Below, piece by piece: positions 1 through 64,000 of a stretch of 64,000 nucleotides of DNA. A program made the translations under genes and the position numbers. The notes beneath the pieces were generated by a model that saw only the letters and a list, made by a program, of their open reading frames with translations, did no database searches and was not told the DNA's origin. Positions within the stretch are counted from its first letter, which is position 1, and each line of letters begins with the position of its first letter. Location: the NCBI GenBank assembly GCA_022704885.1, contig JAKJFO010000001.1, positions 1-64,000 of the forward strand. The letters are read 5' to 3'. Source of the stretch: Candidatus Rifleibacteriota bacterium. GTDB lineage: Bacteria > Riflebacteria > Ozemobacteria > Ozemobacterales > Ozemobacteraceae.

Positions 1-1
1 C

Positions 2-415
2 GCCATCGCCATTATGAATGCGAGGCTTATGGAACAGGTCATGGAAGCTCAGGCGAGCTCGTTCAACGTCATCGAGAACACGTCAGACATGGTAATAGTG
101 CAAAACCGCAACGGTCTGGTTCTGCAGATCAACCGCAGCGCCAGCGATTTTCTGCGGCAGCATGGCCGCAATACTGATGTTTCGGGCAAACCTTTTGCTG
201 AAGTATTTCCCGAACTCATCAATTTTACCTCAGAAATCAAGCGGGTGATCGACGGACGCCTCGACAAAGCGGTTTCAAATGGCGTTCCGGCCTATGTCAT
301 TCTGAGTGAGCGCAACCTCAGCCAGAATATCGAAAAGGTCACGTTGATCGTCAAGAATATCGGCACCGATAACGTCGCGGCGCCGGTACCGCCAACCGAC
401 AAAACCCACGACTGA
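2..415 (+). CDS. GAF-PAS sensor protein, 3' end only
   Basis: The reading frame is open to the left edge of the window, so this is the C-terminal end of a longer protein. The first residues (AIAIMNARLMEQVMEAQ) look like the closing helix of a GAF domain, as also found in the large GAF protein at 20744. They are followed by a PAS domain of about 100 residues (ENTSDMVIVQNRNGLVLQIN onwards). No output domain follows the PAS domain before the stop. A Met at position 14 could be taken for a start, but it lies inside the GAF helix and has no ribosome site. Sensor role is inferred from domains; ligand unknown. Confidence 0.7.
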   Translation, partial: AIAIMNARLMEQVMEAQASSFNVIENTSDMVIVQNRNGLVLQINRSASDFLRQHGRNTDVSGKPFAEVFPELINFTSEIKRVIDGRLDKAVSNGVPAYVILSERNLSQNIEKVTLIVKNIGTDNVAAPVPPTDKTHD

Positions 416-464
416 CCGGCCAGATAATCGCGCATTCACAACACATTTCAGCTGAACTGGAAGT

Positions 465-1262
465 TCAGGCGGCGTGGGCGGCGGCGATGATTGCGCTGAT
501 CTGGGCTTCTGACATGCAGTTGCACGATTTTTTCCAGAGAGAAAGAAACTCGATGTTCTTGCGTGCATCGACGCGCGGAACCGGCGCGAGCGCGTGCAGA
601 TAGATGGCGGCCGAAGCGTTGCAGAATTCCTGTAATGCCGCAATAATGCTGAGCTGAACGGCCTGATCGATAATGATGCCTCCTTCAGGAACATCTTCTC
701 TGGCTGCTTCGAACTGCGGCTTGATCAATGCAACGATTGCGCCTTCATCTTTGATCATGGCGGCGGCTTTGGGCAGAATATGACGCAGAGAAATAAATGA
801 AACATCGGTAACTGCGAGATCAAAGGGCGCGCCAAGTTCGTCGTCAGCAATCAGCCTGAAGTTGGTTCGGTCTTTTACGATCACTCTCGGATCGTTTTGA
901 ATCTTTGCGTCAAGCAGGCCATAGCCAACATCGAGCGCAACGACTTCGGCAGCTTTGTTGTGCAGCAGCACGTCGGTAAAACCGCCAGTAGATGCCCCGA
1001 TATCGAGACAACGAAAGCCGGCAACCGACATGGAAAAAGCCGCAATCGCACGCTCGAGTTTGAGACCACCGCGCGAGACCCAGCGGCAATGCCGGGGTTT
1101 GTGGACAAGAGTCGCATCGACTGGCAGACGCTCGCCGGCCTTTTCCCAGACACGATCGCCACTGCGAATTTCGCCGGCCATGATCAGGCGGCGGGCGGTT
1201 TCGAGATCGGGGGCCAGGCCCTGCGCAACCACAAGTTCATCAACTCTGCATTTCTTTGCCAT
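465..1262 (-). CDS. tlyA: TlyA-family rRNA 2'-O-methyltransferase
   Basis: This 265-residue protein has an N-terminal S4 RNA-binding domain (about residues 1-65: CRVDELVVAQGLAPDLETAR) and an FtsJ/RrmJ-type methyltransferase domain. The SAM-binding loop LDIGASTGGFTDVLL and the later TDVSFISLR and LIKPQFE segments are typical of TlyA, which methylates ribose of cytidines in 16S/23S rRNA. The chosen ATG at 1262 has a GGAG six bases upstream; the longer TTG start at 1277 would place that GGAG inside the gene. It converges on the sensor gene at 2-415. Family assignment is strong; the exact rRNA target is inferred. Confidence 0.9.
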   Translation of the reverse strand: MAKKCRVDELVVAQGLAPDLETARRLIMAGEIRSGDRVWEKAGERLPVDATLVHKPRHCRWVSRGGLKLERAIAAFSMSVAGFRCLDIGASTGGFTDVLLHNKAAEVVALDVGYGLLDAKIQNDPRVIVKDRTNFRLIADDELGAPFDLAVTDVSFISLRHILPKAAAMIKDEGAIVALIKPQFEAAREDVPEGGIIIDQAVQLSIIAALQEFCNASAAIYLHALAPVPRVDARKNIEFLSLWKKSCNCMSEAQISAIIAAAHAA

Positions 1263-1320
1263 AGCAGACTCCGTCAATCAGCTGCTGCCGATATTACAAC
1301 AAAAGTGTCAGGCTTTCACG

Positions 1321-1348
1321 TTGATTTTACCGTCAATGATGATAGAAT
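1321..1348 (+). promoter_or_regulatory. Sigma-70-type promoter for zinc-ribbon gene
   Basis: TTGATT at 1321-1326 and TAGAAT at 1343-1348 are separated by 16 bases. Transcription would start near 1355, leaving a leader of about 50 bases before the ATG at 1407. Seen by eye only. Confidence 0.45.
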
Positions 1349-1406
1349 TAAACAAGACAGATGCCGATAAAGATTTAGAATCAGAAGTGGATGACAGGAG
1401 AGAGCC

Positions 1407-2231
1407 ATGGCAGAGATCAGATGCAGCCAATGTTCGGCAATGATCAACATTCCCGATGGCTACAATCTGCCGTTTCTCAAGTGCGAAAACTGTGGCGCGC
1501 ATCAGAAAACGCCACAGGCGGGCAATGAACCGGTTTACAGCCTGCTTGACCCGGCAGCGCGCGCGCGCAGTCAGCAACCGGTCGATCTCAGCTCGCTGCC
1601 GCCGCTTCCACCATCTGAGCCGCTGCCCAAGAAGCAGAAGTGGCGCAATCTCACTGAACCGGTAATCGCCTCGGCGGCACGCAAAGAAGCAGTCGCAAAA
1701 CAGGGGCTGAAACCAATCAAGATCAACGCTTCAGTTGTCGACGAGCGGTCGTTCATCGAAGACGCACTGGGCAGCAATGGCATGGAAATGCTCATGCAAC
1801 TGGCAGCCGCATACATGGGTGAGCTCAACGAAAAAGCACGGGCAAAAGCGAAATCACGGGCCATGCAGGCTCTTATGCGTTCGCGTGTTACGGCAGAACT
1901 GGCCGATCGGGCGCTGGCTTACGCTGAGAAGAGCGATGAAATCGAGAACGTTCTCTGGGATAACTATCGTTCTAATCTGATCAGAGGCTCAATTATCTTT
2001 GGCGTCGGTTTGATCATATCGGTTCTGGTTTATGCGCTGGCGCACCCGGGCTGGGAGTTCGTTCTCTTTCAGGTGCCTTTTGCGGTTGGTCTTGCTTATG
2101 CGGTGAATGCGGGTATAAACATGGCTGGTCTCAAGATTCCGGCGCTACGCAATGAGATGGTTCATTACGGCTTCATCATTGTGGCGACTCTGATGATTCT
2201 CGCCTACATCGTGGCGGGCATCTGGCTCTAA
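1407..2231 (+). CDS. Zinc-ribbon membrane protein, unknown function
   Basis: The 274-residue protein begins with a four-cysteine zinc ribbon (CSQC at residues 6-9, CENC at about 27-30). A proline-rich linker and a helical, charged middle follow (ELNEKARAKAKSRAMQALM). Three hydrophobic segments close the protein (GSIIFGVGLIISVLVYALA, FVLFQVPFAVGLAYAV, FIIVATLMILAYIVAG). This suggests a membrane-anchored protein with a cytosolic metal-binding head. A clear AGGAGAG precedes the ATG. Its stop overlaps the convergent MATE gene by three bases. I do not recognise a family. Confidence 0.8.
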   Translation: MAEIRCSQCSAMINIPDGYNLPFLKCENCGAHQKTPQAGNEPVYSLLDPAARARSQQPVDLSSLPPLPPSEPLPKKQKWRNLTEPVIASAARKEAVAKQGLKPIKINASVVDERSFIEDALGSNGMEMLMQLAAAYMGELNEKARAKAKSRAMQALMRSRVTAELADRALAYAEKSDEIENVLWDNYRSNLIRGSIIFGVGLIISVLVYALAHPGWEFVLFQVPFAVGLAYAVNAGINMAGLKIPALRNEMVHYGFIIVATLMILAYIVAGIWL

Positions 2232-3616
2232 GCCAGGTCTGGAAAGGGCGTCGGCGGAAAACGGCTCTCGACAATCATTTTTTTGAGACGCCTGCGCTCG
2301 TAAAAAAAGCAGATTCCGGTCATAAAAAATGCGCCAAGATCAGAAGTCGGCATTACATACCAGACACCGTTCAGGCCAAGATATTCGGGCAAAACCATCA
2401 AAGCCGGGATAAGGATGAAAACCTGCCTGACAACGGTCAGAACCAGACTGGTGCGGGGCCGGCCGGTAAACTGGAAGAAGTTGCCGGTGATGATGAGAAA
2501 GCCGACTATCGGCAACATGATCAAAAATCGGCGAATGGCTGACGAACCCTCGCTTATCAGCTCGGAGGTATTGTCACTGACAAAAAGCGCGAACACAGGC
2601 TCTGGAAAAAACTGGATAAAAACGAAGAATATCACGCAAACAGCAGTAGAAAGCAGTATGGCCTGATACAGGGCTTTTTTTACCCTGGCAAATTTTCTGG
2701 CACCGTAATTGTAGCCGGCGACGGGCTGAAGGCCTTGACTGATGCCGACGATTGGCATCTGCCAGATCAGGCTGAAGCTCATGATTACGCCCATTACCGA
2801 AATGGCATTGTCGCCGCCGAAGCGGGCCAGCTGGTTATTGAAAAGCGACATCTGAATGCTGGCAAGAGCGTTCATGATAAAGTGTGGTGAGCCCATTACC
2901 AGTACGGCTTTGGTCGATTCCCAGTTCATGGTGAAATTGCGCCAGTAAAGCTTAACGACGCTGCGGCCACTCAAAAAGTAATGCAATACCCAGCCGGCTG
3001 ACACTGAATAGCCGATAACGGTTGCCCAGGCGGCGCCGGCCATTCCCCAGCCCATGATGCCGATAAATATGTAATCGAGAATGACATTGATGACACCGCC
3101 GATAATCATGGTTTTCATGGCGACGCGCGGATTCCCTTCGCCCCTGATGAAGCTGTTGGCGCCGAAAGAAATGTGATGTGTCAGGGTGCCGATGACGACT
3201 ATAGTCGTGTAGGTATGGGCATAGGGCATGACGTTTTCGGTAGCACCAAACAGCACGAGCAGAGGTTTCATGAATATCAGCGAAACAACGGTGAACAGCA
3301 GCGAAGTTGTTGTGAACAGAAAGATGCCCTGCCCGAGAAGAGCTTCGGCTTCTTCGTAGCGCTTTTCGCCAAGTCTGATCGAGATCTGCGAGTTGGTGCC
3401 AAACCCGATCAGCATGCCCATTGCCATGGTGATCATCATCAGCGGCATGGCGATAGTAGTTGCGGCAATGCCAAGCTCACCGACGTAGCGCCCGAGAAAG
3501 ATGCGATCGACGATGTTGTAGAGCGAAGTTACCATGGTTCCGGTGATCGCCGGAATGGCAAATTTGATCAGCAGTCGGCTGATCGGCAGATTCTCAAGGT
3601 CACTCGTCTGGCTCAT
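2228..3616 (-). CDS. MATE-family multidrug/Na+ antiporter
   Basis: The 462-residue protein has about 12 hydrophobic helices and the two-fold repeat of the MATE family (PAITGTMVTSLYNIVDRIFL near the start; QGLQPVAGYNYGARKF in the middle). These exporters move drugs or metabolites against Na+ or H+. The start at 3616 gives an ATGA overlap with the upstream cmoM stop and has GAGG upstream; a longer frame to 3676 would run inside cmoM. It is the last gene of a three-gene overlapping operon (nitroreductase, cmoM, MATE). The stop is TAG, showing that UAG is used as a normal stop here. Substrate unknown. Confidence 0.92.
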   Translation of the reverse strand: MSQTSDLENLPISRLLIKFAIPAITGTMVTSLYNIVDRIFLGRYVGELGIAATTIAMPLMMITMAMGMLIGFGTNSQISIRLGEKRYEEAEALLGQGIFLFTTTSLLFTVVSLIFMKPLLVLFGATENVMPYAHTYTTIVVIGTLTHHISFGANSFIRGEGNPRVAMKTMIIGGVINVILDYIFIGIMGWGMAGAAWATVIGYSVSAGWVLHYFLSGRSVVKLYWRNFTMNWESTKAVLVMGSPHFIMNALASIQMSLFNNQLARFGGDNAISVMGVIMSFSLIWQMPIVGISQGLQPVAGYNYGARKFARVKKALYQAILLSTAVCVIFFVFIQFFPEPVFALFVSDNTSELISEGSSAIRRFLIMLPIVGFLIITGNFFQFTGRPRTSLVLTVVRQVFILIPALMVLPEYLGLNGVWYVMPTSDLGAFFMTGICFFYERRRLKKMIVESRFPPTPFPDLA

Positions 3617-4380
3617 TTTTTCCTCAATATGAAGTGCGTATGTTCGCCGAGTGAAGCGAAAGGTTCTTCGTAACAATAGTGCTTTTCAAGAGCTATTGCA
3701 TCTTCGATGGCAATAACAGCGGTCTGCTGTCGGGTGAAAAAGCGGTGAAAGATTCTGATGCCGGCTTTTGACACAAGCTCGAGCCCGTTTTTGGCAAGAA
3801 TTCTTCGCAGTTCTGATTCGTCGATAAGGGTTGTCGGCGTCAGTTTCTGAGCTTTACGCGGCCGCCTGGCGAGCGCAGATTCAACCTGGCCATTGATGCC
3901 CCATTTGAGAAAGAGCTTGTTGCGGTTAAAAAACAGCAGCGACATGGCGCCACCGCTGTTGAGCATGGGTATGACTGCGGTGATTGCCTCGGCCGGCTCC
4001 GCCATCCATTCGATTACGCCGTGCAACAGTACCAGATCGAAACTTCGGCCGGCGAGGTGGCAGGGCAGCTCCTGGATCGGTGAATGTAAAAGTGATATGC
4101 GTTCCTGCAGACCGGCAGACTGGTTTTCGCGTTCAGCCAATGCCAGCATTTCGGCCGACAGATCACATAGGGTGATCTGATGCCCCATGGCGGCCAGCCA
4201 TCTGGCGATCTGCCCCATGCCACCGCCGGCATCGAGAATCTGCAGTTTCGGTTGTTCTGTCAGTTCCGGCAGGCCTCTGCTCATATCGAATTCGAGCATG
4301 GCCAGTCGCACCTGCCCCTTGTTCGAACCATATATGTTGCGTTCGAGGCGGTGGGCGAGGCTGTCGAAGTTTTTATCCAT
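3613..4380 (-). CDS. cmoM: tRNA 5-carboxymethoxyuridine methyltransferase CmoM
   Basis: The 255 residues match E. coli CmoM (SmtA) along the whole length: the opening NFDSLAHRLERNIYGSNKGQ, the SAM loop LDAGGGMGQ, CDLSAEMLALAE, FDLVLLHGVIEW and the late GIRIFHRF and Y-C-x-Q/E-E-P-x-x-SLG-like segment are all recognisable. CmoM makes the methyl ester of cmo5U at the wobble position of tRNA. Its ATG overlaps the nitroreductase stop by one base (TGATG) and its stop overlaps the MATE start (ATGA), so translation is probably coupled. Assignment is from memory of the E. coli sequence. Confidence 0.88.
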   Translation of the reverse strand: MDKNFDSLAHRLERNIYGSNKGQVRLAMLEFDMSRGLPELTEQPKLQILDAGGGMGQIARWLAAMGHQITLCDLSAEMLALAERENQSAGLQERISLLHSPIQELPCHLAGRSFDLVLLHGVIEWMAEPAEAITAVIPMLNSGGAMSLLFFNRNKLFLKWGINGQVESALARRPRKAQKLTPTTLIDESELRRILAKNGLELVSKAGIRIFHRFFTRQQTAVIAIEDAIALEKHYCYEEPFASLGEHTHFILRKK

Positions 4381-5180
4381 CAGTTCGAGACTATCTTAAG
4401 GTGCAAAGGCTTGCGAGGTGGCACTCTTAGATATTTATACTCCGGGTAGCCAAGCATGACCGCGCCAAAGACCTTGTCTTCAGTTGTCAATCCGATCTTT
4501 TCGTTAACCAGTGCAGCCTGTGACGCCGCGCGCGTAGTAAAGCCGGCCCAGCAGGTACCAAGGCCGGCAGCTTTTGCGGCCAGCTCAAAATTGGCGATAT
4601 AAATGGCGGCATCGAGAGAACCCCAGTCGTAACGGGCGGGGCCATAGACGAGAAGCAACTGCGGTGCTTTGCGATTGACCGGGTCAAGGCCGCTGTCGAA
4701 TGCCTGCACCATTGGCGCCATCTTTTCGTTGGGTCTGAACGTATCGATTACTGCAGCTGAGATTTCGCGCACCTTGTCTTTGCCATTCACCAGCACCCAG
4801 CGCAGGAGCTGAGTATTCTTCGCAGTCGGGCAGTAGCGAGTTATTTCGAGCAGTTCTTTAACCTGTTCGAGAGGTACCGGCTCATCCTTGAATTCTCTGA
4901 CCGAGCGGCGGCTCAGCACAAGTGAACGCAGTTCGTGCAAACTGGCAGCCTTTGCCGGATATGTCTGATATTCAGCAGCAGCCAGACCTTCGACGGCAAT
5001 CGCGTCGCCAGGGCAGGCAGCCGCACAGTGCCCGCACTTGATACAGGCAGTTGCCAGACCAGCGTCAACGGTGGGAACTTCGCCGATTTTACCCTGAAAT
5101 ATGCCAACCGGGCAGATACTCACACATATACCATCTTTGCGACATTTTGCCGCATCTATTGTTATTTTCTGGGTAGTCAT
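4380..5180 (-). CDS. Nitroreductase with N-terminal 2x[4Fe-4S] ferredoxin
   Basis: Residues 1-60 hold two ferredoxin clusters (CRKDGICVSICPVG and CIKCGHCAAACPG). Residues from about 75 form an FMN-type nitroreductase domain (SRRSVREFKDEPV, then TRYCPTAKNTQ). Such fusions take electrons from ferredoxin-like donors to reduce nitro-, quinone- or unknown substrates in anaerobes. The ATG at 5180 has AGGAG at good distance; the frame to 5252 lacks one. First gene of the overlapping operon with cmoM and the MATE exporter. The link to tRNA modification, if any, is not evident. Confidence 0.9.
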   Translation of the reverse strand: MTTQKITIDAAKCRKDGICVSICPVGIFQGKIGEVPTVDAGLATACIKCGHCAAACPGDAIAVEGLAAAEYQTYPAKAASLHELRSLVLSRRSVREFKDEPVPLEQVKELLEITRYCPTAKNTQLLRWVLVNGKDKVREISAAVIDTFRPNEKMAPMVQAFDSGLDPVNRKAPQLLLVYGPARYDWGSLDAAIYIANFELAAKAAGLGTCWAGFTTRAASQAALVNEKIGLTTEDKVFGAVMLGYPEYKYLRVPPRKPLHLKIVSN

Positions 5181-5252
5181 AAAAGCTCCTTTTTGCGTTG
5201 CCACGCCAACTTCAGAATGAACAATGATAAATTGTCGCACTGCTTTGTTCAA

Positions 5253-5704
5253 GCAATATTTACAGCTCCCGGGTAAAGATTCAGTCTTGGGTGGGATTGC
5301 CTATATTGCGTAGATTTGCAGCAACAAGCTATGCCTTGTTACCCGTGCTCTCGACAGGGTCTCAACGCTACAACTCTCACCAGGCGAAATTTATTGTAAA
5401 TAGCTATGGCTTTGCGTCAATATTGCCTGGCTCAAAGTTTTCGCTTATGAGATCCCTGTCTGCGCACTCACAATAATTATTCCACTCTTAATTGAATTTT
5501 TACAGTCCCGGCATTCTTTTGTTCGTCATCCTGCGCGAAGGCGGGGGAGTCGCAGGATCCTGTAAAGTGCCAACAACCTGGATTATGCGACTTTTTGAGG
5601 CGAATTTGCATCTGGCGGTAATAGGTGATATGTTCGCATAAGCAAAAGAACAAGTGTACCCCATTTTGTCGGTCGTAACCGAGACGACCAGAAGGAGCAG
5701 ATTG
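5253..5704. other. Intergenic region with one inverted repeat
   Basis: About 450 bases without a credible gene between divergent operons. The only structure seen is an inverted repeat with 8-base arms, ATCCTGCG at 5528-5535 and CGCAGGAT at 5551-5558, around a G-rich loop, of the kind found in dispersed palindromic repeats. Promoters for the flanking genes presumably lie here, but none stands out. Confidence 0.5.
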
Positions 5705-6361
5705 ATGATTTCACGTCGTTTTATTGCGGTTTTTCTGGCATTGTTCGTGTTTGCCAATGTTGCGCTGGTCAATGCGCAGCTGGCCTATCTGACAATCAGC
5801 GTTGAAGAGATTGCCGCTTCGCTGCCGGCAAAGCCCATTGCCATCGGCCTCGATGTCGATGATACGGTTCTGTTCTCGTCGCCAGGCTTTCGCTATGCTT
5901 TTTCCAACACCGACGGGCCGAACGGCACCAACAAATACGGCGAGCGGCCTTTGAGTAACGATCAGTTCTGGAGCGACCTCAGCTGCGAGTTTGACAAATT
6001 CAGTATTCCCAAGGAATCGGCCCGCAAAATCATCGAGATGCACCGCGATCGTGGTGACAAAGTCTATTTCATAACCGCCAGACCGCCGGTAAAGGGCGAG
6101 ATTCTCACTTCGATACTGCATCGCGAATTTAATCTCGAAAATCAGCCGAAGGCGATCTTTTCGGGCCGTATCAGCAAGGCTGAATTCATCAAAAAGCATG
6201 GAATCACGGTTTTTTACGGCGATTCAGACAGTGACATCAGCGAGGCGCACGACGCTGGTATTCGCGCAATCAGGTTCATGCGCTCGCCGCTTTCCAACAA
6301 TAAGGGCAAATACAATCCTGGCAAGCATGGCGAGATCGTATTGGAGAATTCAGAGAACTGA
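5705..6361 (+). CDS. aphA: Class B acid phosphatase (AphA-like), secreted
   Basis: The 218-residue protein has a signal peptide (residues 1-24, cleavage after VNA) and a HAD-type phosphatase domain. The nucleophile motif GLDVDDTVLFSSPGF (Asp50, Asp52), FSIPKESA, FITARPP and GDSDSDI closely match E. coli AphA. AphA enzymes remove phosphate from nucleotides and other monoesters in the periplasm. The ATG at 5705 follows AGGAG; the frame extends further upstream but without a signal sequence in that form. Single-gene unit. Confidence 0.9.
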   Translation: MISRRFIAVFLALFVFANVALVNAQLAYLTISVEEIAASLPAKPIAIGLDVDDTVLFSSPGFRYAFSNTDGPNGTNKYGERPLSNDQFWSDLSCEFDKFSIPKESARKIIEMHRDRGDKVYFITARPPVKGEILTSILHREFNLENQPKAIFSGRISKAEFIKKHGITVFYGDSDSDISEAHDAGIRAIRFMRSPLSNNKGKYNPGKHGEIVLENSEN

Positions 6362-6418
6362 CATGGCAGCAAACGCCGGCAGTCAGCGCAGCGGTATAAT
6401 TTTTGCTTGAGAATTTTG

Positions 6419-6447
6419 TTGACTTGCCGGCAGTGCTGATGTACAAT
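6419..6447 (+). promoter_or_regulatory. Sigma-70 promoter for hit-rpsU
   Basis: TTGACT (6419-6424) and TACAAT (6442-6447) are spaced by exactly 17 bases. Transcription would start near 6454, only a few bases before the ATG at 6458, so the hit message would be almost leaderless. Confidence 0.65.
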
Positions 6448-6457
6448 TCACCCTTAT

Positions 6458-6798
6458 ATGGAACAGTGCTTGTTTTGTAGAATAGTCGCGGGCGAAATCC
6501 GGCGGAGATCGTCCACCGGGACGAAAACGTCGTTGTCTTCAGAGACATCAACCCGCAGGCGCCAGTGCATCTGCTGGCCATTCCGACAAAACATATCGCC
6601 CGCCTGACCCAGCCGGAAGCGGCTGACGGTGCGATGCTGTCGCAGGTTTTCAGAGTCATTCAAAAGATGGCAGCTGACGAAGGTCTCGATGAAGGCTTCA
6701 GAGTTGTTACCAACTGCGGTGACAATGCCGGTCAGACCGTGCATCATCTGCACTTTCATATTCTTGGCAAACGCTGCCTGAGCTGGCCTCCGGGCTGA
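6458..6798 (+). pseudogene. HIT-family nucleotide hydrolase, frameshifted
   Basis: A HIT protein is encoded in two frames. The first (from ATG 6458) gives MEQCLFCRIVAGEI; the rest (from 6499) gives PAEIVHRDENVVVFRDINPQ and continues through the histidine triad VHHLHFHIL to the stop at 6798. One base, most simply a C after the Ile codon near 6497-6500, is missing. Restored, the protein would be about 113 residues, the normal length for this family of nucleotide-phosphoramidate hydrolases. The frames join exactly at the expected residue, so this is either a recent one-base deletion or a sequencing error. Confidence 0.8.
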
Positions 6799-6858
6799 TT
6801 CAGGTAACAACATGATAGACCTCTATCTGATCAAATCAGGAGGGGGGGTGAAACTAAA

Positions 6859-7041
6859 ATGGCAGAAGTAAGAGTACTTAAGGACGAACCACTGGAAAAG
6901 GCCCTGAAGCGCTTCCAGAAGAAATGTCAGGAAGCTGGCATTATCAAAGAAATCAAGCGCCGCCGAGCGTACGAAAAACCAAGTGAAAAGCAGAAAAGAA
7001 AAGCTGCTGAAGCCCGTCGCAAGCAGAGAAGACGCCGCTAA
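6859..7041 (+). CDS. rpsU: 30S ribosomal protein S21
   Basis: The 60-residue basic protein (AEVRVLKDEPLEKALKRFQK, then an Arg/Lys-rich tail ending KQRRRR) is ribosomal protein bS21, which helps the 30S subunit in initiation. An AGGAGG-rich run lies at 6838-6848, somewhat far from the ATG. It follows the hit gene by 60 bases and is followed by a strong hairpin. Confidence 0.97.
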   Translation: MAEVRVLKDEPLEKALKRFQKKCQEAGIIKEIKRRRAYEKPSEKQKRKAAEARRKQRRRR

Positions 7042-7067
7042 AGCAGAACCCAGAGTAATCTGTAGAC

Positions 7068-7102
7068 AACCCATGCAGCGCCCATGGCGGTGCATGGGTT
7101 TT
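7068..7102 (+). terminator. Rho-independent terminator/attenuator after rpsU
   Basis: AACCCATGCA (7068-7077) pairs perfectly with TGCATGGGTT (7091-7100), and an inner stem of four pairs extends it; a short T run follows. The hairpin contains both plausible start codons (7073, 7094) of the next gene, so it may limit read-through or initiation of the NfeD operon. Confidence 0.65.
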
Positions 7103-8419
7103 CTGCTGTCCGCAATCTTATTCACACTGATATTCGCGGCTGGCCCGTTACAGGCCCAGTCAGCCTCAGGCACCATACTGGTGATACCGGTTCATGACGA
7201 CATCGAAACCGGTCTGTCTTTTTTCATACAGCGCCAGTTGCGCCGTGCCGAGCGCGAAAATTTCAGCGCAATAGTTCTTGAGATCAATTCAAATGGCGGC
7301 CTGGTAACTGCAGCTCAGGAGATCAAAGATGCCCTGCTGCGCTCAAAAGTTACTACCATTGCCTATATCAAGGGTCGCGCACTATCAGCAGCGGCTCTGA
7401 TCGCCATTTCGTGTCATCGAATTTATATGGAAGCCGGTTCTGAACTCGGGGCCGCTACGCCGATAATGTTGGCCGGCGGCGGCGTTCAGGCAGCTGAAGC
7501 CAAGTATGTTTCAGCTTTCAAGGCTGAATTCAGGGCTTCGGCCGAAGCCCGCAAGCGCCCGACCGCGATAGCTGAAGCCATGGTCGACAAAGATCACGAC
7601 AGCATCGAAGGCTTGAGTAAACGGGGTGAGGTCATAACTCTGACATCTGAGGTTGCGCTTAAACACGGCTATTGCGACCAGATCGTGGCTTCGCTGAGCT
7701 CGATTCAACGTATAATGAGTCTTGAAGGTGCAACTGTCGAATATGCCAAACCGACTTCGGGCGAGTGGATCGCGCGCTGGCTGACTAATCCGAACGTCAG
7801 CGTACTGCTTTTTACCATTGGCTTCTGGTGCCTGGTTATAGAATTTTTTATCGCCGGCTTCGGCATTCTGGGCTGGATCGGTCTGACCTGTCTGGCGCTG
7901 TTTTTTGGCGGGCACCTGTTTGCGTATCTTGCCGGCCTCGAAACCCTGATTCTGTTCGGAGCAGGCATGGTTCTGCTGCTGCTCGAAGCCTTTGTCATAC
8001 CAGGTTTTGGCCTGACCGGAATTTCCGGCATACTCTGCGTCTGCTTCAGTATTATCATGGTATTTGGCGGCATTTATACAGCCATGAATGCGATTGCCCA
8101 GATGCTGGTTTATTCTGCGTTGATCATGCTGATACTTTATAAATGGGGGCCAAAGTTCAAGCTCCTCGACAAATTTGTGCTTAAAGAGCAGCTTTCAACG
8201 GCCCAGGGATGTGTAGCTGTCAACCTCAATGAATTCGACCACCTGATCAACCTCGAAGGAGTGGCAGTTTCGCCATGCCGACCGGCCGGAATCGTTAAAA
8301 TTGGTGACGAACGTTACGATGTTGTCTCTGATGGCGACTTTATCGAAAAAGGCGCCCGCGTAATCGTTCGCAAGGTTGAGGGCAATAATATAGTAGTTCG
8401 CGAGATTACAGCCGACTGA
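7073..8419 (+). CDS. NfeD-family membrane-bound serine protease (long form)
   Basis: The 448-residue protein has a signal/anchor (MQRPWRCMGFLLSAILF...), a ClpP-like protease domain (ILVIPVHDDIETG, NSNGGLV, GRALSAAALIAI with the likely catalytic Ser, GSELGAATPIM), four to five C-terminal membrane helices and a final NfeD OB-fold domain. Members cleave membrane or stomatin-type partners and sit beside flotillin genes, as here (floA at 9195). The start is uncertain: ATG 7073 keeps the basic residues of the signal peptide but has a weak ribosome site and lies in the hairpin; ATG 7094 is the alternative. Confidence 0.85.
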   Translation: MQRPWRCMGFLLSAILFTLIFAAGPLQAQSASGTILVIPVHDDIETGLSFFIQRQLRRAERENFSAIVLEINSNGGLVTAAQEIKDALLRSKVTTIAYIKGRALSAAALIAISCHRIYMEAGSELGAATPIMLAGGGVQAAEAKYVSAFKAEFRASAEARKRPTAIAEAMVDKDHDSIEGLSKRGEVITLTSEVALKHGYCDQIVASLSSIQRIMSLEGATVEYAKPTSGEWIARWLTNPNVSVLLFTIGFWCLVIEFFIAGFGILGWIGLTCLALFFGGHLFAYLAGLETLILFGAGMVLLLLEAFVIPGFGLTGISGILCVCFSIIMVFGGIYTAMNAIAQMLVYSALIMLILYKWGPKFKLLDKFVLKEQLSTAQGCVAVNLNEFDHLINLEGVAVSPCRPAGIVKIGDERYDVVSDGDFIEKGARVIVRKVEGNNIVVREITAD

Positions 8420-8434
8420 CCCGGAGAGAATCGA

Positions 8435-9085
8435 ATGAAACCATCATTTTTGCTGCTGCTCATCATAATATTGCTTTCATTGCCTGCGTTTGCCGGCGTC
8501 AGTGATGCCGAACTGCTGCCGCAGAAAGGCGCTGAAACAGCGCAACCGGCAGCAGGCGATAACAGCAGCAAGGGCGAAGAACCGGCCTGGGGCCTCACCG
8601 TTGTCATGCTTCTGCTTGGCGGTTTTCTCTTCATGTTTTTAGAGATAGCAGTAATCCCGGGTTTCGGAGTTACCGGCATTCTCGGTATTTTGTTGCTTGG
8701 TGGGGGGCTGACCACGGCTTTTATGAAGCTGAGTATGCCCATGGCGCTGACTGCTACTTTCATGGCAATTGTCGGTGTCATACTGCTGCTTCTCTGGTTT
8801 TTTCTGGTGTTTCCCAAGACCAGCATGGGCAAACAGTTCATTCTACAGGCTGACGCATCGAGCAAAGACGGCTTTGTCGCAGTTGACGACAATTCGGCTT
8901 ATATCGGCAAGCAAGGCGTAACGGTAACCATGCTGCGCCCTTCCGGCATCGCAAAAATAGATGGAGAGCGGGTTGACGTGATGACCGACGGCGAGTTCGT
9001 CGAAAAAGGCGTCAAAGTCAAGGTTACCAAGACCAGGCAGAATACCGTTATTGTCACGCCGGTCGAGGAACAATCACAATCCTGA
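8435..9085 (+). CDS. NfeD-like membrane protein (short form)
   Basis: The 216-residue protein has a signal peptide (residues 1-20, ending PAFA), a short polar linker, three membrane helices (VVMLLLGGFLFMFLEIAVI and two more) and a C-terminal NfeD OB-fold domain (YIGKQGVTVTMLRPSGIAKI, GEFVEKGVKVKV). It lacks the protease domain of its upstream neighbour and starts 15 bases after it. Short NfeD proteins bind flotillins and membrane-ordering proteins; the floA gene follows. Confidence 0.88.
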   Translation: MKPSFLLLLIIILLSLPAFAGVSDAELLPQKGAETAQPAAGDNSSKGEEPAWGLTVVMLLLGGFLFMFLEIAVIPGFGVTGILGILLLGGGLTTAFMKLSMPMALTATFMAIVGVILLLLWFFLVFPKTSMGKQFILQADASSKDGFVAVDDNSAYIGKQGVTVTMLRPSGIAKIDGERVDVMTDGEFVEKGVKVKVTKTRQNTVIVTPVEEQSQS

Positions 9086-9123
9086 TTGCCTGGACCTTTT
9101 GGCAAAAAGCTCCTTTTATTAGC

Positions 9124-9153
9124 TTGACTTTACCAGCTGGTTTAAACCATATT
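9124..9153 (+). promoter_or_regulatory. Possible promoter for floA
   Basis: TTGACT at 9124-9129 is followed after 18 bases by CATATT (9148-9153). It would let floA be transcribed apart from the NfeD genes. Weak -10 match. Confidence 0.4.
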
Positions 9154-9194
9154 TAAGGGCGTTGAAATATTGAAATGTCTGCAGGAGGAATCTG

Positions 9195-10184
9195 ATGTCT
9201 GAAGGCTTGATGATGTTTGGCGGAATTGGTGTTCTCATAGTTTTCTTTGTCATCTATTATTTTGTGCCATTCGGACTCTGGATCAGCGCCATCGCCTCCG
9301 ATGTAAGTGTCGGTCTGCTCGATTTTATCGGTATGCGCCTGCGCCGCGTGTCGCCGCCGTCGATTATCAACCCGGCTATCATGCTCAAGAAGGGCGGTAT
9401 CGACATCTCGCTGCAGGCTCTTGAATCGCATTATCTTGCTGGTGGTAACGTTGCAAAAGTTGCTTCGGCGCTGATTGCAGCCCAGAAAGCCGGTATCAAT
9501 CTAAGTTTTGACAAGGCCACCGCCATCGACCTCGCCGGTCGTGACGTGCTCGACGCCGTGCGTCTCTGTGTCAAACCCAAGGTCATTCAGACTCCTCTCG
9601 TTGCTGCCATGGCCAAGAACGGTATTCAGGTCAAGGCGATTGCCAGAGTTACGGTTAAAGCCGACATCAACAAGCTCGTCGGTGGTGTTACTGAAGAAAC
9701 GATTCTGGCTCGCGTTGGCGAAGGTATCGTAACCACTATCGGTTCAGCAGCCAGCCACGAAGAAATTCTCGAAAATCCTGATCGCATCTCGAAAACCATT
9801 CAGGACAAGGGCCTCGATGCCAAAGCCGCTTTTGAAATTCTGTCGATCGATATTGCCGACGTTGATGTTGGCGACAATATCGGCGCCAAGCTGCAGATCG
9901 ACCAGTCTGAGGCCGATATGAAGATCGCTCAGGCAAAAGCAGCCGAACGACGTGCCATGGCTGAAGCCAAAGAGCAGGAAATGAAAGCCTACGAACAGGA
10001 AATGAAAGCCAAGCTGGTCGAAGCCGAAGCCACTATTCCGCAGGCTATTGCTGATGCGTTGCAAAGCGGCAACATGGGTATTCTCGACTATTACACGCTC
10101 AAGAATATCAGCTCAGATACTGAAATGCGCAAATCATTCTCGCACATGGTCGAGCCCCAGAAACAGCTGCCCAAACGTTCTTAA
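9195..10184 (+). CDS. floA: Flotillin-like protein FloA
   Basis: The 329-residue length and sequence fit bacterial FloA (YqfA): an N-terminal hairpin membrane segment ([20 protein letters not shown]), the conserved [20 protein letters not shown], the SPFH/PHB-like domain ([38 protein letters not shown]) and an Ala/Glu-rich coiled coil. FloA organises functional membrane microdomains. AGGAGG lies upstream of the ATG. The preceding NfeD genes are its usual partners. Confidence 0.95.
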
Positions 10185-10199
10185 GTCAGGAGTATCGGC

Positions 10200-10778
10200 A
10201 TGGCAGAACTGCTGGTAATAGTTCTTGTCCTGGTTTATTCGGTATGGTCTGAAGTCAACAAGAAGAAGCAGGAAGAAAACGTTGACATCGACTTTTCCGA
10301 ACTGGCTTCGCTCGATGACTTTTTCAAGGACAGCGGCACTGTAACCGCAAAAAAACCGGCCGCCAAAGCTGCTTCGCTAAAACCGAAGCAGAAATTTCAG
10401 CCCAAAAGAGCTGTCAGCGAGCTGGTCAATTACGACGATGACTCAGCTCTTACCGGCCAGCTGAATTATGAACGTCGGCCTGAAGTTGTCAGCAACAACT
10501 TCGATTCTTTGCCGCAGCTGACCGGCGCTGTTAACTACGACCGCATGAGCAGAGAAGAAAATGCGAACGGCGATCAACTCAGCGACGAAGCCAGAAAAAT
10601 GTTCGAACTTGGCCGGCAGGAACAACCTGTAAAAGCCGTTTCTGCTGCAGCTCCACAGATCACTTTTGACCGGGAAAGTGTTATCAAGGCGTTTGTCATG
10701 TCAGAAGTGCTGCAGCGATATGACCTTGAGCGCATTTATTCGCGCATTCCAGGCATAAATCAGCCACAGGACGAATAG
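10200..10778 (+). CDS. FloA-linked anchored protein, unknown function
   Basis: The 192-residue protein has one N-terminal membrane helix (LLVIVLVLVYSVW) followed by a polar, acidic and low-complexity region with a repeated motif (LTGQLNYERRPEVV and LTGAVNYDRMSREE). It ends in a short helix, AFVMSEVLQRYDLERIYSRI, resembling the C-terminal docking-like segment seen in small proteins encoded near floA in other bacteria. Fifteen bases after floA; stop codon TAG. Function unknown; a microdomain client is plausible from position only. Confidence 0.75.
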   Translation: MAELLVIVLVLVYSVWSEVNKKKQEENVDIDFSELASLDDFFKDSGTVTAKKPAAKAASLKPKQKFQPKRAVSELVNYDDDSALTGQLNYERRPEVVSNNFDSLPQLTGAVNYDRMSREENANGDQLSDEARKMFELGRQEQPVKAVSAAAPQITFDRESVIKAFVMSEVLQRYDLERIYSRIPGINQPQDE

Positions 10779-10782
10779 CATT

Positions 10783-11400
10783 GTGAGTTCTTTTGCGTTC
10801 ATGCGCTCAATCGCCCGTTTTTTTGGCAGCATTTTCTTTCCGTTCTTCCGGGCATGGGGTGAAACTGTCATCAGAACCGACCGGGGCTGCGTTTACATCG
10901 CACGCAATTATGGTTTGCTCACCTGGCTCAGCTCATTGCGCATTTTTCGAAGGCCTGTCAGATTCGTTTTGGCCGATGCGGCCGACACAACGATCTGGTT
11001 TGAGCTGGCTGTTTCCTGTGGTCTTGAACCGATCAAACTATCAGGAGACGTCAACCAGGATTTTTTGAGCATCGAGCACCTTTTCAATAACAAGGAAACA
11101 ATAGTTCTACTGATCCCTGAGACTCCTGACAGGCAGGTGCTCGAACTGATCGCAAAGATAAAAGCGACTCATTATCTGGTCGCTATGTTCATGGCCATCA
11201 GCGGTGCCCGCCTGGCACTCAAGCCTGGCAGCATGATTCCCAGAGTATGCCCGGTATCAGTATTCTGCGGCATGCCGCACTACAGAAGCGAAGGGCAGTC
11301 TGAGCCTCTCGGTGAGCTCGAATTCCTTGAACGCGCCATTTCAGACATTCCCTTGAACGAGCTGCCGTCAATATTCAGTAATCACAGTCGCAACAGCTGA
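10783..11400 (+). CDS. Degenerate PlsC-like acyltransferase homologue
   Basis: GTG start five bases after the previous stop; 205 residues. The order of segments recalls a 1-acylglycerol-3-phosphate acyltransferase: VYIARNYGLLTWLSS where NHxSxxD is expected, VRFVLADAAD, LEPIKLSGDVNQD, and IVLLIPETPDR where FPEGTRS is expected. The catalytic His and Asp are absent (NYGLLTW), so an active enzyme is unlikely. It ends the FloA operon. Homology is inferred from spacing and faint motifs; it could be an unrelated fold. Confidence 0.55.
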   Translation: MSSFAFMRSIARFFGSIFFPFFRAWGETVIRTDRGCVYIARNYGLLTWLSSLRIFRRPVRFVLADAADTTIWFELAVSCGLEPIKLSGDVNQDFLSIEHLFNNKETIVLLIPETPDRQVLELIAKIKATHYLVAMFMAISGARLALKPGSMIPRVCPVSVFCGMPHYRSEGQSEPLGELEFLERAISDIPLNELPSIFSNHSRNS

Positions 11401-11445
11401 TCAGAAGCAGGTTGTCGGCAAACGCCGCTCAGGGTACCGCAAGAG

Positions 11446-11474
11446 TTGACTTGTCTGCTGATTTGGCTTAATAT
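11446..11474 (+). promoter_or_regulatory. Sigma-70 promoter for nifJ
   Basis: TTGACT (11446-11451) and TAATAT (11469-11474) are 17 bases apart, a near-consensus promoter, 67 bases before the GTG start of nifJ. Confidence 0.75.
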
Positions 11475-11540
11475 CACTTTGCCTTTAGCTTCCGGATATT
11501 TCAGCCCGGAAAAAATATCAATCAGGCAGGAGTTGCTATC

Positions 11541-14500
11541 GTGACTAAAAAGACATACGCCATGATGGATGGGAACGAAGCCACCGCGCTAGTTGCGCAC
11601 AAAACCAATGAAGTAATCGCGATTTATCCGATTACACCGTCCAGCAATATGGGTGAACACGCCGACGCGTATTCAGCCGCCGGGCAGACAAACGTCTGGG
11701 GTACGGTTCCCACCGTTTGTGAAATGCAGTCAGAAGGCGGCGCCTCTGGTGCTGTTCACGGAGCTCTGACTACTGGCGCCCTTACCACCACTTTTACCGC
11801 ATCTCAGGGTCTTCTGCTGATGATCCCGAACATGTTTAAAATCGCCGGCGAACTGACTTCGACTGTTTTTCACGTGTCGGCCAGATCGATCGCCTGCCAG
11901 GCTCTCTCGATTTTTGGCGATCACAGCGACGTAATGGCAACCCGCCAGACCGGTTTCGCCCTGCTGGCCTCGAACTCGGTTCAGGAAGCACACGACATGG
12001 CTCTGATCGCACAGGCAGCCACTCTCGAAAGCCGCGTGCCTTTCATTCATTTCTTCGACGGTTTCAGAACTTCACACGAAGTTAACAAGATCGAGATTCT
12101 CTCTGATGACATCATCAAAGAAATGATCGACGACAATCTGGTTTTTGAACATCGCGCCCGCGGCCTCAACCCCGATCGCCCGAGCATGCGCGGCACCGCT
12201 CAGAACCCCGACGTTTATTTCCAGGGTCGCGAAACGGTTAATCCTTTCTACGAAAAGACCCCCGCAATTGTGCTGAAGGCTATGAAGAAATTCGCCAAAC
12301 TGACCGGCCGTGAATACAGCCTGTTCGACTACGTTGGTGACCCCAAGGCCGAGCGCATTATCGTTGCCATGGGCAGTGGCGCCGAAACCATTCATGAAGT
12401 AGTTGAATACCTCAACGCCAAAGGTGAAAAAGTAGGCCTGGTAAAAGCCCGCCTCTATCGCCCGTTCAGCGCTGAGCATCTGGTAAAAGCCTTCCCGAAG
12501 ACCACCAAAAGCATCGCCATTCTCGATCGCACCAAAGAGCCCGGCTGTGCCGGCGAACCTCTCTATATCGACGTCAGAAACAGCATCGGTGAAGCCCTCG
12601 AGAACAAAGCTGCTCCGTTCACCAACTGGCCCAAAATCGTTGGCGGCCGCTACGGTCTCGGTTCAAAAGACTTTACTCCAAACCAGGTTCTGGCCGTATT
12701 CGAAAACCTCAAGCAGGACAAGCCGAAGAACCACTTCACCGTTGGTATCGTTGACGACGTCAGCAAAACTCACCTTGAACTCGGCGATTCAGTAGAAACC
12801 GGCGATCCCAAAACCTTCTCGGCCATGTTCTACGGTCTCGGCTCAGACGGTACCGTTGGCGCCAACAAAGACGCGATCAAGGTTATTGGCGACCATACCA
12901 AGAATAATGCCCAGGGCTACTTTGTCTACGACTCAAAGAAGTCAGGAAGCATGACGATTTCTCACCTGAGATTCGGTGAAAAGCCGTTGCGCTGCCCTTA
13001 TCTCGTATCACACGCCAACTTCGTTGCCTGCCATAACTTCAGCTTTATCGAAAAGTATGACATGCTCAAGAACCTCAAGACCGGCGGCACTTTCCTGCTC
13101 GAAACCGAATACAGCAAAGACGAAATCTGGGATAAACTGCCACTTGAAACTCAGCAGCGCCTGATCGACAAGAAAGCCAGATTTTATGTCATCAACGCGA
13201 TCAAACTGGCTGAATCGGTAGGTCTTGGCAACCGCATCAACCTGTTCATGCAGACCTGTTTCTTCGAAATCTCGAAGATTCTGCCGCGCGATGAATACAT
13301 GAAATACCTCAAGGACGCCGCCAAAAAGACCTATGGCAAAAAGGGCGAAGAAGTCGTCAAGATGAACTGGAAAGCCATCGACATGGCCGTCGAAAATCTT
13401 TTCGAAGTGAAAGTTCCGGCTAAAGCGACTGCCAAAACCAAGCTCAAAGCTGCCATGGTTCTCAAGAGCGCTCCCAAACTGGTCAAAGACGTTCTCGAAC
13501 CAATCCTCGCCGGCAAGGGCGACGATATCACCGTTGGTCAGATGCCTCTCGACGGAACCTACCCGACCGGCACCAGCCAGTATGAAAAGCGTAACGTCGG
13601 CATCTATATGCCGGCCTGGGACAGCGAAACCTGTATTCAGTGCGGCATGTGCGCTCTCGTCTGCCCGCACGCCGCGATCAGAACCAAGGTTTATGATCCG
13701 AAGCTGGCGACCAAAGCTCCGAAGACCTTCAAGACCTGCAAAGCCAAAGGCTTTAAAGAAGATCTCGGCTTCACCGTTCAGGTTGCTCCCGAAGACTGCA
13801 CCGGTTGCGGCGCCTGCATCAGCATCTGTCCGGCTTTCCAGAAAGATGCCAGCGGCAAGAAACTCGAAACCAAAGCAATCAATCTCGCTCACAAAGATGA
13901 AGCCATGCGCGCGAACGAAGCCGAGAACTGGGATTTCTTCCTCAACAAGATACCTGATCCCGATCGTTCGCTGGTCAATATCAACACCATCAAGGGCACT
14001 CAGTATGTTAAGCCGTTGATCGAATTCTCAGGCGCCTGCGCCGGCTGCGGCGAAACCGCCTACATCAAACTGGTAACCCAGATCTGCGGTGATCACCTGA
14101 TGATCGCCAACGCCACCGGTTGTTCATCGATCTATGGCGGCAACCTGCCGACCACTCCTTATGCTACCCGCGCTGATGGTCGTGGCCCGGCCTGGTCGAA
14201 CAGCCTGTTCGAAGACAACGCTGAATTCGGTATGGGCATGCGCCTTGCCACCGACAAGATGATGCAGGAAGCTGTCGAACTGCTTAACAAAGCGGTTGGT
14301 TGCAAATGCGACTGTTCGCCCAAGCTCAAGGCTATTGCTGACAAGATTCTTGGCAATGCCCAGAAGACTCAGGAAGAAATCGAAGCACAGCGCGCCAATG
14401 TTGAAGAGCTCAAGGCTGCGGTCAAGAGCTGCAAAGATGCAATCTGTGTGCGCCTCGCAAAAATGGCTGATTATCTGGTCAAACGCTCGGTATGGGTCAT

Positions 14501-15134
14501 CGGCGGTGACGGCTGGGCCTATGACATCGGTTACGGCGGACTCGACCACGTTCTCGCCTCTGGCAAGAACATCAAGCTGCTGGTTCTCGATACCGAAGTC
14601 TATTCGAACACCGGTGGTCAGATGAGCAAATCGACTCCGCTCGGCGCCGTTGCCAAGTTTGCAGCCGGCGGCAAATCGATGCCCAAGAAGGATCTCGGCA
14701 TGATCGCCATGAGTTATGGCAACATCTACGTCGGCAAGATCAGTCTGGGCGCCAATCCGGCTCACGCTCTCAAGACCATGCTCGAAGCCGAAGCCTATGA
14801 TGGCCCGGCTCTGATCATTGCTTACAGCCACTGTATCGCCCACGGCATCGATATGTCACAGGGTCTGATGGAGCAGAAAAAAGCGGTTGAATCAGGTCAC
14901 TGGCCGCTCTTCCGCTTCAACCCCGACAACATAGCTCAGGGCAAGAATCCGCTGAGTCTCGATTCGAAAGAACCAAGCATTCCTCTCGAAGAATACGTTT
15001 TCGGTGAAAACCGCTTCAGAATGCTGAAGAAGACCAATCCAGATGCAGCTAAAGCATTCGCCGAGCAGGCTCAGAAGGACGTCAAGCTCAGATACAGCGT
15101 TTACAAGCAGATTTCTGAAATCAAATTCAGCTGA
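11541..15134 (+). CDS. nifJ: Pyruvate:ferredoxin (flavodoxin) oxidoreductase
   Basis: The 1197 residues fit the fused homodimeric enzyme that converts pyruvate and CoA to acetyl-CoA, CO2 and reduced ferredoxin. Order: pyrimidine-binding TPP domain (YAMMDGNEATALVAHKTNEV, ITPSSNMGEHAD), transketolase C-like domain, gamma domain, an EKR-type linker, two [4Fe-4S] clusters (CIQCGMCALVCPH near 697; CTGCGACISICP near 754), the extra-cluster CAGCGETAY region and the TPP-Mg site GDGWAYDIGYGGLDHV. GTG start after GCAGGAG. Codons end mostly in C or G, as in a highly expressed gene. Own promoter and terminator. Confidence 0.98.
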   Translation: MTKKTYAMMDGNEATALVAHKTNEVIAIYPITPSSNMGEHADAYSAAGQTNVWGTVPTVCEMQSEGGASGAVHGALTTGALTTTFTASQGLLLMIPNMFKIAGELTSTVFHVSARSIACQALSIFGDHSDVMATRQTGFALLASNSVQEAHDMALIAQAATLESRVPFIHFFDGFRTSHEVNKIEILSDDIIKEMIDDNLVFEHRARGLNPDRPSMRGTAQNPDVYFQGRETVNPFYEKTPAIVLKAMKKFAKLTGREYSLFDYVGDPKAERIIVAMGSGAETIHEVVEYLNAKGEKVGLVKARLYRPFSAEHLVKAFPKTTKSIAILDRTKEPGCAGEPLYIDVRNSIGEALENKAAPFTNWPKIVGGRYGLGSKDFTPNQVLAVFENLKQDKPKNHFTVGIVDDVSKTHLELGDSVETGDPKTFSAMFYGLGSDGTVGANKDAIKVIGDHTKNNAQGYFVYDSKKSGSMTISHLRFGEKPLRCPYLVSHANFVACHNFSFIEKYDMLKNLKTGGTFLLETEYSKDEIWDKLPLETQQRLIDKKARFYVINAIKLAESVGLGNRINLFMQTCFFEISKILPRDEYMKYLKDAAKKTYGKKGEEVVKMNWKAIDMAVENLFEVKVPAKATAKTKLKAAMVLKSAPKLVKDVLEPILAGKGDDITVGQMPLDGTYPTGTSQYEKRNVGIYMPAWDSETCIQCGMCALVCPHAAIRTKVYDPKLATKAPKTFKTCKAKGFKEDLGFTVQVAPEDCTGCGACISICPAFQKDASGKKLETKAINLAHKDEAMRANEAENWDFFLNKIPDPDRSLVNINTIKGTQYVKPLIEFSGACAGCGETAYIKLVTQICGDHLMIANATGCSSIYGGNLPTTPYATRADGRGPAWSNSLFEDNAEFGMGMRLATDKMMQEAVELLNKAVGCKCDCSPKLKAIADKILGNAQKTQEEIEAQRANVEELKAAVKSCKDAICVRLAKMADYLVKRSVWVIGGDGWAYDIGYGGLDHVLASGKNIKLLVLDTEVYSNTGGQMSKSTPLGAVAKFAAGGKSMPKKDLGMIAMSYGNIYVGKISLGANPAHALKTMLEAEAYDGPALIIAYSHCIAHGIDMSQGLMEQKKAVESGHWPLFRFNPDNIAQGKNPLSLDSKEPSIPLEEYVFGENRFRMLKKTNPDAAKAFAEQAQKDVKLRYSVYKQISEIKFS

Positions 15135-15149
15135 TCGCTTAGAACCGGC

Positions 15150-15179
15150 AGCCCCCGCTTCGGCGGGGGCTGTTTTTTT
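15150..15179 (+). terminator. Rho-independent terminator of nifJ
   Basis: AGCCCCCGC (15150-15158), TTCG loop, GCGGGGGCT (15163-15171), then seven T. Textbook terminator 16 bases after the nifJ stop. Confidence 0.95.
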
Positions 15180-15221
15180 ACCCTGTATACAACTTCGGGT
15201 GCTTCTGATAGAATCAGGCCC

Positions 15222-15731
15222 ATGTCAGTCAAATGCGTAGTTACAATCAGGCCACAGATGATCAAAGATGCGGCAGATTTTTATCGCATCATCAAAGATG
15301 GCAATTTTCCATTTTTCCCGACCAATATCAAGTCGATAACGGCTGAAAAACGCTTTTTGCGAAAGAGCCGGGAGCAATGGAAAAACAAAAAGGCCTTCAA
15401 CTTCAGCGTATTGCTCCGTGGTAAAGTTGTCGGCGCCGTAGGCCTTATACCAGAACGCGACCGCCCCTACAACGTTGAAATTGGTTATTTTATCGACCGT
15501 GAACATCATGGTAAAGGCTTCGCCTTACAGGCGGCCTTACAGGCAGAGCTATTCGCAAAAGTTTTCTGGCCAGAATTGAGAAGGCTGCAGGCAATCATAG
15601 TCGTCGATAATGCGCCCAGCATCAGAGTTATCGAAAAAGCCGGCTACAAAAGAGAGGGATGTCTGCAAAGCTATCTCAGATGTGGTGACAACTACCACGA
15701 CGCCTATATTTATGGCAAGATCATCAGATAA
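15222..15731 (+). CDS. GNAT-family N-acetyltransferase
   Basis: The 169-residue protein has the RimJ/RimL-type acetyltransferase layout: VTIRPQMIKDAADFYRII at the N-terminus, VVGAVGLIPERDR, EIGYFIDREHHGKGFALQAA (acetyl-CoA binding loop with a G-K-G-F/A variant) and NAPSIRVIEKAGYKREGC near the end. Acceptor unknown, perhaps a protein N-terminus or small amine. Its last eight bases overlap the convergent sugar kinase gene. Confidence 0.88.
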   Translation: MSVKCVVTIRPQMIKDAADFYRIIKDGNFPFFPTNIKSITAEKRFLRKSREQWKNKKAFNFSVLLRGKVVGAVGLIPERDRPYNVEIGYFIDREHHGKGFALQAALQAELFAKVFWPELRRLQAIIVVDNAPSIRVIEKAGYKREGCLQSYLRCGDNYHDAYIYGKIIR

Positions 15732-16716
15732 TAAATTCGATACCGCTGATCTTAACCTGTGACTGAGCGCCGATGCGTCTGATGATGTTGGCGGCGAGAA
15801 AGTTGCCGATCTTCAGACAATCTTCGAGACTCAGTTTTTTGTAAAGCCCGTAGAAAAAGCCGGCCTGAAAGTTATCGCCGGCACCATTGGTGTCTTTGAC
15901 GTCTTCGACTTTATAGGCCGAAACCCGGGTTTCGCCTTCGGGGGTGATCGCCACTGCGCCGGCCGATCCGAGCTTGACCACTGCCATATTGGTAAAGCGC
16001 AACAGTTTGCGGTAATCATCGCTGCCATTATTGATCGCCCGCGCCTCGTCTTCGTTGGCGAACAGCACGTCGATGCGTTCGTTCAGGAAACTTTCGATCT
16101 GGTCGCGGGAAGACTTGATGACGAAGCTGTCGCCGAGATCGAATGAAATGCGGGTGCCGGCTTTGCGCGCTATTTCGGCAGCATGGCGGGTAGCAAAATT
16201 GATCGGGTTTTCGCCTCTGAATTCGTATGCAGAAAAGTGCAGAAAATCAGAATCCTTGATCAGACTATGTAATATCTCATATTCGTAGAGCTGCTTGGCG
16301 ACGCCGAAATCGAGGCCGAAAGTGCGCTGGCCATCAGGACTGACAAGGGTGTAGCACAACCCGGAATTACCGCGCTTGATCGAAACATAGGTATCTATGT
16401 CGTTTTCGCGCAGGTTGTTGATGTAATCATAGCCAAAATCATCGCTGCCGACGCAGCCGATAAAGGCACAGCGCAGGCCAAGATTGCTGGCGCCGTAGAT
16501 AACATTGGTTGGCGAACCGCCCGGAGCTATCTTTGCCTTGTGGGTAGCCATGATTTTTTCGAGTTTGCCGAGATTCTCAGGATTCAGCTCGATACTGTTA
16601 CCTTTGGGCAGATTGAGTTTCTGCAGCATTTCATCGCCAACTTCGGCGATAATGTCGGTAAGGGCATCCGAGATCGCTGTAATCTGATATTTTCTGGCCT
16701 GTTCGCATTCACTCAT
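15724..16716 (-). CDS. PfkB-family carbohydrate/nucleoside kinase
   Basis: The 330-residue protein carries the PfkB signature regions: APGGSPTNVIYGASNLG (substrate side), GCVGSDDFGYDYINNL, and the anion-hole/catalytic motif DTNGAGDNFQAGFFYGL near the C-terminus. Overall resemblance is to adenosine kinase-like members. ATG 16716 has AGGGAG nine bases upstream; the TTG at 16725 abuts that site and is rejected. Substrate cannot be told from sequence alone. Single gene on its strand. Confidence 0.9.
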   Translation of the reverse strand: MSECEQARKYQITAISDALTDIIAEVGDEMLQKLNLPKGNSIELNPENLGKLEKIMATHKAKIAPGGSPTNVIYGASNLGLRCAFIGCVGSDDFGYDYINNLRENDIDTYVSIKRGNSGLCYTLVSPDGQRTFGLDFGVAKQLYEYEILHSLIKDSDFLHFSAYEFRGENPINFATRHAAEIARKAGTRISFDLGDSFVIKSSRDQIESFLNERIDVLFANEDEARAINNGSDDYRKLLRFTNMAVVKLGSAGAVAITPEGETRVSAYKVEDVKDTNGAGDNFQAGFFYGLYKKLSLEDCLKIGNFLAANIIRRIGAQSQVKISGIEFII

Positions 16717-16808
16717 GGCTGGCAACTCCCTTGATAGATGCGCAAAGCATAATCGCAGACACAGCCAAAGTCAATTCATTTGCGGCGAAATTGAAGTTGT
16801 TGTGATCA

Positions 16809-16837
16809 TTGGCTGAAATTTTCGGTACAAATATGTT
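16809..16837 (+). promoter_or_regulatory. Possible promoter of the Hint-pcrA unit
   Basis: TTGGCT (16809-16814), 17 bases, TATGTT (16832-16837), about 34 bases before the ATG of the Hint protein. Confidence 0.45.
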
Positions 16838-16870
16838 ATAAAAGATTGTCAACAGAAAGGACGCTTTGCC

Positions 16871-17983
16871 ATGTTGCCGGCCGACGCCAAAATATTATGC
16901 GGAAACACAACTCTGGGCATCACCGAAATCAGGGAAGAACAGGGCATTTCAGGTGCTTCTGGCTGGTCTGAAATCAACACGACGCGCGTTCGCGATGTTT
17001 ATGTCAACTACGAACAGCGCACCACTCTGCTGAAGATGATTACCGGTCGTGGTGCAGTTTTGCGCTGCACTCCAGATCAGTTGTGCTTTGGCCGTATCAA
17101 CCCGGTAGTCAGAAATTACACGCTGTATCTGCACGAGAGATCTTCTCTCGGTTTCAGAATCGGTCTGTCGACCGACCTGATGCGCGACCTGCTTGCCATG
17201 AACAGTCTCAGACAGGATCTTTTCAACCAGCAGGAAGTAATCGACCGCATCTGGATAATCGAGACGACAGCCAATCTGCCTGCTTCAAATTTCATGCTCA
17301 AGCACACAGCTTTCAAATATGGTCTGCCTGATATTCCGTTTTCGGCCAGGCAGCCTGATGCAGAATTTTCTGAAGAAATGACGCGTGAGATGTTCAACAG
17401 CATCGACACGCCATCGCGTGCGCACGAACTTCTGCGTGACTGGCACATGTTCATCGACCACCCGCATATCACCATGCGCCTTTCCAGCAGCAAGGACCCG
17501 GCTAGCAACGCTATTCAGTTCGTTATTTTTGGCGGGTCGGAAAAGGGCAATGCCAAACGTTTTTCGCACCTGATACAGATTTCCGGGGCAGTCGACAGTA
17601 ACCGGGCCGAACACAAGCAGTTCAAGCGCAAGCAGGGCAAGCATGGACTCTGGTTTCTCGAAATTACCCGTGATGACCTTGAAGAAGCCGAACTATTTGT
17701 TAAAACCCTGTCACATCTCGACAATCTCGAAGTTGTAAAAAAAATCCAGCTGACCCGGAAAGCGCCATTTTATATCATGCCGGCTTCGCATATCAAACCC
17801 GGCATGCTGGTGCCGGTAACTGGGCGCAATGGCAATATCGACGAAGATACCGTAGCGGTCGTCGAAGTCGAAGAATACAAGGGCCCGCTTTACAATCTGC
17901 AGGTGCGTGATCTGCATAATTTCATCGCCGGCAACTGGGTGGTAATGTGTTATCAGCCTCTCAGCCGGCTGACCGGAGACTGA
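16871..17983 (+). CDS. Free-standing Hint (intein-derived) protein, splicing residues lost
   Basis: This 370-residue protein reads like an intein of the kind inserted in UvrD/PcrA helicases. Block A is present as MLPADAKILCG, with the start Met where the catalytic Cys1 should be. Block B is VLRCTPDQLCF, with Gln70 for the TxxH histidine. The end, GPLYNLQVRDLHNFIAGNWV, is block F/G, but the terminal His-Asn is replaced by Met359-Cys360 and a short tail follows. The middle (YTLYLHERSSLGFRIGLSTD, FKYGLPDIPF, PFYIMPASHIKPGMLVPV) also recalls the helicase-intein insert. The pcrA gene starts three bases after the stop and contains no intein. Role unknown. Confidence 0.8.
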   Translation: MLPADAKILCGNTTLGITEIREEQGISGASGWSEINTTRVRDVYVNYEQRTTLLKMITGRGAVLRCTPDQLCFGRINPVVRNYTLYLHERSSLGFRIGLSTDLMRDLLAMNSLRQDLFNQQEVIDRIWIIETTANLPASNFMLKHTAFKYGLPDIPFSARQPDAEFSEEMTREMFNSIDTPSRAHELLRDWHMFIDHPHITMRLSSSKDPASNAIQFVIFGGSEKGNAKRFSHLIQISGAVDSNRAEHKQFKRKQGKHGLWFLEITRDDLEEAELFVKTLSHLDNLEVVKKIQLTRKAPFYIMPASHIKPGMLVPVTGRNGNIDEDTVAVVEVEEYKGPLYNLQVRDLHNFIAGNWVVMCYQPLSRLTGD

Positions 17984-17985
17984 TC

Positions 17986-20241
17986 TTGTTCGACCCAATC
18001 GCAGCAACACTCGGCCAACTCAATGAGCCGCAGCTTGAAGCCGTAAAAACCACCGAAGGCCCGCTTCTGGTAATCGCCGGAGCCGGATCAGGCAAAACCA
18101 GAATGCTGACGGTTCGCATCGCTTATCTGATCGAACACTGTCAGGTCGAACCCGATTCGATTCTGGCGGTAACCTTTACCAACAAGGCTGCGCGCGAAAT
18201 GCGCGAACGCGTGCAGGATATGGTGCCCGGCGCTCACCGGGTTACTCTGACCACTTTTCACTCGTTCTGTTGCCAGCTGCTGCGGCGCTGGCACAAGCAC
18301 GCCGGTTTTGCCGACGGTTTTACAATTTACGACGAATCAGACAGTGAAAAGCTGATCAAGAATGTGCTCAAGGAGCACAAAGTTGATCCGAAACGCTTTT
18401 CGCCAAAAGCAGTGTTGAATTTTATTTCGCAGGCCAAAAACGAACTGGTCAAGCCCGAAGATTACCAGCAACTGGCAGGGCCAGGCCCCGCGGCCGCAAC
18501 CACTCAAAAACTCTATGCCTCTTATCAGGCTCAGCTGCAGGTCAATCAGGCAGTAGATTTCGACGACCTGATCTTCAAGGCATTCTACATGCTCAGAGAC
18601 AACCCTGACCTGCTTACCCGTCTGCAGAGCCAGTACAAGTATTTTCTTGTCGATGAATATCAGGATACCAATCATGCGCAGTATCGCCTGATATCGCTGA
18701 TATCTTCGGCTTCTCGTAATCTCTGCGTGGTTGGCGACGAAGACCAGTCGATTTACAGCTGGCGCGGCGCTACTATCCGCAATATTCAGGACTTCGCCAA
18801 AGATTTTTCCGGCGCGCGCATCGTCAAACTCGAACAGAATTATCGTTCGACCCAGGTAATACTGGATGCTGCCGGTGCCGTCATTGCCAGAAACAAAAGC
18901 GCGCACCCGAAAAAACTCTGGACCGACAAGTCTGGCGGCGAACTGCTGAGTTTTTATCGAGCCTCAGATGACCGCGAAGAGGCTGAGCTGGTGGCGCGCC
19001 AGATCAGACAGTTCGACAGCAAAGGCATCGAGCTTGGCGAAATGGCGCTGCTTTTTCGCATGAACAGCCAGAGCCGGCCATTCGAACAGGTATTCAAGAA
19101 GGCCGGCATTGCCTACGATATGACCGGCGGCACCAAATTCTTCGACCGCCGTGAAGTTAAAGATATTCTTGCTTATCTGCGTTTTATCGATAATCCTAAC
19201 GACAGCATTTCGCTCGAGCGCATCATAAATACGCCAAAGCGTGGGATTGGCCAGACCAGCATAGACAAGCTGGCTGCCGCCGGTCACGGCACTTTGTGGG
19301 AAAACGTTCTGATCGAAGGCAGCCAGAACCCAAAAGGCAAAGTTGCGAAATTCTGCCAGCTGATCGCTGATTTTACTGAAGCAGCAGAATCTTTGAGCGT
19401 TTCGCAACTTTGTCACAAGATTATCGACGACATCGAATACATCGACTACCTCAAAAACGACGATCCTGAGACAGCAGAGGAGCGGGCTCAGAACGTGCAG
19501 GCGATCGTTTCTGACATTCGTTATCAGGAAGAAGACAACCGCGAGCTCAAGCTGCACGATTACCTGGCTGACACCGCGTTGCATGCAGCTGTCGATGATC
19601 TCGACCAGAGCCAGCAAAAGGTACATCTGATGACCCTGCACAATGCCAAGGGTCTCGAATTCAAAGTGGTATTCCTGGTGGGCATGGAAGAAGGAATCTT
19701 TCCGCATCATTCCTCGAAGGAAGAGCCGGAGCAGCTCGAAGAAGAACGCCGCCTCGCTTATGTCGGCATGACCAGAGCGCGTGAGCATCTTCTGATGACC
19801 GCCGCCAGTCGGCGCATGATGTTCGGCAGCTGGGGCAGCAACCCGGTTTCGCGTTTTGTCACCGAAGTGCCGCCACATCTGTTTGCCGGCCGTGGCAGCT
19901 CGTCGACTGTGGCGCGGGCAAGCGAACAGGGCAGCGCAATTCCCGGCGCCATACGCAGCAAGCCTGCGGCAAGCCCCTTCCATACGACAGCGAAATGGTC
20001 TTCAGAAAGAAATTCAGCCGTAAATATGAATGATTCTGCTGGCACGACAGCCGGAACCATGGTAAATTTAAAGCCGGGCGTAATGGTTACGCACAAAATT
20101 TTCGGTCACGGCCGCGTAGAGGAAGCGACAGGAGCTTCTCTGGCCGATTTTCGGGTAACCGTAAGATTCGAAAAGCACGGAACCAAAACATTGCTCTTGC
20201 AGTATGCCGCACTTCAGGTTATAAATAGCGAAAAAGCATAG
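17986..20241 (+). CDS. pcrA: ATP-dependent DNA helicase PcrA/UvrD
   Basis: The 751-residue superfamily 1 helicase shows all motifs: Walker A GAGSGKT (32-38), VTFTNKAAREMRERV, DEYQDTN, GDEDQSIYSWRGA, LEQNYRSTQ, TLHNAKGLEF and EERRLAYVGMTRAREHL. A C-terminal Tudor-like domain (HKIFGHGRVEEA) is typical of PcrA, which contacts RNA polymerase and acts in repair and replication. TTG start at 17986 follows CCGGAG by eight bases; longer frames overlap the Hint gene. The motif IV-like GDEDQSIYSWRGA region, a frequent intein site, is uninterrupted. Confidence 0.95.
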   Translation: MFDPIAATLGQLNEPQLEAVKTTEGPLLVIAGAGSGKTRMLTVRIAYLIEHCQVEPDSILAVTFTNKAAREMRERVQDMVPGAHRVTLTTFHSFCCQLLRRWHKHAGFADGFTIYDESDSEKLIKNVLKEHKVDPKRFSPKAVLNFISQAKNELVKPEDYQQLAGPGPAAATTQKLYASYQAQLQVNQAVDFDDLIFKAFYMLRDNPDLLTRLQSQYKYFLVDEYQDTNHAQYRLISLISSASRNLCVVGDEDQSIYSWRGATIRNIQDFAKDFSGARIVKLEQNYRSTQVILDAAGAVIARNKSAHPKKLWTDKSGGELLSFYRASDDREEAELVARQIRQFDSKGIELGEMALLFRMNSQSRPFEQVFKKAGIAYDMTGGTKFFDRREVKDILAYLRFIDNPNDSISLERIINTPKRGIGQTSIDKLAAAGHGTLWENVLIEGSQNPKGKVAKFCQLIADFTEAAESLSVSQLCHKIIDDIEYIDYLKNDDPETAEERAQNVQAIVSDIRYQEEDNRELKLHDYLADTALHAAVDDLDQSQQKVHLMTLHNAKGLEFKVVFLVGMEEGIFPHHSSKEEPEQLEEERRLAYVGMTRAREHLLMTAASRRMMFGSWGSNPVSRFVTEVPPHLFAGRGSSSTVARASEQGSAIPGAIRSKPAASPFHTTAKWSSERNSAVNMNDSAGTTAGTMVNLKPGVMVTHKIFGHGRVEEATGASLADFRVTVRFEKHGTKTLLLQYAALQVINSEKA

Positions 20242-20252
20242 GAGGTTACGAA

Positions 20253-20669
20253 ATGCGATTTTTAAGATTTGTCTGGAAGCTGTTTGTAATGGCCAGCGTT
20301 TTCGGTATTGGCTACATTATCGGCCGCGAGCACAGCTTTGAAGAAGAAGAAATGTGGGAAGAAGAAGCCGAAAAAGAAAATAAAACCGGAACCAGCACCA
20401 GCAGTGGAACCGGCGTGGAAAAAGAATTTACCTACGAGAACCAGGCAGCGACCAGAGTCTCTATCGTTGGCACTTTTAATGACTGGAACAAGGATGCCAA
20501 TCCGATGACGCTTGAAAACGGCACCTGGAAAACCCGCATCAATCTCAAACCGGGCAAGCATGAATACCAGTTCGTAATCAACGATACCGATTGGGTTACC
20601 GATCCGAAGCAGGACAAGTCTGCAGAAAACAAATACGAAGGCAAGAATTCGGTAATTGAAATCGGCTGA
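20253..20669 (+). CDS. Membrane-anchored CBM48/AMPK-type glycogen-binding protein
   Basis: The 138-residue protein has an N-terminal membrane helix (FVWKLFVMASVFGIGYIIG), a highly acidic stretch, a Ser/Thr/Gly linker and an E-set carbohydrate-binding domain of the AMPK-beta/CBM48 type (residues 58-138: VSIVGTFNDWNKDANPMTLE, GKHEYQFVINDTDWVTDP). Such domains bind glycogen or starch-like glucans. AGGAGG precedes the ATG, 11 bases after pcrA. A link to the pullulanase at 38333 is possible but unproven. Confidence 0.85.
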   Translation: MRFLRFVWKLFVMASVFGIGYIIGREHSFEEEEMWEEEAEKENKTGTSTSSGTGVEKEFTYENQAATRVSIVGTFNDWNKDANPMTLENGTWKTRINLKPGKHEYQFVINDTDWVTDPKQDKSAENKYEGKNSVIEIG

Positions 20670-20743
20670 TAATCAGCCTGCAGACATAATTTCTGTGACC
20701 GTTAATTACTGCACGTATTGAGTAAAAAGAAAGTTATCGCAAA

Positions 20744-23700
20744 ATGGTCAAGAAAATCTATCTCGAGGAAATCTGCGACCGCGAAAACCTCAAAAGTTTT
20801 CTGAGTCGCTTTCGCCGTTTGACTGGCCTCAACATAGTGCCGTTCAATGAACGCGGCGAAGCCGTCATTGGCAAGCTCGAAGATGTTTTCAAAGGCATGG
20901 CCGATGCCTCTGAGTTTGTTGAATATCCGACTACCGAAATTATCGAGCGGCCTGACGGCTCACAGGTCAGGCTGATGAAGCTCGAGTATCGCGGCCATCT
21001 TTATGGCGCCATACTACTGGGACCCTTCCTTTTCTCAGCGTCGCAATACAAAGGCAAACAGAAGCTGCCGGTCATGACCGAAGAGCAGATTGAAGCTGCA
21101 GTTGAATCGGTCGAGAGCTTTTTCATTCAGATGATCGACCTCGCCGCTGAAAAGGAATCTCTTGCCCGCAAAGAGAAGATTCTCTCGGTTCTCGAAGAAG
21201 CTTCGAACATCATGAATTCAAGCCTTGAGTTTCAGAACCTGCTTGAATTTCTGATGGATATCGCAATCGAAATCACCGGCGCCACCTGTGGTGCTCTGCT
21301 GCTGCGCAAAGAGGGCAAAAACTATCTTGAGGTAGCGGTTGCCAGAGGCAAATACCCACAGGAAGTAAAAAAGATCAGAGTTCCCTTCGGCGAAGGCATC
21401 ACCGGCTGGGTTGCCAGCAACAAAGAAGCTCTTAACGTACCTAACGTTCTGCTTGAACCCCGCTACATCGAAACTCCCGAAACCATATATTCAGAAATGG
21501 CCGTGCCTCTGCTGGTCGGCGATAATCTGATTGGCGTCGTTGCTGTTGATTCCTCAGAGCTCAACGCCTTTTCGAAAGATGACGTGCTTTCTCTCAACAC
21601 ACTGGCCTCGATGGTCACCAAAGTGCTCGAAAACGCGAGACTGCTGGCGAACTCGAACCAGAAGCTCAAAGAACTCTCGCGCGTATTCAGTATTTCTGAA
21701 TCTCTGTCAGCTCGCACTCTCGACCGGGTCGGATACTGCAATACCCTCAAGGAAGTATGTGACGCTCTCGACTGCAGCGCTGCCTCTCTTATGCTCTATA
21801 ACAGCGACAAAGAAGAGCTGGTCATGCATGCTTTTGCCGGGCTTCCCGAAGAACTTGACTCATTGACGATTCCTAATGGCAAGGGCTATCACGGCTGGGT
21901 GGCAACCCAGCAGCGGCCGCTGCTCATCCAGGATATCCAGCGCGACAATACTATCCAGAAATGCAACTTTCTCGATCACTTTGCCAGAGCTGCACTGGTT
22001 GTGCCCTTGATGTCTTCTGACAATCGTTTCATCGGCTCTCTGTCGATCTATCACACCGATGAGTCCGACCCGATCTCAGACTCCGACCAGGATTTGCTCA
22101 ACACCATTGGCCGCATCATCACGTCGCATTTCGAAAACGAGCGCCTGTTCAACGATTCAAAGCGCAAACTCGACTACCTGTCGACTCTATACAAGGTTGG
22201 TTATTCGGTTTCGAAGACTCTCAACATCTCGAAGCTGTTCGACACCATTCTGCAGCAAGTCCAGGAAGTCATGAACGTCGAAAACTGTTCGCTGATGGCC
22301 TACGACCCGCTTACAGAGACTCTTACTCTTGACGCTGCCATTGGCCTGCCGAAAGATATGGTCGGGCAGATTCAGGTAAAGGTCGGGGAAGGCATCGCCG
22401 GCTGGGTTGCGCAGAATCGCAAGCCGGTGCTGTTGAAGGATGTTTCCAAAGATATTCGCTTCGCCAACCACCATGGCCGCCTCGATTACAAAACAAGATC
22501 GGTTCTTTCGGTACCGATCATGCACGACAGCGCGCTGCTCGGCGTTCTCAACGTCAACAACAAGCGCAGCGGTGAAGCTTTTTTCGAAGACGACCAGAAC
22601 CTGCTGCTTGGCATTTCGGGGCAGATTTCGCAGGCTATTGCCAACGCCAGTCTGCATGAAAAAACCGATATGCAGGTTGCCGAACTCAGCCTGATTCAGG
22701 AACTCGGCAAGGCGGTCAACTCGTCGCTCGATCTCGACTCGGTTCTCAATTATTTTATCGATATGACCACGCGCATCACCGATTCTGACCGGGCCACTCT
22801 GATGCTCTACGATGACACTACCCAGGAGCTCTATGTCGAAGTAAGCCGCGGTTTTGAAGACCCTGAAGTTCTTGAGGTCAGACTCAGGCTTGGCGAAGGT
22901 GTTGCCGGCCGGGCCGCGCAGCTCAAACGTCCGATCAAAATCGAAAATACCGGCAAAAGCGCAGACTACAAAGAACTGCCCAATTTAAAACGCAAAACCG
23001 ATCTGACCCTTATTTCGGCGCCGCTGATCAACAAAGATAACCTTGTCGGCGTTATCAACTGCGAACGCGTGCTAAGCAAAAAGGGGCCATTCACCCCTGA
23101 AAATCTCGATCTGCTAGAAACACTCGGTTCGCAGGCTTCTATTGCCATCGAAAACGCCAGACTTTATCACAACCTGCTCAACGTCTACCTCGAAACTATC
23201 AGATCGCTGGCCGCCGCCATCGATGCCAAAGACAGCTACACGCATGGTCATTCGCGCCGCGTCACTGATCTGAGCGTCGGTATCGCTCTCGAAATGGGGT
23301 TGTCGCGCAGCGAAGTCGATACCATTCGACATGCCTCGCTGCTGCATGATGTCGGCAAAATCGGCATTTCCGAACAGATTCTGCTCAAGCCCGGTCGACT
23401 GACCGACGACGAATTCGAAACGATCAAGTCACACCCGCACATCGGTGCCGGTATTCTCAATTCGATCGAGTTTCTCAAAAATGTCTGTGAGATAATCAAG
23501 CATCATCACGAACGTTTCGACGGGAAAGGCTATCCCAGCGGTCTGTCAGGCATGAATATTCCGCTTGGCTCGCGCATTATCTGCGTAGCAGACTCATTCG
23601 ACGCTATCACCTCATGCCGACCCTATCGCAAACCGCTCACCTTCGCTGAAGCGACCGAAGAGGTCAAACGCTGTGCCGGCAGCCAGTTCGACCCCGGCGT

Positions 23701-23806
23701 TGTTGAAGCTTTTGTCAGGCTGCGCAACTCGAAGCACCGCCCACCCTGGTTTCAGGGCGAACTGCTCGACCAGTCAGCCGCCGACGAATACCCCCTGCAG
23801 CTCTGA
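20744..23806 (+). CDS. PocR-GAF(x4)-HD-GYP c-di-GMP phosphodiesterase
   Basis: The 1020-residue cytosolic protein begins with a PocR-like sensory domain (residues 1-130: LKSFLSRFRRLTGLNIVPFN). Four GAF domains follow, each with the GEGITGWVA or GEGVAGRAA type core. It ends in an HD-GYP domain (HASLLHDVGKIGI near 868 and HHHERFDGKGYPSGL near 920), with all metal ligands and the GYP motif intact, so it probably hydrolyses cyclic-di-GMP. No membrane helix. Weak ribosome site. The ligands of the GAF domains are unknown. The GAF remnant at the left window edge is of the same style. Confidence 0.9.
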   Translation: MVKKIYLEEICDRENLKSFLSRFRRLTGLNIVPFNERGEAVIGKLEDVFKGMADASEFVEYPTTEIIERPDGSQVRLMKLEYRGHLYGAILLGPFLFSASQYKGKQKLPVMTEEQIEAAVESVESFFIQMIDLAAEKESLARKEKILSVLEEASNIMNSSLEFQNLLEFLMDIAIEITGATCGALLLRKEGKNYLEVAVARGKYPQEVKKIRVPFGEGITGWVASNKEALNVPNVLLEPRYIETPETIYSEMAVPLLVGDNLIGVVAVDSSELNAFSKDDVLSLNTLASMVTKVLENARLLANSNQKLKELSRVFSISESLSARTLDRVGYCNTLKEVCDALDCSAASLMLYNSDKEELVMHAFAGLPEELDSLTIPNGKGYHGWVATQQRPLLIQDIQRDNTIQKCNFLDHFARAALVVPLMSSDNRFIGSLSIYHTDESDPISDSDQDLLNTIGRIITSHFENERLFNDSKRKLDYLSTLYKVGYSVSKTLNISKLFDTILQQVQEVMNVENCSLMAYDPLTETLTLDAAIGLPKDMVGQIQVKVGEGIAGWVAQNRKPVLLKDVSKDIRFANHHGRLDYKTRSVLSVPIMHDSALLGVLNVNNKRSGEAFFEDDQNLLLGISGQISQAIANASLHEKTDMQVAELSLIQELGKAVNSSLDLDSVLNYFIDMTTRITDSDRATLMLYDDTTQELYVEVSRGFEDPEVLEVRLRLGEGVAGRAAQLKRPIKIENTGKSADYKELPNLKRKTDLTLISAPLINKDNLVGVINCERVLSKKGPFTPENLDLLETLGSQASIAIENARLYHNLLNVYLETIRSLAAAIDAKDSYTHGHSRRVTDLSVGIALEMGLSRSEVDTIRHASLLHDVGKIGISEQILLKPGRLTDDEFETIKSHPHIGAGILNSIEFLKNVCEIIKHHHERFDGKGYPSGLSGMNIPLGSRIICVADSFDAITSCRPYRKPLTFAEATEEVKRCAGSQFDPGVVEAFVRLRNSKHRPPWFQGELLDQSAADEYPLQL

Positions 23807-23819
23807 CCTCTGCCTGGCA

Positions 23820-24235
23820 TGACAAAAGACCTCGCACGAAGCCGCTAAGACACGAATAATCATTCGTGCTCAGCGAAGCGGTGCTCGTAATCGTAATCGG
23901 GAAACAAAATCGATTACGATTAAGATTACGCGCACGAGCACGAGCACTGTTCAGACCTTTATTCTTTTCATCGATATTGCTGTCTGCTCTCGTGATCGAC
24001 AACGACAACGAGCACGTTTGCCCTCTCTTCTCTTTTTCTGATTTTCTATCTGCGCTGTCTGTGCAATCTGTGGACGTTCTTCTTCTCTTAATTGTGTCTC
24101 CGTGTCTTAGTGCGCTCTTTCTTCTCTTCACCGCTATCGCTATCTTTGAACCAGAACCTCTGGAAGTCCGCAGGGGGGATTGACTTTGCCTGCATTGTGC
24201 TCTATTATCTGCACAATATTTTCTGCAGGAGTAGA
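23820..24235. repeat. Composite intergenic repeat: GATTAC-type, CACAGATTG-type and GACACGGAGACAC-type modules
   Basis: This gene-free stretch holds tandem CGTAATCG/CGATTACGAT-like and CGAGCACGAGCAC-like runs, a 30-base block at 24046-24075 whose reverse complement differs at two positions from 44484-44513, and a TGTGTCTCCGTGTCTTAGTG block. The same modules, in opposite orientation, fill 44287-44660. Frames found here are of repetitive composition and are not credible genes. Confidence 0.75.
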
Positions 24236-24238
24236 CGA

Positions 24239-25072
24239 ATGAAAAAACTGGTTCTGGTTATGGTTCTGGCTATTCTTATTCCGGTCAGCGGCTTTGCCTG
24301 GGATAAATCTTATCACCCCGACAATGCTGGTAAAATCAATTTTAACAAAGTCACCAGCATCGAAGTGCTTGGCTGGAAAAGCAGTCTTGATGGCGATATC
24401 CGCGTCGATGGCACTCCGCTCGATCTCGACAGCGAAACGACGATTGGCGATGAAAGCCGCCTCGGTTTCAGAGTTTCGCACGTTCTTAACCATCGCGCTT
24501 CACTCGAATTCTCATACATGAAGAATGATCATTCAGGCACCACTACCAAAACCTTCAGGTTTGAAAACAAAGACTATAAGGCTGGCGCCAATATCAGACT
24601 GCAGAACAGCTGGTTCGATCTCGCCTACAACCACAATTTGACCCGCTCAAAACAGGCTGACAAACAGGGCCGCGAAGTTTTCTATCTCGATGGCATTTTT
24701 GGTGTCAAATTCAGCAATGCCGAAATCAACGTAAGTGGTAACGAAAATACTGTTATTGGCGCAGCTCTTTCAGAAAAATGGGACGAAACCTTCCCGGTGC
24801 CTTACTTTGGTCTCGCAGCCGGCGGCCAGATTGGCGACAATCTCTGGCTCAAGGGTTACCTCAAATACATCAAAGTCAATGCCGGTGGTGCCGATGCTCT
24901 GCATAACGATTACGGCATCAACCTTGCCCTCAGGCTCAACCCCGGGAACAAAGACACCGAATGGTTCGTCGATCTCGGCTACCGCGGCGTCAAATACGAT
25001 ATCGAAAAAGACGGCGACAAAGCTGATCTCAGATACACCGGTCCGACTTTCGGAGTTTTCGCAAGATTCTGA
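24239..25072 (+). CDS. Outer-membrane beta-barrel protein, unknown function
   Basis: The 277-residue protein has a clean signal peptide (MKKLVLVMVLAILIPVSGFA) and then alternating polar/hydrophobic strands typical of an outer-membrane barrel (RLGFRVSHVLNHRASLEFSY, NIRLQNSWFDLAYNHNLTR, FGLAAGGQIGDNLWLKGYLK). It ends in Phe (GVFARF), the usual signal for barrel assembly. GCAGGAG precedes the ATG at 24239. Single gene with its own terminator. No family recognised. Confidence 0.8.
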   Translation: MKKLVLVMVLAILIPVSGFAWDKSYHPDNAGKINFNKVTSIEVLGWKSSLDGDIRVDGTPLDLDSETTIGDESRLGFRVSHVLNHRASLEFSYMKNDHSGTTTKTFRFENKDYKAGANIRLQNSWFDLAYNHNLTRSKQADKQGREVFYLDGIFGVKFSNAEINVSGNENTVIGAALSEKWDETFPVPYFGLAAGGQIGDNLWLKGYLKYIKVNAGGADALHNDYGINLALRLNPGNKDTEWFVDLGYRGVKYDIEKDGDKADLRYTGPTFGVFARF

Positions 25073-25094
25073 GCTGACATAGCTGTTTAACCAG

Positions 25095-25128
25095 CCCGGA
25101 GCCGTCTCGATTACGGCTCCGGGTTTTT
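25095..25128 (+). terminator. Rho-independent terminator of barrel-protein gene
   Basis: CCCGGAGCCGT (25095-25105) pairs with ACGGCTCCGGG (25113-25123), followed by TTTTT. Confidence 0.93.
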
Positions 25129-25206
25129 ATTTACATTTCTTTGCATTGGCAAGGTTGCTTCAACTGTAATAAAGCGTTAATCTGTGAGCTATGAACGAAT
25201 CGATTG

Positions 25207-25252
25207 ACGGCGACAACCCGCGGTCAGCAGTAAAGCCGTGCAGACGACGGGT
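25207..25252 (+). other. Possible pseudoknot in the tolC-macAB leader
   Basis: ACGGC (25207-25211) can pair with GCCGT (25235-25239) and ACCCG (25216-25220) with CGGGT (25248-25252), giving an interleaved H-type pseudoknot just before the weak ribosome site of the operon. Arms are only five bases, so chance is not excluded. Confidence 0.25.
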
Positions 25253-25267
25253 GATAAGGGGTGACAG

Positions 25268-26617
25268 ATGAAAAAAAATGAATTTTTACTGACAATACTG
25301 CTGTCACTGGCTTTGCTGAACCCTCTCAGCGCAGAAACCCAAACAGCCAGCAGCACTGTCGAAACCGCCGCAAAACACTGGACACTGGAAGACTGCCTCA
25401 AACATGGCGTCGCCATGCACCCGCAGGTTAAGATCGCAGCCAGCACGGTTGCTTCGAGCAAAGCCCGCCTGCTGCAGGCCAGGGCGGGCCATGATCCACA
25501 GGTTTCGCTGCGCGCCAGCTGGCAGAGGTCAAAGAGTGAACTACCGTCGCGGCCTTCGAGTGACAACACCTCTGAGAGTCTCGCGGTTTCAAAAACTCTT
25601 TATGACTCAGGTCAGCGCGAGCTTTCGGAAAAGGCGGCCCGCGAGTCAGTTGGTGCGGCAGAAGCCCGCTATGAATCGACACTCACCGATGTCGCCGCCA
25701 GCATCAAGAATGCATTTTTCAAAGCACAGCAGGCACAGGCACTGCTGCAGGTGCGCCTTGAAACTCTCGCCGGCTACGAACAACACCTCGAAAAAGTCGA
25801 AGGCTTTGTTGAAGTCGGCAGTAAGCCACCATTCGATATCACCCGGGCCCAGGTCGATGTTGCCAACGCCCGCGTCGATTTGATCAGCGCGCGCAGTCAG
25901 CTTAAAGTTGCTCTCGCCAACCTGTCGCGCGCCATAGGTCTCGAAACCAGCATCAGTATTGCCGGTTTCGAACATATAGATCTGCCTGTCATCGATTTGG
26001 CCAGCAAAGAGCAGTTGCTGCAGGAAGCCCTGGAGCGCCCCGAAATCAGATCGGCCGATTTTCAGCGCAAAGCTGCCGATTACGGGGTCAGAGAAGCTAA
26101 AAAAAGCCTGAGCCCGAGTTTTTCGGCCTCAGCCGACTATCGCTGGTCGGGCAATGTTTCGCCCCAGGACCAGCAGTGGGGCATGGGTGTCAGCATGTCG
26201 TGGCCTGTCTTCGATGGCTCACTGACACGCGCGCGCATCGATTCGGCAAAGAGTCAGCTCGACAGTTCAGCCGCTACTCTTGAGAACCTGCGCCTGACGG
26301 TTACCGCCGAGCTCGAAAACTCGCTAACCGGCGTTACTGACGCGGTAGAACGCTATGAGGCCACCAGCTATCTCGTGCAGCAGGCCAGCGAAAGCCTGCA
26401 CCTGGCTGAAGCGCGTTATTATGCCGGCCTGAGTTCGCCGATCGAAATCACCGATGCCCGCGTAGAATACGCGAGAGCCCGCGGCAGTCAGGTTGTTTCA
26501 TATTTTGACGGTTTGATTGCCTGGAGCGAACTTGACCGGGTGCTCGGCCGGCTGCCAGCTGAATTGCGCCACATTGAAATCGCCCAAGAATCTTCTGACG
26601 GGAGTGCTGAACAATGA
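25268..26617 (+). CDS. TolC-family outer-membrane efflux channel
   Basis: The 449-residue protein has a signal peptide (residues 1-22) and two repeats of the outer-membrane efflux protein family: long amphipathic helices (KHGVAMHPQVKIAASTVASS; SFSASADYRWSGNV; ATLENLRLTVTAELENSLTG; EARYYAGLSSPIEITDARVE). It forms the exit duct for a tripartite pump. Its stop overlaps the next start by four bases (ATGA), so it is translated together with the adaptor and the ABC pump that follow. Confidence 0.92.
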   Translation: MKKNEFLLTILLSLALLNPLSAETQTASSTVETAAKHWTLEDCLKHGVAMHPQVKIAASTVASSKARLLQARAGHDPQVSLRASWQRSKSELPSRPSSDNTSESLAVSKTLYDSGQRELSEKAARESVGAAEARYESTLTDVAASIKNAFFKAQQAQALLQVRLETLAGYEQHLEKVEGFVEVGSKPPFDITRAQVDVANARVDLISARSQLKVALANLSRAIGLETSISIAGFEHIDLPVIDLASKEQLLQEALERPEIRSADFQRKAADYGVREAKKSLSPSFSASADYRWSGNVSPQDQQWGMGVSMSWPVFDGSLTRARIDSAKSQLDSSAATLENLRLTVTAELENSLTGVTDAVERYEATSYLVQQASESLHLAEARYYAGLSSPIEITDARVEYARARGSQVVSYFDGLIAWSELDRVLGRLPAELRHIEIAQESSDGSAEQ

Positions 26618-27996
26618 AATTCAAAATAATGCTGGTAATTGTAGTGCTCGTAGTGCCGGCCGCTCTGATTGGCTGGTATATGACCGGCAAAACCAATGGC
26701 AAGCGCACTTTTTCGACCGACAAAATCACCGTCGGCAACATCAGAAACTTCATTTCAGCTTCAGGCTCGCTGGCTGCAATAACCACTGTCGAAGTCGGTT
26801 CACAGCTCAGTGGCAACATCGAGAAGCTTTACGCCGACTTCAACGACGAAGTAAAAGCCGGGCAGCTCGTTGCCCAGCTCGAAGATTCGACCTACCGCGC
26901 CCAGCTGCTGCAGGCTCAGGCCAACCTCGAGAACGCCCGGGCGACAGAACTCGGGATCGAAGCCCAGGCTAAAAACCTGCAGGCATCTTTGCTTACCGCC
27001 AGAGCCGAGATTCAGGTGAGCCGATCCAACATCCGCAAGGCTGAAGTCGCGGTCGAAGATTCTGAGCGCAACCACCGCCGCATCAAAGAACTTTTCGAAC
27101 GCAAGCTGGTGGCTGCCTCAGAGCAGGATTCAGCTCTCACAACTCTTGAATCGCAAAAAGCCTCTCTCGAAGCAGCAAAGGCTCAACACGAGTCTTCCAA
27201 GGCCAGAGAAATGGCGATAATGGCGCAGTTCGAGGCGCTCGAAGCTGACCGATCAGGAGCAAAGGCCAGAGTTCGTCAGATGGAAGCACAGCTTAGCGTG
27301 GCTCAGATCAATCTGGATCGCACCCGCATTTATTCTCCGATTGATGGCGTGGTTATCGCGCGCGCCGTCGATGAAGGCCAGACAGTTGCTGCCAGCCTGC
27401 AGGCTCCCAAACTTTTCGTTATCGCTCAGGATCTCAAAAAAATGCAGATAGATACCGCGGTTGACGAAGCCGACATCGGTGTGGTCAAGCATGGCCAGAA
27501 AGTGTCTTTTACCGTCGATGCCTATCGCAATCGCAAGTTCAAGGGTATTGTCGATCAGGTCAGGTTGTCGCCGCAGGAAACCTCAAATGTCGTCACTTAT
27601 TCAGTAATGGTGACGGTCGAAAACGACGATCTTGCACTGAAACCAGGAATGACCGCAAACGCCGAAATCATCACCGGCGAAAGTGAAGGCGTTTTGCGAC
27701 TGCCGTCGCGCGCGCTCTATTTCAAGGCGCCAGAAGATTTTGCCCGCCCTGACAAAAATGGCAGAAAAAGCCGTGAAGAGCTGGCGACCGACACCTTACC
27801 GGTCTGGATTCTCGATGAATCAGGCAGGCCGCAATACAAAACGGCAAAGATCGGCATCTCAAATCAGGATTACATAGAAATTCTCGGTGGTGAACTCAAA
27901 GAAGGCGATCAGGCTATAGTCGGTATTCAGGGTGCCAGCAGCAACGGTGAAAGCTCAGGCAACCAGCCGCGTCGCCGACCATCAATCAGGCTGTAA
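26614..27996 (+). CDS. MacA/HlyD-type periplasmic adaptor
   Basis: The 460-residue membrane-fusion protein has an N-terminal anchor (IMLVIVVLVVPAALIGWY), a lipoyl half-motif (EVGSQLSGNIEKLYADFNDE, VKAGQLVAQLE), a long coiled-coil hairpin of about 170 residues, the second lipoyl half (TRIYSPIDGVVIARAVDEGQ) and a beta-barrel domain (VDEADIGVVKHGQKVSFTV). It links the inner-membrane ABC pump to the TolC channel. Set between tolC and macB-like genes. Confidence 0.92.
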   Translation: MKFKIMLVIVVLVVPAALIGWYMTGKTNGKRTFSTDKITVGNIRNFISASGSLAAITTVEVGSQLSGNIEKLYADFNDEVKAGQLVAQLEDSTYRAQLLQAQANLENARATELGIEAQAKNLQASLLTARAEIQVSRSNIRKAEVAVEDSERNHRRIKELFERKLVAASEQDSALTTLESQKASLEAAKAQHESSKAREMAIMAQFEALEADRSGAKARVRQMEAQLSVAQINLDRTRIYSPIDGVVIARAVDEGQTVAASLQAPKLFVIAQDLKKMQIDTAVDEADIGVVKHGQKVSFTVDAYRNRKFKGIVDQVRLSPQETSNVVTYSVMVTVENDDLALKPGMTANAEIITGESEGVLRLPSRALYFKAPEDFARPDKNGRKSREELATDTLPVWILDESGRPQYKTAKIGISNQDYIEILGGELKEGDQAIVGIQGASSNGESSGNQPRRRPSIRL

Positions 27997-27997
27997 C

Positions 27998-28756
27998 ATG
28001 AAAACGCCTTTACTTGAAGTCAAAGAGCTTTGCAAAACTTACTTCATGGATGGAGTATCGGTCAGAGCCCTGCGTCACGTCAATATCAGCTTTTATCTTG
28101 GTGAATTTACCTCGATCATGGGCGCTTCCGGTTCTGGCAAATCGACGCTGATGCACATTCTTGGCTGTCTCGACCGCCCCACTTCGGGAAACTACTACAT
28201 CGAAGGCAAAGATGTTTCGAGCTTCAGCAAGAACCAGCTGGCGCTGGTGCGAAATAAAAAGATCGGCTTCGTGTTTCAGGGATTCAACCTGCTGTCACGC
28301 ACCAGCGCTCTCGAAAACGTTGAGCTGCCAATGGTCTATGCCGGTGTCCCGGCCGACGAGCGACATGAACGGGCCATGCAGGCACTTGAGTCAGTCGGAC
28401 TGAAAGGCCGCGAACACCATCATCCCAATCAGCTTTCGGGTGGTCAGCAGCAGCGTGTCGCCATCGCCCGTGCGCTGGTCAACCGGCCGTCGGTAATTCT
28501 CGCCGACGAACCGACCGGCAATCTCGATTCATATTCGAGCGTCGAAATCATGGGAATCTTTCAAAACCTCAACCGTCAGGGTATTTCAATCGTACTCATC
28601 ACGCATGAGCCAGATATAGCACTTTATACAACCCGTATTGTCAGACTCTCGGATGGCGTAATTCTTTCTGATGAACCGGTAAAAGAGAGGCTTGATGCAA
28701 AAGAAGAGCTCAAAAAGCACAAAAAACCTGGCGACAACGGGGAGGAAGAAGCATGA
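27998..28756 (+). CDS. MacB/LolD-type ABC transporter ATPase
   Basis: The 252-residue ATPase has Walker [11 protein letters not shown]-loop FVFQGFNLL, signature [15 protein letters not shown], Walker [13 protein letters not shown] and the switch His in THEPD. This is the MacB-type class (mechanotransmission pumps for peptides, lipoproteins or macrolides). ATG 27998 starts one base after the adaptor's stop region. Unlike E. coli MacB the ATPase and permease are separate genes. Overlaps the permease start by four bases. Confidence 0.95.
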
Positions 28757-29970
28757 GTTTTCTGGGTATCATCAAGCTTGCCTTCATCAGTCTTGGCAGA
28801 AACAAGATGCGTTCATTTCTGACCGCGCTGGGCATCATTATTGGTGTCACTTCAGTTGTCGGCATGGTTGCGCTGGGGCAGGGCGCCTATTTCTCGGTTC
28901 AGGAAAACATCTCGAAGATGGGCACCAATCTGATTATGGTCATGCCCGGTGGCGGCCACCAGCGAGGTTTTCGCGGGCCTCCCGGCAGCATGAACACTCT
29001 CACCCCCGAAGATGGTGAAGCGATCGCGCACATGTGTCCGTCGGTCGGCAAAGTCACGCCGATTGCCAGGAATTCCGGGCAGGTTGTTTTTGGCAATCAG
29101 AACTGGTCAACCAGTGTTATGGGAGTTAATGAGTATTATCTCGACATTGCGTCACGAGAAGTGAGCAGCGGACGGTTTTTAACGCCTGCCGAAGTGCGCG
29201 GTGGCCACAAGGTCTGCGTTATCGGCGAAACTGTTGTCGAAAAGCTGTTTGGCAACCTCAATCCGCTCGGGCAGACGATAAGATTCAAAAAACTGCCGCT
29301 GACGGTAGTCGGGGTGCTCAAATCACGCGGCGAAGCCTCAATGGGCGGCGATCAGGATGACCTGATGCTTCTGCCGTTTGTCGTTGTGCAAAGGCGCCTG
29401 CTGGGCATCACTCACGTCAACATGCTGCAGATCTCTGCCAAAAGTGCAGATTCGGTCGAATCAGCAAAAGAAGAAATCAATCAGTTGCTCATGCGGCGGC
29501 ATAACAAAAAAACCGAAGAAGATGCCGACTTTTCGATCCATACGCAGGATGACATTGCTGAAATGGCGGGCCAGACCCTGGCGATCATTGCTCTGCTGCT
29601 CGGCAGCATAGCTTCGGTTTCTTTGCTGGTCGGCGGCATAGGCATCATGAATATCATGCTGGTTTCGGTCACCGAGCGCACCCGTGAGATCGGTATCAGA
29701 ATGGCTATTGGCGCACGCACCACCGATATTCTCTATCAGTTTCTTGTCGAAGCCGTTGTTCTCAGCTGTGTTGGCGGCGTAATCGGTATTTTTGGCGGTT
29801 ACGTTCTGTCGACCATCATCGGGTATTTCGTTGAGTTTACGCCGGTGGTGTCGAATGCTTCGATTGTCATTTCGATTCTGTTTTCGGCTGCCGTTGGCAT
29901 TTTCTTCGGCCTTTATCCGGCCTGGAAAGCCTCGCAGCTCGACCCCATCGAAGCCTTCAGATACGAATAA
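28753..29970 (+). CDS. MacB-like ABC transporter permease (FtsX fold)
   Basis: The 405-residue permease has one N-terminal helix (SLGRNKMRSFLTALGIIIGV), a large periplasmic MacB_PCD domain and three C-terminal helices with the FtsX hallmark segment GGIGIMNIMLVSVTERTREIG. It completes the tolC-adaptor-ATPase-permease export operon. Substrate unknown. The convergent Nudix gene begins at the very next base. Confidence 0.94.
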   Translation: MSFLGIIKLAFISLGRNKMRSFLTALGIIIGVTSVVGMVALGQGAYFSVQENISKMGTNLIMVMPGGGHQRGFRGPPGSMNTLTPEDGEAIAHMCPSVGKVTPIARNSGQVVFGNQNWSTSVMGVNEYYLDIASREVSSGRFLTPAEVRGGHKVCVIGETVVEKLFGNLNPLGQTIRFKKLPLTVVGVLKSRGEASMGGDQDDLMLLPFVVVQRRLLGITHVNMLQISAKSADSVESAKEEINQLLMRRHNKKTEEDADFSIHTQDDIAEMAGQTLAIIALLLGSIASVSLLVGGIGIMNIMLVSVTERTREIGIRMAIGARTTDILYQFLVEAVVLSCVGGVIGIFGGYVLSTIIGYFVEFTPVVSNASIVISILFSAAVGIFFGLYPAWKASQLDPIEAFRYE

Positions 29971-30477
29971 CTACAGGGTGTCGCCGAGGTAGACGGTGGT
30001 GAAGTCGGCGGGTGGAAACGCCTTTAGCGGTGCAATAAGCGAAGCCGGGTAAAATCTGTATTTTTCGAGTCTGGCGACTGGCAACCATTCGATGCCGGTC
30101 TGCATCGCGTCATGACTGGGCGCTCCGCTGCTGCCGGGTTCTTCGAGCAGTCGACATAAGAACATGAACTCGATCTGATGAATGCTGTCATCATATTCAG
30201 CCAGTTCATGGTTGGCCGAGATGTATTCGCGCACAAAATAGAGGTCGCCAACTTCGATGCGGGCACCGACTTCTTCGTGGCATTCTCGCATAACCGCGTC
30301 TTTGAGAGTTTCGCCATGATTCTGACCGCCGCCCGGCAACAGATAAAAATCGCCAAGCAGATCGTGGTTTCTGGTGCATAACACCTGACCATCTCTCAGA
30401 ATGAGGGCCTTGGCCGAGTTGCGCAGCGGCTTTGTCGGCATGGCATAAGCAGTCTGTTGTTTATTCGGTAACGACAT
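29971..30477 (-). CDS. Nudix hydrolase
   Basis: The 168-residue protein holds a full Nudix box, GGGQNHGETLKDAVMRECHE followed by EVGARI (about residues 47-72), which coordinates Mg2+ for hydrolysis of nucleoside-diphosphate-linked substrates. The upstream segment (SAKALILRDGQVLCTRNHD) is the usual first strand. The start could be ATG 30477 or ATG 30441. Its start overlaps the end of the upstream gene (30461) by 17 bases, so the two are probably co-expressed. Substrate unknown. Confidence 0.9.
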   Translation of the reverse strand: MSLPNKQQTAYAMPTKPLRNSAKALILRDGQVLCTRNHDLLGDFYLLPGGGQNHGETLKDAVMRECHEEVGARIEVGDLYFVREYISANHELAEYDDSIHQIEFMFLCRLLEEPGSSGAPSHDAMQTGIEWLPVARLEKYRFYPASLIAPLKAFPPADFTTVYLGDTL

Positions 30478-31474
30478 TGTTTTGCTTTGCGCTCATCACG
30501 ATCTGTTCTTTCTGCGCGCGCACGAAAAAGTGAGAAAAAAACGATACAGTTCGGCAGCCAAAAAGTCTTTCAAGTTCCTCACCAGCCGGGGCTTCGATGA
30601 ATATGCTGTTTCCGCTCGGGGAGGCGGCAAAATCGACGAGATTGCCGGCAAATTCGCGCAGTCCACCGACCATACTCTCGACCTGTTGCAGCATTTGCGC
30701 GCGTTCATCAGCATCGGGAACGAACAGCTGCAGCTTGGTAAGGCGCGAACTGACGATCAGCCTGGCATGCCGCAGAGGCGCGAGCCAGCCAGGAATACTG
30801 TCGGCATAATCATTGCGAAGGGCGGCCACGTTGACTTCAGCCGCCATGGCTGGACGCACTCTGACCATTTTGGCAAAAGCGTCGAATTCACGGTTCAAAA
30901 GATTACGCCGCGCTTCGAGCTGAGCGACGACATTACCGGAGATATCATCGGGGCAGATCAGTATCTCATCGGTCGAAATCTGCAGATAAAGCCTGGCGAG
31001 TCCGGGAGCTGGAGCATGCAGGCGGGCTGCTGTAAATTTTTCGCCGACCAGAGTTTTTTCGGCGCCGATAGCTCTGGCAAGCTGCTGACGATCGAACTCG
31101 CCCCGCACGATAATGGCATAATTCTGGCGGTTCGAAAAATACAAATACAGTTCGTAAGCTCTGATCTGACCGTTCAGAATCCGGTCATTCAGGAGGTTTT
31201 CTGCGACTTTTCTGATCTGACTGCCGGTGGTCTTATCGGCACCTCGCGCAATGCACAGGCTCTCGATCTGGCCGACAATTTCCTGACCTGCATTCACGGC
31301 GTCTTCGCCGCCGTCATAAATACCAGAAGTCGTGAAATTGCAGTAAAAAGCCAGCAGCGGTTCGCTCAGTGGCGCCGGAAAATACTCGGGCGTGGGCTGA
31401 GAGAAGCCGCTCAGCATGAATGCTGCGGTAAAGATTACGATCACAAAAATCGTGGCGAGTCTGCTGTCTTTCAT
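30461..31474 (-). CDS. Secreted protein of unknown function
   Basis: The 337-residue protein starts with a signal peptide (MKDSRLATIFVIVIFTAAFM, probable cleavage near SGFSQP). The mature part is an alpha/beta protein with no motif I recognise (IRAYELYLYFSNRQNYAIIV, ARLIVSSRLTKLQLFVPDAD). The layout recalls substrate-free accessory proteins that carry repeated DUF-type domains, but this is not enough for a name. ATG 31474 was preferred over a TTG at 31504. A long open frame on the other strand (30482-31555) lacks a signal and start site and is probably a shadow. Confidence 0.6.
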   Translation of the reverse strand: MKDSRLATIFVIVIFTAAFMLSGFSQPTPEYFPAPLSEPLLAFYCNFTTSGIYDGGEDAVNAGQEIVGQIESLCIARGADKTTGSQIRKVAENLLNDRILNGQIRAYELYLYFSNRQNYAIIVRGEFDRQQLARAIGAEKTLVGEKFTAARLHAPAPGLARLYLQISTDEILICPDDISGNVVAQLEARRNLLNREFDAFAKMVRVRPAMAAEVNVAALRNDYADSIPGWLAPLRHARLIVSSRLTKLQLFVPDADERAQMLQQVESMVGGLREFAGNLVDFAASPSGNSIFIEAPAGEELERLFGCRTVSFFSHFFVRAQKEQIVMSAKQNNVVTE

Positions 31475-31601
31475 CACTATCTGTATCGGAAGAAGCCTGA
31501 ACAAATTTCACCATATTCGAGAACGATTACGATTACGACAGGGCAGAAGAAATGAACTTTCATCATTAATTAACCTGAGACAGCTGTCGATGCAGGGTGA
31601 T

Positions 31602-33416
31602 ATGAAGCGGATATCTGTGCCAATTTGCCGAAAGCGATTCTCAGCCGGTCGCGTCGTACTGGTGCTGATGCTGTTTCTGCTGCTGGGCAGCCTGATGGCT
31701 GAGGCTGCGGCCTGGAAACTGAGTCGCAATTTCTGGTCAGAAGAAGACGAAAAGGCTTACAGCAACTTTGTCGTCGCGCTTGGTCGGTCGAAATACTCGA
31801 ATCTTAATCGTTTTATCAAAGATCCCAAAGCCAATCCGCTTTATGGCGAAGAAGACAAAAAGTTCAACCTTTACCCCGATTGCGCTGATCTGCCCTACCT
31901 GATCAGAGCCTATGTCGCCTACAAGCTGCGATTACCTTTCAGCTACACGGCATCGATTTCAAGCAGGGGGCGAGACCAGCGTTACGGCAAGGGCAACCGG
32001 CCCACCAGTTTCAAAGATCAGGACTATTTCAAGTCCCCACAGCAGGTGTTCAATCAGGTTGTGCTCATCAATTCAGGTTATTTCAGAACCACAGCCGAAA
32101 TCGAAGATTCAGACTTTTATCCGGTAAAAATTACCAGAAAGTCGATCATACCCGGAACCATATATTACGACCCCGATGGACATATTGCGGTAGTCTACGA
32201 AGTCGAAGAAAACGGCCGTATACGGGTTTTTGATGCGCATCCCGACCGCAGCATTTCAAAACCCTGGTTTGGCGCAAAATTCACCCGGGGCAGCCGGGAA
32301 AACGGCGGCGGCTTCAAACGCTGGCGTCCGGTTCGTTATACTTCAGAAGGCAAGATCATCAGAACCCGCAATCATAATCTGCCAGACTATTCTGCCGATG
32401 ATCAATACCAGCGCACTTTCAGTGCCAGGGGTCGCCAGGGTCTTGGTTACCACGAGTATGTCAGACTTTCGCTCTGCGACGACGCAAGAAAGAGCGACCC
32501 GGTCGGCGAATTTGCTTTTATGATGAAAGATCTGCACGAAGACATCAGTTATCGCGCGGTGGCTGTCAATCTCAGTATCGAAAAAGGCATCAGCAAAAGA
32601 TCGCACCCGGGCGCGCTGCCATGGAATATCTATGGCACCGATGGTATCTGGGAAGAATTCTCGACGCCGTCGCGCGATGCTCGTCTGAAAGTGGCATTTC
32701 GCGAGTTTTACGATCGCACCCGCCAGATGATTGCCGAAGCTGAGCAGAATCATGTTGCCGGCGGCCCGGCTTACGCCAGACAACTGGCCGCCGCATTTCT
32801 GCAGCAATACCAGATGTTGAGTCAGCAGCTGTCGGTCAGTTATGTCAATTCAATCGGCAGCCGGGTGTTACTCAGTTTTGACGATGTCAGTAACCGGCTG
32901 TTCGACATGTCTTTCGATCCTTATCATTCGATAGAATTCAGATGGGGAGCTAAAGGTGACGAACTTGCCAGTTCCCCTGACGATCAGACGAAACGTCGTT
33001 TTTATCAGCTCGAATATCGTCTGCGCAACCAGCTTGAACGTGTGTACAATCAACCGACGCCTCTCAGCATGGGTCCGGAACACCCGCCGGTCATAGATGT
33101 CTGCGGCTGGCTGGCCGGGTATCTGAAAGGGCAGCCGGTCGATACCTCGGTAGTGGCATTCAATCGCGAAGTGATTGCTCCTCTGCCGACAGACAGGCAA
33201 TCCGCTGCTGTTGTGCCGCAGGAAGCAGCGCCAGAGCAGGATGCGGTGCCGGCGGTTCTCTCAGCGTCGGAAGACAAGGCTGAAAAAACCGGTAAACCGA
33301 TTGCCGAAAAGCCCGCAACCAGCGGAAACATCTGGGATTCTCTGCTTGAAACCGGCGATATATTTGCTGCTGCAGTGGTTAATCCTGACAACTTTGTTGT
33401 CGCCAGCAGCGACTGA
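31602..33416 (+). CDS. Secreted protein with probable NlpC/P60- or transglutaminase-like cysteine domain
   Basis: The 604-residue protein has a signal peptide (RVVLVLMLFLLLGSLMAEAA). Residues 80-240 hold YPDCADLPYLIRAYVAYKL (a Cys at the start of a helix), later GTIYYDPDGHIAVVYEV (a His on a strand) and IRVFDAHPDRS. This Cys-His-polar order is the pattern of papain-fold peptidoglycan peptidases and transglutaminase-like enzymes. The remaining 350 residues are unassigned, ending in a low-complexity Ala/Glu/Pro-rich tail. Start at 31602 or 31590. Enzyme role is inference only. Confidence 0.65.
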   Translation: MKRISVPICRKRFSAGRVVLVLMLFLLLGSLMAEAAAWKLSRNFWSEEDEKAYSNFVVALGRSKYSNLNRFIKDPKANPLYGEEDKKFNLYPDCADLPYLIRAYVAYKLRLPFSYTASISSRGRDQRYGKGNRPTSFKDQDYFKSPQQVFNQVVLINSGYFRTTAEIEDSDFYPVKITRKSIIPGTIYYDPDGHIAVVYEVEENGRIRVFDAHPDRSISKPWFGAKFTRGSRENGGGFKRWRPVRYTSEGKIIRTRNHNLPDYSADDQYQRTFSARGRQGLGYHEYVRLSLCDDARKSDPVGEFAFMMKDLHEDISYRAVAVNLSIEKGISKRSHPGALPWNIYGTDGIWEEFSTPSRDARLKVAFREFYDRTRQMIAEAEQNHVAGGPAYARQLAAAFLQQYQMLSQQLSVSYVNSIGSRVLLSFDDVSNRLFDMSFDPYHSIEFRWGAKGDELASSPDDQTKRRFYQLEYRLRNQLERVYNQPTPLSMGPEHPPVIDVCGWLAGYLKGQPVDTSVVAFNREVIAPLPTDRQSAAVVPQEAAPEQDAVPAVLSASEDKAEKTGKPIAEKPATSGNIWDSLLETGDIFAAAVVNPDNFVVASSD

Positions 33417-33503
33417 TTTGTGAAATTTTGGTTAAGAAAATTCGTCATCGCTCCGATACTATGAGCACCTTTGCCAGTTTTTAAATCTACCAGGAGGTTA
33501 AGC

Positions 33504-33623
33504 ATGTTTGTTCTGGCACTGACCGTCGTTCTGCTATTATTCGTAGCTCTCGTCACTCACCCCGAACGCTGGCCGGAAAAATGCGCAAGCTTTCTGAGAC
33601 AACACAACATCAACAATGGCTGA
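33504..33623 (+). CDS. 39-residue single-span membrane peptide
   Basis: A perfect AGGAGG lies seven bases before ATG 33504. The product has one membrane helix (MFVLALTVVLLLFVALVTHP) followed by a short basic/polar tail ending HNINNG. Its stop overlaps the MerR start (33616) by eight bases, and MerR has no ribosome site of its own, so translation of the regulator probably depends on this peptide frame. Function unknown. Confidence 0.7.
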   Translation: MFVLALTVVLLLFVALVTHPERWPEKCASFLRQHNINNG

Positions 33624-34116
33624 ACAGTATTCAATCGCCGAAGTAAGCCGACTTACCGGACTGCCGGCTCATACCCTGCGTTATTACGAGCAGCAGTTTC
33701 CCGTTCTGCTGGGCGTTGAACGCTCGCGTGGCGGGCACCGCATTTATCGCAAACATCATCTCGACACGATCAGCCGGATCATCAGGCTTTTGAAAGATGA
33801 AAAAGTCAGCATAAAACGCGCGCGCGAGCTGTTGGGAGAGCCTGATACTGCACATAACGACGAGCAGATCGTTGCAGAAACCAGCTCTGATAACAATTCA
33901 CATCTCGAAACCATGTTGCATCTTGTATTGGAGAGGCTTGACCTTCTCTGCCGCAACAACGACAGCCGTGACACGCTGCTGATGAATCTTCTTAAAAACC
34001 AGCCCTCTGAGCAGAAACACGAGCTGCTCGAGCAGATCGCCCGCTGCCGGCAGGAAACCCGCGAAACCATCAGGCTGTGTCAGACTGTTATTCAGCGCGG
34101 AATCAAAGCAAATTGA
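33616..34116 (+). CDS. MerR-family transcriptional regulator
   Basis: The 166-residue protein has an N-terminal MerR winged helix (YSIAEVSRLTGLPAHTLRYY, RSRGGHRIYRKHHLDTISRI) and a C-terminal helical part likely used for dimerisation. No cysteine cluster for metal binding is visible apart from two isolated Cys, so it is not a classic metal sensor. It is close to the short-form MerR/MlrA group with a YEQQFP variant after the recognition helix. Co-translated with the small membrane peptide ahead; comB follows 20 bases on. Confidence 0.88.
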   Translation: MAEQYSIAEVSRLTGLPAHTLRYYEQQFPVLLGVERSRGGHRIYRKHHLDTISRIIRLLKDEKVSIKRARELLGEPDTAHNDEQIVAETSSDNNSHLETMLHLVLERLDLLCRNNDSRDTLLMNLLKNQPSEQKHELLEQIARCRQETRETIRLCQTVIQRGIKAN

Positions 34117-34136
34117 TCAGCAGGAGAAACTGACGG

Positions 34137-34889
34137 ATGCATATTGACGTAGCCTTTACCCCGGCCGAAGTGCAGGCTCTCGCCAGCAAGATATGCATTG
34201 TCATCGATGTCGTCAGGGCAACTTCGAGTTTGACCGTGATCATGTCGAAAAAGCCGCGCAAGGTAATTCTCACCACAACCATTCAGAAGGCGACCAGATT
34301 TGCTTCACAGCAGACGGTGCACCCGCTTCTGTGCGGCGAACGCAAGGGTGTGGCTCCCGAAGGATTCGATTTCGGCAACAGTCCGCGAGCGTATTTCAAC
34401 GCTGATCTCAACGACCGCGTTCTCATTTTTACTTCGAGCAATGGCACCCGTGCTGTAGCCGATCTGGTAATGGCACCGCACGTCTATCTCGGCTGTTTTC
34501 TAAATGCCGAGGCGGTTACGAAAAAGGCGTATTCGACTGCCAATACCAGCAACATGGACGTCCTGCTGGTCTGCGCCGGTCGCGAAGAAAAATTTGCGCT
34601 GGATGACGCTTACTGCGCCGGCTTTCTGGTGACGAAGCTGATGGCTCATATTTCGGCCCAGAGCAGTTTTGAGCTGGGCGATGGCGCTCAGGCAGCACTG
34701 GGCATCTATGGCTATTACCGCGACGACCGTCGTCTGCTCGATATGTCAGGTGCCGGCAAGGCAGTTACCGAAATTGGCCTGGCCGATGATCTCACCTTTC
34801 TGTTGCAGCGCGACCTGTTTGATTGCGTACCAGAGCTTATTCGAAAAGACTTTCCTGAGCCGGAGCATGGATTTTCGGTTCTGGTCTGA
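34137..34889 (+). CDS. comB: ComB-like 2-phosphosulfolactate phosphatase
   Basis: The 250-residue protein shows the ComB family segments: VIDVVRATSSLTVIM, CGERKGVAPEGFDFGNSP and FTSSNGTRAV, then DDAYCAGFLV. ComB removes phosphate from 2-phosphosulfolactate in coenzyme M synthesis and is also found in many bacteria without coenzyme M, where its substrate is uncertain. AGGAG lies upstream of the ATG. No other coenzyme M or sulfolactate gene is in the window. Confidence 0.88.
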   Translation: MHIDVAFTPAEVQALASKICIVIDVVRATSSLTVIMSKKPRKVILTTTIQKATRFASQQTVHPLLCGERKGVAPEGFDFGNSPRAYFNADLNDRVLIFTSSNGTRAVADLVMAPHVYLGCFLNAEAVTKKAYSTANTSNMDVLLVCAGREEKFALDDAYCAGFLVTKLMAHISAQSSFELGDGAQAALGIYGYYRDDRRLLDMSGAGKAVTEIGLADDLTFLLQRDLFDCVPELIRKDFPEPEHGFSVLV

Positions 34890-34895
34890 TAATTC

Positions 34896-34924
34896 TTAAC
34901 AGCACGCCGGCAATGTGCTAGAAT
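34896..34924 (+). promoter_or_regulatory. Sigma-70 promoter for the HDOD pair
   Basis: TTAACA (34896-34901), 17 bases, TAGAAT (34919-34924), 37 bases ahead of the GTG start at 34962. Confidence 0.6.
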
Positions 34925-34961
34925 CTGACAAGTAAACTCACACCTTCTGGAGAGCTGCGCA

Positions 34962-36203
34962 GTGAACTTGCCGCCGAACCCTTTTCAGCTGAAAAAGCAC
35001 GCCGACGACATTCTCGAAATCATAGTCGATGAGCCGATCACTCCGCAGCACAAGGCTTTTGCTGTGCTTCAGGCAATGGCACAGAAGTTTCAGTTTATTA
35101 TCTTTACGCTTAACGAGGCTGCTTCGCTGCACCCGGCTCTCGAACCGCTTTTTCCCGAAATCAAGCTTCTGGGCAGTCTGCTGGTGGTCGCGGCTGATCC
35201 GCTTCAGATCCCGTTTCCTCTGCGTGGCATAAGGGTTTTTGGCGATGTTCATGCCGCCCGCACCAGAATTCGCAATGATCGCCAGATCGAAGCGGTTGTC
35301 GGTCGAATCATCAAATTGCCCGCCTTTTCCGGCTCGGTAAGCGATATTCTGCGTATGCTGCTGAACCCTGATGTTACTTTCGAGCAGATTGAAGAAGTCA
35401 CCAATAAAGACCTCATGCTGGTCAACCGTATGCTTAAAATTGCCAACAACTCGGCTCTGGGCAGCCGTATGAAAATAGACGACCTTAAAACCGTCGTTAA
35501 ATTTCTGGGTATCGAAGGTATTCGCCAGATACTGATTCAGGAAACTTTCAATACTTTTGCCCGTGAATTCTCCAGAGTTAGCGACAAACTTTCTCACATG
35601 CGCCGCTGTGCCGCACTTTCTGCACATGTTGGCAAGCTGATCGGTGCCGATCTTGCCCTTATCGGCAAAATGAAGGCTGCCGGACTTATGCATGACATCG
35701 GAGCTCTGGCGCTGTCGTATCATGGAGCAGCTGAATATATCGGAGTCCTAAGAAGGCTGCGGGCCGAACGCATCGCCGTCTGCGAAGCTGAAAAGGATGC
35801 ATTCGGTTTCGACCATCAGGAGATCGGCGAACGACTTGCGATCGAACTCTCGCTGCCGGCTTATATTACCAATACGGCCGGAAACCATCACAATGTCGAT
35901 TTTGCCGAACACGATCTCATTTCGATGTCGGTCATGGTAGCCAATGGCTTTTTGAACGAGCAGATCGAGCAGGTCTGCTCGACTGACTACGAAAAATTCA
36001 TGCCGACGCTGTCTGAAGAACGCGAGAAGAACATGCGTCTTCGCCCGCCCAAAAAGCCGGCAAAGCCGGTTGAAACGGTCGACGCCGAAGACAGCGAAGG
36101 CGAAGAACCGGCCCAGGATCTGTTCAGCTCAGCAAGAGTTTGTGCCATGCTCAAAGAAGAACTCGATAACATCATTATGGCCTCGCAGTCCGGAGATCTG
36201 TAA
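34962..36203 (+). CDS. HDOD-domain signalling protein (copy 1)
   Basis: The 413-residue protein begins with GTG after TGGAGAG. Residues 1-100 form an anti-sigma-antagonist/STAS-like or unknown alpha/beta module (IIVDEPITPQHKAFAVLQAM). Residues 115-310 form an HDOD domain (KLPAFSGSVSDILRMLLNPD, LMLVNRMLKIANNSALGSRM, MKAAGLMHDIGALAL), an HD-related fold that usually lacks phosphohydrolase activity. A charged tail closes it. The next gene is a paralogue of equal length with the same layout, so the pair arose by tandem duplication. Confidence 0.88.
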   Translation: MNLPPNPFQLKKHADDILEIIVDEPITPQHKAFAVLQAMAQKFQFIIFTLNEAASLHPALEPLFPEIKLLGSLLVVAADPLQIPFPLRGIRVFGDVHAARTRIRNDRQIEAVVGRIIKLPAFSGSVSDILRMLLNPDVTFEQIEEVTNKDLMLVNRMLKIANNSALGSRMKIDDLKTVVKFLGIEGIRQILIQETFNTFAREFSRVSDKLSHMRRCAALSAHVGKLIGADLALIGKMKAAGLMHDIGALALSYHGAAEYIGVLRRLRAERIAVCEAEKDAFGFDHQEIGERLAIELSLPAYITNTAGNHHNVDFAEHDLISMSVMVANGFLNEQIEQVCSTDYEKFMPTLSEEREKNMRLRPPKKPAKPVETVDAEDSEGEEPAQDLFSSARVCAMLKEELDNIIMASQSGDL

Positions 36204-36245
36204 AGCGGGTTGACAGCAGCTCCTGTTGTTGTCGGAGACAAAATT

Positions 36246-37487
36246 ATGGCAGAGCAATATCCCTTTCAAATTGTAAACCATGGCGACAATGTTTTTGAAA
36301 TGATTGTCGGCGACGTGATAACGCCTGACCATAAGGTAGCAGAAGCCCTTGGTATACTGCTTACGAAATGCGATTACGTAATTCTTTCGCTCAAGGAAAA
36401 CGCGGTTCTGCATGAAAGTTTTACCGACAAAATGGCCGAGCTTTCGTCTTCTGGCCGGCTTCTGGTGGTGGCGCGCGCCGACGGGCAGATACAAATGGCT
36501 TTGCCCGAAACGAAAAAGTTCAACGAACTTCAGGCTGCACAAAGCCGTGTCAATGGCGAGCGCAATCTAGAGAAAATCCTCAGACAGGTAGAAAACATGC
36601 CTCTGATGCAGTCTTCTGCCAACAAACTGCTCAATATGCTGCGCGACCCGAAAGTCACCTTCGAAAACATCGAAGAAGTTACCAGCAAAGACCCAAAACT
36701 GGTCATGCGCATGCTAAAAATCGCTAACAGCGCGGTTTTTTCGCGACGTATGCCGTTCGAGAATCTCAAGGCAGTTGTGACTTATCTTGGCCTCGATGGC
36801 ATCAAAGAGATAATTCTGCAGGAAACCTTCGAGGGCTTTGCTCAGGTTTTCGCAAACCAGCGCGAAAAACTCGCGCATATGCGTCGCTGCGCGCATCTGG
36901 CTACCTGGATCGGCAGGCTTATCGGTGTCGATATCAACCTTCTCAGCCGCATGAATTCGGCCGGCCTGCTGCACGATATCGGTGCCCTCGCGCTCTGTTT
37001 TTACGACAGTCAGGAATACGCGCGGGCCACCATGAAGGTGCGCAACGACAAAAAATCGGTCTGTGAGGCCGAAATCGAAGTTTTTGGCGTCGATCACCAG
37101 GAACTCGGCATGCTGATGGCACAGAAAGTCGGTATGCCCGACTATCTCTGGCCAGCCATGGCGAAGCATCACGACCGTGACGTGCCTTCAGAAGACCTGC
37201 TGCTGATATCGGTAGTGACTGCCAACGGCTATCTCAACCAGTTTATCGAAAATCTGCCTTTTACACCGTATGAACCCCTTCTGCCAGTTCTGGCCGAAAA
37301 ACGCCGCAAAAAGGAAGCAGTCGGCAGGGTTCTTGCCAGACCCGCACAGACCAGTGCCCAGAGCGCGATAGACAGCCTTATCAGTGGTAACGATGGTGAA
37401 GTTTTCAAGGTGCCATATGTTTACGATATTCTCAAAGCAGAACTCGACCGTTTCATGCTCGCCGGCACCGCAGCCCAGGGCATGTAA
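36246..37487 (+). CDS. HDOD-domain signalling protein (copy 2)
   Basis: This 413-residue paralogue of the preceding gene has the same N-terminal module (IVGDVITPDHKVAEALGILL) and HDOD domain (NMPLMQSSANKLLNMLRDPK, KLVMRMLKIANSAVFSRRMP, SAGLLHDIGALALCF). The ATG at 36246 has GGAG nine bases ahead. In both copies the HD-like pair is HDIGAL rather than HDIGK. The two proteins differ most in the linker before the last helix. Partner or output unknown. Confidence 0.88.
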   Translation: MAEQYPFQIVNHGDNVFEMIVGDVITPDHKVAEALGILLTKCDYVILSLKENAVLHESFTDKMAELSSSGRLLVVARADGQIQMALPETKKFNELQAAQSRVNGERNLEKILRQVENMPLMQSSANKLLNMLRDPKVTFENIEEVTSKDPKLVMRMLKIANSAVFSRRMPFENLKAVVTYLGLDGIKEIILQETFEGFAQVFANQREKLAHMRRCAHLATWIGRLIGVDINLLSRMNSAGLLHDIGALALCFYDSQEYARATMKVRNDKKSVCEAEIEVFGVDHQELGMLMAQKVGMPDYLWPAMAKHHDRDVPSEDLLLISVVTANGYLNQFIENLPFTPYEPLLPVLAEKRRKKEAVGRVLARPAQTSAQSAIDSLISGNDGEVFKVPYVYDILKAELDRFMLAGTAAQGM

Positions 37488-37581
37488 CCGGCAAAGTTCA
37501 GGTGGTTCTGGACAAAAAGTGGTGTACCGGTTATTCTTATACTAGAGGGATCTGATACAGGTACACGCATGGAGGCGTAAT

Positions 37582-38274
37582 ATGGCTATTGGCCCGGTAA
37601 ACAATCCTTATCTTCAACAGATTCTTTTCCAAAATCTGTCGTCTTCAACCATTCAGCCAAATCAGCTCAAAGATTCGACGCAGCTGCTCAATGCTGCCAT
37701 GAATGCCAGAAACAGCACCGCCAACATTTCTGCCGCCGGCAGCAAAATCAACAATGTCAGCCAGACTATTCGCAAAAGTGGTGACATGCAGGCATTCGAA
37801 GGGTTTCAGACGGCGATGCAACGCGCCAGTACAGCGGGAGAACCGCTGCAGCTGACAAGGTTCGTCAACAGTGCTTCATATACCGCCAACAATGATCCTG
37901 CGGCGCTCAACAGTGCTTTCGCCGGCCTGGCCCGCACTATGGGGCAGAACGACAGCGCACTGGTAGATGGTTTTAACAGAGCTTTCACTGCGACAGTCGA
38001 ACAGACAGGTACGGCAGGGCTCACAGCGTTCAACAAAGGCTTCGCCGGCGTTGAAAAAGCTGATTACTCTGGTTCTTCAGTCAGCCTTACCGACAACCTC
38101 AAACAGTATTTTGCCACGGTGAGCCAGGCGGTCACCTCTGGCAAATCAGAAGAAGAATCGCTCTCCAATATGCAGCGACTCGCCAAAGGCATCGAAATCA
38201 GCGAAAACGCAGACGACATCTACAAGTTCTTCAACGAGTTCACCGGCCCCGAACCCGAAAAAGGCTTTGCCTGA
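37582..38274 (+). CDS. Unknown Ser/Asn/Ala-rich protein
   Basis: The 230-residue protein has no signal peptide or membrane helix and is rich in Ser, Asn, Gln and Ala (LLNAAMNARNSTANISAAGS, AFAGLARTMGQNDSALVDGF). It looks helical, without cysteine. The composition is like flagellar/type III-secreted or structural proteins, but no motif confirms that. ATG 37582 follows GGAGG. It stands alone between the HDOD pair and the convergent pullulanase. Confidence 0.65.
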   Translation: MAIGPVNNPYLQQILFQNLSSSTIQPNQLKDSTQLLNAAMNARNSTANISAAGSKINNVSQTIRKSGDMQAFEGFQTAMQRASTAGEPLQLTRFVNSASYTANNDPAALNSAFAGLARTMGQNDSALVDGFNRAFTATVEQTGTAGLTAFNKGFAGVEKADYSGSSVSLTDNLKQYFATVSQAVTSGKSEEESLSNMQRLAKGIEISENADDIYKFFNEFTGPEPEKGFA

Positions 38275-38332
38275 CTCTGAAGTCAACGAATCAGCAAAAT
38301 TGCCGGACTGACGAGCTAAACCCAAAACTGAT

Positions 38333-41083
38333 TCAGTCGGCAAAGACGACAGCAGTAAGAGGCTCAAGCGTTATATTGGCGGCAGTAAGCGAAAAACCCG
38401 TCGGACTGACAATAGCTTCAGTTCCGGCGGTTTTTTTGTCTACCAGAACCTTTTTTCCGGTCAGATCTATGTCCAGCGTCAGTTTGCGTGATTTTTCGTC
38501 AGCATTGATGAACAGGTAATAAACTCTGTTGGCGGTCGAACGACAGCTGTAAGCGATCACCAGGTCTTTTGCGAGAATTTCGGGGGCTTTGATCAGCTGA
38601 ACGTCTTTATCGACAAGTTTTTTGCTGCCCAGCCTGAAAGCATCGGTCGAACGCCGCAGGGCTATAAGACCTCGGGTATACTGGCTTGTTATCTGGTTAA
38701 CCGCATACTTTTGAGCGTCGGTTGCCTTGGCCCAGTCGAACATGTTGATCGCATCAGTTGAGTCATAAGAATCGTGAATGAAATACGGATGCTTGAAAGG
38801 TTTGCCTTCGGCATCGGCAAAGACATGAAACTTGTGTTCGGGAGTGTTATTCCCTTTCCACTGTTTGCTGCGGCCGTATTCCTGGCCGGCATGTAAAAAG
38901 GCTGTGCCCTGTGACGTCAGAATGATCAGGTTGCCGAGGCGCAGGCGCCGGTGAATTTCGTGGTCGTTTTCGGCTATTTCGGGGTCTTTTTTGATCGACT
39001 GAGCGATAACATCGTAAGCCGGCAGGTTGTCGTGTGCCTCGATATACTGAACCATATCGCCTGGTGCATCGGCCGGAGTATTGGATGGCTGTCCCTTGAT
39101 GTTGTTGAACAGACCTTGAATGCTGCGTGGCCCGCCGGTCAGAAACATCGGATCACCTTCGCAGCCAAAGCCTGACTTGAGTTCATTACGCATTTCATCG
39201 CTGAAAACGCCGACGCTGTCGGTGTGCGCCATCCAGTCCTGGTCGGCAGCTTTGCCGGCAAGCGTCGGATCTTCGAGATGTCCTTTAAACGTGCGCCAGC
39301 CTTCGCCGATAAACAGGGCCTGCGGGTTGATCGCAGCGGCGGCGTCGAACGCTTCCTGCACGGCATCGCTGGTGGCGTCGCCCATCATGTCCCAGCGCAT
39401 GCCATCGATGCCATATTCCCTGAACCAGTGCCTGACTGAATCGACCATCAGCTTCTTCGACATCTTATGGGTTGTCGCGAGGTTGTTGCCAAAATCGCCG
39501 ACAAAAGTGCCTTTGCTGTCTCTGAAGAAATAATAATCTGGCACGATATCGTTTAAAAAGCTGGCCTGCGCCATGTGCGTATAGACCACATCGAGAACCA
39601 CGCCCATTCCGGCCGCGTGAATGGCATCGACAAGCTCTTTGAACTCGGCAATTCGCAGTTCGGCATCATCAGGATTTTCAGAGTAGGCGCCATCGAGCGA
39701 AAAATAGTTCTGCGGGTCGTAGCCCCAGTTGTAATTGCTGTGTTTTGCCGAATAATGCAGCTCACGCTGTCCCATCTGCGTTTCGTCGCCAAAATACCAG
39801 GCCATCACCGGCAGAAGCTGGATGTGGGTTACGCCCATGGATTTTATATAGGGCAGCTTGTCGATAAAGGCACGGTAAGTCCCCCAGCGATGCTTGAGGT
39901 CTTTCTCTATCGAAGGATCAGAGGTGAAATCTCTGATGTGAACTTCATAAATTATGGCATCTTCGCGCTTCGCGTAACCGTCGATTTTGGCCAGAACCGG
40001 CTTTTTGCCGACTGCGGCGACATCAACGACCGCTGCTTTGCCGACGAAGTCGCGACTGCTGCCGGCCGACTGCCCGGCGGCATCGACCGTAACCGCGGCC
40101 ATCGAGCGTGCGTAAGGGTCGAGGACTCGTTTGGCTGCCAGACCCGGGTTATCGACCTCGAACTGGTAATAAAAACCACGCGGGTCAGCCAGTCCGGTCG
40201 GAATGTCGTTACCGATCGTTGCCGACCAGACGCCGCGTTCGCCGCGTTGCATAACGATACGCCCGATTTCGCGGTTCTGGTCTTCGCGTGCAAAAACAAT
40301 CAGTTCAACTTTATCAGCAAGCGGCGCCCATAGCTTGATAGTGGCGGTGCCATCAGCGTATCGGCAGCCAAGATCGTCACCCGCATAGGCAAATAGTTCG
40401 TCGACCAGCTTCCAGTCAAGGCTGGCGACAAGATCTGCGTCAGCCCAGCCGATTTTAAGAGGATGTTGTGTGACGGTAAAATCAGCGTCGACAATGGCCT
40501 GCTCTTTATCAATTGTACAGGCAGTGATCTTAACGGCATTGCCGTTTTTATCAACTATCTTCAGCCTGGCAGCCAGGGCGGCATCGTCGAGACCGGCGAG
40601 GCTGTTGAAAAGCAGTCTGATACGCCCTGCCGACAACACGGTTGCGAGCTGCAGATCGTTGCTGATTTTGAGTTCAGGCGAATCATATATGTTGTCATCG
40701 CCTTCTTTAACCCAGACCTGATTCTGGTTTTCTGTAAGCTTTACCATTTTGTTGCCACCCTCTTTCTCGCCCGAAATCCGGTCGAGGATTAAAAAACTCA
40801 CCTGCTGTGCATCAGCGAGAAGCTCAACATCGAGCCACACTCCAAACGAGTCGCTCGCCGTAAATAACGCGGCGCCCTGTGGCCAGTCAGTCGATGGCGA
40901 TTTCACTTCGTCCCACGACCAGATGCCAAATCGCTGATAATCGGCGTCAGCGCGCTGGTAATGGATGCGCAGGCGGCCGGGCAGTGGCTCGTCTGACGCC
41001 AGGCTGACTTTGCCCGTTCCTATGAGCAGTGTTATCACGAGCAGCATAAAAACCGGCCACACCTGTCGGGTTTGAAGTTTCAT
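38333..41083 (-). CDS. pulA: Secreted type I pullulanase
   Basis: The 916-residue protein has a signal peptide (residues 1-29), a PUD/CBM41 starch-binding domain (GRLRIHYQRADADYQRFGIW), a CBM48 domain (LWAPLADKVELIVFA) and a GH13 catalytic domain with the pullulanase signature YNWGYDPQNY. The catalytic residues are seen in DGMRWDMMGD (Asp), FIGEGW (Glu) and IEAHDN (Asp). It debranches alpha-1,6 links in pullulan, starch or glycogen. No lipobox seen. Single gene, divergent from yihY. Confidence 0.95.
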   Translation of the reverse strand: MKLQTRQVWPVFMLLVITLLIGTGKVSLASDEPLPGRLRIHYQRADADYQRFGIWSWDEVKSPSTDWPQGAALFTASDSFGVWLDVELLADAQQVSFLILDRISGEKEGGNKMVKLTENQNQVWVKEGDDNIYDSPELKISNDLQLATVLSAGRIRLLFNSLAGLDDAALAARLKIVDKNGNAVKITACTIDKEQAIVDADFTVTQHPLKIGWADADLVASLDWKLVDELFAYAGDDLGCRYADGTATIKLWAPLADKVELIVFAREDQNREIGRIVMQRGERGVWSATIGNDIPTGLADPRGFYYQFEVDNPGLAAKRVLDPYARSMAAVTVDAAGQSAGSSRDFVGKAAVVDVAAVGKKPVLAKIDGYAKREDAIIYEVHIRDFTSDPSIEKDLKHRWGTYRAFIDKLPYIKSMGVTHIQLLPVMAWYFGDETQMGQRELHYSAKHSNYNWGYDPQNYFSLDGAYSENPDDAELRIAEFKELVDAIHAAGMGVVLDVVYTHMAQASFLNDIVPDYYFFRDSKGTFVGDFGNNLATTHKMSKKLMVDSVRHWFREYGIDGMRWDMMGDATSDAVQEAFDAAAAINPQALFIGEGWRTFKGHLEDPTLAGKAADQDWMAHTDSVGVFSDEMRNELKSGFGCEGDPMFLTGGPRSIQGLFNNIKGQPSNTPADAPGDMVQYIEAHDNLPAYDVIAQSIKKDPEIAENDHEIHRRLRLGNLIILTSQGTAFLHAGQEYGRSKQWKGNNTPEHKFHVFADAEGKPFKHPYFIHDSYDSTDAINMFDWAKATDAQKYAVNQITSQYTRGLIALRRSTDAFRLGSKKLVDKDVQLIKAPEILAKDLVIAYSCRSTANRVYYLFINADEKSRKLTLDIDLTGKKVLVDKKTAGTEAIVSPTGFSLTAANITLEPLTAVVFAD

Positions 41084-41246
41084 CCGGTCACCTCACTGAA
41101 TTATTGACAGCATGATACAGACAAACAGTCTTCACAGGCAAACAGAGAAATTTATTGCGACCGTTCCGGGAAGCACGTTGAAGTTGCGCTGTTTTGCAAA
41201 ACTGTGCTATTTAAGCAGATATTCAAATGTACCGGCAGATAAACAG

Positions 41247-42116
41247 ATGCAGAACCTGTGGAAATTCGTAAAACATATTTTTAACCGGGTGGTTGAAACC
41301 AAGGTCACCGAGGCGGCGGCAGCGATTGCCTACTATGCGATTCTGTCGTTTTTTCCGCTGATTCTGTTTCTGATCGCCTTTAGCTCGTCATTTCTGCAGA
41401 GCGCCGAAGTACAGGGGCAGATTCTCAAGTTTGCCGAAGAATATATGCCTGGTTCAGAATCGCTGGTGGCCGGAAACATTCAGCATCTGATTCGAGCCAG
41501 CGGCGCGGTCGGGTTGCTTGGTACCGCCATGCTGCTGTGGTCGGCAACACTTGTTTTTGCCGGCTTTGCGCAGAACATCAACAACGCCTGGACATTGGCC
41601 GAAAGCCGGCATTTTCTTATCGATCGGCTGATCGGGCTGATGATGATCGGCATTCTCGTGATTTTTCTGATTTTGTCGCTGATAACAAATACGCTGCTCG
41701 ACGTGCTGCCGCGGATTTTTCCGACTTATCTCGAAACACTTTTTGCCGAGATGACCAGATTCAATCAGATTATGATCGAATATCTGCCGCAGACAACGAT
41801 TTTTGTGCTGCTGCTGATGCTTTACAAGTATATTCCGAATTCGCTGGTGCGCTGGCGCGAATCGCTGGCCGGCACTCTGTTTACCATGCTGGCATTGCAG
41901 GTCACCAAGCGTGGCTTTATCTGGTATCTGTCTTTCGGCACCGACAGCTACAGCCTGGTCTACGGCTCGCTTGGGGCCGTGGTCGCCTTTATGCTGTGGA
42001 TATACCTGTCTTCGTGCATAATCCTGGTCGGCGGCCATGTCAGCGCTGCCGTCGCACTGTTTTTCAGGCCGGCGCGCGAACCTGCAGCCAACGGCGACCC
42101 GCCGGTATTTGTTTAA
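41247..42116 (+). CDS. YihY/BrkB-family membrane protein
   Basis: The 289-residue protein has six to seven membrane helices and the family hallmark ETKVTEAAAAIAYYAILSFF near the N-terminus, plus WRESLAGTLFTMLALQVTKR and LVYGSLGAVVAFMLWIYLSS late. Once called RNase BN, these proteins are integral membrane proteins of unsettled function, perhaps transporters. The ATG at 41247 begins the family region; the 45 residues upstream to 41112 look untranslated and contain promoter-like bases. Confidence 0.88.
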   Translation: MQNLWKFVKHIFNRVVETKVTEAAAAIAYYAILSFFPLILFLIAFSSSFLQSAEVQGQILKFAEEYMPGSESLVAGNIQHLIRASGAVGLLGTAMLLWSATLVFAGFAQNINNAWTLAESRHFLIDRLIGLMMIGILVIFLILSLITNTLLDVLPRIFPTYLETLFAEMTRFNQIMIEYLPQTTIFVLLLMLYKYIPNSLVRWRESLAGTLFTMLALQVTKRGFIWYLSFGTDSYSLVYGSLGAVVAFMLWIYLSSCIILVGGHVSAAVALFFRPAREPAANGDPPVFV

Positions 42117-42123
42117 AATCAGT

Positions 42124-44280
42124 CTACCACTTTTCGGCGGGTTTCTTTTCGCTTTTCATGCTTAAAGAGATGCGTTTACGGGGGATATCTACTTCGAGAA
42201 CGCGCACTTTAACCTTTTGCTGCACTTTGACGACTTCGGCTGGATCTTTGACGAAACGGTCGCAGAGCTGACTGATGTGAACCAGACCATCCTGGTGTAC
42301 GCCAATATCGACGAAGGCGCCAAATTGCGTGACGTTGGTGACGATTCCGGGCAGCAACATGCCGGGTGCAAGATCTTTGATCTCGTTGACGCCCTCGGCA
42401 AAGGCAAATGCTTCGAATTTGTCGCGTGGGTCGAGGCCGGGGCGGGCCAGCTCTTTCATGATGTCGCTGAGTGTCGGAATACCGATTTCTTCACTGACGT
42501 AATCTTTGAGTTTGATGCGGTTGCGCAGTTCCTGGCTCTTGATGATATCGCCAACCGAACAGCCGAGGTCGGCAGCCATCTTTTCGACGATCTTGTAACT
42601 TTCAGGGTGAACGGCGCTGTTGTCGAGCGGGTTGTCGCTGCTGCGCACGCGCAGAAAGCCGGCCGCCTGTTCGAAAGCGCGCGGGCCAAGACGCGGCACT
42701 TTATTGAGCTGCCGGCGGTTTTTGAAGGGGCCGTTCTCTTCTCGCCAGGCTACGATGTTTTTGGCAAGCTGCGGGCCGAGACCGGCGACATAACTCAATA
42801 TCTGACGGCTGGCAGTATTCACCTCGACGCCAACGCCGTTGACACAGCTCATTACCACGTCATCGAGTCCCTTTTTCAGCTTGCCCTGCTCGACATCATG
42901 CTGATACTGCCCGACGCCGATACTTTTGGGATCGAGCTTAACCAGTTCAGCCAGCGGGTCCATGAGGCGGCGGCCAATCGATACAGCTCCGCGCACGGTG
43001 ACATCGTAATCAGGAAATTCTTCGCGCGCTACTTCAGAGGCACTGTAGATCGACGCGCCGCTTTCATTGACCATTACCACTGGAATACTGGCCGGCAGCT
43101 GAAGACTTTTGATGAATGCTTCAGTTTCGCGGCTGCCGGTGCCGTTTCCAATGGCGATGGCTTCGATTTTGTTGCGGTCGATGAGCTTTTTTACAAGAAT
43201 CACTGAAGCCAGGCGAGCCTGCTCGGATTGCGAGATAAAGATGACATCGTGTTCGAGCAGTTTGCCCTGCGGGTCGAGACAAACCACCTTACAGCCGGTG
43301 CGAAAGCCGGGGTCGATGGCAAGAACCGATTTTTGACCAAGTGGTGGTGCCATCAGCAGTTCGCGCAGATTGGCGGCGAACACTCTGATTGCTTCTTCTT
43401 CTGCCTTTTCGCGCAGTTGTTTGCGAAATTCATTTTCGATTGACGAAGAAAGCAGGCGCTTGTAAGAATCTTCGATGGCTTCGCGAACCTGCTCCCAGGC
43501 CGGACAGAAAGCCTGTCGATAGAATCTGGTAAGAGTTCGCGCGGCTTTTTCGGCATCGGGTTGAATCGAAACTTTAAGAAACCCTTCATTTTCGCCGCGC
43601 AGAATGGCGAGCAGGCGGTGTCCGGCAATTTTTGCAGCCGGTTCCTGCCAGTCGAAATAATCGCGAAATTTTGCGCCTTCGGTCTCTTTATCCTTAACGA
43701 CTTTCGACTGCAGCACGGCTTCAGCCGCGAAGAATTCGCGCAAAGCGGCTCTGACTTCGGCATTCTCGCTCACCGTTTCGGCGATGATGTCGCGTGCGCC
43801 CTGAAGAGCGTCGGCGGCTGATTCTACACCCTTTTCAGCCGAGACAAAAGCAGCTGCAGCAGCGGCCGGGTCAAGATCAGGGGCCTGTTTTAAAAGAATC
43901 AGAGCCAGTTCTTCGAGACCTTTTTCGCGGGCAATGGTGGCGCGTGTGCGCTTTTTCGGGCGATAGGGCAGATAGATATCTTCGAGTTCGCTGAGATTGG
44001 TGGCCTTGTCGATTCTGGCTGTCAGCTCGTCAGTGAGCAGGTTGCGCTCGGACAATGACTTGACGATAGCTTCGCGGCGCTTGTCGAATTCGGCGAACTG
44101 TTCGAGCCGGTCTCTGACCGTCTGAATCTGAACTTCATCGAGCGAACCGGTTCGTTCTTTGCGATAGCGTGCGATAAAAGGCACGGTGCCGCCTTCGTCG
44201 AGCAGCTGCGCAGTCGACATCACCTGCAGGGTATTGATTTTGAGTTCATCTGCGATTCGGGCAAACCATTGATCATTCAT
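42124..44280 (-). CDS. tex: Tex-family RNA-binding transcription accessory protein
   Basis: The 718-residue protein has the Tex layout: N-terminal HTH-like helices, the YqgF/RNase H-like core (SVLAIDPGFRTGCKVVCLDP), tandem helix-hairpin-helix motifs (NIVAWREENGPFKNRRQL; KVPRLGPRAFEQAAGFLRV) and a C-terminal S1 domain (GMLLPGIVTNVTQFGAFVDI). It acts in transcription and RNA handling. ATG 44280 with GAGG upstream was preferred over an in-frame TTG six bases earlier. Convergent with yihY. Confidence 0.97.
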   Translation of the reverse strand: MNDQWFARIADELKINTLQVMSTAQLLDEGGTVPFIARYRKERTGSLDEVQIQTVRDRLEQFAEFDKRREAIVKSLSERNLLTDELTARIDKATNLSELEDIYLPYRPKKRTRATIAREKGLEELALILLKQAPDLDPAAAAAAFVSAEKGVESAADALQGARDIIAETVSENAEVRAALREFFAAEAVLQSKVVKDKETEGAKFRDYFDWQEPAAKIAGHRLLAILRGENEGFLKVSIQPDAEKAARTLTRFYRQAFCPAWEQVREAIEDSYKRLLSSSIENEFRKQLREKAEEEAIRVFAANLRELLMAPPLGQKSVLAIDPGFRTGCKVVCLDPQGKLLEHDVIFISQSEQARLASVILVKKLIDRNKIEAIAIGNGTGSRETEAFIKSLQLPASIPVVMVNESGASIYSASEVAREEFPDYDVTVRGAVSIGRRLMDPLAELVKLDPKSIGVGQYQHDVEQGKLKKGLDDVVMSCVNGVGVEVNTASRQILSYVAGLGPQLAKNIVAWREENGPFKNRRQLNKVPRLGPRAFEQAAGFLRVRSSDNPLDNSAVHPESYKIVEKMAADLGCSVGDIIKSQELRNRIKLKDYVSEEIGIPTLSDIMKELARPGLDPRDKFEAFAFAEGVNEIKDLAPGMLLPGIVTNVTQFGAFVDIGVHQDGLVHISQLCDRFVKDPAEVVKVQQKVKVRVLEVDIPRKRISLSMKSEKKPAEKW

Positions 44281-44286
44281 CAGCAA

Positions 44287-44660
44287 ACCTCTGACAACAT
44301 TCGTAATCCGATCGAGAAAGAAGAGAGGACAAAGACGAGAACGAGGCCGAGAACGAGGACGAGAACGATTACGATTACGATTACGATTTTAGGATGAGAT
44401 ATCTATACCTCCCGGCTGCGGCTGTCGTCAACCTCAACAAGAAGAAGCGCACGCTGAGCCGCAGAGACACAGAGATGAAGATCGTCCACAGATTGCACAG
44501 ATTGCGCAGATAGCGACGGAAGACGAAGAGAAAAAAGGAAAGAGAAAATCGATAACGATCCCGAGACCCGATAGCGATAAAGAGATGAAGGGCGTCCTCA
44601 CTTCAATCTGTGAAATCTGTGAAATCGGCGGATTACTTTCATTTCTTCCCTGGCTTTAAT
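44287..44660. repeat. Composite intergenic repeat, second copy
   Basis: The stretch carries GAGAACGAGGACGAGAACG and GATTACGATTACGATTACG runs (44336-44386), CCGCAGAGACACAGAG (44459-44474), the 30-base GTCCACAGATTG block at 44484-44513, and an ATCTGTGAAATCTGTG block (44606-44632). These are the modules seen in reverse orientation at 23820-24235 and, as fragments, at 31520-31545, 57571-57607 and 62951-62984. No gene is credible here. Confidence 0.75.
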
Positions 44661-44757
44661 TTTAAGCGCTGCCGCAATATCATGAGCTCAGTTGGTGCTG
44701 GTTATACAGCTTCCCGAGAATTGCTGATAAATTGCGGCGGGGGTTGAAAGTTTGCGG

Positions 44758-44763
44758 TATAAT
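44758..44763 (+). promoter_or_regulatory. TATAAT -10 box for kinase operon
   Basis: A perfect TATAAT lies 62 bases before ATG 44826; the best -35 (TTGCGG, 44732-44737) is at 20 bases, longer than usual. Moderate support. Confidence 0.4.
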
Positions 44764-44825
44764 ACTTTAGAAATCTGGTATTTTGTATCAACTTCGAAAT
44801 GCGAAGATCGAATAGAGAGCGGGCG

Positions 44826-45707
44826 ATGGAAGATACACTGAACAGAAAACTGCCACCAGACCTGGACAAACTGCAGATGCTGGGGCGTCTGGTCTCGGGA
44901 ATAACGCACGAGATAAATACTCCGATGCACTATCTCGAACACAATCTGTCTTTTCTGAAAGTAGCTTTTAAAGATCTGATGAGGTTGCAGGACTGCTGTT
45001 GCAAGTTGCTGCAGAAGATTCAGGACGGCGAAAAGCTCGATGATTCGGTGTGGCAGGAACTCACCAGCATCAAGGCAGAAGTCGAGCCTGATTATCTGCA
45101 GACTGAGATCGGCAAAACCATCGAGCAGTCAATCGAAGGTATCGACATGGTTTCGAGTATAGTGCTTGCACTTAAGGACTTCTCGCACCGCTCACAGCGG
45201 GAGTTCTCGATGACAGATATCAATAAATGTGTTGAGACGGCATGTACTATATCGAGGCATGAGTGGAAAAAGGTTGCAGATCTGCAGCTGGAACTGGCCG
45301 GAGATCTGCCATTTCTTTTCTGTTCGCGCGATGAAGTGCATCAGGTTCTGCTCAATCTCGTAGTCAACTCAGCGCATGCCGTTGCCGAAAAGAAAGACTC
45401 AGGCGCGTATGATCGTGGAATCATCAGAGTAACCACCGCAGCGCGCGGAGACAAGGTCGAGATCAGGGTCGAAGATGACGGAGCCGGCATCTCTGAAGAA
45501 AATCAGAAGCTGATGTTCACGGCAAATTTCACCACCAAGAAAGCTGGTGCTGGAACCGGTTTTGGCCTCAGTCTGGTTCGCCATATTGTCGAAAACAGGC
45601 ACAACGGCAACATCAGCTTTGCAAGTGAACCAGGCAAGGGGACAGCTTTTACCGTGGTATTGCCTCACCGGCAGCCTGATCGCGAAAACGTCGGAGAAGG
45701 AGTATGA
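44826..45707 (+). CDS. Soluble sensor histidine kinase
   Basis: The 293-residue kinase lacks membrane helices or a recognisable sensor domain. It has a HisKA-type phosphoacceptor (LVSGITHEINTPMHYLEHNL, His28) and a HATPase domain: N-box QVLLNLVVNSAHAV, G1 EVRVEDDGAGI-like segment and G2 TGFGLSLVRHIVENRHNG. The phosphoacceptor region is enlarged by a helical insertion with a CCC motif (QDCCCKLL). It overlaps the next gene by four bases and presumably signals through the downstream receiver proteins. ATG 44826 rather than 44799 was chosen because of a GAGAG site. Confidence 0.9.
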   Translation: MEDTLNRKLPPDLDKLQMLGRLVSGITHEINTPMHYLEHNLSFLKVAFKDLMRLQDCCCKLLQKIQDGEKLDDSVWQELTSIKAEVEPDYLQTEIGKTIEQSIEGIDMVSSIVLALKDFSHRSQREFSMTDINKCVETACTISRHEWKKVADLQLELAGDLPFLFCSRDEVHQVLLNLVVNSAHAVAEKKDSGAYDRGIIRVTTAARGDKVEIRVEDDGAGISEENQKLMFTANFTTKKAGAGTGFGLSLVRHIVENRHNGNISFASEPGKGTAFTVVLPHRQPDRENVGEGV

Positions 45708-46912
45708 TTCCCTACAAACTTTTATTCGTCGATCCGGACACCAATGCTCTCGATGCCTATAAACGTCTGCTCAAAGCGTTACGCCCGACCTGGTCGGCCA
45801 GTTATGCTGCCAATGGCCGTGAGGCAATTCAAATTATGCGCAAACTCAAACCTGATGCAATGATTACTGAGTTGAACATGACGATAGAAAATGATGCCGA
45901 TCTGCTCAAGGCCGTTCAAAAATTCTATCCTGACGTTATCAGAATCGTGCTTTCGAGTGAATCCGATGCGCAGGCCGAAACTATTCTGCGTGCCACCCAG
46001 TCGGCACACCGCTTTCTCGCCAAGCCATGCAAGGGAGAAACGCTGCTCGCAAACATCGAGCAGGCCGCCGAACTGCGCAAAATTCTTAACCGTCGCGAGT
46101 TGCGTGAAATAATCAGTGGTATGCCGTATCTTCCCAGCCTGCCGCAGCTTTATCATGATCTTCTGCGCGCCATGGAGTCGCCACTGGTCTCGATTGCCGA
46201 ACTCGGCGACATTATCGCCCGCGATGTCTCAATGACGACAAGAGTTCTGCATCTTGTTAATTCAGCTTTTTTCGGACTGCCCCGCCAGGTCTCGAATCCA
46301 CGCGAAGCAGCGGCGATGCTTGGTTTGAATGTTCTTAAGTCGTTGATTCTTTATGTAAAGCTGTTTTTTGCAGCTCCTGATTCTAAATTTCCGGGATTTT
46401 CGCTCGATGACATGTGGGCGCACAGTTCGTTGACCGCCAGGCTGAGTCGAGAAATAGCACGAGATCTGGGTGGCAATAGCAGAATTCAGGAAGATGCCTT
46501 TCTTGCCGGCATGCTGCACGATGTCGGCAAGCTGCTGTTGCTCGAACAGCCGAAATACTTCAACACGGTGACCTGGAAGCAGTCAGAGAACAACGATCTA
46601 ACGTTTGCAGATGCCGAATATCTTGAATACTCAACTTCGCACGCCGAAATCGGCGGCTATCTGCTTGGACTCTGGGGTCTGCCTGACCCGGTCGTCGAAG
46701 CGGTTGCCTGCCACCATCGACCAACCCAGATATCAGGTGAAACTTCACGGGTTCTGGCAGCGACATATCTGGCAAACGCGATGCTCTGCCGCGAAGCCGG
46801 TGATGAAATTAAGTTTGACGAAACTCTGCTGAGTCAGGGTAAAATCAAAAATATGTTACCCGCCTGGTCTAATCAGGCAAAAAGACTTCATGAAGAACTA
46901 CGCAACAGTTAA
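45704..46912 (+). CDS. Receiver-HDOD protein with Glu at the phosphorylation site
   Basis: The 402-residue protein has a receiver domain (residues 1-120) whose acidic pair (Asp10, Asp12) and Lys are present but whose phosphoacceptor position is Glu56 (DAMITELNM). An HDOD domain follows (LPSLPQLYHDLLRAMESPLV, LAGMLHDVGKLLLLEQ). Glu can mimic the phosphorylated state, so it may be constitutively active or use another input. Start overlaps the kinase stop (ATGA). Third HDOD protein in the window. Confidence 0.9.
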   Translation: MIPYKLLFVDPDTNALDAYKRLLKALRPTWSASYAANGREAIQIMRKLKPDAMITELNMTIENDADLLKAVQKFYPDVIRIVLSSESDAQAETILRATQSAHRFLAKPCKGETLLANIEQAAELRKILNRRELREIISGMPYLPSLPQLYHDLLRAMESPLVSIAELGDIIARDVSMTTRVLHLVNSAFFGLPRQVSNPREAAAMLGLNVLKSLILYVKLFFAAPDSKFPGFSLDDMWAHSSLTARLSREIARDLGGNSRIQEDAFLAGMLHDVGKLLLLEQPKYFNTVTWKQSENNDLTFADAEYLEYSTSHAEIGGYLLGLWGLPDPVVEAVACHHRPTQISGETSRVLAATYLANAMLCREAGDEIKFDETLLSQGKIKNMLPAWSNQAKRLHEELRNS

Positions 46913-48053
46913 ACCGAAAATACTTCTGGTAGACGACGAGCCCAATGTTCTGGCGTCTTACGGTCGCGGCCTTCGCCGCAACTGGGACCTCATCACCGCC
47001 GTAAGCGGCGAAGAAGGACTGCATGAGATTCGCGAGAACGGGCCATTTGCAATAATCGTTGCCGATTTCAACATGCCACGCATGGATGGCATAACTTTTC
47101 TTGCCAATACGATTAACCTTGCGCCAGAGAGCATACGCATGATGCTGACCGGCGAAGGTGATTTTCAGATCGCGACCAAGGCGGTTAACGAGGGCAACAT
47201 CTTCAGATTCATGACCAAGCCCTGCTCACTTGAAAACCTTGAGAGATCGCTGGCAGCCGGCTATAGGCAGTATCAGCTGCAACAGATCGAAAAGGAAGCT
47301 CGCCAGCAGGAAATTCAGATAGCCGGAGAAATCCAACAGACTCTGCTGTTTGAAGAAATTCCTACAGAGATGCAGGGTGCCGAACTGGCATCGATAAGCA
47401 TACCTTCGCAGAGCGTCGATGGTGACTTTATTGACTTTTTCAAGTTTACACCAACAAAGTTCGACGTTGTAATTGGCGATGTGATGGGAAAAGGCGTGCA
47501 TGCCGCCCTGGTGGGAGCTGGCGCCCGCAACCGCCTGAGTCGCGTGATCTGGAACCTGTCTCGTCGTCAGAGCGAAGATCCGACACCGGCAGCGATAATG
47601 CAGGCGCTCGACAACAACATGCACGAAAAGCTGGGCGAGCTGAACAAGTTCATAACCATGGTCTACGTCCGTTTCGACCTCGACCAGTACACACTCAATT
47701 ATGTCGATGCCGGCCATGTGCCGACTTTATGGTATTCAGCCACCAGTGATGAATGGAAGCCGCTGAAAGGACGCAACTTTCCGATCGGAATTCCGATGCC
47801 GCGAGCAGCCGAGCAGTTCGAAGTCAAATTTGGCTACGGCGACCTTTTTCTGTTTTATTCTGACGGTTTATCGGAAGGTCGCGACAAACATGGCTGGCAA
47901 TATGGCGACAAGCAATTCATACATGCTCTGCGTGAACTGCCGAAAAACTCGGCAAAAACTTTTCTGCGCCTGCTCGTAAATGATTTCAAATCATTTGTCG
48001 GCCACAACTATTTTGCCGACGACCTGACCATTGTGGCCGTACGCATCGCCTGA
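46890..48053 (+). CDS. Receiver-PP2C (SpoIIE/RsbU-type) phosphatase
   Basis: The 387-residue protein has a canonical receiver domain (ILLVDDEPNVLASYGRGLRR, phosphoacceptor Asp59 in VADFNMPRMDGI) and a C-terminal PP2C serine phosphatase domain (SVDGDFIDFFKF, VVIGDVMGKGVHAALVGAGA, LFYSDGLSEG, NYFADDLTIVAVRI). Such proteins control anti-sigma/STAS partner switching after phosphorylation. It overlaps the HDOD gene by 23 bases. The next reading frame, a symporter fragment, continues in the same frame directly after its TGA. Confidence 0.93.
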   Translation: MKNYATVKPKILLVDDEPNVLASYGRGLRRNWDLITAVSGEEGLHEIRENGPFAIIVADFNMPRMDGITFLANTINLAPESIRMMLTGEGDFQIATKAVNEGNIFRFMTKPCSLENLERSLAAGYRQYQLQQIEKEARQQEIQIAGEIQQTLLFEEIPTEMQGAELASISIPSQSVDGDFIDFFKFTPTKFDVVIGDVMGKGVHAALVGAGARNRLSRVIWNLSRRQSEDPTPAAIMQALDNNMHEKLGELNKFITMVYVRFDLDQYTLNYVDAGHVPTLWYSATSDEWKPLKGRNFPIGIPMPRAAEQFEVKFGYGDLFLFYSDGLSEGRDKHGWQYGDKQFIHALRELPKNSAKTFLRLLVNDFKSFVGHNYFADDLTIVAVRIA

Positions 48054-48062
48054 AAAAGATTA

Positions 48063-49262
48063 TTGGCTTTACAGATTTGCAATCTGTTGAAAGACGGAAA
48101 GGCCAGCTGGTGGCATAAGCAGGCCGGTGCTATCACCGGCAAGGTAATTCTGCATGAAACTCAGTCGGTCGTTGTAAAAGCTGATGGCAGCCGATTGATA
48201 AACGGCAGTCCGGCTTCGGCTGAAAACCATCTGCGTCAGGTCGGCAATCTCGAATTGATCAAAGGCAAAAGTGGCGCAGAAGCCACTACCGGCGCCGTTG
48301 GCCCAGCCGAATTTCTCGCTGACATCGGACATCGTGACACCCGCGTCAAGACCTGGAAAGCGATCAAATTCAGCGAAGACGACAATCAGGTGACGGTATA
48401 TGTTGCCGGACTCGTGCCTGGCAACCGCATACTGCGTCCGGGCTTGAAATTCAAGGTCGAAGGCACCTGGCTGCAGAAACTCGACTTCGTTTCGCTCATG
48501 CTCGCGCTATTTCTCGGCACCGCTTCGTTGCCGCACATCCTGATCAGATATTACACGGTTCCCAGTCCGGCGGCAGCGCGCAAATCTACTATCGTAGCGA
48601 TTGCGGCCATCGGCGCTTTCTACGTGCTCACTCTCTACATGGGCCTTGGCGCTATGACCAACGGCACCGTCAACCTTCTCGACGACAATATGTCAGCGCC
48701 ACTGCTGGCAAGATCGTTTGGAACCTTTCTGTTCTCAGCCATCTCGGCCATTGCTTTCGCTACCGTTCTCGGCACGGTCAGCGGCCTGATCGTAGCTGCT
48801 TCCGGGGCAGTTGCGCATGATCTTATGGATCGCTACCTCGGCCTCAATCTCAGCGAAAATCGCAAGGTCAGAGCGGGCAAGATCTCGGCCGTGGCCATCG
48901 GCATCGTCAGCATAATTCTCGGCATACTCTTCGAAGGCACCAATGTGTCTTTCCTGGTGGGCTGGGCTTTTTCAGTCGCTGCCTCGGCCAACCTGCCGTC
49001 AATAATCATGCTGCTGTTCTGGAAACGCACCACCGCCAGCGGCATCATCGCTTCGATTATCGTCGGCGTCGTATCGGCCATGGGCATGATTCTGCTCTCG
49101 CCCAGCATGTTTAGAATATATGGCCTCGACCCCGCCAGTGCGCCTTTTCCGATCGACAACCCCGGCATATTCTCGATTCCGATCAGCTTTGCCGCCCTGG
49201 TTATCGTATCGCTGATGACGCAGCCCGGTCAGGAAAAGATGCCGGAAACGGCCGTAGCCTGA
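48063..49262 (+). CDS. 5'-truncated sodium:solute (acetate-type) symporter
   Basis: This 399-residue frame is the C-terminal two-thirds of an ActP/MctC-like SSF symporter. It opens in the soluble loop (LLKDGKASWWHKQAGAITGK) and continues with FVSLMLALFLGTASLPHILI, RYYTVPSPAAARKS and seven or so helices. The first five or six helices and about 200 residues of the family are missing. No ATG or ribosome site: the nominal start is a TTG ten bases after the PP2C stop, in the same frame. Probably a pseudogene remnant left by a deletion; a working half-transporter is unlikely. Confidence 0.7.
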   Translation: MALQICNLLKDGKASWWHKQAGAITGKVILHETQSVVVKADGSRLINGSPASAENHLRQVGNLELIKGKSGAEATTGAVGPAEFLADIGHRDTRVKTWKAIKFSEDDNQVTVYVAGLVPGNRILRPGLKFKVEGTWLQKLDFVSLMLALFLGTASLPHILIRYYTVPSPAAARKSTIVAIAAIGAFYVLTLYMGLGAMTNGTVNLLDDNMSAPLLARSFGTFLFSAISAIAFATVLGTVSGLIVAASGAVAHDLMDRYLGLNLSENRKVRAGKISAVAIGIVSIILGILFEGTNVSFLVGWAFSVAASANLPSIIMLLFWKRTTASGIIASIIVGVVSAMGMILLSPSMFRIYGLDPASAPFPIDNPGIFSIPISFAALVIVSLMTQPGQEKMPETAVA

Positions 49263-49281
49263 GCTCTGTTGACATAAAGTT

Positions 49282-49314
49282 CCGTCGGGCAGCTATGCCC
49301 GACGGCGCTTTTTT
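49282..49314 (+). terminator. Rho-independent terminator after symporter fragment
   Basis: CCGTCGGGCA (49282-49291), GCTA loop, TGCCCGACGG (49296-49305), then CGC and six T. It ends the kinase-PP2C-symporter unit. Confidence 0.93.
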
Positions 49315-49376
49315 GTTATGCTGAAATCCAGAGTTGACGTAGAACAGTTTTGCATAAGAGTATAGCGAGGACCGGC

Positions 49377-51920
49377 ATGAAGTATTTTCTGGTTCGCAGT
49401 GTAATCCCGACTCTTCTGACTATCGCGCTTTTCGTGATGGCGATCTTCTTTTTTATGCTTCCAGCGCTCGAAAAGAGCATCATGGATCAGAAAAGGGAGA
49501 TGATCAAGGAGCTCACCAATACTGCCTGGAACATTCTTGCCCGCTTCGAATACGACGAGCGCATCGGCGTGATGACACGCGAGCAGGCGCAGAAACTGGC
49601 GATAGAATCGATTCAGAACCTTCACTACGGGCAGGGCATGAAGGACTACTTCTGGGTCAACGACATGCAGCCCCGCATGATCATTCACCCTTACCGCACT
49701 GACCTCAATGGCAAAGATCTCAACGACGTCACCGATCCTTCCGGTAATCGGCTTTTCGTTAAATTCGTCGAAATCGTTAAGGCCCATAATGCCGGCTACG
49801 CTGAATATCTCTGGCAATGGAAAGACGATCCGAGCCGAATCTCACCTAAGCTGTCTTACGTAAAGGGTTTCGAACCCTGGGGCTGGATCGTCGGCACCGG
49901 TGTCTATCTTAACGATGTGCGTAACGAAATCGCCTTGATCAGAAATAATCTGATCTTCTTTTCAACTGCGATACTGTTGATTACAACCGGGCTGCTCGCC
50001 TTTCTGCTGGTTGGCAGTTTTCTATCGGAAAGGCGCCGCCGACTTGCTGAACTGAGCCTGCGTGAAAGCGAAGAAAAATACCGCATGCTGGTTGAATCAG
50101 CCGGTGAATACATGATCATGTCGTTATGCGGGCAGGAGCTTTTTGCCAACAACAGCATGCTCAGACTGCTCGGCTATTCGTCCGAAGAGTTCATGCAGAA
50201 AAACATACTCGAAGTCGTCGAAATGTCGCCGGCCGAAAAGAATCTTGGCTACCCGTACTCAGTAGCTCTGGTCAAAGGCGAAGAATACCCGCATCAGTAT
50301 GAAACCTACCTGATAAAGAAAAACGGTGAACGTTATCGGGTAATGATGTTGCTGTCGAGTATTCCGCAGGGCAATAAATCAGGCTTCCTCATGATCGCTT
50401 CAGAGGTTACCGTTCAGCAGGAAAGGGTTATACGCCAGGACAGGCTGCTCGAAGAACTGCAACGCAGTTTTCTCTATTTTCACCAGCGCATAGCTGATAT
50501 CGCCAGTTTGCCGGCAATCATCTGCTCGCCAGCTGAAACTCTGCATTCGGTCGCCCGGCATTTTCAGCCCGATGGCATCGATGCTGTTCTCGTCGAAGAT
50601 GGCAGCGGCATCAGAGGTGTGCTTTCTTTGCAGACCTACATTCAGTTTCTGCTTTCAGGCAGTTACGATCTAAAGGCTACTTCTCTTGCCGACATCAAGC
50701 TCGAAGCACCTGTCTTTGTCGATGAATCGGCACTGCTTTTCGATGTTTATCTCAAAATCGAAAAAAGCGATTTCAATCATGTTTTCGTAATCAACGACAA
50801 AGGCGCGCCGACCGGTCTGGTCAACAATCACAGCTTTATCTTTCTGCAAAATTATTCGCCAACGATTCTGCTGCGCGAAATTCAGGTCATCGACAACGAA
50901 GCAAAGCTGACCACCGCCAACCGGCTGCTGCCAGAGCTTTCTCGCATTTTTATCAAAAATCAGATCGGTGTCGGTCACTTGAATCGGCTGATAACAGACG
51001 TTTCAGACCTCATTCTCGAAAAAGCCATCGAGCTGTCGGTTAAGAAGCTGGGCCCGCCGCCGGCCGAATACTGCTTTATGGTGCTGGGCAGTCAGGGTCG
51101 ACGAGAACAGACTCTATGCACTGATCAGGACAACGCAATCATATTTGCCGACGTTGCTGAAAGCGAAGAAGAATCGGTTAAGAAATATTTTCTCGAACTC
51201 GGAAACAAGGTCTGCACGCTGCTCGATCGTTCAGGCTACAGATACTGTGATGGCGACATCATGGCAAAAAATCAGGCGTGGTGCCAGCCACTCGCGAAAT
51301 GGAAAGCAAATTTTTCGGCCTGGATCAACACTCTCGAAGCCAAAGACCTGCTGCAGACCAAGATATTTTTCGATTTCAGAGCAATCGCTGAACCTGGCAA
51401 CCGTTCAACCTGGCTGGTCGATCACCTGCAGAAGCACCTCGAAAGCGAACTGGCCAACAGCCCACGCTTTTATTTCCTGCTTGCCATAAATATTCTGCAA
51501 TTCGATCCGCCGCTCGGTTTTTTTGGCGATTTCATTCTCGAAACCCGCGGGCATCACGCCGACGTGCTTGATATAAAGGGTGTTCTGAGCATGGTAGTAG
51601 ATTTTGCCCGCATTTATGCGCTAAAATATGGGGTCCGCACGCGCAACACGCACGAACGCCTGCAGGCACTCAGTGAGCTTGGGATTTTGACAAGTCAGAG
51701 CTATGATGATCTTGAACGCGCACTCAATTATCTGATGACGATCAGGCTTGAGAATCAGGTCGAAGAGACCGACCAGGGGTTTAATCCAGATAATCTGATC
51801 AAGCCTGAGAACCTCACTACGATAAATCAGAAGATTCTCAAAGAGATTTTCGCTCAGATAAAGAACTTTCAGGTTCGACTCAGCTACGATTTTACTGGCA
51901 CGACAGGAGTTAAAACCTGA
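49377..51920 (+). CDS. Cache-PAS-CBS-DUF294 nucleotidyltransferase signalling protein
   Basis: The 847-residue protein has helix (FLVRSVIPTLLTIALFVMAI), a periplasmic Cache domain (YGQGMKDYFWVNDMQPRMII, FEPWGWIVGTGVYLNDV), a second helix, a PAS domain (EKYRMLVESAGEYMIMSLCG), a CBS pair and a GlnD/GlnE-like nucleotidyltransferase of the DUF294 type (VLGSQGRREQTLCTDQDNAI, near residues 571-590) with DUF294_C. The motif is complete, so nucleotidyl transfer to a partner protein is likely. DUF294-CBS proteins commonly neighbour acetate symporter genes, as here. ATG 49377 follows GAGGA; the fusion to a Cache sensor is unusual. Confidence 0.9.
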   Translation: MKYFLVRSVIPTLLTIALFVMAIFFFMLPALEKSIMDQKREMIKELTNTAWNILARFEYDERIGVMTREQAQKLAIESIQNLHYGQGMKDYFWVNDMQPRMIIHPYRTDLNGKDLNDVTDPSGNRLFVKFVEIVKAHNAGYAEYLWQWKDDPSRISPKLSYVKGFEPWGWIVGTGVYLNDVRNEIALIRNNLIFFSTAILLITTGLLAFLLVGSFLSERRRRLAELSLRESEEKYRMLVESAGEYMIMSLCGQELFANNSMLRLLGYSSEEFMQKNILEVVEMSPAEKNLGYPYSVALVKGEEYPHQYETYLIKKNGERYRVMMLLSSIPQGNKSGFLMIASEVTVQQERVIRQDRLLEELQRSFLYFHQRIADIASLPAIICSPAETLHSVARHFQPDGIDAVLVEDGSGIRGVLSLQTYIQFLLSGSYDLKATSLADIKLEAPVFVDESALLFDVYLKIEKSDFNHVFVINDKGAPTGLVNNHSFIFLQNYSPTILLREIQVIDNEAKLTTANRLLPELSRIFIKNQIGVGHLNRLITDVSDLILEKAIELSVKKLGPPPAEYCFMVLGSQGRREQTLCTDQDNAIIFADVAESEEESVKKYFLELGNKVCTLLDRSGYRYCDGDIMAKNQAWCQPLAKWKANFSAWINTLEAKDLLQTKIFFDFRAIAEPGNRSTWLVDHLQKHLESELANSPRFYFLLAINILQFDPPLGFFGDFILETRGHHADVLDIKGVLSMVVDFARIYALKYGVRTRNTHERLQALSELGILTSQSYDDLERALNYLMTIRLENQVEETDQGFNPDNLIKPENLTTINQKILKEIFAQIKNFQVRLSYDFTGTTGVKT

Positions 51921-52645
51921 TGATTCTTATTTCCGGCGACGTACACAGTCAGTATCACGTAATCAACGAACAGATACGCCATGCCGAAAAGATGATCGAC
52001 CGCGTACTCGATGCCGTAATCGTACTTGGTGATTTTGGTATTTACGAACAGCCGCTACGGCAGTTTTTCGACAAGGAGGGCGGCGATTTCCTGCGTAAGC
52101 TGTATTTTATCGACGGTAACCATGAAGAATTCGCGCAGTTCGATCGTCTTATCGAAAAATACAGTCATCATCTCAATCATCTGGCGCGCGGCAAGGTAAC
52201 GCAGATCTGCAACGGACGTTTTTTGTCGCTCGGCGGCGCACGCTACATGGATGCGCTGAACTCGCCTTCGGGCTCAGAAATCAGAGATTGTGATATTAGC
52301 CACTGTCTCGCGCACATGGCCGATGAAGTCGATTATATTCTCACGCATGATTGCCCGGCCGGCATTGGCGTGCCGAACGCACCCGGCATGGAGTATTACG
52401 GTAAACCCGGGTTCGAGCGTGGCAGTGAACTTATCGAGCATTTCAAGCCAAAAAAGTGGTTTTTCGCGCATTACCACCGCTGGTTCAGCAGCAAGATCGG
52501 CGAATCAGAGTTTTTCGGTCTGCCCGAGAGCTGGAAAGGCTTTGGCCTGCTCGATGAAAAGGGCAACTATCAGTCTGTCGAGCATGTTGTCGAGACGCGC
52601 GAAGACTGGCTGCAACGCTTTATAAAAAAGCTGTTCAGCCTATAG
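51920..52645 (+). CDS. Calcineurin-like metallophosphoesterase
   Basis: The 241-residue protein has the phosphoesterase motifs: SGDVHSQYHVI (GDxH), VIVLGDFGIYE (GDxG), IDGNHEEF (GNHE), ILTHDCP and FFAHYHRWF (GHxH variant). It probably binds two metal ions and hydrolyses a phosphate ester or nucleotide. Its ATG overlaps the DUF294 stop by one base (TGATG), suggesting coupled expression and a shared pathway, for example removal of a nucleotidyl group; that link is inference. The stop is TAG. Confidence 0.88.
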   Translation: MILISGDVHSQYHVINEQIRHAEKMIDRVLDAVIVLGDFGIYEQPLRQFFDKEGGDFLRKLYFIDGNHEEFAQFDRLIEKYSHHLNHLARGKVTQICNGRFLSLGGARYMDALNSPSGSEIRDCDISHCLAHMADEVDYILTHDCPAGIGVPNAPGMEYYGKPGFERGSELIEHFKPKKWFFAHYHRWFSSKIGESEFFGLPESWKGFGLLDEKGNYQSVEHVVETREDWLQRFIKKLFSL

Positions 52646-52713
52646 TGGTCTGACAATCCAGAGCAAAAGAATGGTGCGGCATTCGATTATTCTGTTTGCC
52701 GCAACGTTGTTGG

Positions 52714-52923
52714 TCAATCGGTGCCGATCATCACGCTCGAAGCTTTGACCACGGCATAAACTTCCTTGCCGACTTTGACGCCGAGGTTTTCGCAGGATTT
52801 CTTGGTAATGATCGAAGTAATTTCTTTGCCTGGAGCGATTTCCACAACGATTTCGGCGTTAACTGCGCCGATCTCGACCGATTTAACAACGCCCTTCAAA
52901 GCATTTCTTGCACTGATCTTCAT
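52714..52923 (-). CDS. mop: Molbindin (Mop/TOBE-domain molybdate-binding protein)
   Basis: The 69-residue protein is a single Mop domain: SARNALKGVVKSVEIGAVNA, EIVVEIAPGKEITSIITKKS and VYAVVKASSVMIGT. Such proteins form oligomers that store or buffer molybdate or tungstate in the cytosol. ACAGGAG precedes the ATG. It lies in the region that also holds FmdE-like and formate dehydrogenase genes, which need Mo or W. Confidence 0.93.
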   Translation of the reverse strand: MKISARNALKGVVKSVEIGAVNAEIVVEIAPGKEITSIITKKSCENLGVKVGKEVYAVVKASSVMIGTD

Positions 52924-52999
52924 CTCAAATTCTCCTGTAAGATAATGTTATCAAATTCTAACACATTATCCGGTACAGAAAAAACTTCTTCGAATCTGT

Positions 53000-53614
53000 T
53001 CAGGCGGCCAGCATTTTTGCAGGTTGTTGCGTGGCGGATTCGCTGAAATAGCCGAGGACTCCGGCGCAGACCCGGCAGATGGCTCCGTGTTCGCCGGGGT
53101 AAGCCTCATTGCACTTCGGGCAGATCGAAATGGGTTTGCCCTTCTTTTTCTGAAATCTGGAGACATCGATAGATACCCGGCGGCTCGAAAGAATAGCGCA
53201 ACCGGCTTCCTTTATCTTCGCCATCAGCAGTTGTGTGTTCTGCTCATGCTTCGGAACCAGCTTGAGGAACCAGTTTCTGATCTCAGGCCATTGCTGCAGC
53301 TTATCGGTGTCGAGATAAACCCTGATGCCTTCACCACTGTGTTTGTCGTAAAATGTCAGCGCAAAACGGCCGATTTTGAGAATCTTGAGCCAGCCGTTGC
53401 CGATCGAGCAGGGGGTCAGCAACTGCACAGCGTCTGGCAGGCACTTGGCCGACTCGCTGATAACATCATAAAGAGCGTCGGCGGGCAGACTGCGCGTGGC
53501 TAACTCGACCATGAAGCCACCGATAAGAAGGCCGGGCGACATGCATCCATGAAAAGCAACAGTTCTGGTTTCGTATTCTTCAAAGCTGAGAGGGCCGATA
53601 TTCATAAGATTCAC
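53000..53614 (-). CDS. FmdE-family protein with zinc ribbon
   Basis: The 204-residue protein opens with the FmdE-type region (FHGCMSPGLLIGGFMVELAT), where the usual HGHxCPG motif is altered to HGCMSPG. A C-terminal four-Cys zinc ribbon follows (ICPKCNEAYPGEHGAICRVC). FmdE proteins accompany molybdenum or tungsten formylmethanofuran/formate dehydrogenases, with unknown precise role. GTG 53614 or ATG 53605 may be the start. It is separated from the formate dehydrogenase gene by a terminator. Confidence 0.85.
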   Translation of the reverse strand: MNLMNIGPLSFEEYETRTVAFHGCMSPGLLIGGFMVELATRSLPADALYDVISESAKCLPDAVQLLTPCSIGNGWLKILKIGRFALTFYDKHSGEGIRVYLDTDKLQQWPEIRNWFLKLVPKHEQNTQLLMAKIKEAGCAILSSRRVSIDVSRFQKKKGKPISICPKCNEAYPGEHGAICRVCAGVLGYFSESATQQPAKMLAA

Positions 53615-53631
53615 ACTTGTCCTTGTTTTTT

Positions 53632-53669
53632 GAAAGAAGAAAAGGCAGATGGGGCGTCGGCCCCATCTG
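53632..53669 (-). terminator. Rho-independent terminator of formate dehydrogenase gene
   Basis: On the minus strand GCAGATGGGGC and GCCCCATCTGC (53644-53654 with 53659-53669) form an 11-pair stem, followed by a T-rich run complementary to 53632-53643. Confidence 0.9.
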
Positions 53670-53678
53670 CTTCGAGGG

Positions 53679-56363
53679 TTATGCGATTTTTTCGATGTTT
53701 ACAGCGCAGGCTTTGTATTCTGCGGTTTTGGTTTCGGGATCGAAAACATCGTTGGTCAGCCAGTTGGCGTTGCCTTCGCGGAAGTGGAAAGCCATCCAGA
53801 CCAGACCCGGCGGAATACGGTCACTGACTCTGGCCTTAACCTGCACGTGATTGCGCCGCGAACTGACCTTGATTTTATCGCCATCGACAATGCCGAGGCG
53901 CTGCGCATCCTGTGGCGAGATATCCGCGGTTTCTTCCGGTAGAATCGCATCCATGCCGCTTCTTCCGGTCTGAGTGCGTGTGTGGTAATGATAGAGGCGG
54001 CGGCCGGTGCTGAGCACGAAGGGATATTCGTTGTCGGGCACTTCTGCCGGAGGAGTCCATTCTACCGGCATGAACATGCCTTTGCCGCGGGTAAACTTGC
54101 CGTCTCGGTGCAGATAGAACGTGCCGGGGTGCTCGACGTTCGGGCAGGGCCACTGCAGGCCGTCGTTTTCGATGCGCGCATACTTGATGCCGCCATAGGC
54201 GGGCGCTTCGACCGAAAGTTCGTGATCCCAGATTTCGCGGGCACTTTCTGATTTCCATTCCTGGCCAAAACGCTTCGCGATCTGTTTGAAGATCCACCAG
54301 TTCGGCATGGCCTTACCGGGCGGGCTCTTGAACTTGCGCACCATGCTGACACGGCGCTCGCTGCTGGTAAAGGTGCCTTCGTTTTCGCCCCAGGCCGCGG
54401 CCGGCAGCACGACATCAGCAAATCTAGTGGTTTCGGTCGGGAATATATCCTGACAGACGAGAAATTCCGCCGATTCAAGGCACTTTTCGACGTGCGCGAT
54501 ATTGGGTTCTGAATTGGCAAGGTTTTCGCCAAAGACGTAGAAGGCGCGAACCTTCTTTTTCGGCAGGCCTTCGAGCATATCGGGAATCATGATGCCGACC
54601 TTGTCAGAAAGGCCGGTGACACCCCAGGCTTTTTCGAACTTTTCCTTCATTGCCGGTTCGGTAACCTTTTGATAGCCGGGATATACGTTAGGCAGGGCGG
54701 CCATGTCGCAGGCACCCTGCACGTTATTCTGGCCACGCAGCGGGTTGACGCCGCCACACTCACGCCCGACATTTCCCAGCAGCATCTGCAGATTGGCTAC
54801 CGACATGACGTTGTTCTTGCCACAGGTGTGCTCGGTGATACCAAGCGTGTAGCAGACCATCGCCGGCCGGTTTGCCGCAAGCGTGCGCGCGATTTCGACG
54901 ATCATTTCTTCGCTGACGCCACAGATTTTGGAAGCCTTTTCAGGCGGGTATTTATCGACCGCAGCTTTGAGGGCGTCGAAGTTTTCGCAGCAGTTCGTCA
55001 CGTATTCCTTGTCGTAGAGATTTTCTTTGATGAGAACATGCATCAGGGCGTTGAGAAAGGCCACATCGGTGCCGACTTTGAGGGGCGCGTAAATTTTGGC
55101 ATGGTCGGCCAGCGCGTGGCGGCGCGGATCGACGACGATAAGACCGGCTCCCTTCTGAACCGCCTGTTTTACGAAGTAAGAGGCGACCGGGTGTGCTTCG
55201 GTCATGTTGGTGCCGATGCAGAAGAACATTTTTGCTTTTGCGAACTCAGAGAACGAATTTGTCATTGCGCCTGAACCGAATGAAGTTGCCAGACCGGCAA
55301 CAGTAGGCGCGTGTCAGGTACGCGCGCAGTGGTCAATGTTGTTGGTCTTGAACACTCCGCGGAAAAGTTTCTGCATGTAATACGAGTCTTCGTTGATCGA
55401 ACGGGCGCAGCTTACGCCGGCGATGGCATCAGGCCCGGACTCGGCGATGATCTTTTTAAAGCGGTCAGCGACCAGATCGAGTGCTTCATCCCATGAAGCT
55501 TCGCGAAACTCGCCGTTTTCCTTGATCAGCGGGCTGGTCAGGCGGTCGCCCGAGTAGATGAAGTCATAACCGAAACGTCCCTTAACACAGAGAGAGCCGT
55601 TGTTAGGCTGGGCGCCTTCGACGCCTTCGATTCTGACGACTTCTTCGCCCTTTACCTGAACGTCAAGCTGACAGCCGACGCCGCAATATGGGCAGGTAGT
55701 TCTGACATGCCTGATTTCCCACTAGCGGGCCTTGCCGTGCGCCTTTTTTTCGGTCAGCGCCCCGACCGGGCACAGCTGCACGCATTCACCGCACTGTACG
55801 CAGGTCGATTTACCCATGGGTTTGGCGTCATCGAACACGATTTCGACGTTGTGACCCCGGTAACCGAATTCGAGAACGTTGTTGACAACGCTGTGCTGAC
55901 AGCCGGCTACACATCGTCCGCATGAAATGCACTTGTTGTGGTCGACCATGACGAATTCCGAGCTGACATCTGAGTGCGGTTCAAAATCCTGAAAGCACAG
56001 AGACGGCCGCTCGATTCCCAGAAAATAGGCGGCATCCTGCAGTTCACATCTGCCGTTCTGTTCGCATGAAAGACAATCATGGGTTCCGCTCGAAAGCAGA
56101 AGATCGACAACAAGTTTCTGAGCCTGCCGCGCCTTTTCGGTATCGGTTCTGACGACCATGCCTTCACGCACCTGAACCGAACACGAAGTCTGCAAACCCC
56201 GCATCCCTTCTACCTCTACGACGCAGACGCGGCATTTTCCCGCAACCCCGACTTTCTCATGAAAGCACAGGGAGGGAATATATATGCCGTTTTTTCGTGC
56301 AACCTGCAGAATGGTTTCACCCTGCCCGGCCTGCACCTGCTTTCCATCAATGGAAATCAGCAT
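53679..56363 (-). CDS. fdhF: Selenocysteine formate dehydrogenase, with an in-frame UAG
   Basis: Read through, the frame has 894 residues, the length of NADPH/ferredoxin-type FdhA. Residues 1-212 hold a NuoG-like 2Fe-2S domain (LCFHEKVGVAGKCRVCVVEV), HDCLSCEQNGRC and two ferredoxin clusters (CISCGRC; CVQCGECVQLCPVGAL). Then TTCPYCGVGC starts the Mo/W-bis-MGD enzyme; Sec350 is UGA at 55314-55316 in DHCART-Sec-HAPTVAG with a SECIS hairpin. Codon 214 is TAG (55722-55724), within a conserved linker (HGKAR-stop-WEIRHVRTTC), and no start codon lies between it and the first cluster. AGGAGG precedes the ATG. Nonsense mutation, readthrough or sequencing error remain open. Confidence 0.9.
55285..55316 (-). 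promoter_or_regulatory. Bacterial SECIS element for UGA recoding
   Basis: After the UGA (55316-55314) and 12 bases, GTTGCC and GGCAAC form a six-pair stem around the loop GGTCT (hairpin 55301-55285). E. coli fdhF has the same GGUCU loop at the same distance for SelB binding. Confidence 0.88.
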
Positions 56364-56481
56364 CTCTTCCTCCTGAAGTTTATTCTGCTGCTCCCGAGAT
56401 CTTATGGAATAAGCCTGAGACCACGCGTGAGCGGCATAAAAATGCTAGTCTCCGCAGGGATATAAAGTCAATTGAAGCAAT

Positions 56482-56510
56482 TTCATGTTTTACATGAATT
56501 CAATTCATGT
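56482..56510 (-). promoter_or_regulatory. Probable LysR-type operator upstream of fdhF
   Basis: ACATGAATT (56492-56500), one base, AATTCATGT (56502-56510) is a perfect 9+1+9 palindrome. A further half-site TTCATGT at 56482-56488 pairs with ACATGAA at 56492-56498. It lies about 120 bases ahead of the fdhF start and just past the end of the LysR gene. Confidence 0.6.
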
Positions 56511-56535
56511 TGATCTTGAAAGTAGCTGATATGGA

Positions 56536-57498
56536 CTATTTATGCGAGATTTCGCCGAGTTCTTCAGGTTTCAAATTTTGCATAAAGGCTAAAAACGCCT
56601 GAATTTTAAGATTGTCGCAACGCTGTTGCCGGCAGTACAGGTAGAAACGATCTTCGCTTATCTGAAGTTCGTGAAACAGCACGCGCAAAAGCCCGGTTCT
56701 CACTTCGTTAAGAACGCAGTAGGCCGGAACCAGACCAACGCCGAGACCTGAAACTGCAAGCTGAACCATTCCGCGCAGGTGGTTGACCGGCACAAGGCGG
56801 TGCGGGTTCAATCTGGTATTATCGGAAAGCTGCACCAGAAGGCGCTGCCACCATTTCCCGGCAGCATCGGTAGTCAGCCATGGCACCCGTTCGAGGTCGT
56901 GCAGGCAGTCAATATGCTGCTCAGCCAACAGAGATGGCGCAGCTACCAGCACATAGCGTTCTCTGAATAGTGAAAACCTCATCAAATCATCTCTGACGTG
57001 AGTTTTAGAGTCGATGATAATATCGAGATCGTCTGCCAGTAAAGGCTTAAGCAGCTCGTGACTGAAGGTGAAGCCAGCTTCGATGCCCGGATTAGCCTTT
57101 AGAAAAGGGACTATTCTTCTCGCCAGCACGCTGTTGCCAAATTCTACCGGCGCACCGAGACGCAAACGGCCGGTCAGAGGTTTGCCGGGTTCCTGCTGCA
57201 GCTGGTCACGGCATCGTTGCAGGTCGAGAAATATCTTTTCACAGGTTTCGAACAGCTGTTGCCCCGCTTCGGTCAGGCGAATCGGCGTCTGGTCACGCGC
57301 AAACAGCTGTTGTCCGACATTGCGTTCGAGTTTACGAATGGCATGACTGACTGCCGACTGGCTGATGTTGAGACGCTCAGCCGCTTCGGTAAAAGTAACT
57401 GAACCGGCAGCCACATGAAAGGTTAAAAGTGGCTGCAGGTCAATGTCTCCGTGACGACTGGCCGGCAAGCGTGTCTCCCTCATTTGCATGAATTTCAT
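56536..57498 (-). CDS. LysR-family transcriptional regulator
   Basis: The 320-residue protein has the LysR winged helix (LLTFHVAAGSVTFTEAAERL, ISQSAVSHAIRKLERNVGQQ) and a periplasmic-binding-type effector domain (RLRLGAPVEFGNSVLARRIV, LVAAPSLLAEQHIDCLHDLE). The gene lies in the same direction as and just upstream of fdhF. Three Met codons (57498, 57489, 57483) are possible starts; the operator-like palindrome covers the first two, which favours 57483. Likely regulator of fdhF and itself; effector unknown. Confidence 0.9.
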   Translation of the reverse strand: MKFMQMRETRLPASRHGDIDLQPLLTFHVAAGSVTFTEAAERLNISQSAVSHAIRKLERNVGQQLFARDQTPIRLTEAGQQLFETCEKIFLDLQRCRDQLQQEPGKPLTGRLRLGAPVEFGNSVLARRIVPFLKANPGIEAGFTFSHELLKPLLADDLDIIIDSKTHVRDDLMRFSLFRERYVLVAAPSLLAEQHIDCLHDLERVPWLTTDAAGKWWQRLLVQLSDNTRLNPHRLVPVNHLRGMVQLAVSGLGVGLVPAYCVLNEVRTGLLRVLFHELQISEDRFYLYCRQQRCDNLKIQAFLAFMQNLKPEELGEISHK

Positions 57499-57503
57499 TC
57501 ATG
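57487..57503 (-). promoter_or_regulatory. Operator-like palindrome at the LysR gene start
   Basis: CATGAAT (57487-57493), three bases, ATTCATG (57497-57503) repeats the half-sites of the fdhF operator. It sits on the start of the LysR gene, as in autoregulation. Confidence 0.5.
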
Positions 57504-57570
57504 ATATCACATATCTATCATTTTTATGAATTATATGCCGTTCATTTCAGCAATTGCCGGTCAATAGACA

Positions 57571-57607
57571 GAAGCCGCGGATTACACAGATTGGCGCGGA
57601 TTTTTTT
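57571..57607. repeat. GGATTACACAGATT-type repeat fragment
   Basis: AGCCGCGGATTACACAGATT and the following GGCGCGGATTTTTTT belong to the same dispersed family as modules near 24050, 44490, 44620 and 62951. An 8-base inverted repeat (GAGGCTCT 57608-57615 with AGAGCCTC 57625-57632) adjoins it. Confidence 0.55.
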
Positions 57608-57650
57608 GAGGCTCTGCTTTAAGTAGAGCCTCCAGTGGGGGTAATAACTT

Positions 57651-58532
57651 TCAGTCGGCGAGCGACGTTGGCTTCCAGACGACGTTACCGATTTCTGAGA
57701 TATCGTAACCAGGCAGATTCTGAAGATGTCCGGGCAGACAGGTCTGGTCGAAAAAGTCGATAAAGTTGCGCACGATACGGCTTTCCCACTGATCGGCGGG
57801 CACGATCAGGTTGAATGGCTCTTCAAAAACCGGTATGAATTTGAGCTTGAGCATTTCTGAAACGTTCTGAATGCCAAATGAGGCGTCGGCCTCGCCTGAC
57901 AGAACTTTCATCGCGGCGCCAATATGCGATTGTGCGTCAGGTGGCATGTTTGCATCGCTTCTTATATTGATGCCAAGCTCTTTGAACAGCTGGTCGACAA
58001 GAATGCGGGTGCCAGATCCATGATTGCGGTTGGCAAAGCGCAGTTTCCTGCTGAAAATATCTTTGAATGTTTTTATCGCGTGCGGATTGTCGGGCGGCAG
58101 ATAGATGCCCTGACAACGTTTGAACAGCCGCATCACTACATAGTTTTCGCGGTCAAGATAACGATCGAGAAACGACAGCGAATAATTGCCATCCTGATCG
58201 GCGATGTGTACGCAGCTCATGGTGGCCCGGCCGCTTTTGAGAACTTTAATGCCATTAACGCTGCCAACCATCGCGCAAAACACAGTATTCTCATGGTCGC
58301 GGTTGTAATGATCGACTATTTCTCTGAGTAACAGATCATCACTGCCAGAAATCAGAATATTTTTTTCAAGCTCGGTATTCTGGTGAATCCAGCGGTCGAT
58401 GATCTCCTGAGCAAACAAAATCTTGCCGCCAAGACGCGTATAGGGGATTTCACCGTCTTTAACCAGCTGGTAAATCTTCTTTTCGTTGATATTGAGATAA
58501 GCAGAAACCTCTTTAGTAGACAGAATACGCAT
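57651..58532 (-). CDS. HTH regulator with PBP-like (molybdate/anion-type) domain
   Basis: The 293-residue protein has an excisionase/MerR-like HTH (LSTKEVSAYLNINEKKIYQL) and a periplasmic-binding-protein-like domain (ILISGSDDLLLREIVDHYNR, LRFANRNHGSGTRILVDQLF). This PBP-like domain is also found fused to MoeA and to HTH domains in molybdenum and tungsten gene control. The ATG at 58532 has GGGGAG ahead. Position beside fdhF and molbindin supports sensing of molybdate, tungstate or cofactor; the ligand is inferred. Confidence 0.85.
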   Translation of the reverse strand: MRILSTKEVSAYLNINEKKIYQLVKDGEIPYTRLGGKILFAQEIIDRWIHQNTELEKNILISGSDDLLLREIVDHYNRDHENTVFCAMVGSVNGIKVLKSGRATMSCVHIADQDGNYSLSFLDRYLDRENYVVMRLFKRCQGIYLPPDNPHAIKTFKDIFSRKLRFANRNHGSGTRILVDQLFKELGINIRSDANMPPDAQSHIGAAMKVLSGEADASFGIQNVSEMLKLKFIPVFEEPFNLIVPADQWESRIVRNFIDFFDQTCLPGHLQNLPGYDISEIGNVVWKPTSLAD

Positions 58533-58978
58533 CAGACTCCCCCTCGCGTGAGATTCGCAGTTATTATACCTCATGCCCTGCAAAGGTTCAGCAATTTTCA
58601 GCCGAAAGGCAAAACCCGCTGATTATTCGGGTCTGTCAACATTGAATCTGGTGTTATTCGTCATTGCGAGGAGGGCTTCAGCCCGACGCGGCAATCTTAC
58701 AGTCAGAGAGATTAGCTCAGAGCTGGCTTATGCCTTCGGCATACCGCTTCGTCGCTACGCTCCTCGCAATGACGATTTTTAAACATACATTCAACTTTGA
58801 CAAAGCTCTACACTGCGTTTTGCAGGACACAGAACAGTCACAGAATGTCAAATAAAGAGGAGATGCTTCAATATCATGATCTCTGTCGATTCTGTTGTTT
58901 GACAGCATGGTTATCAGAGGTTAGTATTAGTTAGAATATATGTCCGATTGTAAATATTTTGCAGATTCTGGAGCAAAA
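58533..58978. other. Intergenic region carrying a MITE-like element
   Basis: About 450 bases without a credible gene between divergent genes. It is largely taken up by the inverted-repeat element at 58659-58774. The promoters of the flanking genes must lie here but are not obvious. Confidence 0.5.
58659..58774. repeat. MITE-like element with 15-base terminal inverted repeats
   Basis: CGTCATTGCGAGGAG (58659-58673) and CTCCTCGCAATGACG (58760-58774) are perfect inverted repeats around an 86-base core. This sequence type (TCATTGCGAGG...) is widespread as small non-coding repeats in many bacteria. A related half-element is at 63097-63123. Confidence 0.85.
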
Positions 58979-59461
58979 ATGCGAAAACACCGCGGATACT
59001 GGCCAACGCGCGCCGTAATATTTTTAATGATGTTACTTCTGCTGGGCAGTGCTGTACATTGTCCGGCCCAGCCGGTAGAAAAGCAGAAGGAACGGGTGGA
59101 AGCGGCGTCGCAGTGTGCCATCGCAGTTTTTCGAAGTGGCGAGCAGATTGCGACGGCCGGAGCTGAGCTGCTTACCGGTCTCGAATCTGTCGATCTGACG
59201 CTGCCCGGTGTCGAAAAGCCCCAGAGTGGACCCCGCCTGATCGATTTGCTGACAGCGCTCAAAATCAGTGATTATCAGAAAATAACGGTACATGGGTATG
59301 CCAAGGGCAGAATAGCTACAGCAGAATACACGATCACCAGAGACAATATGCATGAACGCATCATTCTCAGCTACTCGCGACGCGGCACCGCCAAGCTGGT
59401 CGTGCCCGAGCTGGCTTTTGACGACTGGATCGTAGATGTCAGCAAGCTGGAGATCGAATGA
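58979..59461 (+). CDS. Small secreted protein, possible molybdopterin-domain remnant
   Basis: The 160-residue protein has a signal peptide (residues 1-34, RAVIFLMMLLLLGSAVHCPA; the Cys could suit a lipoprotein). The mature part runs LIDLLTALKISDYQKITVHG ... ILSYSRRGTAKLVVPELAFD, DWIVDVSKLEI. The order recalls the small sulfite-oxidase-type molybdopterin-binding fold but lacks the cofactor cysteine seen in that family. GGAG lies before ATG 58979. Stop overlaps the next start by four bases. Confidence 0.65.
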   Translation: MRKHRGYWPTRAVIFLMMLLLLGSAVHCPAQPVEKQKERVEAASQCAIAVFRSGEQIATAGAELLTGLESVDLTLPGVEKPQSGPRLIDLLTALKISDYQKITVHGYAKGRIATAEYTITRDNMHERIILSYSRRGTAKLVVPELAFDDWIVDVSKLEIE

Positions 59462-60213
59462 AACGCTTTGTTTACATAGGAATCGACGACACCGACAACC
59501 TCGAAAGCGTGGGCACCGGCCGGGTTGCCCGTGGGCTTGGCGCCCGCATCGAAGAACTGAAGCTAGGGCATTCACTCGGTGTCAGTCGGCACCAGCTGCT
59601 GGTTCACCCCGAGATTCGTTATACATCGCATAACAGCAGCAAGGGTCTCGCCATAGAAAGTGATGTTGAACTCTCTGAGTTCTTCGAACCCTGCATCGAA
59701 CACATGAAAAGCTGCTGGCAGGAAGGCTCCGACCCGGGCCTGTGCATCTGCGAAGAGGCTCAGATCAGTGAAGAAATTAACCGTTTTGGCTGGCGCGCCG
59801 AAAAAGAACTGCTCAGTAAAAGCGAAGCATATGCGCTTGCCGGAAAACACGGAATTTTTTTAAAAGAACTCGGCGGAGACGGCGGCGGCGTTATCGGCGC
59901 ACTGTCGGCCGTAGGCCTGCGTTCGACCGGCAACAATGGTCGACTCGTAGAAGTGTCCGGCATCAGAGAGCTCAAGGGTATTCTTACTGTTGCCGAGATT
60001 CTTGCCAGATCAGGCATCGTTGCGGTTCAGGACGAAAACGGCAATCTGCTTGCCGGCGACGAAATAATTGACAGTCTCGACTGGATCAGACCGACTCTCA
60101 TCGACTGGCAGGCGATTCTGCGAGTGACAAGATTGGTGGATGACAGCGGCAAAGAGAGATGGGTTCCGGCCGAAAGAGCACACAAAATGACAGGAGAACG
60201 AAAAAATGACTGA
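59458..60213 (+). CDS. TiaS-like DDTD-domain protein
   Basis: The 251-residue protein begins VYIGIDDTDNLESVGTGRVA, the motif of the archaeal tRNA-Ile agmatidine synthase (TiaS) N-terminal domain. It lacks the OB-fold and zinc ribbon of full TiaS and is much shorter. A GGDGGGVIGALSAVGLRSTG loop may bind a nucleotide or phosphate. Bacterial versions sit in transport or metal clusters and their role is unknown. Overlaps both neighbours (ATGA before; eight bases after). Confidence 0.75.
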   Translation: MKRFVYIGIDDTDNLESVGTGRVARGLGARIEELKLGHSLGVSRHQLLVHPEIRYTSHNSSKGLAIESDVELSEFFEPCIEHMKSCWQEGSDPGLCICEEAQISEEINRFGWRAEKELLSKSEAYALAGKHGIFLKELGGDGGGVIGALSAVGLRSTGNNGRLVEVSGIRELKGILTVAEILARSGIVAVQDENGNLLAGDEIIDSLDWIRPTLIDWQAILRVTRLVDDSGKERWVPAERAHKMTGERKND

Positions 60214-60799
60214 CAAATGTATGACCGTTCATCAGCATGAAACCGCGATTGAACTGGGCGGGCAAACTTCGCCCAATCTGCTGCTGCAGATTCTGGGTGT
60301 TGTTATTTTTGGTGCTCTGGTTGCAGCAGGCAAAAAAGCGACGATGGATCTCGGAATTTCAGGACATAGCGCGTTGCTATGGCTCAGTGTAATGGTTGCT
60401 GGCCGTGCTTTGATTCAGCGCGAAGGAGTTGGCTTTGCGCTCGGCGTATCGACGGCTCTCTGGGGCATACCTGCCGGCTTCAATCATTCTCTGCTCCATA
60501 ATATCGGGCTTTACGGCAGCACCGGCATAGTTCTCGATCTTGCCGCGCGCAGTTCACTGCTTGATCTGAGACGCCCGCTCGGAGCTATGATCGCCGGTGC
60601 TCTCGCGCATATGGTTAAATTTGTCTTCATCATCGGAAAAGCCTCGGTGAGCGCTACCGCCAAGCGCTTCGTGCTTGCCGGCATCGCTCAGTCTGCAATC
60701 CTGCATCTTATTTTCGGAATCAGCGCCGGCCTGATCGGTTACGGCATCTGGCGCCTGCTCAAGCCGCGCCAGCACAGACCCGAGAACATTTCCGGCTGA
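60206..60799 (+). CDS. Six-helix membrane protein, ECF S-component-like
   Basis: The 197-residue protein has about six membrane helices (LLLQILGVVIFGALVAAG, FALGVSTALWGIPAGFNHSL, GAMIAGALAHMVKFVFIIG, AILHLIFGISAGLIGYGIW). Size and the small-residue-rich helices resemble the substrate-binding subunit of energy-coupling-factor importers, yet no ECF ATPase or T-component is in the window. GGAG precedes the ATG. It completes a three-gene overlapping operon that ends at a terminator, just before the TonB receptor. Confidence 0.65.
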   Translation: MTDKCMTVHQHETAIELGGQTSPNLLLQILGVVIFGALVAAGKKATMDLGISGHSALLWLSVMVAGRALIQREGVGFALGVSTALWGIPAGFNHSLLHNIGLYGSTGIVLDLAARSSLLDLRRPLGAMIAGALAHMVKFVFIIGKASVSATAKRFVLAGIAQSAILHLIFGISAGLIGYGIWRLLKPRQHRPENISG

Positions 60800-60828
60800 T
60801 CTCAGCCGCTAAAGCCATTTTATTGTCG

Positions 60829-60853
60829 CCCCGGCGGTCTTGCCGGGGTTTTT
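60829..60853 (+). terminator. Rho-independent terminator
   Basis: CCCCGGC (60829-60835), GGTCTT loop, GCCGGGG (60842-60848), then TTTTT. It separates the three-gene operon from the receptor gene. Confidence 0.9.
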
Positions 60854-60886
60854 ATTTATTGTAATTACCAGGTATTTATTGTAATT
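60853..60886 (+). promoter_or_regulatory. Direct repeat, possible operator of receptor gene
   Basis: TATTTATTGTAATT occurs at 60853-60866 and again at 60873-60886, 20 bases apart, 40-75 bases ahead of the receptor start. Spacing of about two helix turns suits a regulator dimer. Confidence 0.4.
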
Positions 60887-60926
60887 TTTTGTTTCAATTG
60901 AAGATTCTAATTCTTTGGAGAAACAA

Positions 60927-62927
60927 ATGAGTTATCGACACGCCCTGACAATACTATTTTGCCTGCTGCTGGCAGCTGCAACTGCCTCGGCCGCCGAGTC
61001 TTCTTATGCCGGCGTCTTCAAGCTCGAAGAAATCGTCGTCGAAGACAGCCGACCCGAAATAGAAAGTTCGAGTCGCCTGCGCGTCATCAGCGAAGAAGAG
61101 CTGAACCAGCGTGGCGTCAGAACTCTCGATGAGGCTCTTGAACTGTTGCCGGGCATCAATGTCAGAGTCGGCAACGGCGGTTCTCCGCGTCTCGACATTC
61201 GCGGTTATCGCTCGCGCCATGTCACCCTTCTGCTCGATGGTGTTCCACTGAACTCGACCTATGATGGCCAGCTTGATCCGCGATTGATTCCGGTCGAAAT
61301 CATCAAAAAAATCAAGGTTTCATATGGAACAAGTTCGTCTGTGTACGGGTCAGGAGCCCTCGGCGGAGTAATCAACATCATTACCAGAAGAGGCGAAGAG
61401 CAGAAAGATCGGTTGTTTCTGCAGACCGAAGCCGGCACCCGGATTCAGCAGTATGGTCTGATGCGCGCCACCGGACAGGAAGGTGATTTTGATTATTTTT
61501 TGAGCTTGAGCAATGAGTTGCGCAACGGCTACGAGATGTCTGACGATTTCAGGCCAACTAACACCGAAGACGGTGGCAGAAGAGAAAACAGTGACCTGCG
61601 CCGAACTTCGCTTCTGCTCAAAGTCGGTCTGACTCCTTCCGACCGCTGGACGTACGGTGTCACTCTCGGTCAGAGCAAAGTCGAATATGGTTTGCCGCAC
61701 TCAACGATCAACGACAACACCGACCCGTTCGCCAATCGCGCGAGATTCGAGAGGGTAGATCTGTCGCTGACCGACCTGGCCCAGGTTACCGCTGCCTATG
61801 ACGCGCCAGGCCCTTGGGAATTCAAGCTCTGGCACTACTATAACCATGGTGAAGAAGAAACCAACGGCTACGACGATGCCACTTATTCCGGCATGTCAGA
61901 CTTCACGGTTAAAAACACCTTTCATCAGATTTCCAAAACGAAGATCACTGGCCAGAACCTGCAGGCAATCTGCACGACCAGCGACCACTCATCGCTGATA
62001 CTGAGTCTCAAATCTGAGCGCAGCGACTGGGATGCCTACGGCCGCATCAGAGACGTTGTCGTAAAAGACGGCAACTATGGAATCAGGGCTTTTAACAACA
62101 GCCATTACCTGAAAAACCGTGCTGTTGCAATTGAATACAATCATTCTCTCAGCAACCGTGTCGAAATAACTGCCGGCGGCAGTCTGAACTGGCAGAAACG
62201 TGCTGACCGCGATGACCAGCAGGGTAATGAGTTCAACTTCGGTATCTCAAAAGAATTTGGCCACAAAACCACTGCTCATCTTGCCGTCGCCCGCAAAATC
62301 AGGTTCCCGGCGATTCAGCAGCTTTACGATGCAGTCAGCGGCGATCCCAACCTCGACCTCGAAAAGGCCAGAAATTACGAAGCCGGCCTGACTCACAACT
62401 TTAACGATAAGACCTCAGGCGGGCTGACCTTCTTTCACAGCACTGTCGAGAATTACATCGAAAAGCTCGACCCAAGCCCTCTCTACCAGAACATTCAGGA
62501 ATATATCTTTAAAGGTATCGAGTTTTCGGCGAAACACCAGTGTAAAAAACCGCTGCTGCTGAAAACAGCGTTGACTCTTATGGACAGCGAAGAAGTTGAC
62601 TCGACTGTTGGCCGCGATGAGTTACAGTATCGACCGAAAACCAAGTTCTCGTTTTCAGGAACCTATAGCGCGAAAAACGGACTCGAGGCCTACTGCGAGT
62701 TTCTGCACATCGATGGGCAGAACTTTTATTCGAAGAAAGCGCCTTATCAGAAAGCGACTCTCAACGAAATCAACCTGACCAACATCAGGCTGTCAAAGCC
62801 GATCAGAAAAGATTCTCTGCATGTTTATATGGGCATCGACAATCTTTTCGACCGCAATTACGAAACCTCTTACGCCGTGCCGGCGCCTGGCCGTTTTTGC
62901 TATCTCGGTCTGCAGGCACATCTGTAA
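60927..62927 (+). CDS. TonB-dependent outer-membrane receptor
   Basis: The 666-residue protein has a signal peptide (residues 1-22), a TonB-box-like start of the mature protein (FKLEEIVVEDSRPEI), a plug domain (LDEALELLPGINVRVGNGGS, RLDIRGYRSRHVTLLLDGVP, GSGALGGVINIITRRGEE) and a beta-barrel to the end (GRFCYLGLQAHL). It is close to the BtuB/siderophore class. ATG 60927 follows GGAG. Neighbouring genes suggest an oxyanion or cofactor substrate linked to molybdenum or tungsten, but only by position. Confidence 0.93.
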   Translation: MSYRHALTILFCLLLAAATASAAESSYAGVFKLEEIVVEDSRPEIESSSRLRVISEEELNQRGVRTLDEALELLPGINVRVGNGGSPRLDIRGYRSRHVTLLLDGVPLNSTYDGQLDPRLIPVEIIKKIKVSYGTSSSVYGSGALGGVINIITRRGEEQKDRLFLQTEAGTRIQQYGLMRATGQEGDFDYFLSLSNELRNGYEMSDDFRPTNTEDGGRRENSDLRRTSLLLKVGLTPSDRWTYGVTLGQSKVEYGLPHSTINDNTDPFANRARFERVDLSLTDLAQVTAAYDAPGPWEFKLWHYYNHGEEETNGYDDATYSGMSDFTVKNTFHQISKTKITGQNLQAICTTSDHSSLILSLKSERSDWDAYGRIRDVVVKDGNYGIRAFNNSHYLKNRAVAIEYNHSLSNRVEITAGGSLNWQKRADRDDQQGNEFNFGISKEFGHKTTAHLAVARKIRFPAIQQLYDAVSGDPNLDLEKARNYEAGLTHNFNDKTSGGLTFFHSTVENYIEKLDPSPLYQNIQEYIFKGIEFSAKHQCKKPLLLKTALTLMDSEEVDSTVGRDELQYRPKTKFSFSGTYSAKNGLEAYCEFLHIDGQNFYSKKAPYQKATLNEINLTNIRLSKPIRKDSLHVYMGIDNLFDRNYETSYAVPAPGRFCYLGLQAHL

Positions 62928-62950
62928 CATCACAGGTTACAGTCAGAAAA

Positions 62951-62984
62951 GAAACCGCTGATTACGCCGATTGACGCAGATTGT
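62951..62984. repeat. ACCGCTGATTACGCCGATTG repeat fragment
   Basis: AGAAACCGCTGATTACGCCG and ATTGACGCAGATTG match the pattern of the GGATTACACAGATT family at 57571-57607. Confidence 0.5.
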
Positions 62985-62997
62985 ATATGGTCTTTCA

Positions 62998-63027
62998 CGC
63001 AGGGGTTCAACATGTTGAACCCCTGCG
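62998..63027. terminator. 30-base perfect palindrome after receptor gene
   Basis: The segment 62998-63027 equals its own reverse complement; as RNA it folds into a 13-pair stem with a CATG loop. No T run follows on the plus strand, so it may be a terminator-like or repeat element. Confidence 0.45.
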
Positions 63028-63096
63028 TTGCGTTTAGCCGAACACCGCAGTAGTGGTCTGTCAGCGCCAGCCCCGACGAATCCCATGGACAAAAAG

Positions 63097-63123
63097 ATTG
63101 CTTCGCTTCGCTCGCAATGACCA
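63097..63123. repeat. Half of the TCATTGCGAG repeat
   Basis: CTTCGCTTCGCTCGCAATGA matches the right end of the MITE-like element at 58659-58774 in type, preceded by AAAAAGATTG, without a matching left arm. Confidence 0.6.
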
Positions 63124-63210
63124 TTTTTCACCATGCGATTCAGCTTTGGCAAAGCAGTAGTTTGGCGCGTAGCTGCAGGCTCTCATCGAATGAGAAATGT
63201 TTAGACATAG

Positions 63211-63242
63211 AAAAATCCCCCGGGCAGGAGCTGCCCGGGGGA
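63211..63242 (-). terminator. Rho-independent terminator of last gene
   Basis: On the minus strand TCCCCCGGGCAG/CTGCCCGGGGGA (63216-63227 with 63231-63242) form 12 pairs, followed by a T run (complement of 63211-63215). Confidence 0.92.
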
Positions 63243-63285
63243 CTCACAGGTTTCCAGCATGGCCCGACCATGCCGGAAGGTTCGC

Positions 63286-63999
63286 TTATTTTTTTACGCC
63301 GAAATAGAAGTTGCGAGCGCTGCCAGCACCTTTTTCGACAATGCAGTAGAGTTCGCCGGTCGGATCGACTCCGGCACGGGCATCGACGCCGGTCAGAGTT
63401 ATGGCGCCTTTGCTGATGGTGAATTCGAGTGTTTTGAGCGCATCTGCTTCGGCTTTTTCGGTCTTTGCGTCACTCTGAGCGTAAGAATTGCCGGCAACAG
63501 CCACCTGTGTGCCATTTGAATATGAAGCATAGGTGCTGTTTTCGGCACTGCTCTTCACAGCGGCTTCAACAAAGTTGCCGCTCCAGGTTGAATCAGAATT
63601 CTGCTTGACGCCAACTGCGAAAACGCAGCGACCACCGGCCTGATAGCTGACAAAGGCAAACAGGTTTCCATCAGGGTCGACCTGAGCATACTCGGTTTTC
63701 GAGCTTGAGAAGGTGATCCGGCCGCCTCCGGCCACAGAATAGGTTCCGGCGGTAAAAGCGCTTGCGAGCGAGTCTGGATTGTAAGACGACTTGACGGTAA
63801 ATGCGCCTTCGCCGTCGAAGCTGAGTGAATACGCCTGAACTCCCGGTGTCGCCGGTTTGAAAGAGGCGTCGACGGCGTCAGAATATTCAAACACGTTGTA
63901 GGTGCCTTTGAGTGTGGCGTTGGTAGCGGCGGTTGGTTGCTTGATAAACAGGCCAATATAAGGGGTTTTATTGAAAACATGAACCATGGCGACATTGCC
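63286..63999 (-). CDS. Secreted/repeat-type beta protein, 5' end outside window
   Basis: The frame is open to the right edge (codons before the Met at 63987 read GNVA), so the N-terminus is missing. The visible 237 residues contain strands rich in Ser, Thr, Gly and Tyr with few cysteines (YSLSFDGEGAFTVKSSYNPD, GTYSVAGGGRITFSSSKTEY, NLFAFVSYQAGGRCVFAVGV). The FDGEGAFT...GTYSVAGGGRITF pattern recalls bacterial secreted beta-sandwich repeats. Function unknown; a large surface protein is plausible. Confidence 0.7.
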   Translation of the reverse strand, partial: GNVAMVHVFNKTPYIGLFIKQPTAATNATLKGTYNVFEYSDAVDASFKPATPGVQAYSLSFDGEGAFTVKSSYNPDSLASAFTAGTYSVAGGGRITFSSSKTEYAQVDPDGNLFAFVSYQAGGRCVFAVGVKQNSDSTWSGNFVEAAVKSSAENSTYASYSNGTQVAVAGNSYAQSDAKTEKAEADALKTLEFTISKGAITLTGVDARAGVDPTGELYCIVEKGAGSARNFYFGVKK

Positions 64000-64000
64000 T

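Follow-up and report, generated by a model that had tools for sequence, protein, structure and literature searches.

Inteins are usually regarded as parasites and, lately, as conditional switches within their hosts. Their occurrence in UvrD/Rep/PcrA helicases is already known, as listed in PMC5874633, and the closest precedent for the gene described here is provided by the HO and WHO genes of yeasts. In PMC7282813, these are presented as intein-derived, exteinless, independent genes, with WHO adjoining its target gene and being mobile and clustered, HO being domesticated, and both having added a zinc finger and kept their nuclease activity. The same paper cites WhiA/DUF199 as a bacterial regulator descended from a LAGLIDADG nuclease.

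In the window, i.e., the whole stretch of 64,000 nucleotides of Candidatus Rifleibacteriota DNA that was analysed, positions 16871..17983 of the + strand code for a free-standing protein of 370 aa that is predicted to be intein-derived and splicing-dead, based on the ORF, profile search, structure model, and alignment. The gene has its own ATG start and TGA stop, exteins are absent, and two bases separate its TGA from the TTG start, at 17986, of pcrA, which codes for a UvrD/PcrA helicase of 751 aa (17986..20241, + strand; ORF and family matches). Locus comparison places the empty ancestral intein site GDEDQ|SIYSWRG of this pcrA at 18733..18768 (+ strand, junction 18747|18748), confirming the layout proposed by the first-pass annotation, namely a free-standing intein-like gene 5' of an inteinless pcrA. 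The neighbour 5' of the free gene (15724-16725) lies on the opposite strand, so that the free gene is the first gene of its unit. A weak candidate promoter block TGGCTGAAATTTTC...TATAAAAG (16810..16844, + strand) is partly conserved, as judged by eye, across the five aligned upstream regions (window and L001-L004), and a sigma-70 scan called no site at these positions; a putative Shine-Dalgarno AGAAAGGA was read by eye at 16854..16861 (+ strand), and GAAAGGA is identical in all five regions. Among the 22 whole loci, the pcrA candidate start nearest the free-gene stop ranges from a 17-base overlap to 18 bases downstream, and all three relative frames (0, 1, and 2) occur; hence, the two are separate adjacent genes rather than a single frameshifted one, and a single PcrA-intein fusion obtained through frameshift or read-through is ruled out. 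Because pcrA starts close to or overlapping the free-gene stop in any frame, coupled translation of the two genes is likely, to judge from this arrangement.

The structure model of the window protein has a Hint fold, as the first-pass annotation expected, and the top fold match is a hedgehog Hint domain. Along the + strand, the Hint N-terminal half (residues 1-75, 16871..17095; structure model, fold match, and alignment), in which Cys1 is replaced by Met1 and the block B His by Gln70, is followed by a putative GIY-YIG-like module whose proposed catalytic residues are lost (residues 76-160, 17096..17350), a second inserted module (residues 161-299, 17351..17767; structure model and alignment), the Hint C-terminal half (residues 300-360, 17768..17950; same evidence as for the N-terminal half), in which the terminal His-Asn is replaced by Met359-Cys360, and a C-terminal tail extending 10 residues past the ancestral splice junction (17951..17980), which is variable in the alignment and has a mean pLDDT of 43 (residues 361-370). 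Weak fold and family matches suggest that the central part is probably GIY-YIG-like; 38 central regions could be excised, and 14 of them make up the alignment of this part (A3). In two relatives (loci L026 and L027 of G018 and G019), the free protein stops at the end of the Hint domain (FFVGA or FFIGA) and the tail is absent; here, the profile match extends over the TAG stop of the gene itself, which was hence counted as an internal stop by the search.

The nearest protein match, with 96% identity, belongs to Candidatus Rifleibacterium amylolyticum, which makes this genus the probable source of the window, and the 78 homologues of the free protein rule out a chance ORF. The window protein alone falls below the Pfam cut-off for an intein/Hint relationship (24.7 vs 35.8 bits). 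The family profile A1 (34 rows, chimeric P0078 included) detects the intact PcrA inteins of three genomes (G037-G039) over positions 4-360, with E values from 6e-72 to 1e-73, in agreement with the kinship claimed from the first reading. In these genomes, the same element lies inside PcrA, whose frame runs without interruption for 1025-1130 aa (in one case cut off by the contig edge); its borders read GDDDQ|CVCANS...VVHN|SIYSWRGA, and it occupies the exact PcrA site that is empty in the window. Homologues with intact splicing residues thus exist, but inside PcrA at the site empty here, which supports the view, already put forward in the first-pass annotation, that the intein left its host gene. 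A search with the G037-G039 intein as a region within its host, with length limits that shut out free-standing forms, returned 43 proteins. Of the 41 tried, 39 match a pattern requiring Cys1 and HN+S/T/C, and their cleanly defined borders open with Cys and close with His-Asn. Since P0119 meets a looser border pattern, 40 of the 43 proteins have the expected terminal residues and make up the intact set (for P0113 no start was obtained, and P0120 and P0121 lie outside the 41); the presence of Cys1, His, and Asn in 40/40 of them is true by selection, because the border pattern itself demands those residues. Some of the matched records bear the names Wallbacteria, Rokubacteria, and Patescibacteria, so that the intein has kin in several phyla. 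The alignment of the window protein with the intact PcrA inteins is collinear end to end and, combined with the intact form at the site empty here, this identifies the free protein, on sequence grounds, as a PcrA intein by descent, belonging to the GDxDQ|SIY insertion family. Inteins were also met in UvrD-type proteins on viral contigs (L104-L126). Most of these sit at GDxxQ|C, their central region resembles VYLMYxxxxGYRIG, and an HN[STC] end is missing from the scanned frame in roughly half of them. P0121, a protein of 1877 aa with MCM Pfam domains, has four HN-plus-nucleophile motifs, perhaps reflecting several inteins in one host.

The loss of the residues for splicing and cutting was followed in the A2 alignment of 74 rows, made up of the window protein and 73 of its 78 homologues (chimeric P0078 and the fragments P0030, P0053, P0072, and P0074 are left out, as are the later divergent forms P0122-P0126); these rows are protein homologues, and linkage to pcrA was counted separately in genomes. 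The N-terminal Cys/Ser nucleophile of functional inteins is missing from the window type, with Cys1 in 0/74 rows (Met in 68, Val in 2, gap in 4), and so are the C-terminal His-Asn and the +1 Cys/Ser/Thr of the extein, the penultimate His and the terminal Asn both being found in 0/74 rows; position 360 is Cys in 42/74, Ser or Ala in 31/74, and Glu in 1/74. The block B His is retained in 26/74 rows (Gln in 48) vs 40/40 intact inteins, in which it was not a selection criterion. The free protein is therefore predicted to be splice-dead, and the corresponding claim of the first reading stands. Positions 104, 118, and 143 are taken here as catalytic, an assumption based on the general features of GIY-YIG nucleases and on conservation in the intact relatives. 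Arg104 is found in 0/74 window-type rows vs 28/40 intact inteins, although the alignment is loose near this position and an Arg occupies column 105 in 35/74 rows, the window included; Arg or Lys118 is found in 2/74 vs 39/40, and Glu143 in 30/74 (Leu in the window) vs 38/40. The three together occur in 0/74 window-type rows vs 28/40 intact inteins, and the free protein is probably cleavage-dead. Conversely, the second module has a mean majority frequency of 0.70 in the window type (joint top with the Hint C-terminal half) vs 0.47 in the intact inteins (the lowest of all parts), and it is the shift in rank that counts rather than the absolute frequency, because a young clade is compared with an old one and mostly-gap columns were scored 0. 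Moreover, 22 positions are fixed (at least 95%) in the window type and present in fewer than 40% of the intact inteins, 11 of which lie within residues 270-293; this module (residues 161-299) may have acquired a new function.

Among the 39 genomes placed in the phylum of G001, the profile search located the free gene directly 5' of pcrA in 23, i.e., in every genome with a match better than 1e-100; 22 of these loci are whole, with both genes on the same strand of one contig and the free gene 5' in all 22, and the remaining one (G022) is cut by a contig end, which bears out the gene pair anticipated in relatives. The former insertion site is unoccupied in the window and in 21/21 of the L007-L028 loci that extend to it (L010 is too short). 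An intact PcrA intein is present in 3/39 genomes (G037-G039), an intact intein inside an apparently degenerate PcrA-like protein in 2/39 (G007 and G008), and a free relative away from the pcrA locus in 5/39 (G006, G009, and G029-G031); in 6/39 (G013 and G032-G036), the profile search gave no match, and these absences are soft because genome completeness is not given. In the four neighbourhoods that were read, a kinase-like gene adjoins the pair (L001, L004, and the window) or is separated from it by a glutamine-synthetase-like gene, so named by eye, lying 5' of a pair that is left intact (L005). The retention of the gene directly ahead of pcrA across an uncultured bacterial group suggests that it has come to serve the host. 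A second free-standing type, mutually conserved, is represented by L066-L068 (G029-G031) and P0122-P0126, with P0123 from a record named Wallbacteria and P0126 from one named Riflebacteria; its neighbours look, by eye, like galU-trpG-rluB, and UvrD-type matches number 0 in G029, 1 in G030 (a 1168-aa frame), and 2 in G031, none of them close to the window PcrA.

The free gene has a dN/dS of 0.025-0.059 and the part of pcrA that was compared one of 0.020-0.054 (10 pairs, window and four close genomes), where most pairs are near dS saturation and the least divergent one, window-G001, has a dN/dS of 0.026 at a dS of 0.91. The frames used take in up to 18 codons 5' of the start, which should if anything inflate dN, and the pcrA comparisons extend over the initial 475-487 codons, or 118 for G003 and 394 for the window. 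Four more pairs gave 0.028-0.148 for the free gene and 0.040-0.215 for pcrA. These values point to strong purifying selection on the free gene, in line with the earlier suggestion that the intein was kept, and rule out a pseudogene. Furthermore, free-gene distances track pcrA distances (Pearson 0.78, Spearman 0.60, Mantel p 0.0001; window and 22 genomes). Within pcrA, the strongest synonymous-site conservation of the compared part (window and 21 genomes) is found in the window stretch ELGEMALLFRMNSQSRPFEQVFKKA.

In the trees, the window-type proteins (22 rows) fall on one side of a branch with support 100/99, and the pcrA genes adjoining the window type (23 rows) on one side of a branch with 99/99; the protein tree omits, because of size, the window-type genomes G001-G004, G024, and G028 and the inteins P0079, P0080, and P0096, as well as the truncated G039. 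On a long branch, the free form of G009 joins the intact inteins with support 97/88. A single clade for all free forms (AU p 0.08) and one joining the window type with that of G029-G031 (p 0.28) were compared without a decisive outcome. In G007 and G008 (L034/L073 and L035/L074), a PcrA-like protein with intact intein ends (C1...HN|S) is coded directly 5' of polC; its helicase motifs II, III, V, and VI look degenerate by eye. It has a good Tudor domain, the sole PcrA Tudor family match found in each genome by a search of limited sensitivity, in which the Tudor region of the window-type PcrA of G001 scores only 22.8 bits, below the cut-off. This pseudo-helicase may still splice. In G009 (L069), a divergent free intein-derived gene lies 5' of a STAS gene and polC (both by NCBIfam), a neighbourhood that resembles that of the pseudo-helicase. 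Taken together, the three genomes seem to show a host gene in decay whose intein is kept, and more than one liberation of the intein is possible, because the polC locus differs from the pcrA-linked pair and the G009 form groups with intact inteins. The relatives keep what appear to be intermediates of the path from intein to free gene.

The explanation that we favour, with slightly better than even confidence, is that of a domesticated PcrA intein that now acts as a nucleic-acid-binding partner of PcrA made by translational coupling. Specifically, an intein-bearing copy of pcrA would have decayed until the intein alone was retained, two genomes still having an intact intein embedded in what appears to be a degenerate helicase; the dead protein would be co-produced with PcrA through translational coupling and would act as its nucleic-acid-binding partner via the ancestral DNA-recognition surface of the nuclease part, the Hint domain now serving as a scaffold. 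The selection, the synteny, and the lost catalytic residues would all fit the proposed role as a helicase partner or nucleic-acid-binding protein. A bolder proposal, advanced tentatively and with somewhat less than even confidence, is that a selfish intein has turned into an obligate, stoichiometric subunit of the helicase it once parasitised, via the stage of an intein-bearing degenerate pseudo-helicase, giving up splicing and cutting and gaining a new binding function in the module beside the dead nuclease. Among the mechanisms considered, the nucleic-acid-binding partner ranks best, an autoregulator second, and a WHO-like homing element is unlikely. The autoregulator would be a homing nuclease that has lost cleavage, retains DNA binding, and governs the operon headed by its own gene, WhiA/DUF199 being the example of such a nuclease descendant turned regulator; it is a rather unlikely reading, to which the position of the free gene as first of its unit with a 5' neighbour on the opposite strand, the loss of the proposed catalytic residues beside a conserved second module, and the WhiA precedent cited in PMC7282813 lend some weight. 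In synonymous-site conservation (windows of 15 codons, 22 pcrA sequences), 21 of the 414 pcrA windows exceed the best of the four covering the old insertion site, but the other three are exceeded by 31, 65, and 84 of 414, pcrA is most strongly constrained at other positions, and the free forms away from pcrA would require a different target.

A function unrelated to PcrA, with a domesticated gene that merely stayed linked after its liberation, has a still smaller chance: free relatives do lie near other genes in 5/39 genomes, but linkage is unbroken in the 23 window-type genomes, despite the gene insertion beside the pair in L005. A free endonuclease that adjoins its target gene and remains able to cut other alleles of pcrA would reproduce the layout of the yeast WHO genes, i.e., an exteinless intein-like gene next to its target (PMC7282813); this is highly improbable, since the proposed catalytic set is complete in none of the 74 rows, free-gene distances follow those of pcrA, dN/dS is as low as that of pcrA, and a single match is found in 22/23 window-type genomes, while in the other the gene is divided between two contigs, and clusters are absent. 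Altered self-processing, i.e., a Hint domain capable of hedgehog- or BIL-like cleavage rather than a scaffold, could invoke the hedgehog Hint top match and the Cys360 of 42/74 rows, yet the N-terminal nucleophile is absent, nothing N-terminal is there to be cleaved off, and position 360 is Ser or Ala in 31/74 rows and Glu in one, leaving it barely plausible. Least credible of all is a decaying, functionless remnant, with which the loss of every splicing residue would agree, against a dN/dS of 0.025-0.059 and a reading frame that is open to the end in 22/22 whole loci.

In the open-access PMC literature, no description was found of an intein in Riflebacteria, nor of an intein with GIY-YIG and UvrD. 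If true, the domesticated-partner reading would point to a new protein that assists or regulates PcrA/UvrD, a helicase central to repair and to transcription conflicts. The window protein resembles the PcrA/UvrD inteins of this SF1 helicase in its Hint blocks, central region, and host gene pcrA, and differs from them in lacking exteins and splicing residues and in being coded by a separate gene 5' of the host gene. The Hint fold is common to the hedgehog Hint and bacterial intein-like (BIL) domains, which keep their nucleophile and self-process, whereas the window protein is devoid of such a nucleophile residue. With WhiA/DUF199, which is not known to have a Hint domain, it shares descent from a homing nuclease, the loss of cutting (probable for the window protein), and retention in bacteria. 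Lastly, it is like HO and WHO an exteinless, intein-derived, independent gene product, and unlike them it is bacterial, has lost the proposed nuclease residues, and shows distances that follow pcrA; no Pfam match to a zinc finger was obtained at E <= 1, the protein ending 10 residues past the Hint domain, and the sequence argues against an active site-specific endonuclease, as in HO/WHO, in the window type. If its domestication is true, the window protein would be a bacterial counterpart to HO in which the body of the intein, rather than its catalysis, was retained.
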